From NCBI RefSeq assembly GCF_026210795.1, contig NC_089444.1:796501-860500 (forward strand): DNA of 64,000 bases, given 5' to 3'. This DNA is from Rhizophagus irregularis (lineage: Eukaryota > Glomeromycota > Glomeromycetes > Glomerales > Glomeraceae). The first letter of the stretch is position 1. Each line of letters begins with the position of its first letter. The notes under the pieces were generated by a model. The model did not search any database, was not told the origin of the DNA, and saw nothing but the letters and a program-made list of their open reading frames with translations. A program made the position numbers and the translations under genes. Positions 1-64,000 of the stretch are shown piece after piece.

Positions 1-2116
1 TATATTTTAAAATTGATTGAATGTACTTTAACCTGTTAAGTAAAAATAAATAAGTTACTATTGTATATTTAAATTAAATATGATTTAAGTCTATAGAAAA
101 CTTTATACCTCATTTAGAAATTCTTCATTATTTTGTAAATTATGTAAATATTTCAAAGTAATTTTATTATTTTGATAACTTTTGTATACTTTAATATTTT
201 CATCCAAAATACGATCATTCTTCCATTTTGCTGAATATACTGTAGACAAGTTATCATTATTTACTTCATTAATGTCAGAAAATTGATCATATGGTATCCA
301 CTTAAGTATTATACTCTGTGGGCTATCAATTTCCAATTGTTTTTCTTGTATAAAAGTATCTATTTTTTTATCTCCACTAGTCCAATTTATAAAATCTTTT
401 TTTAAATTATTTATTCGACATTGTTTACACCATTTATAAGTAATATTTGTATAAACTTTATTACAATTTATACAATTACAATATCTATCTTGTAAAACTA
501 TAATGTAATCTTTTATATTTGGAAATTGAGATATTCCATATATTTTAAAATTGATTGAATGTATTTTAACCTGTAAAGTATAAATAAATAAGTTATTATT
601 GTATATTCAAATTAAAATGATTTAAGTCTATAGAAAACTTTATACCTCATTTAGAAATTCTTCAATATTTTGTAAATTATGTAAATATTTCAAAGTAATT
701 TCATTATTTTGATAATTATTATCTTTTTTAATATATTTATTCCCATATATTGGACCATTCTTCAATTTTGCTGAATATACTGTAGAAAAGTCATCATTAT
801 TTACTTGATTAATGTCAGAAAATTGATTATATGGTATCCACTCAATTATTGTACTCTGTAGCAATTGTTTTTCTTTAATAAAATTATCTATTTTTTCACT
901 TCCACTAGTCCAATTTATAAAATCTTTTTTTAAATTGTTTGTTTGACATTGTTTACACCATTTACAAGTAATATTTGTATAAGCTTTATTACATTTTATA
1001 CAATAACAATTTTTATCTTGTAAAACTATAATATAATCTTTTATATTTGGACATCGAGATATTCCATATATTCTAAAATTGATTGAATGTACTTTAACCT
1101 GTTAAATATAAATAAATAAGTTACTATTGTATATTCAGATTAAAAATGATTTAAGTTTATAGAAAACTTTATACCTCATTTAGAAATTCTTCAATATTTC
1201 GTAAATTGTGTAAATATTTCAAAGTAACTTCATTATTTTTGTTATCTTGATGCCTTTTGTATTTTCTGCAATTTTCGTCCCAATGTAATGGACCATTCTT
1301 CCATTTTGCTGAATATATTATAGTCAAGTCGTCATTATTTACTTCATTAATGTCAGAAAATTGATTATATGGTATCCACTCAAGTATTGTACTCTGTGGG
1401 CTATCAATTTCCAATTGTTTTTCTTGAATAAAATTATCTATTTTTTTATTTCCACTAGTCCAATTTGCAAAATCTTTTTTTAAATTATTTATTTGACATT
1501 GTTTACACCATTTATAAGTAATATTTGTATAAGCTTTATTACATTTTATACAATTATAATATCTATCTTGTAAAACTATAATATAATCTTTTGTATTTGG
1601 ACATTGAGATATTCCATATATTTTAAAATTGATTGAATGTACTTTAACCTGTTAAGTAAAAATAATAAGTTACTATTGTATATTCAAATTAAAAATGATT
1701 TAAGTTTATAGAAAACTTTATACCTCATTTAGAAATTCTTCATTATTTTGTAAATTATGTAAAAATTTCAAAGTAATTTCATTATTTTGATAATTTTTGT
1801 ATTCTTTAATATTTTCGTCCCAATATAATGGTCCATTCTTCCATTTTGCTGAATATACTGTAGACAAGTTATCATTATTTACTTTATTAATGTCAGAAAA
1901 TTGATCATATGGTATCCACTCAAGTATTGTACTCTGTGGGCTATTAATTTCCAATTGCTTTTCTCGAATAAAATTATCTATTTTTTTATCTCTACTAGTC
2001 CAATTTATAAATTTTCTCTTTAAATCTTTAATTTGGCATTGTTTACACCAATTATAGTTTATATATGTGCATAATTCATCACATTTTTTACATTTATGAT
2101 GTTTATCATATGACAT
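1..2116 (-). CDS. Kinase-related protein of repeated zinc-ribbon/N-lobe exons (5' part, runs off left edge)
   Basis: Exons on the minus strand: 2116-1724, 1648-1175, 1098-646, 570-109, and 32 to beyond the left edge. Complete exons are multiples of three (131, 158, 151, 154 codons) and all introns (about 75 bp) are phase 0 at the same place, after FLNE and before VKV/VQS. Exon 1 starts MSYDKHHKCKKC and holds a C-x2-C...WC-x2-C zinc ribbon, the INWTS..IDNFI linker, EWIPYDQF, and kinase strands beta1-alphaC. Exons 2-4 each begin with the beta4-beta5/hinge piece (INFKIYGISQ-like) and then repeat ribbon, linker and beta1-alphaC. The glycine loop is degenerate (VNNDNLSTVYSA, no GxGxxG), while the beta3 lysine context (ITLK/VTLK) survives. 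No catalytic C-lobe lies inside the window; by analogy with the gene at 50262 it may lie outside. Function unknown; a pseudokinase scaffold is an inference. Confidence 0.8.
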
Positions 2117-3854
2117 GATGATGTATTACAATACTATTAAATGAAGGCTGAAAACGAAAACTTTAATGGATAACGTTCAGTAATGAAAACTAGAAATATT
2201 AGAAAAATAGAAAATATTAAAGGCGCAGTAGACTTTAACTTAGCAAATTGAAAAACAATTATTAGAAATAGTGAAAATAAGACGAAATAGAAGTGTTTAA
2301 ATTTGTTTTAAATGTTTATATGTTTATATTTGTGTTTGTGTACATTGTGTACAAATTAGATCGATTAGATCGGCATAAATTTAAGATCTCGAAATTTTTC
2401 AGAAAATGATCACGTGACTGAGTTTCTTTGGAATGAAAACTAGAATAATGATCATTATCAGAGTTTTTTCCAGATTTTTTTTTTATAGGGATCCAAAAAA
2501 TTAAAATCTATGAAAATCATGTTAAGCTGTATTATAGTCTGTACTACCCAGCCGCACCGTACATAAAACATGTAGATGTCAGAAAGAAATACGTATTTAA
2601 CAAAGAAAAACCAATCTAATAAATAAACAATATAACATATTCAAGAGAAGAGTGTGAGTTTTGTTTCCAGCTTTTTTTCAAAAGGCGTTTGTTGATATGA
2701 AATATCTCAATTCGATGTCTTGTCAAAAATATTTTTAATAAATTTATTGTGCAAGCATACGATTGATTTTTTTTTTGTCAATAAATTAATTATTGCCATT
2801 GGATAAGGTGTGCAGAGTTCGGCAAGTATTTTATATTTAATCAGTCTGTAAGTAAAACGGTAATTTCTAGTCAATCCGTTAAGATTTCTGTATATTTGAT
2901 ATGAATTTTTATAACATAAATAGTTTTAATGATGTTTTACCAAATATGTAAAAAAACACAAAATAAAGCCACACCTAAAGCGCGTACAATGTAAATAACG
3001 TTTTTACAATAGACATTTCCCTAGGTTTTTTTTTACATATATGAAATCGTCATTTTTTTCACAAAATATAAATAAGTTTTCGCAATTTAGCGTTTGTGTA
3101 TTTATTGTCAATTGCATGCAAAACGTTAAACTTCATCCCAATTTTTAATATAGTAACGACATTGCCGATTTTAGATGGATCAGTAATGTCGGAGAAAAAG
3201 TAATCCGAGTATTTTGAGAATAAATTTTAATTTCCGATTTTTTTTGTTACATATTATTGCATATTATCGGCGTTTTCATAATGATGCACGCAAGAGGTAT
3301 ATCATGAAAAAATGAGTATTTCAAGTTGAAACCCCAAAAATTCAGTTTTCGGAGAAGTTATTAATTTATAGTAAAATATTAAGAAATAGCAACATAAGTA
3401 AACTCATGGGTTACTTCATTTTACATCTTTTTATTTCTATATAAATAAACTCAGAATATAAGAAATATTTTTTTTTTTTTGGCGTGAATTTTTTTGTGTA
3501 CATAATTTTGAAAACGGCGATAATATTGATCAGGCGTGTAAATTTTTGTGGCACGATAATTTAATGGTATATTTTGAAACCGATTTATTTATAATTCAAA
3601 TTTTTACGTAAATAATGTATATCAAAATTTAATATTTTCTCGAAAACAGATTACCGTAATTAGAAATCCGTACAAGTTAAAATAATATCAAAAATCATAA
3701 AATAATATTTTGTATCTTGATTTTGAGCATTATATATTACCACATTGCCGTACTATCACTAGCAAGAAATTCGTTTACACTAAAAAAATATTATATCAAA
3801 ATAAATATTACATTAAAAATAATTTAAAATTAAATTTGTAGTTAAATTAATACC
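2117..3854. other. AT-rich intergenic stretch
   Basis: No open frame with recognisable protein features, no RNA gene and no clear repeat. The part just above 2116 must hold the promoter of the minus-strand repeated-exon gene, but I see no distinct motif beyond general A/T richness. Confidence 0.5.
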
Positions 3855-3905
3855 TTATTTAAAAATTGATCAATATTATTTTGAGAATTATGCAAACATT
3901 TGAAA
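3855..3905 (-). pseudogene. Relic of a kinase N-lobe exon end
   Basis: Read on the minus strand this gives KCLHNSQNNIDQFLNK directly followed by GTATTA at the usual intron position. It matches the beta3-alphaC end (LK.LHNSQNI.EFLNE|V) of the kinase exons elsewhere in the window. No other part of the exon can be followed upstream, so this is a short leftover of the same gene family. Confidence 0.6.
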
Positions 3906-4979
3906 ATTAAACAATATCATCAAATTATCACATTTATCTTGTCATCTGCCAATTATTACAATAGATGTAGATTTTAATGAACAAATAAGCAATAATATTA
4001 ATGAAACTTTATATAAAATATAAAATTTTAAACAAAAAATATCATTTTTTCAAACTCGAGGTCCTTTTGAGTTTTGAGTTATTTATATTCTTTTTATTTC
4101 CTACTGGTTTATATTTTCTTGTCACATTCTGCCTCTCGCGAGCGAGCTGATTGGGAAAATTATGAACCAATGGGATTACAGAAAGATGGCGAAATTTTTT
4201 CAATGAGGTCTGTATACTATTTTTTTTAATGGTTGTCCATAAATAGTAAGGTTATAACCTTTGATGATCACCTGAGTGTATCTTGATAAATGGCGTTTCT
4301 AATTCTAGTAATTTTACGGCAATCAGTGATTTGTAATGTATCAGCTGATGTCTATTTTAAAGCTGGGCGTAAATCATTGTAAAGCTTTTTCAGGTTGATC
4401 AAAAACAAACAAAATGATTTGCAATCACGTGATGCATGACCAATTAAATTCAGTGATATTTAACATTAATTTTAATTGTTCATTAATAATATTGCGGCAA
4501 TAATATATAAATACTTCGATTTTGCCAATAATTTGTTTAACTAAATAAATATTTAATAATAGAAAATGTAATTATTAGACAGATTCATTAAAATAAATCA
4601 TCATAAATAAAAATAAATAAATCACAATTAATTATCACTAGGATGCCTATTTTTCAGTTCTTCCGTGTGCTTTTTTGTGAGAAAATAAGTGGTGGTTCAG
4701 TAAAAGAATTTTTACTATATAAACTTTAATGTTATTATAAAGTATACTTAATAAAGCGTCTATTAAGCTAAATATTTTAAAAAAAAATTGATAAAAAAAA
4801 AATATTAAGGAACGACACGATAATATGTTCATTTGAAACTCTTTCGGAAATGGAAAATTTTCTTTTCAGAAAATCGTGTAAACCAAGATAACGAGTCAAA
4901 TAATTTTAACAATTTAAATAATAAATAAATAACTAACAACTTAAATTTATACGTATATTATCTACTTCATCAAAATAAC

Positions 4980-5150
4980 AGCTCATATTCTGAATGCAAT
5001 CAACAAAAAACTTATTATTATTGTCGCAAAGAATGTTATTCTAAGAATTTCAAAAAAACTTTAGTAACTGGGCTAATGTAAATGAACAAATAGACAAGTT
5101 TATTTATCGTTTTTTTAACAAGCCTACTAAATTTCAAATTTCTGCTTTAT
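4980..5150 (+). pseudogene. Relic of kinase-family zinc-ribbon and linker
   Basis: In two adjacent frames the plus strand reads a cysteine-containing stretch (SECNQQ..YYCRKECYSKNF) and then FSNWANVNEQIDKFI. This is the linker that follows the ribbon in the kinases here (compare INWTSGNEKIDNFI). A one-base frame change between the two parts and the absence of a kinase domain mark it as decayed. Together with the fragment at 3855 it suggests a lost kinase gene between the repeated-exon gene and the microexon kinase. Confidence 0.55.
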
Positions 5151-5739
5151 TCAATAATAATAGTAATAAAGCCATTAAAATGTTTCTTTTATTAATTATA
5201 CGGTTATAAAGTTCGATATTTCAGACCTATATATATTAACTGAAAAATTTAATAAGTGATTAGTAAGAAATTAAAGTAATTTGAATTATCATAAATAAAT
5301 GCATTAAATGATATTTGCATTTAAGAAATAATATGAATGTTTTAAATGTATATAATCTAGCAATGTAATAAATTTAATAAATTTCAAATTCATTTCAACA
5401 GCAAAGAAATAAAATGGATTAAATACTATAACTAATTGAAATGATTATGTTTTGTTCATAATTTTTCTTTGTGATTTGGTTTGATATATTTGTTCCAAAT
5501 TATAATCAAATCACATGATATTTTTTGTCGTCATTATTTCGTATAAATAATTTGAATTGTGTAACATTAAAAAGTGTGATGTTCTTACGTCTGATCTATT
5601 TCGTATTTATCATATCATAATTGAAAACAATCTTTAAACTAATACATTTCCGGTTAATTAAAATTTTAACTGGATTTTTTATTTATTCTAATGGATTAAT
5701 ACTAACCATTTCTATTAGATAGACAATAATAATAATTTT

Positions 5740-6410
5740 TTTTATTTTTCAGTTTTTTACCGTAAAAACTGAAACTACCTTTTTAGTCTTTTTTTTTATT
5801 TGATTTTTTTTTAAACGGAATTTACGGATTTTTTTTTTAACCCAAAGTTTTTTTTTTTAGCGAGTTTGTCTGACATTTGGATTAGTCTCCGCAAAATAAT
5901 TTAATTTGTGTAACTTGAAATCCCATGCCATATAATTAAAACCCGTAACATGCCTCTACCTGATCTATTTATTCGATCCGTAAACAATGAAATTTTACCT
6001 TAATCAGATTTTTTTTTTTTTTTGATTATTTAATTTTAAATTTTTCGTTTTTTTTTCAAACCGAAAAAAATTTTTCTCCCTTTTTTCTTTTGTTTTAGTT
6101 TTTTTTTTTCAAATTGAAAATTTTGTTTTTTCCCGTTTTATAAGTTTTTTTTATTAAGTAATCCTATTATTTCGGTCTTTTAAAACCGATTTTTTTTATA
6201 TTGTTTTTTTTTTCGATCTTTTTTTTAGACTGTATTGTTATTTGTTTTTAAAAAAATTTTTTTTCATTCATTTTGGACCCCCTTTTTTTCGGTACTTACT
6301 TTTTTCAGATTCCTTTTTTTTTCAGAAATTTCCCTTTTTTTGAATCTTTATCCTTTTTCTTTACCCAATTTTTTTTTCTTTTTCTTTCAATTTTTTCTTA
6401 TTATTAAATA
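5740..6410. repeat. T-homopolymer-rich tract
   Basis: About 670 bp made largely of runs of 6-11 T separated by short mixed words. No ORF. It lies upstream of the microexon kinase gene. It could be promoter-proximal low-complexity DNA or a decayed pyrimidine-rich intron series; nothing decides between them. The flanks (5151-5740 and 6410-6744) show nothing recognisable. Confidence 0.6.
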
Positions 6411-6744
6411 AAGAAATAAAATATTGTACTAAATAATTATATTTACAAATCAATAGCTTATAATACAAAAATACCTAGATCCATTAATAAAAAATTATTA
6501 ATGACTCTATAACTAAACGTAATCTATATCTAAAATTCTAAATGATCTAAATAACCAATAAATCTAAACTCTAATTGTAATAATTGATATACATTCCGGT
6601 TGTGCAAAATTTGTTAACAATGATGTAATGCTTGTACTTGTGATTAACGCTTTTGCATAAATATTGTTACCATACTAATGAAGGAGTTTAATAATAATAA
6701 AAAAAAAGAAAAAAAGATATTTAATACTTTATCTTTTCTAATTA

Positions 6745-9700
6745 GGAAGAATTTGATATAGCAATAGACAGTAAAGGTAAAGCATATAACATGAATAATA
6801 ACTGATAATATAAATTAGAATTATTCAAAATTTTTAAAAACTTGCAATATAATAAAACTAGTTTTAAGCGATACTAAAGAACCTGAAGGTAAATATAATA
6901 TATAAAACAAAGTTGAAATATTAAGATTTTTATTTATTAAATAAACTTAATTGTAAATAATCAAATATAATTAAACCAAATTTGAAGGAAGTGACACCAA
7001 GGAATCTAAAGGTATATCAAACAAGCTGAAATATTAAGTTTTTATTTATAAGCAATTCAAATACTACAAATATAATTAGACTAACTATATTATATTAAAA
7101 TAATATTAAATATTTAGCTTGTAAGTTAATTTAATGAATTACTCATTATTTTTATTGTATTCTAAACAACTAAATAATTTATTTAATGATTAATATTACT
7201 CTAGTTGGTAAGTTATCAGTTATTTAAATTTTTAGTTCTTTACTTTATTTACTCTACATAACATTCAAATAATTAAATTCTCTGTTTGAATAACTATTTA
7301 ATAATTAATTATATTACAGATGGTAAGTTACAATATATATATTATATTTATTTGTTTAATATTTTATATGATTCAACTAATTATATTTTTAAATTTAAAT
7401 AACTAGATTGTAAGTAATATATATAATTTACAGTAAATACTTTTATATTATCTTTATATCTAACTAATTAATAATTAATAATAATTCAGGGTGTAAGTTA
7501 TATAATGTCTATATTTTTATTATTTATATAATTTAAGCTAACTAAATTCTTTATTTAAAAAATTATTAAATAATATAGTTTGTAGGTTATTTATTTAATT
7601 TTATTATTACTCATTGTTATAATATTTACATCTAACTAATTTCTTTATCTATTTAATAGATCGTAAGTTAAAAGTTATTTATTTGATTCTATTATTAGTT
7701 ACTTATTGTTATAATATTTACATGTAATTTAAACTAACCAATTTCTTTATTTAAAAAATTTAAATAATATAGAAAGTAAGTTATTTATTTAATTCTATTA
7801 TTACTTATTGTTGCAATATTTACATATAATTTAAACTAACCAATTTCTTTATTTAAAATATTTTTAAATAATATAGAAAGTAAGTTATTTATTTAATTCT
7901 ATTATTACTTATTGATATAATATTTACATGTAATTTAAACTAACTAATTTCTTTATTTAAAAAAATTATTAAATAATATAGAAAGTAAGTTGTTTATTAT
8001 TACTTATTGTTATAATATTTACATGTAATTTAAACTAACTAATTTCTTTATTTAAAAATTATTAAATAATATAGTTCGTAAGTTATTTAATTCTTAATTC
8101 TTATTACTTATTGTTATAATATTTACATATAATTTAAACTAACTAATTTCTTTACTATTTAAAAAATTATTAAATAATATAGTTCGTAAGTTATTTATTT
8201 AATTCTATTATTACTTATTGTTATAATATTTACATATAATTTAACTAACTAATTTCTTTATTTAAATAATTATTTTGTAATTTATTTTAGTTGGTAAGTC
8301 ATAGTTTATTTATTTAATTCTATTATTATTATTATTACATATAATTTAAACTAGCTAATCTCTTTATTTAAAAAATTATTAAATATTATAGGGAGTAAGT
8401 TATTCATTTAATTCTACTATTATTAATTTATATAATATTTATTTGTTAACTGGATTCTTTCATTTAAAAAATATCTGTTGCTTAGTTGGTAAGTTGTAAA
8501 TTATAGGTTATTATATATTTATCTAAAACTAAGATTTATATTACATCAAATTCTTTATTTAAATTTTAGAGTAAGTTATAATTTATTTTAGTGTAATTAT
8601 AATACCAAGCCATAATATAGTAATTTTAACTAATTAAATTTATAGATTTGAAAAAAGTAAAAATGCAATTATAGATGATTTTCTTCTTAAAAATGGATTA
8701 AAATGGATTCCTTATAACAAATTTAAAAATGTTGAATATCTTAATGAAGGAGGATTTGGTACTATCTATAAAGCTACTCGGTTAAAGAATAATAGAGATG
8801 AAGAAGTAATTCTTAAATGTCATAAGTATTTAAATGAAAACTTAAATGAATTTTTAAAAGAAGTATGATAGTATATTTATTTTTTATTTTTAATTTAATA
8901 TTTATTTATATTAATAAATTATTTATTATTTTTTATAGTGGAAATATCATGCAAGTGTTTTAAGTTCGAATGATATTATATATTTTTATGGATTTACAGA
9001 AGATCCAAATACTTCAAAATATATGATAGTAATGGATTATGCAAATAAAGGTAATTTAAGAGAAAATTTAACAAGTATAGTTGAAAATAATTGGAATCAA
9101 AAATTATATATATTGTACGAAATTATTTCTGGACTTAATAAGATACATAAAGAAAATCTTATTCATTGTGATTTTCATGATGGTAATATTTTAAATCATA
9201 ATGATAAGAATAAGGATAAATTTTATATTAGTGATTTAGGATTATGTCAACCTGTAAAATTATTTTTGAAAAAGTATGATATTTATGGTGTTCTACCATT
9301 TATGGCACCTGAAGTTTTAAGAGGTAATTCTTATACTCCAGAAAGTGATATATATAGTTTTTCTATGATTATGTGGGAGGTTACATCTGGAGTACCACCA
9401 TTTTATGATAGAGCTCATGATATTCAACTTAGTTTAAGTATTTGTAAAGGTGAACGTCCTGAAATTATTGAAAATACTCCACAATGCTATGTAAATTTGA
9501 TGAAAAAATGTTGGAATGAAGATCCATTAAAAAGGCCATCTACTTCTAAAGTGGAATCAGTTATTAGAAATTGGATTTTCCGTCCTTATAATGATAAAGT
9601 CAGTGAAGAATTAAAAAGCAACATTATGGAATTTATAAATGCACCAATTGGGTATAACAATCTTGTTACAAAATCTCACTCTAAAACATGTTATAAAAGT

Positions 9701-10069
9701 CGCTTACTTGATTTTACTAGTAAAAAATTGAATGAAATTCTTGAAAGTGAAGATTCACAAACAAGTGTAAAAGCAAATGAAATGCTAGTAAGTGAAGATT
9801 TGAATGATAATATAATTAAGGATTTAGGGTCATTAGGTATGTACTATGATACATAAAAGAATTAATCTTGCAAATTATTTATATAAAAATTAATTTATTT
9901 ATTTAATATTGAAACAGATGAGAATACTAGTAAAAAGTTGAATGAAATTCTTGAAAATGAAAATTCACAAGCTATTGTAGAAGCAAATGAACTGCTAGTA
10001 AGTGAAGATTTAAATGATTATATAATTAAGGATTTAGGATCATTAGGTATGGTGTACTGTGATATATAA
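6745..10069 (+). CDS. TKL-like protein kinase with single-codon microexon array (5' end unresolved)
   Basis: Best model: exons 6745-6775, 6862-6888, 6988-7011, fifteen 3-nt exons and one 1-nt exon between 7118 and 8570, then 8646-8862, 8939-9836, 9918-10069. The kinase starts at WIPYNKF. It has a glycine loop NEGGFGTIYKA, beta3 lysine VILK, a catalytic loop HCDFHDGN (Cys replaces Arg of HRD), DLG for DFG, APE (MAPEVL), and CW..DP..RP in the C-lobe. The C-terminal tail YKSRLLDF matches the tail of the other kinases. The intron after FLKE sits at the same position as in the other kinase genes. Reading through 9836 gives a stop at 9856; splicing 9837-9917 adds a duplicated tail exon in frame. 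Start codon and first exon are not settled. Substrate unknown. Confidence 0.7.
7118..8570 (+). repeat. Array of fifteen 3-nt candidate microexons plus one 1-nt microexon in tandem introns
   Basis: Units of 81-115 bp each end in a branch-like CTAAC/CTAAT, an A/T tract and AG, then exactly three bases, then GTAAGT (GTAGGT once). The three bases start at 7118 CTT, 7205 TTG, 7320 ATG, 7407 ATT, 7490 GGT, 7579 TTT, 7660 ATC, 7773 AAA, 7877 AAA, 7982 AAA, 8075 TTC, 8183 TTC, 8291 TTG, 8392 GGA, 8486 TTG. A final unit has a single A at 8570. Introns between about 7580 and 8290 are near-copies of one another, so the array grew by tandem duplication. Joined after the G ending the exon at 7011, they read AFDDWFYQKKILLGIEFE and enter the kinase exon at 8646 in frame. 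Confidence 0.7.
9918..10069 (+). repeat. Duplicated 3' tail exon of the microexon kinase
   Basis: Near-repeat of 9706-9856 (SKKLNEILE.E.SQ... DLGSLG). It is preceded by an acceptor (GAAACAG at 9917), and the parent copy carries a donor GTATGT at 9837, so this copy can be spliced on in frame. A third, decayed acceptor (AACGG) follows near 10126. The tail thus grows by exon duplication, like other parts of this gene. Confidence 0.65.
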
Positions 10070-13000
10070 AAGGCAAATTATTTATGTGAATTAATTTTAT
10101 TTAATATTTAATTATTTAGATATTAAAACGGATGAAAATTAACTAATCATTGTTTGTTTTTAAAAAAATTTATAGTTTTTTTTAAGTGATATTTGATATT
10201 ACACATTCAAAAGAAATTGTTTTTTATTTAAATTTATTTAAACACTAAGGCTAGAATAGTAAATATTTTACAAGTTTTTTAGCTTATATTTTTATATTCA
10301 CTTTTTTTATTATACTTAAATTATTTAAACACTAAGATTAGAGTAGTAAATATTTTACAAATTTCTTAGTTTGTAATTTAAATAAATCTTCTTTTTATAA
10401 CTTTTCCAATCATAAGATATAACTTACTTTACAGAAACCCGATGTTTTATAGTTAGTCTTCACGTATTCGACTTCTATTCATCAGAAAATTGCATCGATC
10501 ACGTTACTGCATAGTACATAATGAAATCATCACGAATTGTAAAATCATTACTACTATTCTATAACTAAGCAGTTTTGAAATATTAAAGAAATATAATAAG
10601 TATCTTTACAAAATAGTAAAAAATACCAATTTTTAATCAAGAAAATTTTTTTGCAATGTGTTAAGAAATAATTAATGACATATTTATTAATTATTATAAT
10701 TTTTTTTTTACACAGTGTAAATTCTGTAAACTATAAAATAGGTTTTCTGAAGTGTTGAAAATTTGTGAAATTAGATGAAATACTTTGCTAACAATCAAAA
10801 ATTTTCTAAATGTATTTTGGTTTTGTAGCGTTATAGGACATCGTAAAATACATTAATTGTAATATTAATTTATTAACATGTATATTTAGCAAATTACTGT
10901 AAAATATATTGTAAAATTTAATAAAATACAGTACATTCATCAGGAGATGTTTTTTATGTAGATTTATATGAAAATTCTATATAAAATTTACATATACTAA
11001 TCTATGTAATTTTAAGGACCCAACATAGATTTTATGTAAATCTGATTTTACGTGAAAAATATATTTATATAGATTTGTATGGTTTTTTTATTTACAATTC
11101 AAATAAAATTTATATATGTTTAAATAAATATTATATTTATGTTATATAGATTTATGTTTATTGTTAAAAGCGTATAATTAAATTTATTATCATTATACAA
11201 ATATATTTTCTTTATTAATGCTACTAACTACTGAACTAATCATCTGATGATATTGAGCTATAAGTATCTTCCTCAACGTTTAATTCATTATCCTAGTATA
11301 AAATATATATATATACACATTTTTATTTTTATTTTTATTAATGGGTTCCAGTTAGAAACCTAACATGGACGCGATTATAAGTAGAAAATTACATATAAGT
11401 CAAAATTGACAAAAATACTAACTAAACTACACGCGAAAATAATCTACTCAAACCGGTGGGCAATTAACAGGAAGAAGGTATAATGTGAGATACTAAAATT
11501 AGACCTCACGACACAAAAACCCAGATAACGCCACTGCCTCCCATACTCTCGCCTAGGTAAACCTAAGTTTTGGTAAGTTGAAGCCCATACCCCGCAGATT
11601 ATCAAACTGAACCGCCAGCCCCTGGTTGGAAAAATCCCCCCACACTGGTCGATAAAAATAAATTCTCCAAGTGACTATATTACCAGAGTTAACAAACTAC
11701 CTAAGAGTAAACTAAAGGGGAACTTTTTAGTGTCATGCAATCCCCGAAAGGACACCCACCTCATTTCGAACGATCCCTCCAATCTAAACTAAACCGCAGT
11801 AAAAACTCATGATAGTCCAAACATGTGCCACCTTGACCTCACCTGACCAAAAACTGATCACCAAGATCTGCACCCCCTTAAATTACACCCAACTCTCTCA
11901 AAAGAAAAGATCTACAAACCACCTGATGTCGATCAATTTTGGGATACCCCCCTACCCCCAGAAAAACTCCAAAAAGCAGAAGGCAAAAAAGAAAGACGAG
12001 AAAAATTCACCAAAAAAATAAGAAAAATTCATAACCCTAGGAAAACCAACCCAAAGGAGTAAAAACCTAGGTAAAGAGGGAAATTTCACCAAACTATCAC
12101 CAGGAACAACCCCTTATTATTAAGAAAGCGAACTTTCACCACTGAGCAAAATGGAAATTTCTTCCTTCCAGCTTGGAATCTTCAACCTTATAACCAAAGT
12201 CGTTCAAAACATATGAACAAGTGCCGCTGGACCCAATAGAGACAAGTAGCGGAAACCAAGTTGGTGTTTTAACCAGGTATTTAGGGCAACTTCTTTAAAT
12301 ACGAGTATTTTAAAATGAGTGAAATATTATTTCCATTAAGAAAAGTGAGAGAAAGGAGAGAGCACCCATATTTATATATACACATTAATTAACACCCAAG
12401 TAGGATTTTTAGACAATTTTTTTCTTTAAAAGGCGAAAATTTTGGTTGATCATTTCGTTTTAACCAGATTTTCACCTAAATTTTCTATTCCGTTTTTGAA
12501 AATCATCCACATGCACGGTTGCCATGGATACAAAAAAAATTGCCTTTTTCGTAAAAAACTCTCGATTTAATTTTAAGTATTAGTACAGTATATGTACAAG
12601 TACAAGAACATGAACATGAACAGTACATGTACATGTACATGTACAGAGAAAGTGGCTATGGAAACTTTTTGTGCAGAGTTTAACTGTGCTGCTCAAAAAG
12701 AATGTTAACTTGACAGATCACGAATGAATCAACATTTTTTAATATTATGTCGATCAATTTTATTTTACCAAAAATAAAATATTTACCAAATAAAATATAA
12801 TTAAACAATTTAATAAATATTAATTTTTTTTTTGTTAAATTGGAACACTCATAATATTCTGAATTGCAAAAAAAATTTTTAAGAAATATTTTTACAAAAT
12901 TTTATTTAATTAAAAAATTAAAGACATTTCGTACTGAAAAAATCAGAATTTATTTTTACTGTTACGCCAAAAATTTTTTTCGTAATACAATCGAAGTCTA

Positions 13001-13117
13001 TAAAAAAAAATTCTCACAGTAAAAAAAAAAATCATCTCTCCCACTTTTCTTCTTGGACTGTTTACTTTCAGAAAAAAAAATAAATTTTACTTTAAAAACT
13101 GTCAATTTTTTTTTACT
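10070..13117. other. Gene-poor stretch with a duplicated 3' segment, a GC-richer block and an ACATGT microsatellite
   Basis: At about 10222-10380 a segment of roughly 100 bp is present twice (AAACACTAAG...AGTAAATATTTTACAA). From about 11340 to 12365 base composition changes to markedly more C and G, with C-runs and no long ORF. The 70-codon frame at 11809 has no family features. At 12590-12645 lies a palindromic ACATGT/ACATGA microsatellite. The remainder is plain A/T-rich DNA. Confidence 0.5.
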
Positions 13118-14252
13118 ATGACATCAACCTTAACTGTTATTGGACTTGTTGCTCACGTAAAATCATCTGAAAGAACTGTTCATGGTGAGGCTATGTATAG
13201 GGAAAAAATTACTGGACAAAATCATCGCTTCCTTTTCAAACAATTTGTTAATGCACGACATGAATATAACGAAGCGTTCAGGGAGGGAGATTTGGTATTA
13301 TTTGGAGGAAAATTTACTATCGATGAGCAAAAATTAATGGTAAGTAATTATACATGTTTTTTTGTAGCTAAAATAACTATAAATTAAAAAAAAAAAATAC
13401 TTATTTTTTTCATGGTGGTAGCTTGTTGTTGAAATGGCTTGTGTGATGGAGCCAAAAATGGGGCCAAATGGTGAACATCTGAAGTGGGACCCAACACAGA
13501 TCCCGTCAACCAAACCATTCATTAACATCTCAACATCTGCAGAAGAACCCCTAACTACCTACGAAAATATGAATTTTGTAAAAACGCGTTCATTGGTTTA
13601 CTCTCCATTCCATTCATCAGCTCGTAATATTAATTTTGAGTTAGGGTATTCGAAGGACGCAAAATGGCTTGAGTCTATTAACGACAAGTGGAGTGATTAC
13701 GCAAACTTTTTTGTTGGAGGATTCCTTGAAGCTATTTACACAGCAAACAGCAAAACATATGCTCAAGTTGATGCCAAAATGATTGACTATGATGCAAGGT
13801 TCCGTCATCCAAATTACCAATTTCCTATATCGTCCCCAAAGAAATCAGCTAATGCATTTGCGATGAGAAGAAATGAATTGATTTCAAACCCCATTTCTAA
13901 TCCAAGAACGGACTCAATAATTATAGATGATAATACGCAAGAACTTAATCCAAACAAAAAAAAATCGATTATTATCGATGATGATGATGAATCAGCCACC
14001 CAATCTGCCGTTGATAATGAAGAATTCATGTCTAATAACAAAAAATTGAAAGGATCTCAAAGAACTACCTTGTCAAAAAAACGACAGCTATCAGATTTAT
14101 GTAACGATCTAGATGATGATCTTAATCTTAACGATTCTGATGATGACGCTGCTAATAATCTTGATGATAGTCCATTCAAACTTGATGTTAACAAAGTTAG
14201 AGGCGGAAAGGGTAGTAGAGGCAGACGAGGTCGAAAATCTAATAAAAAATAA
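13118..14252 (+). CDS. Conserved-type protein with possible OB-fold N-terminus, acidic middle and basic RG-rich tail
   Basis: Two exons, 13118-13339 and 13422-14252, joined in phase 0 (KLM|LVVEMAC), giving 350 residues with no stops. Residues 1-115 alternate short beta-like strands (STLTVIGLVAHV, REGDLVLFGGKF), resembling an OB-type nucleic-acid-binding barrel; this is a structural impression only. The middle third is rich in Ser, Asn and Asp with runs such as IIDDDDES, and the end is a basic Gly-Arg tail (GGKGSRGRRGRKSNKK), typical of nucleic-acid binders and nuclear proteins. An alternative reading through the intron ends at 13387 and is less likely because the spliced form extends cleanly. 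Function not recognised. Confidence 0.8.
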
Positions 14253-14436
14253 ATCATATTATTGTTACTTTGTGTAAAAGAACAATAATATTATCATTAC
14301 TTCATGAAATTTCGCAACTTACGATATTAATAAAAGTTATCCTAAAAGAAATATTAAATAAAATATTTTTGAATGAAATTTTTTTTTTTATATGTAAAAA
14401 ATTATTGAAAGTAAAAAGTAATTTCTTTTAGTAACG

Positions 14437-16510
14437 GCAGTTTCGGTACCAGTTTTGTGATTTATCAAACTGATTACCAATCGGTTGATAAAAATTGTTA
14501 CAGAACGTCTTTTAACAAGTATTTGCATCATTTTTTTGTTAAAACAGTTAAAAGACATTACAAAACGTCTTTTAACAAGTAAATTAATAAATTAAAAAAT
14601 GTTTTGTATCATTTTTGTTAAAACAGTTAAAAAATGTTGCGAAACATTTTTTAACATTGGAATGAATTATTAAATGTAAGGCGCAGTATTATATTTAGTT
14701 TAGATACTTTAAAATTTTTATTTTATTTTATTTACTGCGTCCACAGTGAGTAAAACTATTAGAATTGTTAAGGGAATAAAACGTCCAGGTACATGGCATT
14801 AAACTGTACCTATAGGTGTCGTCAAAATGCCATATTTATAATTACAGCATTACGGCAAAATGGGAATTTGCCCTTAAAATATAAAGATCGGCATTCAATA
14901 ATTTATAAAATAATTTGGTAGAATGGTATTACGGTATAAGCTTTATATACCGTAATTAATTTTGATGACACCTATAACTGTGCCATATAATTCATTTTAG
15001 TGGACTATAGTTCTTGTAATTAATTTTTATTTTATTTTATTTGTTTGTTTATTTTAGAATAAGGAACATTGTAATCACAATAGAGATCGGAACTAAGGGG
15101 TGATGTATATTGTAACAATGATATTGGAAATTTTAAAGATATTAGAATGAAAAGTTAATTTCAGAATTAAGAATTTAATATTGAAGTTAAAATGGATAAA
15201 GTATGGATATTTAAAAGGGAATTTAATTGTAAATAATGGAAATTAATTTAGTCCGAAATGTTTAAATCGAGTACAGAACCAAGTGGGAACTTAAAAGTTA
15301 TAAAATGAGGGAACTTTAGGGCGTAATAATTTAATAGTATATGGGAAATAATCTATAAAATATAAATATTGAAATTATTAAGGAATTTGTTAGTTCTGAT
15401 ATTATTTTGAAGTTATATTAATAAGTATGAAACAAGGAATAATGTCTACTTAGGAGAAACTATCGAAGTTTAAAAGTGTAAATTATGAATAATGGGAATT
15501 TATTAATGATGTGGAAAATTCGGAATAAGAGACATAAATAATTTTATTAGTTTATTTTTATTTTTTCACTATATATTATTAGAACCAAGTATAGACTCGG
15601 GATTGTAACAGATTATTTTGTATTTTGTTATTATAAATAAAGTCAACAATGTTCAAGGTAAATGTGACTTGTCACAGTACGTCCTTACATGTAATTTAAT
15701 AAATAAGATAACGTTACGCAACGTTTTCTATTAAAAAATTAAAAATGTTTGCGAAAAACGTTTTTTATTAATAATTTAATAAAAAACAAACGTTTTTCTC
15801 AAACATTTTTAATTTTTTTTAACAAAAAAACGTTGCAAAAACGTTTTTTATTAATAATTTAATAAAAAAAACGTTTTTCGCAAACGTTTTTAATTGTTTT
15901 AATAGAAACGTTGCGAAAACGTTTTCTATTAATAATTTAATAAAAAAAACATTTATCTTAAATGTTTTTAATTTTTTTAACAAAAAAACATTTGCGAAAA
16001 CGTTTTTTATTAATAATTTAATAAAAAAAACGTTTTTTGCAAACTCTTTAATTGTTTTAATAGAAAACGTTGTGAAAACGTTTTCTATTAATAATTTAAT
16101 AAAAAAAAACATTTATCTTAAATGTTTTTAATTTTTTTAACAAAAAAACGTTGCAAAAATGTTTTTTATTAATAATTTAATAAAAAAAAACATTTTTCGC
16201 AAATGTTTTTAATTGTTTTAATAGAAAACGTTGCGAAAACGTTTTTATTAAGTAATTTAATTAAAAAAAATGGTTCACAATGCTTTTTAATAAAAAACAT
16301 TGCGAAACCTTTTTTTATTAAATAATTATATAGAAAAAAACGTTTTTGTAATTTTTTTACCTTAAAATAAAAATATTGCGAAAATAGTAAAAATCGGGCC
16401 AATAATAAATCGGTAAATCAGTTCGGTTTTCGGTAATTGACATACCGATACTGATCAATTTGGTTCAGTTTCGGTTTTGGCAAAAACCGAGCCGAACCGA
16501 ACTGCCTAGA
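14437..16510. mobile_element. Transposon-like block with GGCAGTTYGG ends
   Basis: The left part begins GGCAGTTTCGGTACCAG (about 14437). The right part, read in reverse, begins GGCAGTTCGGTTCGGCTCGG (ending about 16509). Both ends are rich in CGGTA/ACCGA words. Inside lies a segment from about 14675 to 15690 that starts TGTAAGGCGCAGTA, ends CAGTACGTCCTTACA and contains an AATAAA; it could be a solo LTR or another inserted element. No transposase ORF survives, and I cannot find a convincing target-site duplication for either layer, so the borders are provisional. Confidence 0.45.
15715..16380. repeat. Tandem array of self-complementary hairpin units
   Basis: Repeats of about 60-130 bp built from AACGTTTT...ATTAATAATTTAATAAAAAAAACGTTTTTCGCAA-type modules, each largely its own inverted complement (AACGTTT against AAACGTT around ATTAATAATTTAAT). 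Single strands would fold into a row of hairpins. ORFs called here on the minus strand are by-products of the repeat. Confidence 0.7.
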
Positions 16511-16678
16511 CCTACGCTATTCAATTTTTGGCTGTGGCTCTTCTTCTCAATATGCCATTCGATTTGCTTTGCCAAGTGATGCATTAAATTATTATAAATA
16601 AAACAAAAATAATTCTACTTTCTATATTTTTTGCAACACTTTTCTTCAGTTTTGAATAAAAAAATATTCTCAAAAACT

Positions 16679-19600
16679 ATGGATTTAAACATTAATCGTT
16701 GGAGAGTTGAATTATCAGATGATGAATCTGAATCTTATTCAGATTATGAAGATTTTGATAATTCTCTATTTTCAAGTTTTGCAGTACGTCAAACTGCCAA
16801 TGCAGACCATTCTCGTGTTCCAATCCAATCCTCTTTTCCATCTTCAAATATAACTTTTAGAGCTTATTTTCCACCCTGGCAACCCTCTACAAAACTATTC
16901 AATTTAAAATCTCGATTTGATAAAGATGTTCTTACCCAGTATCCATGTGTTCCATGTAGTTATTGTTCTCGTTTACAATACCCAACAAAAGCAAGATGGG
17001 AATTATATGATGACACTATTCAATACCCTTTAGAGAAAGTTTACCAAAACAATCCACAAATTAAATTAGTTTTTCACACTGATGATTCTAAGCCTAAACG
17101 GATAGCAACATGTTCCTCTTGCCATAATTCTAATAATCGATTTAATATACCAGTTCCTGATCCTGTTCCAGCTGAAATTCAAAATGTACCTCCATATCAC
17201 CGTATTTATCTTTCTCCTATTCATCTTAGCTGTTCATTAGGTCGAACTCCAAATAGTAATGCTTATTCAAATTATCGTCACTTAACTGGTACTTTTATTT
17301 ATTCAAAAAATATCAATGCTCTTGCATTATATTCTGGTACTGTTGGTGCTATATTGGCCAATAATAATTCAAATTCATGGTATCATTCTTCACTTGATAA
17401 TGCAGCAACATGGTTATGTGATAATAATCCTTACTTTAAACCATATAAAACTTTAATTAACCGTGGTACTTGGGATGGACCCCCAGTCATTTTTCCAATT
17501 GCTTTACCTAGCAATCTTTCTCAAACCCAAGAACAACCTATATTTAATATTAATTCTCGACCTTCTGCAGTAGTAGTACCTCCTTATGATTTTGATACAG
17601 AAATACATAATGAAGATTATTATTATTCTCGATTAATGGCAGGATTTTTAACTGATCCTAATAATAAGGAATTACCAATACCATTTTATGATAAAAATAT
17701 TGAACCACTGTTGTTTCCTGATCTTTTTCCATATGGAAAAGGTTTTTATTTAAATGATAAAAATACAAATAGACGAAATATAGACACTCTAGGCAATTAT
17801 GCAAAATCTTTACTACTTTGTCCTGATCCTAGATGGCGTTTATCTTGGTATTGGCCTCATTATATTTATCTAACACTTGAAAAGTTAAGAAATCATCAAA
17901 ATAGAACTCGAATATTAAATCAACATAATATTTCTCAATCAAATCAATTAACAACTGCAGATTTTATTACTAATAGTATTTATACTGGACGTCCTATTAT
18001 TAATGAAAGTAAAACAACAACTGTACCTTCCTATATAAGAACTGGAGATTCTTATTTTCGTCAAAAAGAACATCACATTAATACAATGGTTCAGGGATTT
18101 GGTCTTCCACAAATTTTTTATACTATGACTATGGCTGAAAACCATTGGTCACATTTGCATAAAATTTTATCAAAAACTGATAATAAAGATACTTTACCTT
18201 CTAATCATCCTTTTCATACTTATTTACATTATCATCACCATTTATCATCAATACATCAATCTCTTTGGAAAAATCCAAATCTAACAAATTGGGGTAATTG
18301 GTTACATCATTTTGAACGAGATGAATTTCAAAATCGTGGAGCAATACATACACATGGTATTGCCTATTTGTCTAAATCAATTCCTGAATTAATTGATTCT
18401 AATGTTATTAGAGCAGATATGCCTGATCCCAATTTAGAACCAGAATTATATGAATTAGTTAAAAAACATCAAATTCATACATGTGATTTACGTTGTGGTG
18501 GTCCTGCTCTACCTGGATCACGATGTAAAAAAGGATTTCCACAACCTTACTCAAATACTACATATGAAGATCCTAATTCCTTAAGATATATTTATCGTCG
18601 TACAAAAGAAGAAGATTTATATGTTATTCCATATCATGCACCAACTCTATTTTTATGGAATGGACATGTAAATTTTCAGTATGTAACAACACATCAATTT
18701 GCAAAATATATGACAAAATATGTTACAAAATCTGAACCTACAGAATATTTTGATCTTTTTGAAGCTGATGCATATCGAAAACATATTTTAGCCAGACGTC
18801 TTGGTTCAATGGAATTAATGATTCTTTTACTTGGATATTCAATATGTCGATCATCAATTGCTGTTGAATTTCTTCCTTCCATTCCTTCTGAAGTAAGAAA
18901 TAAATCTGTTAAACCACCTTATTTATTACAACAAGAAGAACAATTATCTCCATATTGGGATGATGCAATTGATAAATATTTTGACCGTCCATCTGATAAT
19001 ATATTTGATAATTTAACATATCCTTTATATCATCGTAATTATATTATTCAGAAAAATCAACCAGCTAGTGGAACATATTATATTGATAAAAAAAATCGGT
19101 TTATAAAAAAATGACAAAAAGAAATTCTTGTACGTTTTCAACATTTAACTATTCAACATTCTGAATCATTTTTTTATCAACAATTACTACTCAGATTACC
19201 TGCTCGAAGTGAAGATGAGTTAAAAAATTCTTATCCAACTTATAAAGCTCATTTTGAAGCTAAATATCCTACTGAATATTCATTGACCTTAATTCATGTG
19301 CAAAACTCAATGCAAACTAATATTCAAAAATATACAAAAAATTATCAGAATTTAATTGATAAATTAATAACTTCATTGCATACAAATTTACAGCATATTA
19401 TTAGAAACCAATTATTTAATTTATTAAAACAACCTAATCCTTCAAATAGTCTTTCTTCAATGATATTTTCAGAAGATCAATATAAAGTATTTAATATACT
19501 TATAAATAATTGGGGACAAAGAGAACATTCTAAACATCCATACTTTTTTTTAACTGGTTCAGCAGATACAGGTAAATCTTTTATGATTCAACAAATTGTA

Positions 19601-20779
19601 AATTTTCTAATTAACAAAAATATTAAATACTTATTAATGGCACCTACTGGAGTTGCTGCTAAAAATGTTGATGGTCAAACTATACATTCAACATTACATA
19701 TTAGAAATACTCAAACATATTTTGAAACATTATCTTATTATAATGATCAGCAAAGAAATGAACTTAGTCAAATTAAAGCTATTATAATTGAAGAAGTATC
19801 AATGGTATCAGCACCACTTTTATCATTTATTAGTTTATTATTTGCAAAAATCCACAAAAATTCAGCACCTTTTGGTGGTATTCAAACCTTACTTGTTGGA
19901 GATATTGCTCAACTCCCACCTGTTAATGGTAAACAAGTCTTTTTTGCTCAGGAATGGCTTGAATTTTTTCCACTTTTTCTCACTACCTCTCATAGGCAAC
20001 ATGAAGATATATCATTTTACGATGCATTACAAGAAATGCGAGTAGGAAAATTAAGTTCACAAACAATAAACCTAATTAATGAAAAAGTATCATCTTATGA
20101 AAATAGTATTACATCAATTGATACTACTTACATTTGTGGATTTCGTAATGAAGCTGATACAATTAATAACCTAATTTGTGGATTTTTGCCTACTTCTGAT
20201 GAAAATACTTCTGGATTAATATCAGTAGCTGTTGATTACATTAATAATATAGAATGTGAACCAAAAGAATATGATAAACAATTTAGACATTATACCAACC
20301 TGCCATCTGAACTAATAATAAGAGAAGGTGCAAAAGTAATGTTCTTGACTAATAAATTATTTAAAGAAGAACTTTGCAATGGATCAATTGGTATTATAAC
20401 TAAATTAATAGATGAAAATCACATAGAAGTAGTATTTCCTATAAATTCTGGAATAAATCAAGTAGTAGTAGAAAAAATTACTACTTATTTTAATATAAAT
20501 GGAGCACCAGCACAACGTATACAATTTCCGCTTCAGAATGCATTTGCATTAACTGTACATAAGACACAAGGCCTTACACTTCCCCATGCAACTATATCAT
20601 TAGATGAACAAATGTTTGCTAATGGACAAGCTTATGTAGCTATGAGTCGTGCTAAATCTTGGCAAAATTTGGAAATTCGATCTTTTGATCCAAATGCAAT
20701 TAAAGTAGATAATGACATGTTACTAGAATTAGATAGACTTCAAAAAAAATATGATTCTTTACAATCATTATATTTATAA
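16679..20779 (+). pseudogene. Helitron Rep-helicase ORF with one internal TGA
   Basis: One frame runs from ATG 16679 to 20779, broken only by TGA at 19112-19114; without it the protein would be about 1366 residues. The first part is the Helitron helicase-like/Rep domain with the HUH motif IHTHGI (His557, His559) in EFQNRGAIHTHG and the paired tyrosines KYMTKYVTK (Tyr677, Tyr681). The second part is a PIF1-type helicase: Walker A TGSADTGKS, PTGVAAKNVDGQTIHS, Walker B IIIEEVSMV, GDIAQLPPV, and the C-terminal ALTVHKTQGLTL and AYVAMSRAKS. Walker A has Asp where Gly is usual (GSAGTGKS) and Walker B has Glu for the usual Asp. Apart from the stop it is well preserved, so the copy looks recent. Borders: a CTAG at 20959-20962 followed by T is a possible 3' end, but I see no convincing terminal hairpin. 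Confidence 0.9.
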
Positions 20780-20993
20780 TATTTGTATTATAAAATTCAA
20801 TCTTTTATTCAAATGCAATTAAATTAAATAATGAGAAATTACTAGAATTAAATTGATTACAACAAAAATATAATGCTTTATATCATTATTCATAATATTT
20901 TTATTATAACTAAATAAAGTATAATATTTAAAAGCTCACTAACTTGTACTTGATTACCCTAGTTATATATTATATAAAAATATTGTATTAATA

Positions 20994-22170
20994 TTAAATT
21001 AAAATATACTTAACTGCATATTGGTTTAATTTTGTAATTATGTAACCTTCATCCATTTCGATTTTTACATGTTCAGGATCTAACATATTTTGAATACATG
21101 CTTTTATCACAAAAGCATTATTTTTGGTTGCATTTTTACTGAACACTTTGGCAACAATTTGGGAAAGTAGTGACTCATCTTCTTCATCAATACATGTCTC
21201 TAGATTTTCAAACCACCATCGAACTTTATCATTTGATTTCCATTTGGCAAGATCTGCCTAACTAGTAGACGTATCAACTTTTTCCAATTGACCTTTTAAG
21301 CATGACCATGTATGTCTACGTATTGTTCCAAATAAACTTTCACGATATGAACAACAATATGATCCAACCTAATTTAAATATATGATTATTAGTATATAAA
21401 ATATTATGAGAAGTACAAATAAATAAAAAAATTATTTAACAATCACCTTTTCTTCAATTCTTCACCATAATATATTCCATTTAGTAGTTTGTTCATATTT
21501 TTCCATTTTTTCAGGAGCCATTATCTTTAGATGCTTCTTTATATGTAATGAAAGAGATTCCGCTTTCAGGTATAGACATTCATTTATTATTTCTTTAACT
21601 CCATCTTCCACATATTGCTATATAAATAAAATTAAAAATATGAAATAAAAACACATATTACAGATGAACTCCCACCACTCAGACTTTTTCTTTCCTTCTA
21701 TAACACATTCCAGTTTTTTGACTATAGATTTAATTTGTTTGATTGTGATTGCATTTGATTCGTAGTTTTTTCTTGCTTCTGAAACATAGCTATGGTATGA
21801 TCGTACATTTGTTTATGAAGATCAAAAAGCTTTTTCATTTGGCTTTCAATAACTATATTAAAAATTAAATTATCAAGAAAATCATTGAATACTAGTAATT
21901 ATTAAGTTGTTAATAATATTTAATAAAATCAAAACATACCATCAGAATTTTGATTGGTAGCATTAGTAAGTATTTGACTTGAATTTTCGATGTCAATCAA
22001 TGGTAAGCGAGAGATATTGTTACTTTCATCTTCAATGGTAATTGGTACTTGAGACACAATTTTATTGGGTGAGTTTTTTAATAGATTATCCATAGTATCA
22101 ATTGTATTATCTGTTAATAATGATGTATTGAGTGTAATTTTTGGATTTTTGAAAATAACTTATTTATAAA
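20994..22170 (-). pseudogene. 3' part of a host gene split by the CACTA element
   Basis: Minus-strand exons: 22170-21940 (LTDNTIDTMDNLLKN.. to NATNQNSD), about 21852-21680 (VIESQMKKLFDLHKQMYD, then a frame change into EARKNYESNAITIKQIK), 21617-21447 (QYVEDGVKEIINECLYLK), and 21368-20994 (VGSYCCSYRESLFGTIRRH.. [17 protein letters not shown]..). Introns have normal GT..AG ends. In-frame stops at 21464-21462 (TGA) and 21260-21258 (TAG), plus the frame change, show decay. The 5' part continues beyond the element at 32538. Product not recognised; it is lysine- and glutamate-rich with a Trp-Trp motif near the end. Confidence 0.65.
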
Positions 22171-22459
22171 CACTGGTCGAAATCAAAACTTTCGACCGTT
22201 AAGAGCTTTCGGCATAAATTTTGCCGATTGGTCATGTGATTCGTCACATTTTTTGACCAATGGTAAAAATCGGTAAAATCAATCACAAATCGACTGATAC
22301 TGATTGTTAAACGAAACCTCGTTCAGTCTTTTGGTGAAAAATCGACTTATACCGATTGTTATACGAAAAATGGTTACTTGAGATCGTTCAGTAAAATTTT
22401 GCCGATTGGTCATATAAATCGACACATTTTTGCCAAATGGAAAAAATCAAAAAAATATG

Positions 22460-24048
22460 TTCTTTTTTAATTCGAATTTATACTTGTTTACATTGTTTAT
22501 ATTCAGTGCATAATCATTAACGAAAAATTTTAATTGTAAAAATGAATTTCAACTCGTCTTTCGTCAAGAAATTATAATAAAAATACTACAAAAGAATCTT
22601 TATTTGGAAATTTCGTAAAAATTTCGTAAAAATGAAATTTCGTCTAATAAACGTTGTAGCCATAGATACTGGAGTAATCGCATAATATGGAGGAATAATA
22701 TGGAATAAAAGATCAAACGATAGAAAGTCACATGATGGGATAAAATTAACCGGAAAGGATAAACTTTTAGGAGAAGGAATGATCTACATGATGTAATGTT
22801 TATTAAATGATTAACGGAGAACCAATAGATCAAGTGGGGAGTTGATCGATGTGGCTTAGCAACCAGTTTATCAAGTTCAACAATAGGAACAATTAGGAGG
22901 AGTAATCATAAGCCACAAATGATAAATCATATAAAAAGGAAGGATAGCGAATTAAAGGAACAAAAAAAAATAGGAACATGTAAAATATTGATGAACTGCA
23001 GCCGCAGTAGAAGAATAGCTGACGAGACGCAGTAGAAAAGATAGCACAGCCACAAAAGATGGATCTTTGCGATACAATATTTGAAAGATTATTTTATTTT
23101 AAAGAAAAGATAGCACAGCCACAAAAGATGGATCTTTGCGATACAATATTTGAAAGATTATTTTATTTTAAAGAAAAGATAGCACAGCCACAAAAGATGG
23201 ATCTTTACGATATAATATTTGAAAGATTATTTTATTTTAAAGAAAAGATAGCACAGCCACAAAAGATGGATTATATCTTTACAACATAATATGCGAAAGA
23301 TTATTTTAAAGAAAAGATAGCATACTAAAATAGTATAACATATTAGAAAAGATAACATATAAAATAGCATATAAGATAGCGCATAAAAGATAACATATAA
23401 AATATTAGAAAGAAATAAGAAGTAAGAAAAGAAAGAATAAGAAAGTTGGTTTAAATAGGAGCGGAATGGGAGGTGAATTCCACAGTCGTCAGATACGATG
23501 TAAAACTTTAAGTAAATTAGTTAGTTGTGAATTTTATGAAGAATAAATAAAATACCTTTTATATGGAAATTAATTGTTTCGATTGTTTTTGTTACTATTT
23601 TCTTATGATGAAAAAGTAATTTTGTTTAATTAATTGTTAGTAAAGCGTAATGTTATTTTAAAGGTAATAGGTTCGCCCTAAACTTTATTGTAATGTTCGC
23701 TTAATTAATTTTAATTGGACAAATACATGGTGAATTTAATGTCATAACAAGAATTATGAAATGAATTAAATATAAACTTTCGTAAAGAGGACTATCGTAA
23801 ATTTGAAAGAAGGGAAAGGATGAAATATCGTGGCGAGAGCTATCGCAATTTGAAAGTTAAGTAGTAATAAAACTAAACCAAGCGAGAATATTAATGTTTC
23901 GTGAAAAACGAATATACGTTAAAGCAGGGAACTTTGTTTACCGCCGGGTGGCAGACGGGGGTGACAACGTGTCTCTCGACAAGTAATTATGAAATTTTTT
24001 TTTTTTAAAAAAAATAATAATAATTCGGCCGATTTTTACTAAAAACAC
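22460..24048. other. Non-coding interior of the CACTA element, perhaps with a solo LTR
   Basis: No intact gene. The stretch from about 22860 to 23995 differs in style (AATAAA at about 23546, ending GACAACGTGTCTCTCGACA) and resembles the tail of a long terminal repeat; I could not find its start or a target duplication, so this is only a suggestion. It contains the 69-bp repeats listed separately. Confidence 0.35.
23043..23285 (+). repeat. 69-bp tandem repeat, in-frame
   Basis: Just over three copies of a 69-bp unit (23 codons, MDLCDTIFERLFYFKEKIAQ...), nearly identical, with the last copy truncated. The frame is open across all copies, but there is no start context or homologous gene, and its location in transposon DNA suggests a young satellite, not a gene. 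Confidence 0.75.
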
Positions 24049-25598
24049 TTAATTATTAACGAATTTGGAGTTTGCGATTAATTGGATTAATCGCCAAATA
24101 TTCAATAGCATTACTCCGAGTAGAAATTCGATATTTTGATGGTATAAATCGACAAAGGATATTATGTACAGGAATAATACAATCGCGGCTTTCATCATAA
24201 AATTCAGATTTCCACAACTCGACGTTACAGCTCTCGTCTTCATCATCAATATGAAAATAATATCAACTTTCACTCGTACTAGCTGGTCGATACTAACGAA
24301 TATATGCCAAATTATGTTCCATTTGTCCATTTGGCAAGTCGACTGTATGTTTGAAGAAGTATTGAATTTGTCCAGGATAACTGTCGACTTTCCCATCACT
24401 AGTTATAAATTTGGCTAGGACATACGAGCTTTTTGTATTTCGAACTGACATTGCGGAGCCAAATACTTCGGAACCAATTCGGCATCTTCCAAATTGATTT
24501 ATCTTTACTCGAATTGTTATAGAATCTTGGATAATTTCATCTGCTGGTTTGCGAAACTTGTACATTTCGATATAAGAAGCATTATAAAAAGCAACCATCA
24601 GTTCGAGCATTGATTCGGTCATTATTGCTTCGGAACTAGGCTTCAGCATTTCTCCAGGAAATGGCTCGCATCCAGTAATAGTCGATTCCTGTATGTTTTT
24701 AGCATTTAGCCAAAACCGCTCTAGTTCATCTGAAGAAAATTGGTCCGCAGCCGATATTGAACCAGTTGTGGGTCGATCTTCAAGCAATTCTAAACCTTTC
24801 GTTTGAATGTCAGAACTAATGATATCTCCAATTCGATTATCATTCATTATCCGACGCATTATTTCCGGTTCAATTTGTCTATTACTTGTTGGCAACGAGC
24901 CTTAAAAATTATTAAAAATAAGACTAACAATGTAAACATCCGAATAAAGTAAAAAAAGTAAAAAAAAGAATATCTTACCGAGTATTCCATTCATACGCTC
25001 AAATGAAAAACACCAAAATGCATATAATGGACCAAAATCATTCGAACAATCGCACAAATGGAGCGAAAGGTGAAGATTAGGCGTAATTTTTACTCTTCCA
25101 TAGTGTACTTCAATAAGCTTAATTATTTTAATTAGCCTCTCATGAGCTTCTTCCATTAATTCAATTTCTAAAATTCGGCTTACTAAAATAGAACAAACTC
25201 TAACGAAATGTGTCAAGATTTTTCGATCTTTTGACGGTAAATGTTCCCACAATGAGGTAGTTGCGTAGATCATAAAGAAAATTCGCCACTGATCGGCTGT
25301 ATAGTTCGAAAACCCTTCTCCGCGCTCAATATTTCCAGGAATTCGTCCCAAATCAGCCGGTATTTTGAATTGATTCATTTTTTCTTGAATCTTCTTTAGA
25401 TCGTTCGGGGTTAAAACACCCTCGTCGATCCAAATCCTCTTTATTATCCACCTCGCAATTCCTAAGAATAAGCAGTGCATTGGATCTACAATAATAAAAC
25501 GAATTGGGTCAAAGTACGGCAATCGAAGTAACTCCGACCACTTAACCCCTTTTTCACTAACGAAATTCTTTCATGAATTGGTGGAATTGCAACTTCGC

Positions 25599-26762
25599 AG
25601 GACCCCGAAGAATACATATAATACTGGGATCCAATTTTGTATAAACTTACTATGTAATTTCTTAATAAGTCATATGTTTGAAATTGTATAACCAAATAGC
25701 AGTTACGCAAAAAGTCAGATTTTTATTTGTATAACAATAATGATTTTTACAATAAGTAAGATTTTCATTTTGTATAACGGATATTAGAATTTTTTTTTAT
25801 ATATGTTTAAAATTTTTTAAAGTTTTTTTTTATTTTTTGTTTAAGAAATTTTTAAGATATTTTTTAATAAAGAGTTTTTTTATTTGTTTTAAAAAACACT
25901 TGAAATATTTTTTAATAGAAATTGTTTTTTGTTTAAGAAGTTTTTAAGGGTTCGTTTAAAGACATTTTTTTAATAAAAATGAAGAAATTTTTTTAAAATT
26001 CATTTACAAAATTAAAAAAAAAATACATTTTATTATATATCTCAGCATCCAGTGATCATAGAGAAATGAAACACAGCTTATTAGATTCGTCTCAATACGA
26101 TGAGTCGAATGGTGGTAGTTTCATATTTCTAGGCGCGATAGATGCCGAGTTATGTGATAAAATGTAAAAATGCACAGTAGACGAAAATACAAAGTGCCGA
26201 TGTGTGGTATAGCTCATTATCTATCACACCTAGAAACACGAAACTACTACCATTCGATTCGTCTTGTCAAGACGAATCCAACGAGCTGTGTTTCATCTTT
26301 TTACGATCACTGGGTGGTGAGATATATAACAAAATGTATTTTCTTTTATTTTGTAGTATACACCCAAATTTTTGCATAAAACTTACTATATTATACATAT
26401 TGGGCATCAATATCTATCGGGTATTTAAAATTTTAACATGCAATTTTGTTTAAAAATTTTATTTAAGTTATTTTTTAATAATTTTTTTTAATAATTTTTT
26501 TTAAAAAAAATTTTTTAAGTATTTGTTAGAATTTTTAAATAGTTTTTAATAATATTTATTAAAATTTTCAATAAAATTTATTTGAAATTTTTCTTTAAAA
26601 ATTTTTTTTTTATATAAACTCAGATTTATAATTGTATAATTTATAATAAAATTTGAACTTATGTGATGATTTTGTATAAAGCTTCTAATAAAATTAGGCG
26701 TATAAAGTTATATTAAAATTTTGGGTCTGGATCTGAGTTGTATATGTATTCTTCAGGGTCCT
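25599..26762. mobile_element. hAT-like non-autonomous element inside the transposase gene
   Basis: Terminal inverted repeats AGGACCC(C/T)GAAGAATACATATA at both ends, flanked by a perfect 8-bp duplication AACTTCGC (25591-25598 and 26763-26770). Eight-base duplications are typical of hAT elements. The 1164-bp interior is T/A-rich with no transposase ORF and holds a second, nested foldback element. Removing it with one duplication copy restores the host transposase frame apart from one TGA. Confidence 0.85.
26026..26336. mobile_element. Nested foldback MITE with TA duplication
   Basis: 311 bp with long inverted arms: CATTTTATTATATATCTCA at the left pairs with TGAGATATATAACAAAATG-like sequence at the right, and the arms continue for over 100 bp (CAGTGATC/GATCACTG, GAAACACAGC/GCTGTGTTTC). 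TA flanks at 26024-26025 and 26337-26338 suit a Tc1/mariner-type MITE. The two small plus-strand ORFs at 26170-26453 are by-products of the arms. Confidence 0.8.
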
Positions 26763-28554
26763 AACTTCGCCATGCAAGAGCATTCTGACGATGTTCGGTC
26801 AAATCGCGAGTAATGAACCAATTCTCCATATCCTCCATACCTGCAAAATTATGTTGGTGGTCTTCATAATTTGCTCGTTTCATACACCGATGGCAAGAAA
26901 CCAAAGCTGAAATATGCCCGCATATTTTCCGAGCAGCAGGGATATCGCACGAAATTAGTACTAAAGCCGCACAAATATTTTTCCCGTTTTGGCACTCAAA
27001 TGTTCGATTTAAAGTTATTCCACTCCATAGTAACTCTAATTCATTGACAATAGGCGCAATATAATGATTAATCTTGTGCAAGCTTACTTCGTTCGGTCCT
27101 GGTAGTAGACCGAGAACCAGCAAATTTTCGCGCTTGAACCGAATGTCACGGGGTAAATTACAGATAGCCGCGTAAATTGCCCTGATACTATAAAATGTAC
27201 CATCGTAGGGCTGGAACCAATCAAGGTTTATCATTAGTCCTAGATGTGAATCGGCTACTTCTGGTCGGAAAAATTTGGCTGAATTTTCATCGTCAGTTTC
27301 TCTGAATGTTTTCCAGATTTGACCATCATATATATCGGTCAGTATGTTATCGAATTGTCGACGATTTGACCAATGTCGAAGTAACCATTCAAAGTGAGGC
27401 CGACGATATAGAGCTTCCAATTGTTGATAAATCGGTACAAACGGATATATTAATTCTGGCTTTTTAACCTCTCTCTCAGCCAAGACCGTTTGACACGATT
27501 TCGTCCTTCGAGACGCAGAATTTGGAAATTCGACGTGACTGCATCTTATGATACCGATACTGTCATTTTTTTGAATTTCGTCCATGTCTGTCTTATTATA
27601 TAATTCATGACATTTCGGACATGGCACGAAACTATGGAAACGATCTTTCAGGCCAAGTTGAATTCTTGCCAGATATAGAGAGTCAGGAAAACTATCGTAA
27701 ATATCTCCACCGATTTCTTTTAACACTATTTTCATGAATTTTAGTTGAGATTCGGTCGCTATTTCAGGAAGATTGAACTTTTTTCGAAAGGTCATTATCC
27801 ACAATAAAATCCATGAAAATTTATCATCTATTGTCGTTTTTTCTTCCTCTTGATATGACTTAAAATCTGGCGGTGAATAATTTTCAAAAGTATCGGCAAA
27901 AGTTCCATCATCTGACTCATTGCCATCAGAAGAAGAAGTATCAGTATGTTGTTCATAATCAGAATTGCTCAAATCTTCTGTTCCTGAATGTTCGAGCATA
28001 ATTTGTGGGCGATTTGCGTAGCTTCTTGTACGGCTTCGAGGTAAAAAAATATATTCGTTTTCGTTGTATTCTGGAGTTGTCGAATTATCTTTTTCATTTA
28101 ATGGAATTGTTGTCGAATCTTCTTCAAAAGGAGTTATTACCGAAATTTCTTCATTTAATGGAGATATCAAAATATCTTCATTTATCGGATTTTCTTCTAA
28201 CGAAGTTATTGTCGAATCCTCTTCTTGATTAATTAGTAACAATGAAGCCAAACCACTATTAAGATTCGAGTCAGTTGTGTTTTCCGCCACTTCGTGAAGC
28301 ATTTTGGTTCGTGTTACAACCAGTTTTCCATTACATTTGTCACAATAACAAGGGACTTTGGTTCTTTTTTTGCTAAACCTTCTAGAAGATAGTCGGTTTG
28401 CTATCCTTTCCGAACCCATAATTTGATTAATCGATCTTCTTCTCGTCATGTTTTATAAAATTTGATAAAGAATCGGTTATAATTAATATGTACTTTAAAA
28501 TTTAACGAAATTTTGACAAATGAAGTCAATTTTTCTCTTGAAAATTAAAATTTT

Positions 28555-29090
28555 ATGAAATTTTTTTTTAATTTGAAAATTTCGGTTAAATTGATCCGTT
28601 AGCAATTGATTTAATAAAAGTTTAATTTCGAGATTTTGATTTAGTCGATTTAATTAAATTTTCAATCATGAGAAATTTTTTTAATTTGAAAATTTTGGTT
28701 AAATTGATCCGTTAGCAATTGATTTAATAAAAGTTTAATTTCGAGATTTTGATTTAGTCGATTTAATTAAATTTTCAATCATGAGAAATTTTTTTAATTT
28801 GAAAATTTCGGTTAAATTGATCCGTTAGCAATTGATTTAATAAAAGTTTAATTTCGAGATTTTGATTTAGTCGATTTAATTAAATTTTCAATCATGAGAA
28901 ATTTTTATAATTTGAAAATTTTGGTTAAATTGATCCGTTAGCAATTGATTTAATAAAAGTTTAATTTTGAGATTTTGATTTAGTCGATTTAATTAAATTT
29001 TCAATCATGAGAAATTTTTTTAATTAATTTGAATATTTCGGTTAAATTGATCCTTTAGTAATTGATTTAATAAAAGTTTAATTTCGATTA
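28555..29090. repeat. 113-bp tandem repeat, five copies
   Basis: Copies marked by GGTTAAATTGATCC at 28584, 28697, 28810, 28923 and 29040: spacing 113, 113, 113, 117 (a TAAT duplication in the last). The array lies between the two divergent ORFs of the CACTA element, where transposase-binding or promoter repeats are often found. Copies 2-4 are almost identical. No gene lies between 28450 and 29389. Confidence 0.9.
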
Positions 29091-29389
29091 GACTTTTTTT
29101 AACGATTAATTAACTTATAAATCAAATTTCAGTTTTATTTTTATCAAATAAACTTTTTCCCAGGAAAGCTTATTTTGAATTTATAAAGCTCCATCAATCG
29201 AATTTTTTTCGCAAAAATAATTTTATTTTTTCGATAAACAATTCTCGTAATTTTTATAAAATCTGCAATACATTTTTATATTGATCAACTTTTATATAAA
29301 TCGAACAATATTTTTCGTCATTTTGAAAGAAAGTTCTACTTTATTTACTAATTTTACTATTCTTCTGTTTATTAAAATCTCTATAAAGA

Positions 29390-31701
29390 ATGAAACGATC
29401 TGGAAAAAAAAGTGTCAAAAAAAGTCATCAAGAGTCTCACAAACAAACTTCTTCACAGGAATTTGTAAGTTCCGATTCTCCCAAACAAATGTCAATATCG
29501 AAACAACAATCCGCAGCTTCCGGTTCTGGTTCTACCAAAACTCAAAAACAAGCGTCGAAACAACAATCCGCAACTTCCGGTTCCGTTTCTACCAAAACTC
29601 AAAAACAAACGTCGATACAGGAATCCGCAGCTTCCGGTTCCAGTTCTACCAAAACTCAAAAACAAGCGTCAAAACAGGAATCCGCAGCTTCCGGTTCCAG
29701 TACTACCAAAACTCAAAAATAAGCGTCGAAACAACAATCCGCAGCTTCCAGTTCCGGTACTACCAAAACTCAAAAACAAACGTCGATACAGGAATCCGCA
29801 GCTTCCGGTTCCAGTTCTACCAAAACTCAAAAACAAACATCGATACAGGAATCTGCAGCTTCCGGTTCCGGTTCTACCAAAACTCAAAAACAAACGTCGA
29901 TACCAGAAGCTTCAGAAGATAATGGGCCATTTCGCTTAGTGGTACCATCCAGCTTGTACTCGCAACAAAGCAGGATGGTACCACCGATTCGTAATATAAC
30001 CGTACATAGGAAATTAACGCCCATTACACGCACAGCTGAACCATATAGGAGCAATGTACATAGGGAATTAACGCCCATTATACGCACAGGCAAACCGTAT
30101 AGGAGCAATATACATAGGGAATTAACGCCCATTACACGCACCACTGAACCATATAGGAGCAATGTACGCACTGCCGAACCGTATAGGAGCAATGTACGCA
30201 TCACCGAACCATATAGGAGAGAATCAACGCCAATTATACGTGAACCTTATAGTAGTAATTGGACTAGAGATGTAAATGGTGAGCTACAATTGACTTTTGT
30301 ATTCATTTTAGAGTTCTGGTCGACTTTAACGTTTTTTTAGAAACGTATGATCTCCGAGAAGAAAATGCCTACTTACGGGGAAGAATCGACGAATTAAATC
30401 GGCAACTCGATAATGCAAATGGCGAGTTGCGTGACCTATGGCTAGATGTTGGCCAATTACAATCGTATAACAATATACTTAGTCAGGAAAACGACGGCTT
30501 GCATCACCGACATTCATCTGACCTTCAAGATATCGAATTTGAAGAGGATCAACGACCAACAAAGCGTAGGAAAGGAAAAAATCTTGTGCGCGATTCTGAA
30601 GATGAAATGGAAGTAGATGAAGAAGAAGCTAGGGTTCGTCCAAAATTCCTCTTTCAATGTATGCTTTAACGCTCGCTAAACTGATATTTTGTTCAATTTA
30701 GGCCGAGATGAAGACGATTCTAAAAACTTTTCCGATTGAACTAGAATTAATATACGATGAAAAGTTTAGCAGTGAGTCGAATGATGAAATTCTTCGACAG
30801 ATTATACCTCGATTAATTGAAGCGATGAAGCCAAGGTATACTCCACGATACAGGCAAGTCAAGTCTTGGCTTGCCGCTTTACATAAACATCGCAGAGTGC
30901 GTTTGTTATATAAACAACGCGGCACTTTAGACAAAGATAATCGTCGTCTACATCGAAACAATCGGTTAAATGAGGTAAATAATTTCTTTATTATTTCAAA
31001 AAAAAAAATCTCATCATTCGTCAAAACTTTAAATATAGAAAAAAGCACGACGAGTTAAAGGCGCAAAATCACTTTTCGACAAAAATGACGAAAAACTGGA
31101 GAATTATGATCGAAAAGAACTTTTGAATGTTTTAAGCGACAACTGATATCACTCTCCAGAGTATTCTGAATCGGATGAGGAGCAACCAGACGGTAAAAGA
31201 CATATCAATGTTTATAATCCGTCTTGGAGATCTGAAGAGGTTCGATAACTTATTTGTCATATTTTTATTTTTTATTTTTTATTTGTTTTATTTTTTTCGT
31301 AATAGGATTGATTTTTTTTCTAATAATAGTTAATAGATTTATTACGAAATATCTTGGACCAACACGCTTTCTCTCTTCAATCTGCACAACTGATACGAAC
31401 GCGAAATTATGACGATGAGATATATAATATCATCTCTCGTCATCCACGAGGTGCTCCAAATTGGACCTATGTGGAGCAGAATACGCCGGCCGATACCGAC
31501 TTTTCTGAGCCGGAGATGCCGATTTAAACGATGGATAATCTAATAATGGCGGAAGATGCAGAAATGTCGGCGGAGATGGACGAAATAGAGGTAATAGAAG
31601 ATTCGGAACCAACGGGAATGGAAGAATCGGAACCAATTGGAGTGGAAGAATCGCCGGAAACGGAAGATGAAACAGAAAAATGGTATAAATTTGTACTTTA
31701 A
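29390..31701 (+). pseudogene. Second ORF of the CACTA element, repeat-rich and coiled-coil, with nonsense codons
   Basis: Starts MKRSGKKSVKKSHQESHKQ. A Ser/Thr/Gln/Lys region of 18-residue repeats (SAASGSSSTKTQKQTSIQ type, eight or so copies) follows, then TPITRT.EPYRSNV repeats, then an exon from about 30339 with heptad-like coiled coil (YDLREENAYLRGRIDELN) and an acidic/basic stretch (RPTKRRKGKN). An exon from 30704 follows (MKTILKTFPIELELIYDEK..), then exons from about 31041 and 31336 (ILDQHAFSLQSAQLIRT, SRHPRGAPNWTYVEQN). Stops at 29720 (TAA, where sister repeats have CAA), 31144 (TGA) and 31525 (TAA) lie in an otherwise open frame. Role unknown; CACTA elements commonly encode a second, DNA-binding protein. 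Confidence 0.65.
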
Positions 31702-31837
31702 TTTTTGTTTTGAGTTTTTGTTATACTAACTTTTTCGAATTTTAGATTGATTCGTCAGTTTTTTTTTGGATTTTTTTTTTGAAAATTATGGGTTTTTTTG
31801 TGGAATTGTGGATTGGATTTTTTTATCATTTTCGTAT

Positions 31838-32130
31838 TATTTTCATAGGAAATTTTTATTATTTTCGTATTATTTTCATATTATTTTCGTAGGAAATTTT
31901 TATTATTTTAGTATTATTTTCATATTATTTTTGTAGGAAATTTTTATTATTTTAGTATTATTTTCGTATTATTTTCGTAGGAAATTTTATTATTTTAGTA
32001 TTATTTTCATATTATTTTCGTAGGAAATTTTTATTATTTTAGTATTATTTTCGTATTATTTTCGTAGGAAATTTTTATTATTTTAGTATTATTTTCGTAT
32101 TATTTTCGTAGGAAATTTTTACTATTTTTG
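31838..32130. repeat. 45-bp tandem repeat
   Basis: About six copies of a unit built on TAGGAAATTTTTATTATTTT and ATTATTTTCGTATTATTTTC. It lies near the right end of the CACTA element, next to the subterminal GCCGA-type words at 32220-32537. No coding potential between 31702 and 32537. Confidence 0.8.
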
Positions 32131-32537
32131 TAGGAAATTTTTGCGATTTAATTAAAATAATTGGTAAATCAATCGAAATAAAATCGCTGTTTTAAAACTT
32201 AAATTTGCTAAATTTCGTCAAAATTATTATGGTCGATTTTATTTATTTTTGCAAATCGGCAATTTAAATCAATATCGATTTTTAGACGAATAGTCGATTG
32301 TTTATGACGAATTTCATTTGCATGGCAGGTTCGAATTTTATTGATATGTACAGCCGATTTTTTTAACTAATTCCGAAACTTTGCCAATTTCTAATTGCGA
32401 GTGGCAGGCGTTACGGTGCAAATCGCCTATAAAATTAGTTGCCGATTTTTTTGGTACTGATCGGCTAAGGTCAGACCAAATTTCGTCCAACATTCGGCAA
32501 TTTAAAATTTTGCCGAAATGGACTATTCTGACCAGTG

Positions 32538-32901
32538 AAATATTACCATTAGTTAAAGCAGTAATAGGCGTAACATTTAAAGTGAATGGAGACAAGTTAT
32601 CATCAGATATATAAAGTGGTATCATTTGTAGTAGATGGCCTCGAATTATTACCAACTGAAGTTTTATTGATTGTAGGTTTTGTAACAAGTGATTTAACTT
32701 TCTGTGTAGTAGTTTTTCGTTTTTTCTTTCCATTACTTGGTGTAGAGTTCGTATTTACTTCAAAGCCATCAATAATCTAAATAAAAAAAATGTGGTTATT
32801 TTGTACCATGTAAAATTCATAAATGTTGTAGTACTTACAGCTTCAATATCTTGCTGGTCATTTATTTTACGCTTTGATCTAAGATTTCTCATAGACTTCA
32901 T
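32538..32901 (-). pseudogene. 5' part of the host gene split by the CACTA element
   Basis: Exon 1 is 32901-32839 (MKSMRNLRSKRKINDQQDIEA); intron 32838-32777; exon 2 starts at 32776 (IIDGFEVNTNSTPSNGKKKR..) and runs to the insertion point. Near 32608 the frame changes, apparently through an extra TATA, from ..TTNDTTLYI into SDDNLSPFTLNVTPITALTN. After removal of the element and one AAA, the sequence continues into 22167 in the same frame with one TAA. Lys/Ser/Thr-rich start; product not recognised. Confidence 0.6.
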
Positions 32902-33460
32902 AGCTAAATAATTAATAAAACAATGAAAAAATGGAAAGATGAAAAGAACATGAAAAAGAAAAAAGTTAAAATTAGTTTAAATTATTTAAACTATTTAAAC
33001 TATTTATATAAAATGATGATTAATGATAATGATCGTCACATTATTAATCGCATAATTTATAATGACGGATATATAAACATATAATCATAATACAAACTAA
33101 TACTGGTAAATATATTATTTTCATTTTTCACAAGTTTCATTTTATAAAATTATTATTATTGATAATATATTTAATGGTATTTCATAATTACTTCACATCG
33201 GAACATCATTAATTAGATAAAAATATTCAAAGAATTTTGGTTGAATTTACACTGGCAATCTCTCATCCAATTGATTTTCATTTCGTAATTACACATCACA
33301 TTAATAATAATTAGTTTTTACAAGTGTAACATTACAGTACTTCATCCCCTTTTCATATTATATTCATTGTAGCCTAAATATTTTAAATTTTTTAAAATCA
33401 TTATGATACACTATTTTTTATATCATCATTTTTGATTGAAAGGGTATCTCAATTTTTAAA

Positions 33461-33874
33461 ATGTGGACATGTAATATTTGCTTTAAAACTTTTAATCGTT
33501 CAACAAGTTATTATAATCATCGACAAAGCCACAAATTCAATTATGAAATAAGTAGTAGTGAACATGAATCAAGTTCAGATGAAGAGTCTTCAAACGAAAT
33601 TTCTTCAGATCAATTATTTTCAAAGAGGGATGATGTTTATAACCGTAATGATGGTGATGATGGTGAAGAATCAAATGAAAGTGACGAAAATACTAGAATT
33701 GCATTTGATGACTTATCTGTTCCTATTATTGAACATTCAGTTTTAGCAACAAATATAAACGAAATGGCAATTCCTATCTTTTCTGAAGATGATGATCAAA
33801 CCTTTTCTGATGATGATCAATCTGATGAACAAAATTTTCCAAATAAGATTTATCGTGATTTTGTTAAGCTTTAG
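33461..33874 (+). CDS. Small C2H2 zinc-finger protein with acidic tail
   Basis: 137 residues, no intron. Residues 4-24 form one classical C2H2 finger (CNICFKTFNRSTSYYNHRQSH). The rest is Ser/Glu/Asp-rich with repeated acidic blocks (SSDEESSNEISSD, SEDDDQTFSDDD), which could act as an activation-like or interaction region. Such finger-plus-acidic heads also begin some fungal transposase genes, so it may be the leftover start of an element. The flanks (32902-33460 and 33875-34690) hold no other gene. Confidence 0.6.
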   Translation: MWTCNICFKTFNRSTSYYNHRQSHKFNYEISSSEHESSSDEESSNEISSDQLFSKRDDVYNRNDGDDGEESNESDENTRIAFDDLSVPIIEHSVLATNINEMAIPIFSEDDDQTFSDDDQSDEQNFPNKIYRDFVKL

Positions 33875-34689
33875 TTTGTAAATCTTTAAAACAGTTATAT
33901 ATGTTATCTATTGATGCAAATTATATATATTATATTTAGGTAATTATTATAATTTTATACTCATTTGAAAATTAAATAAAACATATAAATATTTTTTAAA
34001 CCTATACAAATTTATATGAAAATTTTATATAAAATATGTATCTAATTATATACATATATAGTTAGTATATAAAATACTTGCATAATTTTTATTTAACTAT
34101 AAATTACAAATAAACTTATATTTAAGTAATTCTATATCTATATAATTTTATATTTAATATTTGCATATTATTTATTCGACTATAAATTACAAATAAACTT
34201 ATATTTAAATAGTTTTATATTTGCACAAATTTTATATAAAATATTTATAATATTTCTATATTTAAATAAAAAGCAAATAAAATGTATGTGTGTGATATAG
34301 ACTTATAAAAATTTATATAAAAAATTTATATTGGATATATATAGGATTATAGATATTACATAAATTCTATAAAAAATATAACTGCTGATGTTGCAAATAC
34401 ATTATCTAATGTTCCTCTTGTTATAATTGGATAGCCACGGATTTTTAAGCGATCAACGTACTAAATTTCCGTTGACATAGCGCCCCTGGTGACACAACTA
34501 TAATAAAGTGAGAACCTGATTTGGACAATGGTATCACCTGATTGATCTGATGTTCTCCATTAAGGTTGGTCACTGTAAGTAATAATTACGGCATTTTGGA
34601 TTACAACTTGGATTACTACCTAATTTCAGATTACGACTCAAAATTATGAAATTGCCGTATTAAAGTTGTAATTATGCTTAATTTCAGAT

Positions 34690-35690
34690 CCAGATTCGCC
34701 TAAAAAAGAAAGGGTTGAATGTTAAGGGACATTTTGCTAAAATAATAAGTTGATTCAAAGAAAACCCACTCACTGGATTTTCATGTGTCTAAAAAAACAA
34801 CCATCTAAAAAAAGGATAAATGAAATATTAGGAAACATTTTGTTAAGAGAAATGAATTAACTGATTTCTCACTAAGATCCCATGACACTAGTGTCTGTAC
34901 CATCACCTAGTAGGTCATACTTGATGTATTGAAAAATAGATTTGAACTTGAATAATAGTTCAAAGGTACTGTATACAAGGTGCTTGTCTTTAATTCAATC
35001 AATACCTTGAGCAGTAACTCAGTGTCATGGCCTCACTCTACTTAGCAGAGATGTTTTTTTAGATTCCTGATAAAGCTTGAAGACCAACTCTGCGAGGATT
35101 GTGCAAGAGAAATTTAAATAATTCCATTTTAGCTTAAATCAACCTTCATATAATCCTCATAGACATTATAGATCCGCCTAAAAAAAAAATAAAATATTAA
35201 TAACCGTTTTGTTAAAAGTATTTTAAAAAAAAACAAAGAAAAACTTACTGAAATTCATGTACAAAGAGCCAAAGAACCCAACTGTCTAATAAAAAGAAAG
35301 AGAACAAACTTTCAGTAAATGTTCATTAGAAGACAGAGTAAAGAAAAAAAAGTAGAAAATTTGCACTTATTAAAATTTCACATCCAAAGAAACCTAAATA
35401 ACCGCCTAAAAAAAATGTAAAATGTTAATAATGTTCATTTAAAGAAGGATAAAAATAAAAAAAAATTACACATACCAAAATCTTGCGTCAAAAAAATTTT
35501 TTGAAATTTTGAAACTAAAAAAAAGTTAAACCTCAAAACTTTTCAAAAAAAAATTTAAAAAGAAGTTTCAATAGTATGACCAAAACTTTTAAAAGAAAAT
35601 TAAAAAAAAAATTAAAAAGTTTTGGCTTTGATCAAAATCTTTAAAGAGTTTTAGCTCAAAACTTAATTCAATCGCCATAACACACATGAT
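34690..35690 (-). other. Array of short exon-like segments (minus strand), related to the array at 36102
   Basis: Read on the minus strand there are repeated acceptors (T-run then TTTTTTAG, often followed by GCG) at about 35401, 35168 and 34694, and donors such as GTATGT (35474) and GTAAGT (35250). Segments between them are roughly 30-120 bp. One exon-like piece contains TTCTTTGGCTCTTTGTACATG, close to TTCTTTGGCTCTTGGATACATG of the plus-strand array. A possible start ATGGCGATTGAATTAAG lies near 35690. No continuous protein model could be built, so gene or pseudogene is open. Confidence 0.4.
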
Positions 35691-36101
35691 ATAAATACCT
35701 TTTTTAACTTAATTATTTTTTTATAATTATGTTAATAATAAAAGCATAAAAATTAATAATATAAAATTCTATTATTATGTAGTAAAAATTATAGTAAGTG
35801 ATAAAAATTAATAGTAAAATTTATTATCAGTAAAATCATAAAGATACTACTATTAATTTAAACGCATATTTAATTTAAGCTATTAATTTATTAAGCTATT
35901 AATTTAACTGTTAAGCTATTTTAAGTATTAAATTTTAAGTATTTAAGTTACGTGAATCACGTAATACTATAATAATTGAACGATCAATTAAACTTTTTTT
36001 AACTTCACTCTTTCCCACACTTTCATCCTATCCTATTTCCACACTTTCGTCTTCCCCTTTTCCCATTCTTTTTCCTCTTCCCCCTTATTTATACTTTTTA
36101 G

Positions 36102-37310
36102 ATGACTTCTCAGTTCTTGGATATGGTATTCTGGTAAGTTGTGTAATTTTTTTTTATTTATTTTATCTTTTAAAAAATGGCTACTAATTCTTTTTTTCTT
36201 TTTTTGGACGGTTAGTTCTTTGGCTCTTGGATACATGGGAACTTTGGCGAGGAGGGTTTCTTTAATTTTTTTCAAATTTATCTTAATGAAACATTTTGTT
36301 AACATTTTTGTTATTTTTTTCGTATGTCCAAAACACCTATTTCAAAGGGACATAATTCGTAATGTCCAAAATTATTCTTTTTTTTGATTTTTATGTAACG
36401 AAACATTAACTAACATTTCGTGTTTTGCATTTTGTAGCTTATACGGCTTTGGACAAATGTGGATTTTGGTAGGTGGATTTTTTTTTCTAATACTATTTTT
36501 TTAATGAAACATTGCTAACATTTCGTTCTTTCATTTTTTTAGACAGTTAGCTCTTCGGGACATGTGATTTAGGTGAGGAATTGAAAATCTTTTTTTGATA
36601 ATTTATTTCTTCAATGAAACATTTGCTAATGTTTCGTTATTTTCTTTTTTTTAGAGATCCGGTTGGTAAGTTTACGAATTTGTTTCAAAAATTTATTAAA
36701 AAAAACGTTTCTAATGTTTCTAACTTTTTTTTTTTAGGAATCTTACCCAATTTTTGGATTATGGAACAGAATCATAAGTTTTCAAATACAATTCTAAACT
36801 TAAAAAAAAATGTTTTATTAACTTTTTTATATTTTTTAATTAATGGTAAATTTCAAAAAAAATTTTCAGAATTTCTCTTTAATTTTTTTTTTAAAAAAAG
36901 AAATGTTTTATTAATACTTCCCTATTTACTTTTCATAAAATTTGGTCTGAATCATATTGAGTTTCATATGTATTATTGTAAAACTTATTTTTAATATTTT
37001 TTAAAAGAAATGTTTTATTAACATTTTTTACTTTTTGTAGGGACTTCAGTCAATCCAACCCACAGAGAAATTTCGAAGGTAATGTTACTTTCAGTGTTTT
37101 TTTTAAGGGAACAGGTTTACTAACTGTTTCCTTCTTTTTTTTGTAGGGTTTACCTTTGAATTAGCTATTCCTGAGGATGGTAAGTTTTAAAGTGTCTTTC
37201 TTCGAAACTTTATTTATTTTTATTATTAAAGAATAGGCTTACTAATCATTTCTTTATTTTTTTGTAGGTTTCCCTTTGGACTTTTATTGGATGGACGGTA
37301 AGTTTTGAAG
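36102..37310 (+). other. Array of short exons with similar introns (plus strand), gene model incomplete
   Basis: A start MTSQFLDMVF at 36102 ends at donor GTAAGT 36134. A series follows of 15-60 bp exon-like pieces bounded by T-run-TTTAG/TTGTAG and GTAAGT/GTGAGG/GTAATG: for example 36543-36571, 36654-36664, 37041-37078, 37147-37179, 37269-37297. The introns share AATGAAACATT..CTAAC..TTTCGTT followed by T-runs, so unit duplication is likely. The second piece (36210) has lost its AG (TTTTTTGG), a sign of decay. Divergent from the related minus-strand array, with about 400 bp between them. Confidence 0.45.
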
Positions 37311-37319
37311 TTTCTAACT

Positions 37320-38748
37320 AATTTCGAAACTTTAATTTTTTTTCTATTAAAGAATCAAAGTTGTTACCATAGTCACCGATGATGGAGAAACTTTTGCAAT
37401 TATACGATCAATTTTTAGCCATGAAAGAAATGATTAACATTTCGCCTTTATTGTCATCAATAGGTTTAAAATTACTGGTTTAATGAAATTAGGATGTCTG
37501 GTTTATAGACTTCAAGATACGTGACAGATATGTTCTATGAGCGTAGTTGATATAAGTAGTACTTTATATTTTGTTCATTGTTGTTACAACGATAAATGTA
37601 ATAATAGTGGACATGATTTAGGGAATAATTATTATATGAGAAATATATACTTCTTCAAAGTCATTTTAATGTTAGTTAATGCTTCGCTGTGAGGTATTAG
37701 ATTAATTTTATGTGATTAGCATTGAAACATAAAAAAATAATTATCATTGCATTTACTAATTTTTAAAAAAACGTTTAATAATTCTTTATAATATATTTAC
37801 GATTTATTTACTATTATTTACTATATATTTACAAAGTGCCATAAATATATTTACAATTTGTTTACTAATATCTAACAACTTTGATAATAAATTTTTTTTC
37901 TGGTCATCATTATCATCATCGATCGTCTTAATGCGCAGTAACTGCATATAGGCTATATACAGATTAATGATTTACTAGATCGTAATGAAACTATTACTAA
38001 TTTAGTATGCCATTTAGTCACGATTTGGTCACGAGGTTTTGACTATTAATATATTTCTGTAAAAGAAGTTTCAATATAAAAGTTGTTCCATACTATTGTA
38101 CCTTTAATTTAAAAGGTGAATTTATTCTATATAGTGTAGTTGTAAATAATATTATTAATGAAAAACATAAAATTATTTGGATTTGTTCCACACAAACTAA
38201 AATAACAAATGGGAATGTAAGAGATTTTACAGGATACCTAAAATTATGAATTAATTAGTATAACAAAATATGATAAAGTTTACCTGTGAATGGAGTATCG
38301 ATACTATGAAAGGTGTAAAAATATTTGATAATAATAAGAATAAGAATAAGGTAATAAATATTATAAAATTTATTTTCAAACCAATCAATGTTAAATTATA
38401 GTTAAATAAATAAATACTATTTATTTTTTTAGTTTGAAAAAAAAATATCAGAATATTTAGTAATAAAAAGTTTATTTTTCTAAAAATTAATGATAAAATC
38501 ATCATTTATTCAATCGAATTGGAATTACTATTGCTTCTTTGGATATAAATAATGGTAACCATTTTTAAAAAATTTTATTTATACTTTAATTATTACTCAT
38601 ATTAAATCATTATTTTTTATTTAGATATTCAACTATACAATTTTATGAATCATACTGGTTTATTTCTTTTACCTTCTTTATTCTATTATACCTCAGATAA
38701 AGAAATCAAATATTGCTGGAACAATAAATACGAAAATATGTTTAATTT
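37320..38748. other. Intergenic, nothing recognised
   Basis: A/T-rich DNA without an ORF of family character, a repeat or an RNA gene that I can support. Confidence 0.5.
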
Positions 38749-39209
38749 GTGATTCACGTAACAATCGGAGAAAATTACTATTCAAATTTGGGAAGAGAAA
38801 ATAAAAACGTTTTTTGCGATTATCTCATGATTCAGTGATTCAATCTCGATGAAAGTTTTATGTCATGTAGCTCTCTACGCCTTCTATAAAATAAAAAAAA
38901 GATCTCGAAATTGGACCAATAAAATGTGAGATAATCGCAAAATCAATTTTTCCTGGGGCATATCGGATTCCAAATTTCGAATCTGACATGCTCCAGAAAA
39001 AATTGATTTTGCGATTATCTCACATTCTATTGGTCCAATTTTGACGATCTTTTTTTTATTTTATAGAAGGCGTAGAGAGCTACACGACAAAAAAATGTTC
39101 ATCGAAATTGAATCACTGTAAAATGATATAATCGCAAATAACTTTTTTATTTTTTCCCCTAAATTGAATAGTAATTTCGTAAATTTTCTCTAATTGTTAT
39201 GCGAATCAC
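38749..39209. mobile_element. Foldback element of about 460 bp
   Basis: Two arms of about 220 bp are inverted copies: GTGATTCACGTAACAAT at the left against ATTGTTATGCGAATCAC at the right, continuing through GAGAAAATT, GAGCTCTCTACGCC-like and GTGAGATAATCGCAAAATCAATTTTT pairs around a centre near 38975. No coding capacity. A short look-alike, CGTGAATCACGTAA, occurs at 35952. I could not settle the target duplication. Confidence 0.8.
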
Positions 39210-39245
39210 GAATTAATCAAATAAACTGATGATCAAACAAAGTTT

Positions 39246-39692
39246 GTGTTTGGAATTCGAAATGGACTTGTTTGGAAATCTAAACTTTACGAAAAGATGT
39301 CAAAAATGAACTTTTCATCCGAAAATTCTGATGAATTAAATAAAAAAAATAACAAAATTGTTAAATGTGATGAATACTTAAATGTTCATTCATTTAATCT
39401 ATATATGGAATTATGGATAATACTCTGTCTACATTATTTCAAAAAGCCACAACAAATGATAAAGAATCAACTGAATCAACTGAAAATTTAATTAAATGGG
39501 ATATACGTGTTGGTGATGGTAAAATTAAACTGGAAGTTTTCAAAAAAGGAAATTAATTAACATGAGAATTGAAAATTTTCATTATCCTGACAAAAAATAT
39601 ATTAGTATCAGCAATGATCATAAACTAGTTGCAAGTTCATTATTTAATAACGATGATATCGTTATATTGACAACATTTGGTATTCTTATTTA
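39246..39692 (+). pseudogene. Decayed coding fragment
   Basis: The frame at 39246 (KMSKMNFSSENSDELNKKNN..) ends at 39491; a neighbouring frame reads DKESTESTENLIKWDIRVGD, and a third reads MRIENFHYPDKKYISISNDH then KLVASSLFNNDDIVILTTFG before a stop at 39692. The pieces look like one protein broken by frame changes; the last resembles a blade of a repeated beta-structure. Family not identified. The stretch 39693-41284 holds nothing else I recognise. Confidence 0.5.
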
Positions 39693-41284
39693 ACGCAAAA
39701 ATAATTTACTATAATAATTATAATTATATGATGAATCATTCTTGTAATTCAGAATTCTATTAACATTATTTAATGCGATGATATAAATTTATTGCTGTAT
39801 TACAAAAGTAGTTAATAAAAATTATAAAACTATATACAGTATATACTCTTTGAACTTTTCACAATGAAAATGTATTATAAAAATCATTGTTTAAATGAAG
39901 ACTGAATTTTTAAAATTATTTTAAAAGAGGATGACAATTTCTTAACATTAATTACATTTTTTAATATTTTATCAAAATCTAATCTAGATGAATCTATATT
40001 GTTAACCTTTTTATCATCATTTATGATAGAATATTTGATACTAATCGAAAGATTAAATTTATCCTCATTGCTTTTTATTGTTTTTTTGAAGAATAAATAA
40101 TCATTTCTTTATATCGCTCAATAATAATAATCAAAGGACATTTCAAATTCACTTATTACGCAAAATTTTAGTTATGTTTAGAACTTTATTTTTTCTAGAT
40201 ATCTTTTCTAAAAGGCTTTCCTTTTTAATATATTATAATTTGCATGAGATTGTACAATATACATTTTTTTGATTGATTAAGTTACAAATGGTTTGACTTC
40301 TTAAATAAATTATACAAAAAGATAAAAAATAAATTCTTTTATAAATTTTTAAAATATATGTATTTAATGATGAAATGGAAATTGATTTTTTGCATTATTA
40401 CATATTTGAACAAACCGGATTTTAAATATTAAAACTTGGTATAAATTGAAATAAAAAAAAGCATATAAATTACTTACTTCCCAGCATGATATATAATAAA
40501 TATAAAATTATGAATACTATAAAATATGAATAAGTAAGAATGTATGGCTTTTTTCTTTGATATTTATTAGTTTATTTAGTTGCTGTTAAGAAACTAGGTG
40601 TTAATATTATATTGTAATACTTAAATAAGTATCAAAAATTAGAATTTTTTAAGTTTTATGTTGGATATGGCCCATAATAATATATTCAAATTATCTTTTT
40701 TATAGGGACTACAAAAAGTGTCTATTTATTTAAGAAATATAAAATATAAGTATTTAATAATTTTATAAAAATGCATGATATTATAATTTAGCCAATAATT
40801 ATACAGTTTTTGATGTATTTCCAGCAGAAACTAAAAATTTGAATGCTACTGTATATAGAGATCTAGAAAATTTGATCTATAATCATTGCTTCACTATTAA
40901 TCTCTTTGTTTACAATATAAATAATTTATCAATCTCATCAATTAAATAAGAGTAATAACTAAGTTGTATCAGAAAGGTTAGCATTATACAATTTCAATAT
41001 TTTAGATGTTCAGTTGCTATTATAATTTATGAGAAATATTGATTATGATATTAATCTAAGAAAAGAATATTAGTAAATTTTCAAAAGTATGAATTTAGAT
41101 AAATTTTTTAAACAAATAAAAGTATAAATAAACATTATTTCAATAATTATCATACTTGTATTACTTGTATTCAATAATATTTAATCTTATTACTTTATAG
41201 TAAAACTGAAAAAGTACAACATAATAATGCTTTCTATGTAATCATTGATAATAACAAATGAAGAATATATAAATAATAAAATTA

Positions 41285-44200
41285 TTAATCTTCAATCATA
41301 CAATCAAAACCCTGAGACTCTGCTTGAACTGAAGTAAGTTTGCGACTTGTAAAATATGCTTGTGGATGATATTGTATGATAGAAGTGCTTGCTTTTTCTT
41401 GTACTAAAGCTTTGTTTGCTTCTACAAATTCTTTCATATCATTTTTTAGTTGATTATCAATATCAGATACAAAACATTCATAATTTTCATCTTTGTTTAT
41501 TTCATAATATTTATTAATACATCTAATCCATCCAGATATAATATTTTCAAGCATTATTATGGTTGGTCTATTGGAAGGACTTAAATCCCAACATTTTTTC
41601 ATTAAATCTATATAGCATTTTGGAGTATTTTCCATGATTTTAGGACGTTTCCCTTCATAAACACTTAAGATAAAGTGATGATCATGTGCTTCATGGTTAA
41701 ATGGAGGAATGCCTGATGTAAATTCCCACATTATCATTGAAAAGCTATAAATATCACTTGCTGGAATATAGGGTTTTTTTCTTAATATTTCAGGCGCCAT
41801 GTAGGGTAAAACTCCATAAATTTCATTAACTTTATTATCAGAATCTTGTAAATCACTTATAGGTTTGCATAATCCTAAATCAATAATAAATATCTCATTG
41901 TAATTATCTGACATTAAAATATTACCATCATGAAAATCACCATGAGTTAAATTTGATTCATGAATTACTTTAAGTCCTAATATAATTTTTTTCAATAATT
42001 GTAACTTATCTTGCCATTTGAATTTAATTATATCAGATAAACATTTTCTCAAACTTCCTTTTTTTGCATAACTCATTACTATTATATAATTTAAATTATT
42101 TGGATCTTGAGTAATACCTAAGAACTGAATAAATTTTGAAAATGATTTTTTCTGACAACTATAATAATATTTCCACTACATAAATGATAAAAAAATCATT
42201 AAATTTTTGCAAAAGTAAATAAAATTTACCATTATATACAAATACTATACCTCATCCAGAAATCTATTATTTAAACTTGATGAATTATTAAGTGTTTTAA
42301 GAACAACCTCATAACATGTTTGTCTATTCCATTGTTGTTTATCAAAATTCCAACCATAAATAGGTCCATCTGACCAGATAGCTTTATGAATTTCACTAAA
42401 TCCTCCTTTATCATAATAATTAATACTTGACAATTTATTATAAGGTATCCACTCTAATATTTCATAACTACTTTTAGCATTTAGTTGTGTTTCCTGAATA
42501 AATTTATCAATAAATTCATTTTTACTAGCCCACTTTAAAAAATTTTGTTGAAATCGTTTAGTATTACATTGTTGACACCACTGGTAATCAGTATATTTTT
42601 GCTTGCATTCATCACATAATCCAACTACTTCATTCTTAGGATTCACTTTGTTATTTTCTACTCCTTTTTGATACCAATAAAAGGCCTTTTCTAAATTCTT
42701 TTCTGTTCCTTCTCCATTATAATAGTGGTCGACTAAATTATACATTGCCTTTTCATCACCATTTTTTGCTGCTTTTTGACACCAATGAAAGGCTTTTTCT
42801 AAATTCTTTTCTATTCCTTCTCCATTATAGTAACTATTGGCTAAATTAAACATTGACTTAGTATAATCATTTTCTGCTGCTTTTTGATACCAATGAAAGG
42901 CTTTTTCTAAATTCTTTTCTGTTCCTTCTCCATTTTCATAACATATGGCTAAATTATTCATTGCAATAATATGATCATTTTCTGCTGCTTTTTGATACCA
43001 ATGAAAGGCTTTTTCTAAATTCTTTTCTGTTCCTTCTCCATTTTCATAACATAAAGCTAAATTATTCATTCCTCCAGTATGACCATTTTCTGCTGCTTTT
43101 TGATACCAATGAAAGGCTTTTTCTAAAATCTTTTCTGTTCTTTCTCCATTTTTATAACATATGGCTAAACTATGCATTGCTTCTTTTTCACCATTTTCTG
43201 CTGCTTTTTGATACCAATGAAAAGCTTTTTCTAAATTCTTTTCTATTCCTTCTCCATAATAATAGTGTATAGCTAAACTATTCATTGCTTTTTTTTCACC
43301 ATTTTCTGCTGCTTTTTGATACCAATGAAAGGCTTTTTCTAAATTCTTTTCTGTTCCTTCTCCATAATAATAGCGTATAGCTAAATTAAACATTGCATTT
43401 TCTTCACCATTTTCTGCTGCTTTTTGATACCAATGAAAGGCTTTTTCTAAATTCTTTTCTATTCCTTCTCCACTTTTATAACATATGGCTAAATTATTCA
43501 TTGCTCCAATATGACCATTTTCTGCTGCTTTTTGATACCAATGAAATGCTTTTTCTAGATTCTTTTCTATTCCTTCTCCATCATAGTGGCTGCCGGCTAA
43601 ATTAAACATTGCATTAGTATAATCATTTACTGCTGCTTTTTGATACCAATAAAAGGCTTTTTCTAAATTCTTTTCTATTCCTTTTCCATTTTCATAACAT
43701 ATGGCTAAATTATACATTGCAATAATATGACCATTTTCTGCTGCTTTTTGATACCAATGAAAGGCTTTTTCCAAATTCTTTTCTGTTCCTATTCCATCTT
43801 CATAACATATAGCTAAACTATTCATTGCAACAATATAACCTTTTTCTGCTGCTTTGTGATACAAATAAAAGGCTTTTTCTAAATTCTTTTCTGTTCCTAT
43901 TCCATCTTCATAACATATGGCTAAACTATTCATTGCAATAATATAATTATTTTCTGCTGCTTTTTGATACCAATGAAAGGCTTTTTCTAAATTCTTTTCT
44001 GTTCCTTCTCCATAATAATAGCGTATAGCTAAATTAAACATTGCATTTTCTTCACCATTTTCTGCTGCTTTTTGATACCAATGAAAGGCTTTTTCTAAAT
44101 TCTTTTCTATTCCTTCTCCACTTTTATAACATATGGCTAAATTATTCATTGCTCCAATATGACCATTTTCTGCTGCTTTTTGATACCAATGAAATGCTTT

Positions 44201-45715
44201 TTCTAAATTCTTTTCTATTCCTTCTCCATCATAGTGGCTGCCGGCTAAATTAAACATTGCATTAATATAATCATTTACTGCTGCTTTTTGATACCAATAA
44301 AAGGCTTTTTCTAAATTCTTTTCTATTCCTTCTCCATTTTCATAACATATGGCCAAATTATACATTGCAATAATATGACCATTTTCTGCTGCTTTTTGAT
44401 ACCAATGAAAGGCTTTTTCTAAATTCTTTTCTGTTCCTATTCCATCTTCATAACATATGGCTAAACTATTCATTGCAATAATATAATTATTTTCTGCTGC
44501 TTTTTGATACCAATGAAAGGCTTTTTCTAAATTCTTTTCTGTTCCTTCTCCATAATAATAGCGTATAGCTAAATTAAACATTGCATTTTCTTCACCATTT
44601 TCTGCTGCTTTTTGATACCAATGAAAGGCTTTTTCTAAATTCTTTTCTATTCCTTCTCCACTTTTATAACATATGGCTAAATTATTCATTGCTCCAATAT
44701 GACCATTTTCTGCTGCTTTTTGATACCAATGAAATGCTTTTTCTAAATTCTTTTCTATTCCTTCTCCATCATAGTGGCTGCCGGCTAAATTAAACATTGC
44801 ATTAATATGATCATTTACTGCTGCTTTTTGATACCAATAAAAGGCTTTTTCTAAATTCTTTTCTATTCCTTCTCCATTTTCATAACATATGGCCAAATTA
44901 TACATTGCAATAATATGACCATTTTCTGCTGCTTTTTGATACCAATGAAAGGCTTTTTCTAAATTCTTTTCTGTTCCTTCTCCATAATAATAGCGTATAG
45001 CTAAATTAAACATTGCATTTTCTTCACCATTTTCTGCTGCTTTTTGATACCAATGAAAGGCTTTTTCTAAATTCTTTTCTATTCCTTCTCCACTTTTATA
45101 ACATATGGCTAAATTATTCATTGCTCCAATATGACCATTTTCTGCTGCTTTTTGATACCAATGAAAGGCTTTTTCTAAATTCTTTTCTGTTCCTATTCCA
45201 TCTTCATAACATATGGCTAAACTATTCATTGCAATAATATAATTATTTTCTGCTGCTTTTTGATACCAATGAAAGGCTTTTTCTAAATTCTTTTCTGTTC
45301 CCATTCCATCTTCATAACATATGGCTAAACTATTCATTGCAATAATATAATCATTTTCTGCTGCTTTTTGATACAAATAAAAGGCTTTTTCTAAATTCTT
45401 TTCTGTTCCTATTCCATCTTCATAACATATAGCTGAATTAAACATTGCATTTTCTTCACCATTTTCTGCTGCTTTTTGATACCAATAAAAGGCTTTTTCT
45501 AAATTTTTTTCTGTTCCTTCTCCACTTTTATAACATGTGGCTAAATTAAACATTGCTTCTATATTACCATTTTCTGCTAAGTTTTCTAAAGAATTAATAC
45601 ATTCTTTACACCACAATTTTTCAGTAAAAGGTATATTGCAATACAAACAATTTTTGGTGCTCATTGTATCAGTATCATTATCTGAAATATTTAATTTACT
45701 AAATTCCGTTTCCAT
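41285..45715 (-). CDS. Sel1-repeat (x27), zinc-ribbon, TKL-like kinase
   Basis: Two exons: 45715-42251 and 42175-41285 (75-bp intron, phase 0, after FLDE), 1451 residues. The N-terminus has a first ribbon CLYCNIPFTEKLWCKEC. Next come 27 Sel1-like repeats of 36 residues (AMNNLAICY..GEGTEKNLEKAFHWYQKAAENG), a second ribbon CDECKQKYTDYQWCQQC, the linker, EWIPYNKL, and the kinase. The glycine loop is YDKGGFSEIHKA and the beta3 lysine VVLK; the catalytic loop is HGDFHDGN (Gly for Arg), the magnesium motif DLG, then MAPEIL and CWDLSPSNRP. The tail has HPQAYFTSRKL. Sel1 repeats form superhelices for protein binding, so a scaffolded signalling kinase is likely. Non-RD catalytic loop; activity probable but not certain. 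Plus-strand frames inside the repeats are by-products. Confidence 0.92.
42660..45560 (-). repeat. Sel1 coding repeats with 4-, 5- and 6-unit higher-order copies
   Basis: The basic period is 108 bp. Blocks repeat at larger distances: the same near-identical segment occurs at 43393, 44041, 44581 and 45013, that is 648, 540 and 432 bp apart, or exactly six, five and four units. The blocks are close to identical at DNA level, implying recent unequal exchange that always moved whole units and kept the frame. Confidence 0.85.
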
Positions 45716-45912
45716 TTGTTATTTTGATTTACTGAAAAAAAAATTATTTTTTTTTTTTAATTTTCTTTGTACAAATTTTTTGACAAAAAAAATTTTTTTT
45801 CTTATTCAATTATCATGAATGAGCTACTAAAAAGAAATATTTTAACCAAAAGTAGAAGTTACGATAAAAAATTTTTTTGGGTCATTGTATTACTACAACA
45901 TGCTGTCGTGCA
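45716..45912. promoter_or_regulatory. Upstream region of the Sel1 kinase, T-run rich
   Basis: Immediately 5' of the minus-strand start codon lie A/T homopolymers and ATTTTGATTTACTG, but no clear TATA box. The region ends at the target duplication of the hAT-like MITE, so that insertion sits about 200 bp upstream of the gene. Confidence 0.3.
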
Positions 45913-46904
45913 TAGTGCTTTGACCCGGATGAAAACCGTCATCCGGATTACACAAAAAAAAAATCCAGATTATATCCGGATTGACCCGGATTTTGAATCC
46001 GGATCAGATAATCCGGATAGAAACCGGAAACTGGATTGGATTTACAAATGATCGGCAATAATTCTGGCCAGAATTCATAACGCCGGCCAGAATTACAAAT
46101 TGGCCAAAATTATCCAAGACCACGAAATTTACATAATTCCAATTTCATTAAATACTTTTATTTAAAACAATTTCTTATTATTTCAGCATTGTCTCAGACT
46201 ATTGTTTAACATTTCTTTGTAAATTAACTAATTATGAAATTTTAAACAAGATATTTTTATATACAGCTAAAGATTACTATAAATAGATGTGTTGGGTTAG
46301 TAAGGCAATTTTTTAAGGATTTGTTTCTTCTTTCAAAAATTAAAGAATTATTTGAATCAAATTATATAACACTAGTTTTAATTTTTAAAAAAAGTTGGTA
46401 TAATTATATAAATTTATAATATTGAACAATTTTTTATTTAAAACAATAATTATTATTTTGTTGTAACAAAAATAATATAAAGTTTTTTTTCTTTTGAACG
46501 TTTGAATGTGAAATCTAAAATTATTTGTTATTTGTTAATGTATAAATTTAAATAAACAAATCTGATACAAACTTCAATAAATAAATTATAATTGAAAAAT
46601 CTTCTTAAACTTACTGTATTAAAAAGTTTAATATAACGAATATAAATTTAATAAATTTTAATAAAAAAATTGGTATTAGGCGCAAAAATAATTAGCCATA
46701 ATATCATTTAGATATAGATCTTTATGGATCAGCAAAATTATTATTAATAAAAAAAAAATAATAATAATTTCATCTGGATTCTGGGTCAAACCGGATATTT
46801 TTCATCCGGTTTATAATCCGGATGAAAACCGTGAAAATCCGGATATCTGAAAAAAAAAAAATCCGGATCAATCCGGATTGATCCGGATACGGGTCGAGGC
46901 ACTA
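45913..46904. mobile_element. hAT-like MITE with ATCCGGAT subterminal repeats
   Basis: Ends TAGTGC(T/C)T(T/C)GACCCG in inverted orientation, flanked by GTCGTGCA (45905-45912) and GTCGTGCT (46905-46912), an 8-bp duplication with one mismatch. Both ends carry many copies of ATCCGGAT (itself a palindrome) and the shared GATGAAAACCGT. The 992-bp interior is A/T-rich and non-coding. It lies just upstream of the Sel1 kinase. Confidence 0.8.
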
Positions 46905-46912
46905 GTCGTGCT

Positions 46913-49699
46913 GCACCAAAATGATCAATGTGAAAATTAAGATTTACTGTGCCAAGCTGTATAGCCTATTATTTTTATTATATTTGTTATATTTGTTATA
47001 TTTAATTTATTTAATATAATTGATTTATTTTTTATACTTATTATATTAGTTATATTAATTATATCTATTATATCTTTATATGTAGTAACTTTTGTATAAA
47101 TAACTCTTGTATTTTCCTTTCAGTTGTTAAAGAGTTAGTTCTTGTTATTTCTTAAGTTTGGAATTGAAGTTCAATAAAGTCCAATAATAAAGTATAACCT
47201 TTAGTTTACACCTATTGTTAGTTATACAAGATATGCAATACCAAAAAAAAATAATTATTACACTTAGCAAAGCTTGCCAGAACTTTGTTATTTTTCTTCC
47301 ATAATACAAATAAGGTCTTTGGAAAGCCTGTAAGAAAAGTTACTTGTGCAGCCATAATATTTTATACTTTAGTTAGTGTTGTCCTGAGCTTTCGTCTCAA
47401 ATAATTTCATTCAATTCCTTCTTACTCCTGCGACACATTGGCTTCTTTTAGCAAACCCATAACGTTATGTATAGCTCAGTGATAATTGTATTATGACTCA
47501 GCAGTTATGTATTGTTTTGTGCATTTCAAAGCTATATTTCTGCTAAAATTAATCAGGTCAGCTCGAATCATGCGATCTCGAGCAGTTTTTGAACCGATCC
47601 TAAATCTAGTCGAATTCCGAATTTATATAAGCTAAAATTTTGTTTTAAATAAGAGAAATACATATTCTTCTAAAACAAATAAAAAAGAAAAGAAAATTTA
47701 TGTCAAAATTTATTTATTAACTTTTAAAAAATTGAACCGAACCGAAACTCCAAAAATTGTAAAATTAGACGTTTTATTGAATGATCATCACATTTTTTTA
47801 ATGAAGTCCAATGTGGAACTGATTGAAATAGAGCCGAACGAGCAGCTCCCATCTCTAATTTTGAGTCTATTTAATTATCATAAATATTTTTATTAAATTT
47901 ACTTTGAACCACAACAGGTGTCCAATCACCAGTCTCATATGAATAAGAACACCACGTGATTTTGTGGCTTTTAAATTCTGATTGGCTCGATCGTCGCGAA
48001 TTTTAAAAAAAAATCCAAAATATATATAAAATAAAATTATTTACTCCTTTTATAATAAGCATGTCTAAAGGATTATTTTTGATATTTCAAACTTTGAGTG
48101 TTTATTTATTTTTTTATTCAATTTTAATAAAGAAAAATAATTTTTCAAATACACAATTATAAAAAATCAAATTAATATCATGATTTCGGGACAATGACTC
48201 TAGCATCGCCTGGTAGCCGGATTTACTTGCCGGTTACACACATGCCGGTTACATGTGGTTTTGGATCAATTACGTTATTTAAAATTTTTTCTTTTCTTCA
48301 CCATAATTTTTTTTTTATAAACTTATATTTAAAAGAAGAGTCACTTAATAAACCCAAACAATATTTATAGTTAGAAAATGTTCGTTCAAATTTTAAGTAA
48401 TTAGAGAAAATGAAAAGACATAAGATTGTCAAACTATGCGAAGAACCTGGAAGGGTTTTAATAATATAACAAGTTAAAGGGGAGTTAGGACTACAAAATG
48501 TAAAATATATGAAATGTGATTTATTTTGATCTTGTTCATTTCTATGACATTTGAATTCATAATAAATATTATTTAACTATAATTGAGTTAATAAATTTAT
48601 TGATAATTGAAATAATTTATACACGCCAAATAATGAGAAAAAAAAACAACTAAGAAAAAATTATCATTAAATAGATTATATATTAAGGGAAAAAAATTTT
48701 AAAAAAAATCAGTTTGAAAAAGATCAAAAAAAAAATCTAAATATTAAAACAAAAATATATATCTATCTAATTAAAAAATTTTTGCCATATTTAGATTACC
48801 CTGTATAAATAATTTGAATTGTGTAATATTGAAAATGTAATATTCTTGCGTTTGATCTATTTTGTATTTATCATATCATAATTAAGGAAATTTGATTGAC
48901 CTTCCTGACTACGATAACCGATCTTAAACCAATACATTTCCGGTTAATTGATGGATTTTTTTATTCTGATGGATTAATACTAACAAAAAAAAATATAATT
49001 TTCATTTTATTTGCGGTCATTTCTGCTCTATTAGTTACCACGATTCTATAATAATATTTATTTTTTGGAAAATTTAAACGCTCACCGGGTGAAAATTACC
49101 TGATCACGTGATTTCGATTTCGTGATTTCGATTTACATGAAAAATCTTAAAATTTAAAAGTAATTTAAAATATTCTTTACATTTTTATATACTAAAATAC
49201 ATAAATAATCAATTAATAACATGTAAAAAATTTTTCTCTTTCTAATGAATGTTTTATCATAGTTATTAAGTAAAAAATGATTAAATTTCATTAGAAGAAA
49301 CAATGTGAAAAAAAACATTTATATTTATATACAATTATTGATCAATGCTGTATTCTAATTGGTAAGGATGGCCCACCTATCTTATCGTCATATTTGGTTA
49401 AATTGTTATACATTTTTATATATAACTTGTTTGAACTTTTACAATTTAACAATCATAACTTTTGATAACTACTAAACTTTTTATGTTCCATAAAAAAAAA
49501 AGAGTTAGTCAGGCCTCTGTATAGTCATACCCATATAATCACATTTCAAAATTTTCTTTATATAATAATTTATATTCACGCCTTTGAAAAAAATTCACTC
49601 GTATAAAAGACTATATAAAAACTTTTATTTAATCACATCCTTTATATAGTCACATTTAAGATTATTTATATTTTTTTTTTATTAAAATATATAAATTCA
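46913..49699. other. Intergenic, nothing recognised
   Basis: Long A/T-rich stretch. The only notable bits are a short TTATATTTGT/TTATATTAG series near 46980-47060 and GCCGGTTACA repeats near 48228-48254. No gene or RNA that I can support. Confidence 0.5.
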
Positions 49700-50175
49700 G
49701 CATGCTTGTAAATTTGTCATTTTTTCCCTTTTGGAATAATGCTGACCGTGTTGATCTCGTCTGACCCATTTATACCATATCTTATTGGCTGTATCATATC
49801 AATATTATTTTTGGTTAGTTTAGTATTTGCCAAGAAAATTCATTTTTTCCCTTTTGAATAAAACTAACCACAACTAATATTAAATTTGCGCCGATTTCTC
49901 CTGACCCATTTATACTATATCTTATTAATGTATATCATAAAATTATTATTTTTGGTTGGTTTAGCATTTTGCCAAGAAAAGTTCATTTTTTACTTATTTG
50001 GATGAACCTAACTAAACTAATATTAAATTTGTGCCGATCTCTCCTGACCCATTTATTTTATTTATGTCATAAAATCCATTATTTTTTTTTTTGCCAAGAA
50101 AATTCATTAATTCCTTTTTAGGATAATGCTAACCATAGCTAATATTAAATTTATGTCAATCTTACCTGACCTATA
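49700..50175. repeat. Promoter-proximal tandem repeat, four copies
   Basis: A unit containing CCTGACCCATTTATAC, TTTTGCCAAGAAAATTCATT, GGATAATGCTAACC and ACTAATATTAAATTTG recurs; the GACCC/GACCT mark is at 49763, 49903, 50046 and 50168 (spacings 140, 143, 122). The last copy ends less than 100 bp before the start codon at 50262, so it probably covers the promoter and 5' leader. Confidence 0.75.
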
Positions 50176-50261
50176 TTCTTACGAAAACCAAATTCGTACG
50201 ATAATCAACATCAATAAATTTGAATCGACCCTAGAAAACTTTTTTAATTTGTATTGACAAA

Positions 50262-53200
50262 ATGTCATATAACAAGACATCATACAATAAATGTAAAAAA
50301 TGTCATGAAATATACACAGACACAAATTATAAATGGTGTAAATTCTGTCAAATAAAAGATATAAAAGAAATTTTTACCAGTGGTAACGAAAAAATTGATA
50401 AATTTATTCAAGAAAAACAACTAGAAATCAATAATCCGTCAGATATAATATTTGAATGGATACCATACGATCAATTTTTTGATATTAATGAAGTATACAA
50501 TGATAACTCTTCTACGATATATTTAGCAAGATGGAAGAATGGTCCATTATATTGGGATCATTATCATGAAAAAAAATATATAAGAACCCCTCATGGTAAA
50601 GAAATTACTATAAAATATACACATAATTTACAAAGTATTGATGAATTTCTAAATGAAGTATGTAATATTTCTATGAACTTGAATCACTTTAACATAACAA
50701 ATAATTTATTTATTTATATTTGATAGGTTAAAGAATATTCTATTAATTTCAAAGTATATGGAATATCTCAAAATCCGAATACAAATGAATATATTTTAAT
50801 TTTAGAAAATGAATATGGTAAATATTGTATAAAATGTAATAAAGTTTATACAGATGTAGGTAAAGAATGGTGTAAACAATGTCAAATTAATTATTTAAGA
50901 AATAATTTTTCTAATTGGACCAGTGGAAATGAAAAAATTGATAATTTTATCCAAGAAAGGCAATTAGGAAATAACTCATCAGACATAATATTTGAGTGGA
51001 TAGCATACGATCAGTTTTTTGACATTAATAAAGTGAATAAAAATGATTTTTCTACAACATATTCAGCAAAATGGAAGAATGGTCCATTATATTACTTAGA
51101 TCAAAAATATGTAAGATTTTCATCAAATAAAGTAATTGCTTTAAAATTTTTACATAATTTAAAAGATATTGATGAATTTCTAAATGAGGTATGAACATTT
51201 TCTTAATGAACTTACAGTAACCACTTATTAAAATTTTAATTAGGAATTAAAGTTAAATCATTTTTAACTATAATAATAATTTTATTTTATAATAATTAGG
51301 TTAAAGAATATTTGATTAATTTCAAAATATATGGAATGTCTCAAAATCCAGATACAAAAGATTATATTATGGCTTTAAGTCTTAAAGATTATTGTACAAA
51401 ATGTTGTATTAAATGTAACAACATATATCCAAGTATATATTCTAAATGGTGTAAATCATGTCAAATAGAAAATTTGAAGGAAAATTTTATTAATTGGACC
51501 AGTAAAAATGAAGAAATTGATGACTTTATTCAAGAAAAGCAATTAAATATTAATGACTCATCAGAAATAATTTTTGAGTGGATACCATCTAATCAATTTC
51601 TCAACATTAACGAAGTAAATAAAGATGATTCTTCTACAGTATGTTCAGCAAAATGGAAGGACGGTCCATTATACTGGGGACATCGTCTAGATAAAAAGTA
51701 TATAAGACTACAAAAAAAAGAAGTTACTCTGAAATATTTACATAATTTACAAAATGTTGATGAATTTTTAAATGAAGTATGGATATTTTATATTAACTTG
51801 AATTATTTTTTGATACTAATGTAATTTATCTATTTATATTTAATAGGTTAAAGCATATTCTATCAACTTCAAAGTATATGGAATATCTCAAAGCCCAGAT
51901 ACAAAAGATTATATTTTAGTTTTATATGATGAATATGGAAAATATTGTATAAAATGTAATAAAGTTTATACGGACGTAAATAATAGATGGTGTAAACAAT
52001 GTCAAATAAATCATTTAAGAAAAAATTTTACTTATTGGACGAGTGGAAACGAGAAAATTAATGATTTTATCCAAAAAAGGCAATTAAGGATTAATAATCC
52101 ATTGGATATAATATTTGAATGGATATCATACGATCTATTTTTTGACATTAAAAAGATAGATGAAAATAACTTTTCTACAATATATTTGGCGAAATGGAAG
52201 AATGGTCCATTACGTTGGGATGAGAATAGTAAAGAATACAAAAAACATCAATATGAAGAAGTTTCTTTAAAATGTTCACATAATTCACAAAGTATTGATG
52301 AATTTCTAACTGAGGTATGAAATTTTTTATATGAACTTATATGAACTTAATCATTTTATAGTATATTAATAATTTATTTATACTTAATAGGTTCAAGAAT
52401 ATTTAACAAATTTTATATTATATGGAATATCCCAAAATCCCGTTACAAAAGATTATATTATAGCTTTCTTAGATAAAGATTATTGTATAAACTGTAACAA
52501 TACTTATACAGAAGTAAAAAATAGATGGTGTAAACAATGCCAAATAAATAATTTAAGAGAAACTTTGACTAACTGGACCAGTGGAAACGAAAAAATTGAT
52601 GATTTTATTCAAGAAAAGCAATTAGGAATTAATGATCCACTTGACGTAGTATTTGAGTGGATACCATACAATCAATTTTGTGATATTAAAGAGATAGATA
52701 GTGATGACTTTTCTACAGTATTATATTCAGCTAAATGGAACAGTGGTCCATTATATTGGGGAAGTTTGCTTAAAATATATACAAGAGAACCAGATATGAA
52801 AGTTATTTTAAAACATTTATATAATCTACAAAATATTGATGGATTTTTAAATGAGGTATGAAGTTTTACTATGAATTAAATCATTTAATATAATATATTA
52901 ATTTATTATTATATTTGAATAGGTTAAGGCACATTCAATCAATTTTACAGTATATGGAATATCTCAAAATCCAGATACAAATGATTATATTTTAGTTTGG
53001 CAAGATAAATATGGAGAATATTGTAAAAAATGTAACAATGTTTATACAAATGTGGATGATCAATGGTGCAAACAATGCCAAATAAATTATTTAAAAAATA
53101 ATTTTATTAATTGGTCTAGTGAAAATGATGTAATTGATAATTTTATTCAACAAAGGCAATTAGAGGCTAACGGTCGATTGGATGTAATATCGGAGTGGAT

Positions 53201-54410
53201 ACCATATAATCAATTTCTTAACATCAAAGAAATAGGTAAAGGTGGTTTTGCCACTATATATTCAGCAACATGGAAAGGTGGTCCGTTAAATTATTGTGTT
53301 GATAAAAGCAAATATACGAGAATTTTAGATAAAATGGTTGCTTTAAAATGCTTACATAATTCCCAAAATATTACTAATGAGTTTTTAAATGAGGTACGAC
53401 ATTTTCCTTATAAATTTCGCCATTAATTTATAGTAATTATTTTTTTGTTTTAATAGATTAAAGAATATTCAATAGATAACCATGGTAATAATATTGTTAA
53501 GATATATGGTTTATCCCAAAATCCGGATACAAAAGAATTTATTATAATTCTTGATTATGCAGAAGGCGGAAATCTTAATAATTGGTTAAACAAAAATTAT
53601 AAATATTTTTCTTGGTTAGCTAAAATAAATACGTTACTTAATATCAGTAATGGACTTAAAGAGATTCATCAAAAACAGAGAGTTCATCGTGATTTACATA
53701 CAGGGAATATATTATTATTTGTGAATAACATAAATATCTTCGATGATAATATAATATCAATTTCTGATATGGGATTATGTGGAGAAGTTGATAATATAGA
53801 CAAATCAAATATTTATGGAGTTATGCCTTATGTAGCCCCTGAAGTATTAAGAAGAAAACCTTATACTCAAGCAGCAGACATATATAGCTTTGGTATGATT
53901 ATGTATTTTGTAGCAACTGGAAAACAACCATTTACTAAGTGTGCTCACGATAAGCTTCTAGCATTAGATATATGCAATGAAATTAGACCTGAAATTAATG
54001 AGCAAGAAGTACCAAAATGTTATATTGATTTAATGAAAAGGTGTTGGGATTCAAATCCAGAAAATAGACCAAATTCTTTAACACTATACGAATCAATTTT
54101 ACAATTTCGTAAGTCATATAGAGGAAAAATTATTGATACAGGAACATATGATAACGAGACTGATGCTGGTAATATTAAGGAGCAATTAATTCAGCCATCT
54201 GATAAAATTGAGAAGTATGATAGTAATGAAATTGATGATCAATTCAAAAAAGCGGAAGAATACAGAATAGAATATCTTTCATTCGAAGAAGATAATCAAT
54301 CAGATACCCATCCACAAGCAATTTTTATAGCCCGATTACTTAACTCTTTTACCGATGAACTTCCAGAATTTGATGACGATAAGTCTGAAGCTTTAGACTG
54401 TAAAATATAA
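50262..54410 (+). CDS. Multi-N-lobe kinase: six zinc-ribbon/N-lobe units and one catalytic C-lobe
   Basis: Exons 50262-50657, 50727-51188, 51300-51776, 51847-52314, 52391-52855, 52923-53393, 53457-54410; all junctions phase 0, total 1230 residues. Exons 1-6 each end with ribbon (C-x2-C..WC-x2-C), linker, WIPYNQF-like and beta1-alphaC. Exons 2-6 begin with beta4-beta5 (INFKVYGISQNPDTK). Thus every splice junction rebuilds an N-lobe, but only the sixth (KEIGKGGFATIYSATW, VALK) keeps a true glycine loop and is followed by a C-lobe: HRDLHTGN, DMG for DFG, VAPEVL, DIYSFGMIM, CWDSNPENRP. The tail has HPQAIFIARLL. The earlier five N-lobes have lost the loop glycines but mostly keep the Lys (ALK, TLK, SLK, ILK). 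Likely an active kinase carrying five pseudo-N-lobes as binding modules. Confidence 0.88.
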
Positions 54411-57400
54411 TGAATAATCGATTCTTTATATTTAGTATTAAATTGTTTAAATGCTTATACTTATTTTCTTTAATTCATATTTTTGTTCATTTAATTTGAA
54501 CGGAAATTTTTTTATTTCTTTAATTTGTTCAAAAAGTTCAAAAACAAAATAAAATGAGTGAATTTAAAATTTCTTCTATTTTAACTTTATAAATGAATTA
54601 ACAATACAATTTTATTTACGAACATACAGTACATGTAAAATCTTCTTTATAACTACCATGTATTAAAAGTAATAAAAGTGAAAGAAAACTTGACAAAGTT
54701 TAATTCATTAGCATAATTTTACTTTGTCATCTTTTGAATATAAGTCACCTCTAACATGGACTTAAAAGGACTTTTCATAGTTTGAAACTGCTTATTTCTT
54801 TAACGTCATTAACGTCTTAATGTTCGTCTGAAAAATCGGTAGAAATAAAAATAATAAGCGAATAATTACAATATTTTTTAATAATATGGCATCAACTTTG
54901 AATCACTTTAGTTTAGCAGCTCACTTAAAGTTAAATGAGACTTTGCAATCTCATCCATTCTTAAAATTCTTAAAAGGAAAATTTATCGCAGTTTCAGAAT
55001 TCTGTGTACGTTGTGATTACTGAGTGATTATGATTACAGGACGATTACAGGACAACATTGTTCAATTTTTGTTCGGTAATCGTCTTGTAATCTAATAATT
55101 TTTTATCAGATGATCTATGGGGTAGTACAATTTTGAAAAGCGCAATAAGCAAAAGGCAAAAGTGAACTAATGATTAGTAACTTTTTTATGATATTTGGAA
55201 ATAGAAATATAAAACGCAAAGAAGCTACATCCTCCCATCCTCGACAGCATCGAGAGATATAATTACATACAAGCTTATCTATCACCTTCTATTTAGAAAC
55301 AATTTAAACTGAACTTCAGTTGATTCTGTAACAATTTTGCTTTATTTGCCGTATTTTGATCAAGTTGTTTTAACAAGAATGGACAACTCGTAACCTAGCA
55401 AAGAATAAGCTTAAATTCGCTTCTGAATCCAGTGTATATCAAAGGTTTGATGATCAACTCTCAATATTCATATTTAGCCAGTAAGTTGCACAAACAGTCC
55501 AGGTAACGATTGTAACACACATATTGTAGTGTTAATGAGAAAGTGCTGATGGTAATTTTTGATGGTCATAACGGTGATCTGATTTAACATTCACGAGTTA
55601 AAATAGATGACGACTATACTTAATCTAGATTTATTTCCATACAGTTGCAGTAAAGTTTTCGCAATATTTGTTTCTGAATAAACTTTTCCTAAAGTTTTTT
55701 CCATAGACCATAGTAAAAAAGTATCAATAAGACTTAATTACTGTTCCTTTAAAAAATTCGTTAAGAGTCTTAGTGTCATACTTTTTTATTTCTTCTGCTA
55801 GTATAAGGGGCTTGTTTTCCGTTGACATAGATACAGGTTTTGTTTAAACGAAAAAAAATTGTTAAACGAGGAGTTTCCGGACGAATGATTGTGCTTATCC
55901 GTCGCGTATTTCTATTTATAGGAGACAATACGTTCCCGCCATCACGTGATCCTGAGACAATTGAACGACTTGAACGTAATAATTTACAGATGAACACGAT
56001 ATGTTTTTAAGATATCTTTATTTTGATTCAATTTTTCAAAGGAGATGACGACAATAAAATCCAACCATTAATTGTTATTAATTATTAGTCAAAACCAATC
56101 AAAACTATCTTTTTTATTTTTTATTTATTATTTTTTTTTTGTAAGGTTCAATGATGACAGAATGACTTGAACTAGTTGCACGACTTAGTGAATGGGTAAA
56201 TATTGAAAACGCTTTAATAATTTTTATTGTAATACATGAATTGGTAAGTATTTGTATTGGTGGTGCGATGAATAAATTTTGAAACCAATCAAATTACTTT
56301 CATTCAATGATTTCAATTATAAACAATGGTTATTATGTAAAAAATATTTAGTCCTTAAATTAGCAGGAAAAAAAAAATTAAAATGTCCTATTATGCTTTT
56401 TTTTACTAACTTTCCTTTATTAAATTATCGACGTATCATAATCTAGTATCAAAATTAAAAATTTTATAATATTAAATAATTTTTTCTTTGAACAACTTTT
56501 ACATTTTAATGCAAATAAAAATATTAATTAAGTACATGGAGCGAAAATGGTTAAATTTAAAAATCACGAAGAATTCATTGTGCAGATATATTTGAAACAC
56601 TTAAAACTTTTTGCATGAATAAATTAAAAAGTGTGTTAAATTGAGATTATAAAGAAGTCTTGGCGAAATTTTTATCGTTCAAAATCAGTTTTTTTTTAGT
56701 AGCACAAGTTTCAATGATAATATGATAATGATCCAAAATAATCATTTAATATAAATGAATTTTTAATTAAAAAAGGTTTTTAAAAAAAAGGTTTATATTT
56801 ATATATAACATGTATTTGTATAACATGTATTTTATAACAATATAATATATATATATTTTCTTATAAAAAAAAAATTTTTTTTTTTATGCATATATTATGT
56901 TAAAAATGCAACTCACTATTCGATAAATGACCAAAATAACATTATTAAATTTATGTAATAAATATTTATTATTACAAATAAATATTATCAAATGATTGTT
57001 TACAAGAATTTTGCATATATTATATTATAAATGTTTAAAGCATCCTAAAAATAAATAATTCTTTGTACGAAAAAGATTGATTTTTTTTATATTTGTTGAT
57101 CAGATGATTTTATTACAGGTAAAAAAAAAAAAAAAATAGGGGATGATAATTTTATACTTATCATAAAAAAATTTTTTATGCGTTACGTCCTGAAATTCAA
57201 TTTTGTTTAAATTAAAAATTTAAAGATGTACACAACATGAATTTTCCTGAGTCATCAGTTAGATTTGGTGCTACAACATTTTTTTGGTTTAGTTTATCTT
57301 TGATTTTTGACGAACAGAGAACAATAAAAAGTAGCGTACTTTTTAATTGTTTAGAAAAAGTATTTTAAAAAAGTCCCATTTCTTTATTTAGTAAACTTGA

Positions 57401-58652
57401 TCGGCCGGTTAAATTTTTTTTTCAGAAGGAAAGTTTTTTTTTTTTTTCCGGATAATCCGAATGTCAAAATTTTATTTGAAAATCAAAAGGGTAACTGGGA
57501 TCTACACACGTTATATTAATTTTTACCTGCATTAAGCGCTAAGCGCCTAGAACTACTATTAAAGAATCAACACAGCCATGGTCATTCAGCGCAAGAGGCC
57601 GAGACCTGCCTTTTCTATATATGTAGATAAATTCGCTCCGTCTAGATTTATAACTAATTAAAAGCAATTAATGTAACTTCCTCTTTTTTAAATATAGTAA
57701 ATTAAAAGGTAATGGTTTAATATAAATGTTTATTTTGCGTTTCATTATCCAGCGACTATCGATATCATGTGATATTCAGTACTTTGACGATCATTTTAGA
57801 AGAAAAAAAATATTCGTGAACTTTAGATATAATAAAAAAAATAATCTCGAAACTTACCGAAACTTTATCATTGAAAGATGATTGTACTACGCATGAATAA
57901 ACACTAAGTTTAGAGGTAAGAATTATCTGTTTGAGATCTTTTAATCTAATAATCATTTTTACAATAAAAAAATTTTTTGGTGGTACCGAAAATTCTTTAT
58001 AGAACGAAAGAACAATAGAACCAAATAAGCTGAGGTGCTACCAAATAAATACTTTTTACCGACATTTCTTACTAAAATGTCCGTGCCACATTGCCACATG
58101 TGTAAATTAAAAAAAAAAAATTTTATTCTAATTCCCAAATAAAAATCAATTTTTATTTTTATTTTTTTTTTTCGTTAATCATTTAATTTAATTATTATGA
58201 ACCCCTTCGATTATACAGTTTTTATTTATGCAACCTTCGGTTTTGTGGTGAATTAAAAAATTGCATAAATGAATGAAACTCGTATCTAACGTGCATAAAA
58301 CGTATCGGTTCATCCAAATATTTCATTACATAATGTTGAGGTAAGTTATTAAAAACACAAATAAAAACAAAAAAAATGTCACACAACGATTAAATAGTCT
58401 AGTTTTTTTCTTTAATTAATCAAAGAAAGAAGTACATGCAGACATTTTACATCTACTTCAGATATATAAAAGTAAGTAGTTTAAAGAAATTTTGGATTTT
58501 AGCGCGGGTCCTTTCAGCTCTTTTCGTGCGATACTTTTCGATTTAATATATACATTCTCTTAAATTTTTTTTTTAAAACTGTAATTGCTCTTATAATCGC
58601 GCCACATTAATTCCATATACTTTACTCATCAAATTTATCTCGTTTATAAAAA
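54411..58652. other. Mostly intergenic; one 45-codon ORF
   Basis: At 54886-55023 a short frame starts MASTLNHFSLAAHLKLNETL after an A-rich leader and stops after EFCVRCDY; it may be the first exon of a gene (GTACGT occurs near its end) or a fragment. Elsewhere I see long A/T tracts and homopolymers, with no supported gene. The 73-codon minus frame at 55776-55997 has no recognisable features. Confidence 0.35.
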
Positions 58653-60413
58653 ATGATTTCTTTATCAAATTCAATTCGTTTTAGTTTTATTACTTTAATT
58701 TCGTCGTTACTTCTTACGGTACCATTAAGTCATGCGTATAGTTCGCCGGACGAAAATTCTCTTGGTTCTAAGTCCGATTTTTATGTCGTGACGATTATTC
58801 CTTTAACCTTGAACGCATTGAATTTGCTTGGAAGTCTTTATATATTTTACCGTAAGTAATTTGTTTAATTTGAATTTGATCTTAATTATTATTTGCGGTA
58901 AAAATTGACAACCAGAAAAATAAACTTAAAGGCACGTATTTACGATGGAAATTTGATTATGATAAAATTACTTTATTATCGGTTAGATTTCCATTTTACA
59001 TAGCAATTACGGGTAAATATTAAATAATTTATTTGTGTAATATATGATATACGTGTAAATATATAATATTTAACTTTTATCTTTATGATATTTAGATTTT
59101 TTGTTCTCAATAATAATCTTAATTGATTTCGTGAGTAAATAATATTCGCATCAATTTTTTTTTTTTTTTTTTTTTAGAAAAAAACTAATTGTATACCTTC
59201 TTATAGTCATATACTGCTTCGAATGCATCGGCGTTATCAAATGCAACAAAAGAAGAAGATATTTTATGGCCATCACCATATTGTGAAATTCTTGGATTTT
59301 TTAATACCGCTTTCACTCTGTTAAATATGTTATTGGTAAGAAATTAAATTAAAATTTAAATTTTTGGTACTGCTAAATATCATCAGTAGTGACGGGTGGT
59401 GAAATTATGATGTAATGCCGGCCAGTGTTTTATTTGAATTTTAATTCTGGCCAAAAGTGCATCATAATGTGATCAGATCAATTTTCTAATTTTTTTTTAA
59501 TCATTTTTTATTTCACAATATATATATATATATATATATTTCACATATTCTAATAGGTTGGAAGCCTTTCTATCACAACTTGGTTGAGAGTCGTACAAGA
59601 GTATTATTTTTCATGGGGAAGATATGATTATAAAGTTTGGTCTCCAATCTGTCTTATATCATTCATTATTCCTCTAATTTCCGTGCATGACTTTGGTTCT
59701 CAAGTGTATTGGTAAGTTGCATAAATAATTATGTTACACGGTTATTCTATAAGCACGTCATCCGTCATGTATTTACTGAACTGTATATCTCATTTTTTTA
59801 AGGTGCGGAATTAATGAATATGATAATTCATTGATATCAACGTTCTTGTTGGTCACAATTCTTCTCACATTAATTACTATTGTATTTTGTTATATGCACG
59901 TATTAAAATTGATTCATAATGTAAGAGAAGATTCACCCATCGAAAATTCAGAAGCAGATATACAGCGACATAATAATATCGAGAAAAAAATTTTAAAGAA
60001 AGTAATGGCCTATATTTTGGTCTTCATCTTTCAATATATTCCTCTCTTATTATCAGATATTTTCAAATTATTAAAGGTAATCCTTTTTTTTTTATATATA
60101 CAAGAATTTGGGAGCAAAAAAAAAAAAATATTGAATTTTTTCTTTAATTTTATAGATTAATTATATTATTTTGCTTAACGCCTTAAGTCTTTCAGGTAAT
60201 AATTTTTTTTTTAAAAAAGAATAATGATATCAAGTTATTGAAATCCCTTCTAATATAATTTTTTTGTTTCTAGCCATTAGTATTGGAGGAATAAGCAACT
60301 TGATTCAATACATACGAAATGAAAAATTTTTATTAGTACATCGTAATAACAATGATTTAAATGATAATATTAATCTTGAAGAGAGAGAACAGACAAAAAG
60401 TAGTAAATTATAA
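58653..60413 (+). CDS. Seven-transmembrane (GPCR-like) receptor
   Basis: Eight exons: 58653-58851, 58932-59012, 59096-59130, 59207-59335, 59557-59711, 59803-60076, 60156-60195, 60274-60413; they join in frame to 350 residues. The N-terminus has a signal peptide (FITLISSLLLTVPLSHAYS). Seven hydrophobic segments follow: VVTIIPLTLNALNLLGSLYI; SVRFPFYIAITDFLFSIIIL; FFNTAFTLLNMLLVGSL; VWSPICLISFIIPLISV; LISTFLLVTILLTLITIVFC; MAYILVFIFQYIPLLLSDIF; INYIILLNALSLSAISIGG. The third loop is hydrophilic (HNVREDSPIENSEADIQ) and the tail polar. The layout and RTYLRWKF after TM1 suit a fungal class of GPCR resembling cAMP-receptor/Git3-like proteins; ligand and G protein are unknown. Intron 4 contains a small GGCCAG inverted repeat. 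Confidence 0.85.
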
Positions 60414-61970
60414 TTTTTTTACAAATTATATTTGATATATAATGTTTTTTTTTTCTTTTTACATAAAATTATTTAAATAGCGGAAGGTTTTTTTTTTCTT
60501 AAGGTTTTATTTTTTTTAAGGTTATTTAATTTTCTAAGATAATAATTTTTTTTTTCATTTTTTTTTTTATAAAAAAAAAAATTGTAAAAATATATAAGTT
60601 CTTATCGTAATTAATAATAAACAACCTCTTATGAGAACTGGCGTCCCTTGTAAATACGTTCCAGGCTAAAATAATAAGATGTGATGATAGTAAACAGTAC
60701 TTAGTGCAACTTATAAATTGAACTGAGGCAAAATTGAACTTCGGTTTCAAAAAATTACTACTGTAAACAATTATGGAAAAATAACTGATCTGTTCTTACA
60801 ACCAATAATCATATGGTATCCGGATTTATTCTGTCGGGTCACATATAATATTAAAGAATACTTACCCTAAATCCTAGGCTTAACTAACTACTCTACAAAA
60901 TAAGTACCACGTCACACTCGTCACAGTTGAATCACAAGAACAAACTGTGCCTGTTTCTAAAGCCTTAAATTAAATCTTCAGGAGGAACTAATCATTCAAA
61001 GGCCAAAAAGCCAAGAATAAGAAAGGCGGGATCTTCAGATACCATTTTTTGCTGGCGACGCTAGGGTTGTTTGCCAGCCGAAACTAATTGTAATTCCGAC
61101 CAGCACTTTTCTTTCGGTTCGGTAAAATTTCAAGCTCTGCGCTTAACTTTTAGACCCTTCGCAGATAATACTCATTACAGTAGTATTGGATTTATAATTG
61201 TTAAAATAAATAAATAAGAATGATATCTGGGACACAACATACATAATAATAATGATAATATACGTATCTTTCATAACTGATTTCATAATCTACTCGGATA
61301 TTGAATGATTGTGGTCATTGTGCCACGCAGTGGCACTATGACAGCCAATCATTCAGCACCCTCGTGTCCTTTTTATGTGCATCACGTGTTCAAAACTATT
61401 GGATTAAAATGATGTACAATGCAAATTTCGCCTGAAGTACGCAATTTTCGCGGCTGTGCCATGAAAATCATGATATCCTACAGTGACCGTATCACGGTTA
61501 TGACCATAAAACTTAGATCTTTATAGACCTAGAGGTTCAGCTAGGTGCACTCAATTTTCTTTTACAAAATGCACTTTTCACCTACTATTCATAAAACACA
61601 GGAGGATAAACTGACAAAATCATTATTTATTTCATATAATATTAAGCAACCATTTAAAAGCATCTGTTTGCTAAGCCATAAAAAGCTTATAGTTATTCTA
61701 AACCTAAATATAAAAAATATTAAAAGAACAGTAATATTATAAAAATATTAAAGTGAATAGTTATAACATAAATCCTATAAATATACATATAAATCCTATA
61801 AATGCATAATACATGATAATCATATTTAAAATCTTTTCATTATTTCAAATAAAATTTTTTTACTGATCTTTACAAAATACATGGGTATTTTTCATTTCTT
61901 TACTGATCTTTCCAAAATACATGGGTATTTTCTCCTCGGTGTACACGTAGGTGATTTTCGGTACCACTCA
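60414..61970. other. Intergenic with a compact hairpin and a 36-bp duplication
   Basis: A 54-bp near-perfect inverted repeat lies at 61302-61355. At 61858-61926 a segment of about 40 bp (TTTACTGATCTTT.CAAAATACATGGGTATTTT) is present twice, at the 3' side of the nuclease gene. No other gene supported. Confidence 0.5.
61302..61355. repeat. Short near-perfect hairpin
   Basis: Arms TGAATGATTG.GGTCAT.GTGCCAC and the complementary GTGGCAC.ATGAC..CCAATCATTCA, separated by about three bases. It could be a minimal MITE, an RNA hairpin or a protein-binding palindrome; sequence alone does not decide. Confidence 0.7.
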
Positions 61971-62977
61971 TCAATTATGTTTATTTTGTATATGTTTAAC
62001 CATTTGAGAGGCGTCCTTAATAATTGCCTTGCAGTAAGGGCATACTTTTTCATCATCATCATCATCATCACTATCTTCTTCATAATCTATTTCCTAAAAA
62101 ATAATGAAATTTTAAAAATGAGATATTTAACAACAACGATAACTATTATAACGTATATTATATTTACCTGTGCAACGATATCATTAATAGGCCACAATTC
62201 TAAAGTAAAACCTGGTAAAATTTTACCACCTTCCAAATTTTCCCATGGTTGTGATCGACGATAAGGTTCACCATTCTTATTTCTTTTGTAAACCCAGATT
62301 ATGCGATTCAATGGATCAAATAACCATCCTAACTCCACGGATGTACCACTTGCAAAATATTCCTTCTTGAATCTGGTATCAATTTCTTTTTCTACTTCTT
62401 TTTTCTTGAGATTTGCAACTTCAACAACAAATAAAGGGGTAAAAGGTTGCCCATTAAAAGACCAAAGTTGTTCTTCATCAAGCGAACGATAAATATTGGC
62501 AGATGTAAAAGTAATGTCTAATGCTCGAATTTTCTGACTACCAGAAACATTAAAATCAAAACCTCCTTTAGATGTGGTTACAACACCATTCTTGGCATTA
62601 TTAATATTCCAATTACCAAGCTGTCTAGAGATTTCATGTACAATAGCTTCATATACAATAGGAGAATATGGAATAGAAACTAGTTTTCCACCTACAAGCT
62701 CAAAGTTGGGATGATTATTCTTAATGTGGTTTTTGATGAGTTCAAACTCCTCAAGGCTGTAAGTACGGCTGAAATCTATATTATTAATATCTATAAAAAA
62801 AAAAAATAAAGAGTTAAAAAGAGTTATATATATGTTATATCTTATCAATTATAAGGAAAGTTTTTTACCAAATTTCTTCCTCGAATTTCCTGAATTGGTA
62901 AATTTCTTCCTTTTTGATGCTGAATTTTCTGAGTCTGCTAACTTTACTGAGTCTATTAACTTCCTTTTTTGCGTCAT
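61971..62977 (-). CDS. Uma2-type PD-(D/E)xK nuclease with C-terminal C2H2 finger
   Basis: Three exons: 62977-62869, 62790-62168, 62093-61971; 284 residues. A basic head (MTQKRKLIDSVK.. SASKRKKFTNS) could hold a nuclear signal. The middle is a Uma2/DUF820 restriction-like domain: YSLEEFELIKNH, FELVGGKLVSIP, RALDITF (acidic residue of the core), PFTPLFVVEVANL (the E of ExV), RFKKEYFASGTSVELGWLFD and GGKILPGFTLELW. The C-terminal exon encodes an acidic run and one finger, CPYCKAIIKDASQMVKHIQ with a second His (C-x2-C-x12-H-x4-H). Uma2 proteins are mainly bacterial and are known to be expanded in this fungal group. The usual RAPD is RALD here. Activity and target unknown. If the second intron were retained, the protein would end soon after DIVAQ. 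Confidence 0.88.
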
Positions 62978-64000
62978 CTTGAATAAGAAAGAAAGAAAAA
63001 AAAAGAAAGAGAAAGGTTATACCGTTGTTAAGAAAGAAAGAGAGGTATAAAGAGAGAAAAGTTGTTGAAGTTTTATTTTATCAAGTAAACAACTGTTTGT
63101 AATTTTTTTTTTTTTTCGCAAGCATTTTATATTCTTAATTTTTATTAAGTCATACATACTCATTATTAGCAAAATGTATCATTGATTCATAATATTTAAG
63201 GATATCAATGTGGCTCATAAAAAAGATTTTAGACATATAGTATTGTACTACAAGAGAATTATTAGTGAGGAACAGAAATGTGATTTGGACTCATTTTAAT
63301 TTAAATCGAATAATTTAAATTCTTAAGAAACTTTTTGTTTATTAACTTTTAATTCAAATTTATCATATTAGATTGTTCTATTTTTTTTTTTGTCGGTTTA
63401 ATGATTTAATATATGATATTCCAATATGAATCTTAATAATTAATTTTATACGGAAAAAAAGATTTTGTAATTTTAATATATATGCAATATATATACTAAA
63501 TTTGTACTAGTTTCGCAGTGATTATATTTATTCTTCTTCTGAAACATATAAGTGCTATTCCGTTTTTATTGAATAAATTACTAGCTAAGTAAGTTATAGT
63601 ATTTTTTTTGTTTATAATTGTAGAAATTTTAAAATAATAAAATATAGATATTTAAAAGGATGGGAGAAATTTGTTCAAGCTGTTCAAAAATGTCTACAAT
63701 TCACCCTTACGAGTAATGATTTAGATAAAATTCATTAGAATTTTACAAACATTATGAGAGGTGAGTATGAATAAATATTATTTAAATAAACGCATTATTT
63801 GTATAATACATTAAATTATCAACCTTCTTATTAATAATATAGTAAAGATTTTCTACTTTCTAGAAAACCTACGCAACGATCTATCGGCATTTTTATCACA
63901 ACTTTCGTTTTTAAAAATAGGGTTTACGGTAATTTAATTAACTAGTGAACGAACGTAAAATTAGTAGATTACATTATTTTTCGAAATTTCGTACATTTTA
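62978..64000. other. Right edge, small unassigned coding-like piece
   Basis: The upstream region of the nuclease has an AAAGAAAGAAAG-type purine run (62985-63060). At 63650-63739 a short frame reads GWEKFVQAVQKCLQ then FTLTSNDLDKIH before a stop, preceded by an acceptor-like TATAG; it may be an exon of a gene running off the edge or a relic. Not identified. Confidence 0.3.

Follow-up and report, generated by a model that had tools for sequence, protein, structure and literature searches.

Tandem arrays of putative single-codon exons ahead of the kinase domain in a gene family of Rhizophagus irregularis

Introduction

The nearest known kind of gene to the one analyzed here is the flatworm micro-exon gene (MEG). 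In the available portion of the source, a MEG is defined by at least seven exons, at least half of them micro-exons shorter than 70 nt with lengths divisible by three, in runs of at least four (PMC7653826). Schistosome and other flatworm MEGs are described, in the accessible text, as having exons of 3–81 bp, introns of up to 5 kb, and secreted protein products (PMC10526429). The bicycle and megacycle genes of aphids also consist of many small exons, and one gene with more than 100 microexons is reported in the sections at hand (PMC9168663). Exons of 1–3 nt are known but isolated, as an earlier note on this DNA had rightly stated. In the excerpts that we could consult, such 1-nt and 3-nt exons are found in plant APC11 and VPS55 and in Fusarium CYP621A (PMC8831610, PMC12940212), with Drosophila homothorax as a further isolated case, and the available part of PMC12940212 claims the first fungal example of a one-base exon. 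In Rhizophagus irregularis itself, a soil-dwelling fungal partner of plant roots, no motif is more frequent than PF07714 in the rapidly expanded genes according to the accessible sections of PMC6123716, and the same sections, like those of PMC10234402, give accounts of this fungus that do not speak of single-codon exons. In the open-access literature, a scope that leaves aside preprints and most subscription papers, we found no described array of single-codon exons.

Here we analyze a window of 64,000 nucleotides from the R. irregularis genome and, within it, a kinase gene whose upstream part is a row of sites enclosing three bases each. Of the 21 predicted exons of this gene, 17 qualify under the MEG exon rule, 15 of them consecutive. 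The gene is like flatworm MEGs in having consecutive exons with lengths divisible by three, but the array exons are all one codon long and alternate with tandemly repeated introns of ~100 nt, and the gene encodes a kinase, matching PF07714 and the protein kinase family PF00069, and not one of the secreted flatworm MEG proteins. Many small exons and fast evolution are shared with the aphid bicycle and megacycle genes, whereas the protein and the phylum are unrelated and the portion of PMC9168663 available describes no single-codon tandem arrays. APC11, VPS55, CYP621A, and homothorax are similar in exon size and in the restoration of the frame by a one-base exon; unlike the array, those are single exons in single genes. 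The match to PF07714 is a likeness to the expanded tyrosine-kinase-like genes of R. irregularis. We rate the architecture as a categorically different kind, because the coding unit would be a tandem intron repeat giving one codon, serially, in a variable gene family; it is an extreme variant if any run of micro-exons counts as one kind.

Results

An array of predicted three-base exons in the window gene

On the + strand of the window, AG-N-GTA[AG]GT sites of the array lie at 7116, 7203, 7318, 7405, 7488, 7577, 7658, 7771, 7875, 7980, 8073, 8181, 8289, 8390, 8484, and 8568. The fifteen triplets enclosed, in order, are those listed below, and the last site encloses one base, A. The fifteen three-base units and the one-base unit that the earlier note had placed at 7118–8570 were reproduced with the same coordinates and letters, as were the GTAAGT-like donors at all sixteen sites (GTAAGT in 15 and GTAGGT in one). 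The spacing, given before as 76–115 bp, holds at its upper end only: the site-to-site distance is 81–115 bp, and the 76-bp value belongs to the interval between 8570, the one-base exon, and 8646, where the kinase exon starts. Three-base sites account for 18 of the 38 AG...GT sites with 0–15 enclosed bases on the + strand, 15 of the 18 being inside the array, and for 1 of 16 on the − strand. A tandem repeat with a period of about 104 covers 7672–8441. The features of the gene are as follows.

6764–6776, + strand: presumed exon 1 (ATAGACAGTAAAG), predicted from an alignment of nine genes and exon borders
6862–6888, + strand: presumed exon 2, 27 nt, ending in phase 1, predicted
6988–7011, + strand: presumed exon 3, 24 nt, ending in phase 1 ahead of the array, predicted
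7118–7120, + strand: single-codon exon 1, CTT, from the splice-site scan (as are all features down to the one-base exon)
7205–7207, + strand: single-codon exon 2, TTG
7320–7322, + strand: single-codon exon 3, ATG
7407–7409, + strand: single-codon exon 4, ATT
7490–7492, + strand: single-codon exon 5, GGT, forming the conserved W with exon 4
7579–7581, + strand: single-codon exon 6, TTT, donor GTAGGT
7660–7662, + strand: single-codon exon 7, ATC
7773–7775, + strand: single-codon exon 8, AAA
7877–7879, + strand: single-codon exon 9, AAA
7982–7984, + strand: single-codon exon 10, AAA
8075–8077, + strand: single-codon exon 11, TTC
8183–8185, + strand: single-codon exon 12, TTC
8291–8293, + strand: single-codon exon 13, TTG
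8392–8394, + strand: single-codon exon 14, GGA
8486–8488, + strand: single-codon exon 15, TTG
7121–8569, + strand: array introns, about 80–112 nt each
8570, + strand: one-base exon, A, restoring the kinase frame
8646–8862, + strand: first kinase exon (FEKSKNAIIDDF..WIPYN..GGFGTIYK..), from genome matches and frame
8939–9835, + strand: second kinase exon with the PF07714 match, 3′ border predicted

The PF07714 match scores 114.5 bits, against a Pfam gathering cut-off of 23.1, and the open reading frame of the second kinase exon runs to 9856 if the presumed donor is ignored. The acceptor of presumed exon 3 (6988) is unlike that of most aligned paralogs. The kinase exon at 8646 opens with the third base of a codon. 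Skipping the whole array by joining 7011 to 8646 causes a frameshift into a stop, as does omission of the one-base exon alone, and the frame stays intact when all three-base exons are left out and the one-base exon is kept. Full inclusion gives the peptide AFDDWFYQKKILLGIEFE, the same and in the same frame as proposed before. At 6764–6766 the window has ATA, where the paralogs in the nine-gene alignment have their presumed start ATG; because of this difference, the window copy may be silent, or may use another start, even if the kinase family is active.

Recurrence in related kinase genes

We searched the genome (146,748,485 bases in 32 contigs) for three successive sites with 3-nt exons, using the pattern GTRAGT-N62-92-AGNNNGTRAGT-N62-92-AGNNNGTRAGT, and compared exon lengths of 3 and 4 nt. 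The 3-nt pattern occurs at 1742 places (875 + 867), against 77 + 0 for the backwards pattern, and its 4-nt counterpart at one place (0 + 1), against 1 + 2 backwards. Among the triple-pattern matches listed, 100 places form 11 clusters. In nine of these, a family kinase exon follows no more than about 2 kb downstream; in another, at the end of the list, it comes after about 7.5 kb, and the remaining one is a lone place without a known family kinase exon.

The first kinase exon (8646–8862) has at least 151 matches in the genome. We parsed 39 loci, namely the window, 36 picked by the kinase exon (11 extended, 9, and 16; L046, L047, and L069 were previously known to lie beside an array), and two picked by the array (L067 and L068), in each of which the array precedes a family kinase exon. 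The ~1-kb pieces L048–L051 and the array at C1:1381985-1387000 (L001–L015) stand outside these counts. Three-base exons are present in all 39 loci, at least eight of them in 34, and the other five (L018, L039, L058, L062, and L065) have only 4–7 before gap filling. The number per locus has a median of 30 and a maximum of 44, or 45 with variant donors added. These lengths are lower bounds, as the first parsed exon is less than 300 bases from the fetched end in 14 of the 39 loci. Exact copies of one intron, described below, lie up to about 9.6 kb upstream of a kinase exon and suggest that arrays may be longer than parsed. A rough scaling by triple matches, from a sample that is not random, gives ~270 arrays and ~7,500 exons genome-wide. 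The array, reported earlier as lying in a kinase gene, does lie in one in the window, but its scope was drawn too narrowly: it is a trait of a kinase subfamily, a family-wide architecture with differing letters across related genes.

Many array introns are near-identical, and their form is canonical. Among 550 contiguous introns from the first 21 genes, the length is 67–125 nt (median 98), the GC content is 11.5%, and 528 start with GTAAGT. A CTRAY branch motif is present in 479 of them, with a median distance to the acceptor of 33 nt, compared with 148 of 550 shuffled introns. The one-base exon was located in all 39 loci, in 34 by a local scan, in L067 in the downstream piece L070, in L058, L063, and L065 with variant splice sites, and in L039 ahead of a multi-kb interruption. 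It is A everywhere except in L041 (T) and L069 (G).

Two loci have peculiarities of their own. In L039 (C17:4227840-4232500), the one-base exon and the kinase exon are several kilobases apart, and this paralog looks interrupted. In L017, the second array exon is TTGTTG, six bases, where the paralogs have TTG.

Stop codons are avoided between adjacent exons

The kinase exon fixes the reading frame, in which a junction codon takes its first base from the end of one exon and its other two from the start of the exon after it. We counted stops among these codons and shuffled exon order within genes as the null. In the first set of 21 genes, stops occur at 1 of 550 adjacent junctions compared with 17.7 ± 3.3 after shuffling, with no value this small among 20,000 shuffles; counted over distinct adjacent exon pairs, there is 1 stop in 239 where 13.2 are expected. 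A second set of 18 loci, fetched later and parsed by the same rules, has no stop in 365 junctions compared with 15.7 ± 3.1 (lowest shuffle 5). For all 39 loci with 36 variant-donor exons added, the count is 1 in 987 compared with 34.8 ± 4.6 (lowest shuffle 18), and the 72 junctions of the added exons have zero stops. The lone adjacent stop in the whole set is in L044. The window array alone is not significant, as 37% of its shuffles are stop-free.

The avoidance is confined to neighbours. Exons 2–8 places apart give stops in 3.1–4.7% of pairings (31 of 891 at distance 2), and the other junction phase gives 69 stops in 550 junctions of the first set, compared with 57.2 ± 5.2 shuffled, and 65 in 365 of the second. 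The next exon starts with AA, AG, or GA in 1 of 270 cases after a T-ending exon and in 157 of 717 after other exons. Stops within exons are rare as well (4 of 1101, each a TGA), a count that by itself would also fit the in-exon frame. Exons beginning with TA do not occur, however, and those beginning with TG number only 10, irrespective of the third base, and the rarity therefore says little about frame. The parsed arrays contain 108 over-long gaps, of which 36 can be filled by variant-donor exons. Reading straight across the 72 that are left gives 4 stops, near the chance rate. A few of the over-long gaps contain 0- or 2-nt sites, which would break the frame.

Because stop avoidance is confined to adjacent exons, it is most likely that the array exons are spliced together in series and translated in the kinase frame, and consecutive inclusion with translation in this frame is the only reading that we found to predict the junction numbers. 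The earlier proposal of single-codon coding exons in frame with the kinase gains support from this adjacent-only pattern in 39 arrays.

The predicted peptide is an insertion in the kinase linker

Two canonical kinases in the window carry the linker F..W-x-S-x-N, with FLKWASKNEFIDKF near 42.5 kb and FINWSSENDVIDNF near 53.1 kb. The predicted array peptide fits this linker, which bears out the proposed match to the ribbon-linker of sister kinases. The canonical kinases have one residue at the array position, and in the predicted protein the array-encoded residues come between the W and the S-x-N of the linker as an insertion. The conserved F-x-x-W is itself divided into single-codon exons: the first codons of the array genes spell F/L-x-D/N-W, whole or in part, and in 26 of 39 loci ATT-GGT, which forms the W codon, comes no later than the seventh parsed exon, the rest including arrays without a fetched start. 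In 22 of the 39 loci, the series of three-base exons closes with CTT-TTG.

Between these conserved ends, the middle of the peptide varies in length and sequence even among close paralogs. It is FYQKKILLGI in the window, Gln-rich in L056, and a repeated WIDHRFVN block in L063. L054 and L055, which differ by 1.9% in the kinase exon, share zero collinear codons in their fetched parts. The commonest residues are Trp (the most frequent, at 97 of 987 codons), Arg, Phe, Asp, and Asn. The four bases are even at the first codon position (P = 0.41), and the third position across the 39 loci is T in 647 exons, G in 350, A in 94, and C in 10, making T or G 997 of 1101; in the kinase exons of the window gene, the third position is 51% T and 9% G.

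Units are duplicated and codons diverge

The earlier note had explained the array by tandem duplication of intron-plus-codon units. This explanation is borne out by the identical codon blocks in L019, L055, L057, and L063, but there are also units with near-identical introns whose codons differ. Recent blocks with codons kept, several in number, occur in L019, L053, L055, L056, L057, and L067. Among duplicated blocks within genes, all codons are kept in 5 of 12, and in 3 of the 4 without an intron substitution. From such comparisons, units appear to be gained by duplication and lost in blocks. Exact copies of one 101-nt intron number 30 and are spread over six contigs, all 30 on the same strand as, and upstream of, a family kinase exon.

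In 146 unit pairs (not independent) with less than 1% mismatch in both intron cores, exon positions 1–3 differ at 51, 29, and 62%, respectively, and in pairs with at most two intron differences the codon is the same in 12 of 30. Pooled differences amount to 29 of 96 exon positions and 32 of 4249 intron positions, counts that may include chance pairings of common introns. A unit-level alignment of eight paralog pairs, from partly fetched arrays, gave at most short runs of matching introns with codons mostly different. Codons probably change faster than the neighbouring introns, through selection, targeted mutation, or homogenisation of introns. We rejected hypermutation of codons as the settled reading, given the shared codons in 12 of 30 near-identical-intron pairs and the 5 of 12 duplicated blocks with all codons kept. 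We also rejected the idea that array introns are younger, which the divergence of their best matches (median 4.6%, compared with 9.3% for kinase exons; 24 of 39 loci passing the filter, 253 gene pairs) seems to suggest, since taking the best of many introns biases the comparison.

An intronless retrocopy was searched for genome-wide with the joined window peptide, and none of 150 scored matches covered the start of the query. The four array-reaching matches that were inspected (L048–L051) have no intact exons: L048 and L049 have 3-nt exons, L050 only TTG and one-base sites, and L051 a one-base site only.

Discussion

We consider it very probable that the array is coding. Each unit of ~100 bp, in tandem with the next, would consist of one canonical intron (GTAAGT ... 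CTRAY ... TAG) and one codon of exon, and each would be spliced to its direct neighbour in order, giving a peptide of ~15 to more than 40 residues just before the kinase domain, flanked by the family's F/L-x-D/N-W and S-x-N motifs. The one-base exon would end the array and set the kinase frame. The introns would presumably be removed successively by intron definition with the nearest acceptor chosen, since a 3-nt exon leaves hardly any room for two splice complexes. Exchange between similar introns would duplicate or delete units, by which codons could be gained or lost without a frameshift, and the array segment may be a rapidly evolving part of the kinase with a role in recognition or regulation.

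An AG close to a GT resembles a recursive splice site, and the array could in principle be one long intron removed stepwise through recursive or decoy sites, the three bases never reaching the mRNA. It is very improbable that this is the case: stops are avoided only between adjacent exons, the exon length is 3 and not 4 genome-wide, the 7011–8646 join shifts the frame of the window gene, and the conserved W codon is divided over two exons. Recursive splicing is also recognized by a zero-length exon, with AG directly followed by GT, whereas the sites of the array enclose three bases in fifteen cases and a single base in the sixteenth. Alternative splicing, by which the array of one gene would yield many peptides in the manner of flatworm micro-exon genes, has in its favour that skipping a 3-nt exon keeps the frame and that the window gene is in frame with the one-base exon alone. 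Common skipping, with harmful stops kept out, would be expected to leave few stops between exons at distance 2 as well; no such deficit is seen, and we regard such use of the array as unlikely. With no sign of selection on skip products at that distance, the pattern argues for adjacent inclusion as the main product, alongside which minor skipping may occur.

Frame- and adjacency-specific stop avoidance in two gene sets, together with an exon base composition unlike that of the introns, makes it hardly credible that the array is a non-coding satellite, that is, a tandem repeat in an intron with splice-like motifs arising by chance, although the repeat structure and the very AT-rich sequence would fit one. 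An introner-like origin, in which a mobile intron family inserted repeatedly at places three bases apart, would account for the dispersal of the 101-nt intron over six contigs and for near-identical introns flanking different codons, but we think it quite unlikely, as the exact copies all share the strand of, and lie upstream of, a listed kinase exon, and codon blocks have been duplicated along with their introns. The canonical kinases have one residue at the array position, so there was no long exon to split. Introners are recognized by similar introns dispersed across unrelated genes, and each of the 30 exact copies of this intron belongs to the upstream region of a kinase exon of the one family.

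For the serially spliced coding array, we tentatively entertain a further possibility. The array may be a hypervariable recognition segment, with one codon per exon for quick rewriting, in which length changes by gain and loss of units and codons diverge far faster than introns under strong diversifying selection or a targeted process. The product would then act much as a binding loop diversified in the germline does, in recognizing self and non-self or partners. This idea is drawn from the even first codon position in an AT-rich genome and from the predominance of Trp, Arg, Phe, Asp, and Asn.

Should the exons be used in the way their sequence implies, one residue can be encoded per exon over dozens of consecutive exons in a stretch that is ~97% intron. 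The arrays would then show how short an exon the spliceosome can manage in series and offer a route to adding or removing single residues without a frameshift, and a large kinase family would gain a variable part that gene annotation probably overlooks. The one-base exon common to the sampled loci would, if true, extend the one-base size class in fungi.

Other repeats and kinases in the window

Two related kinases in the window, at 41327–42526 (− strand) and 51501–54104 (+ strand), are without single-codon arrays; the latter is a row of several partial copies, and upstream of the former lie repeated segments that we take to be Sel1-like. At the 3′ end of the window gene (9721–10045), a coding stretch, SKKLNEILE...DLGSLG, is tandemly repeated at ~9721–9835 and ~9921–10045, another duplication on the scale of an exon. 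A further tandem repeat, with a period of 81 and 6.6 copies, lies at 15741–16270.
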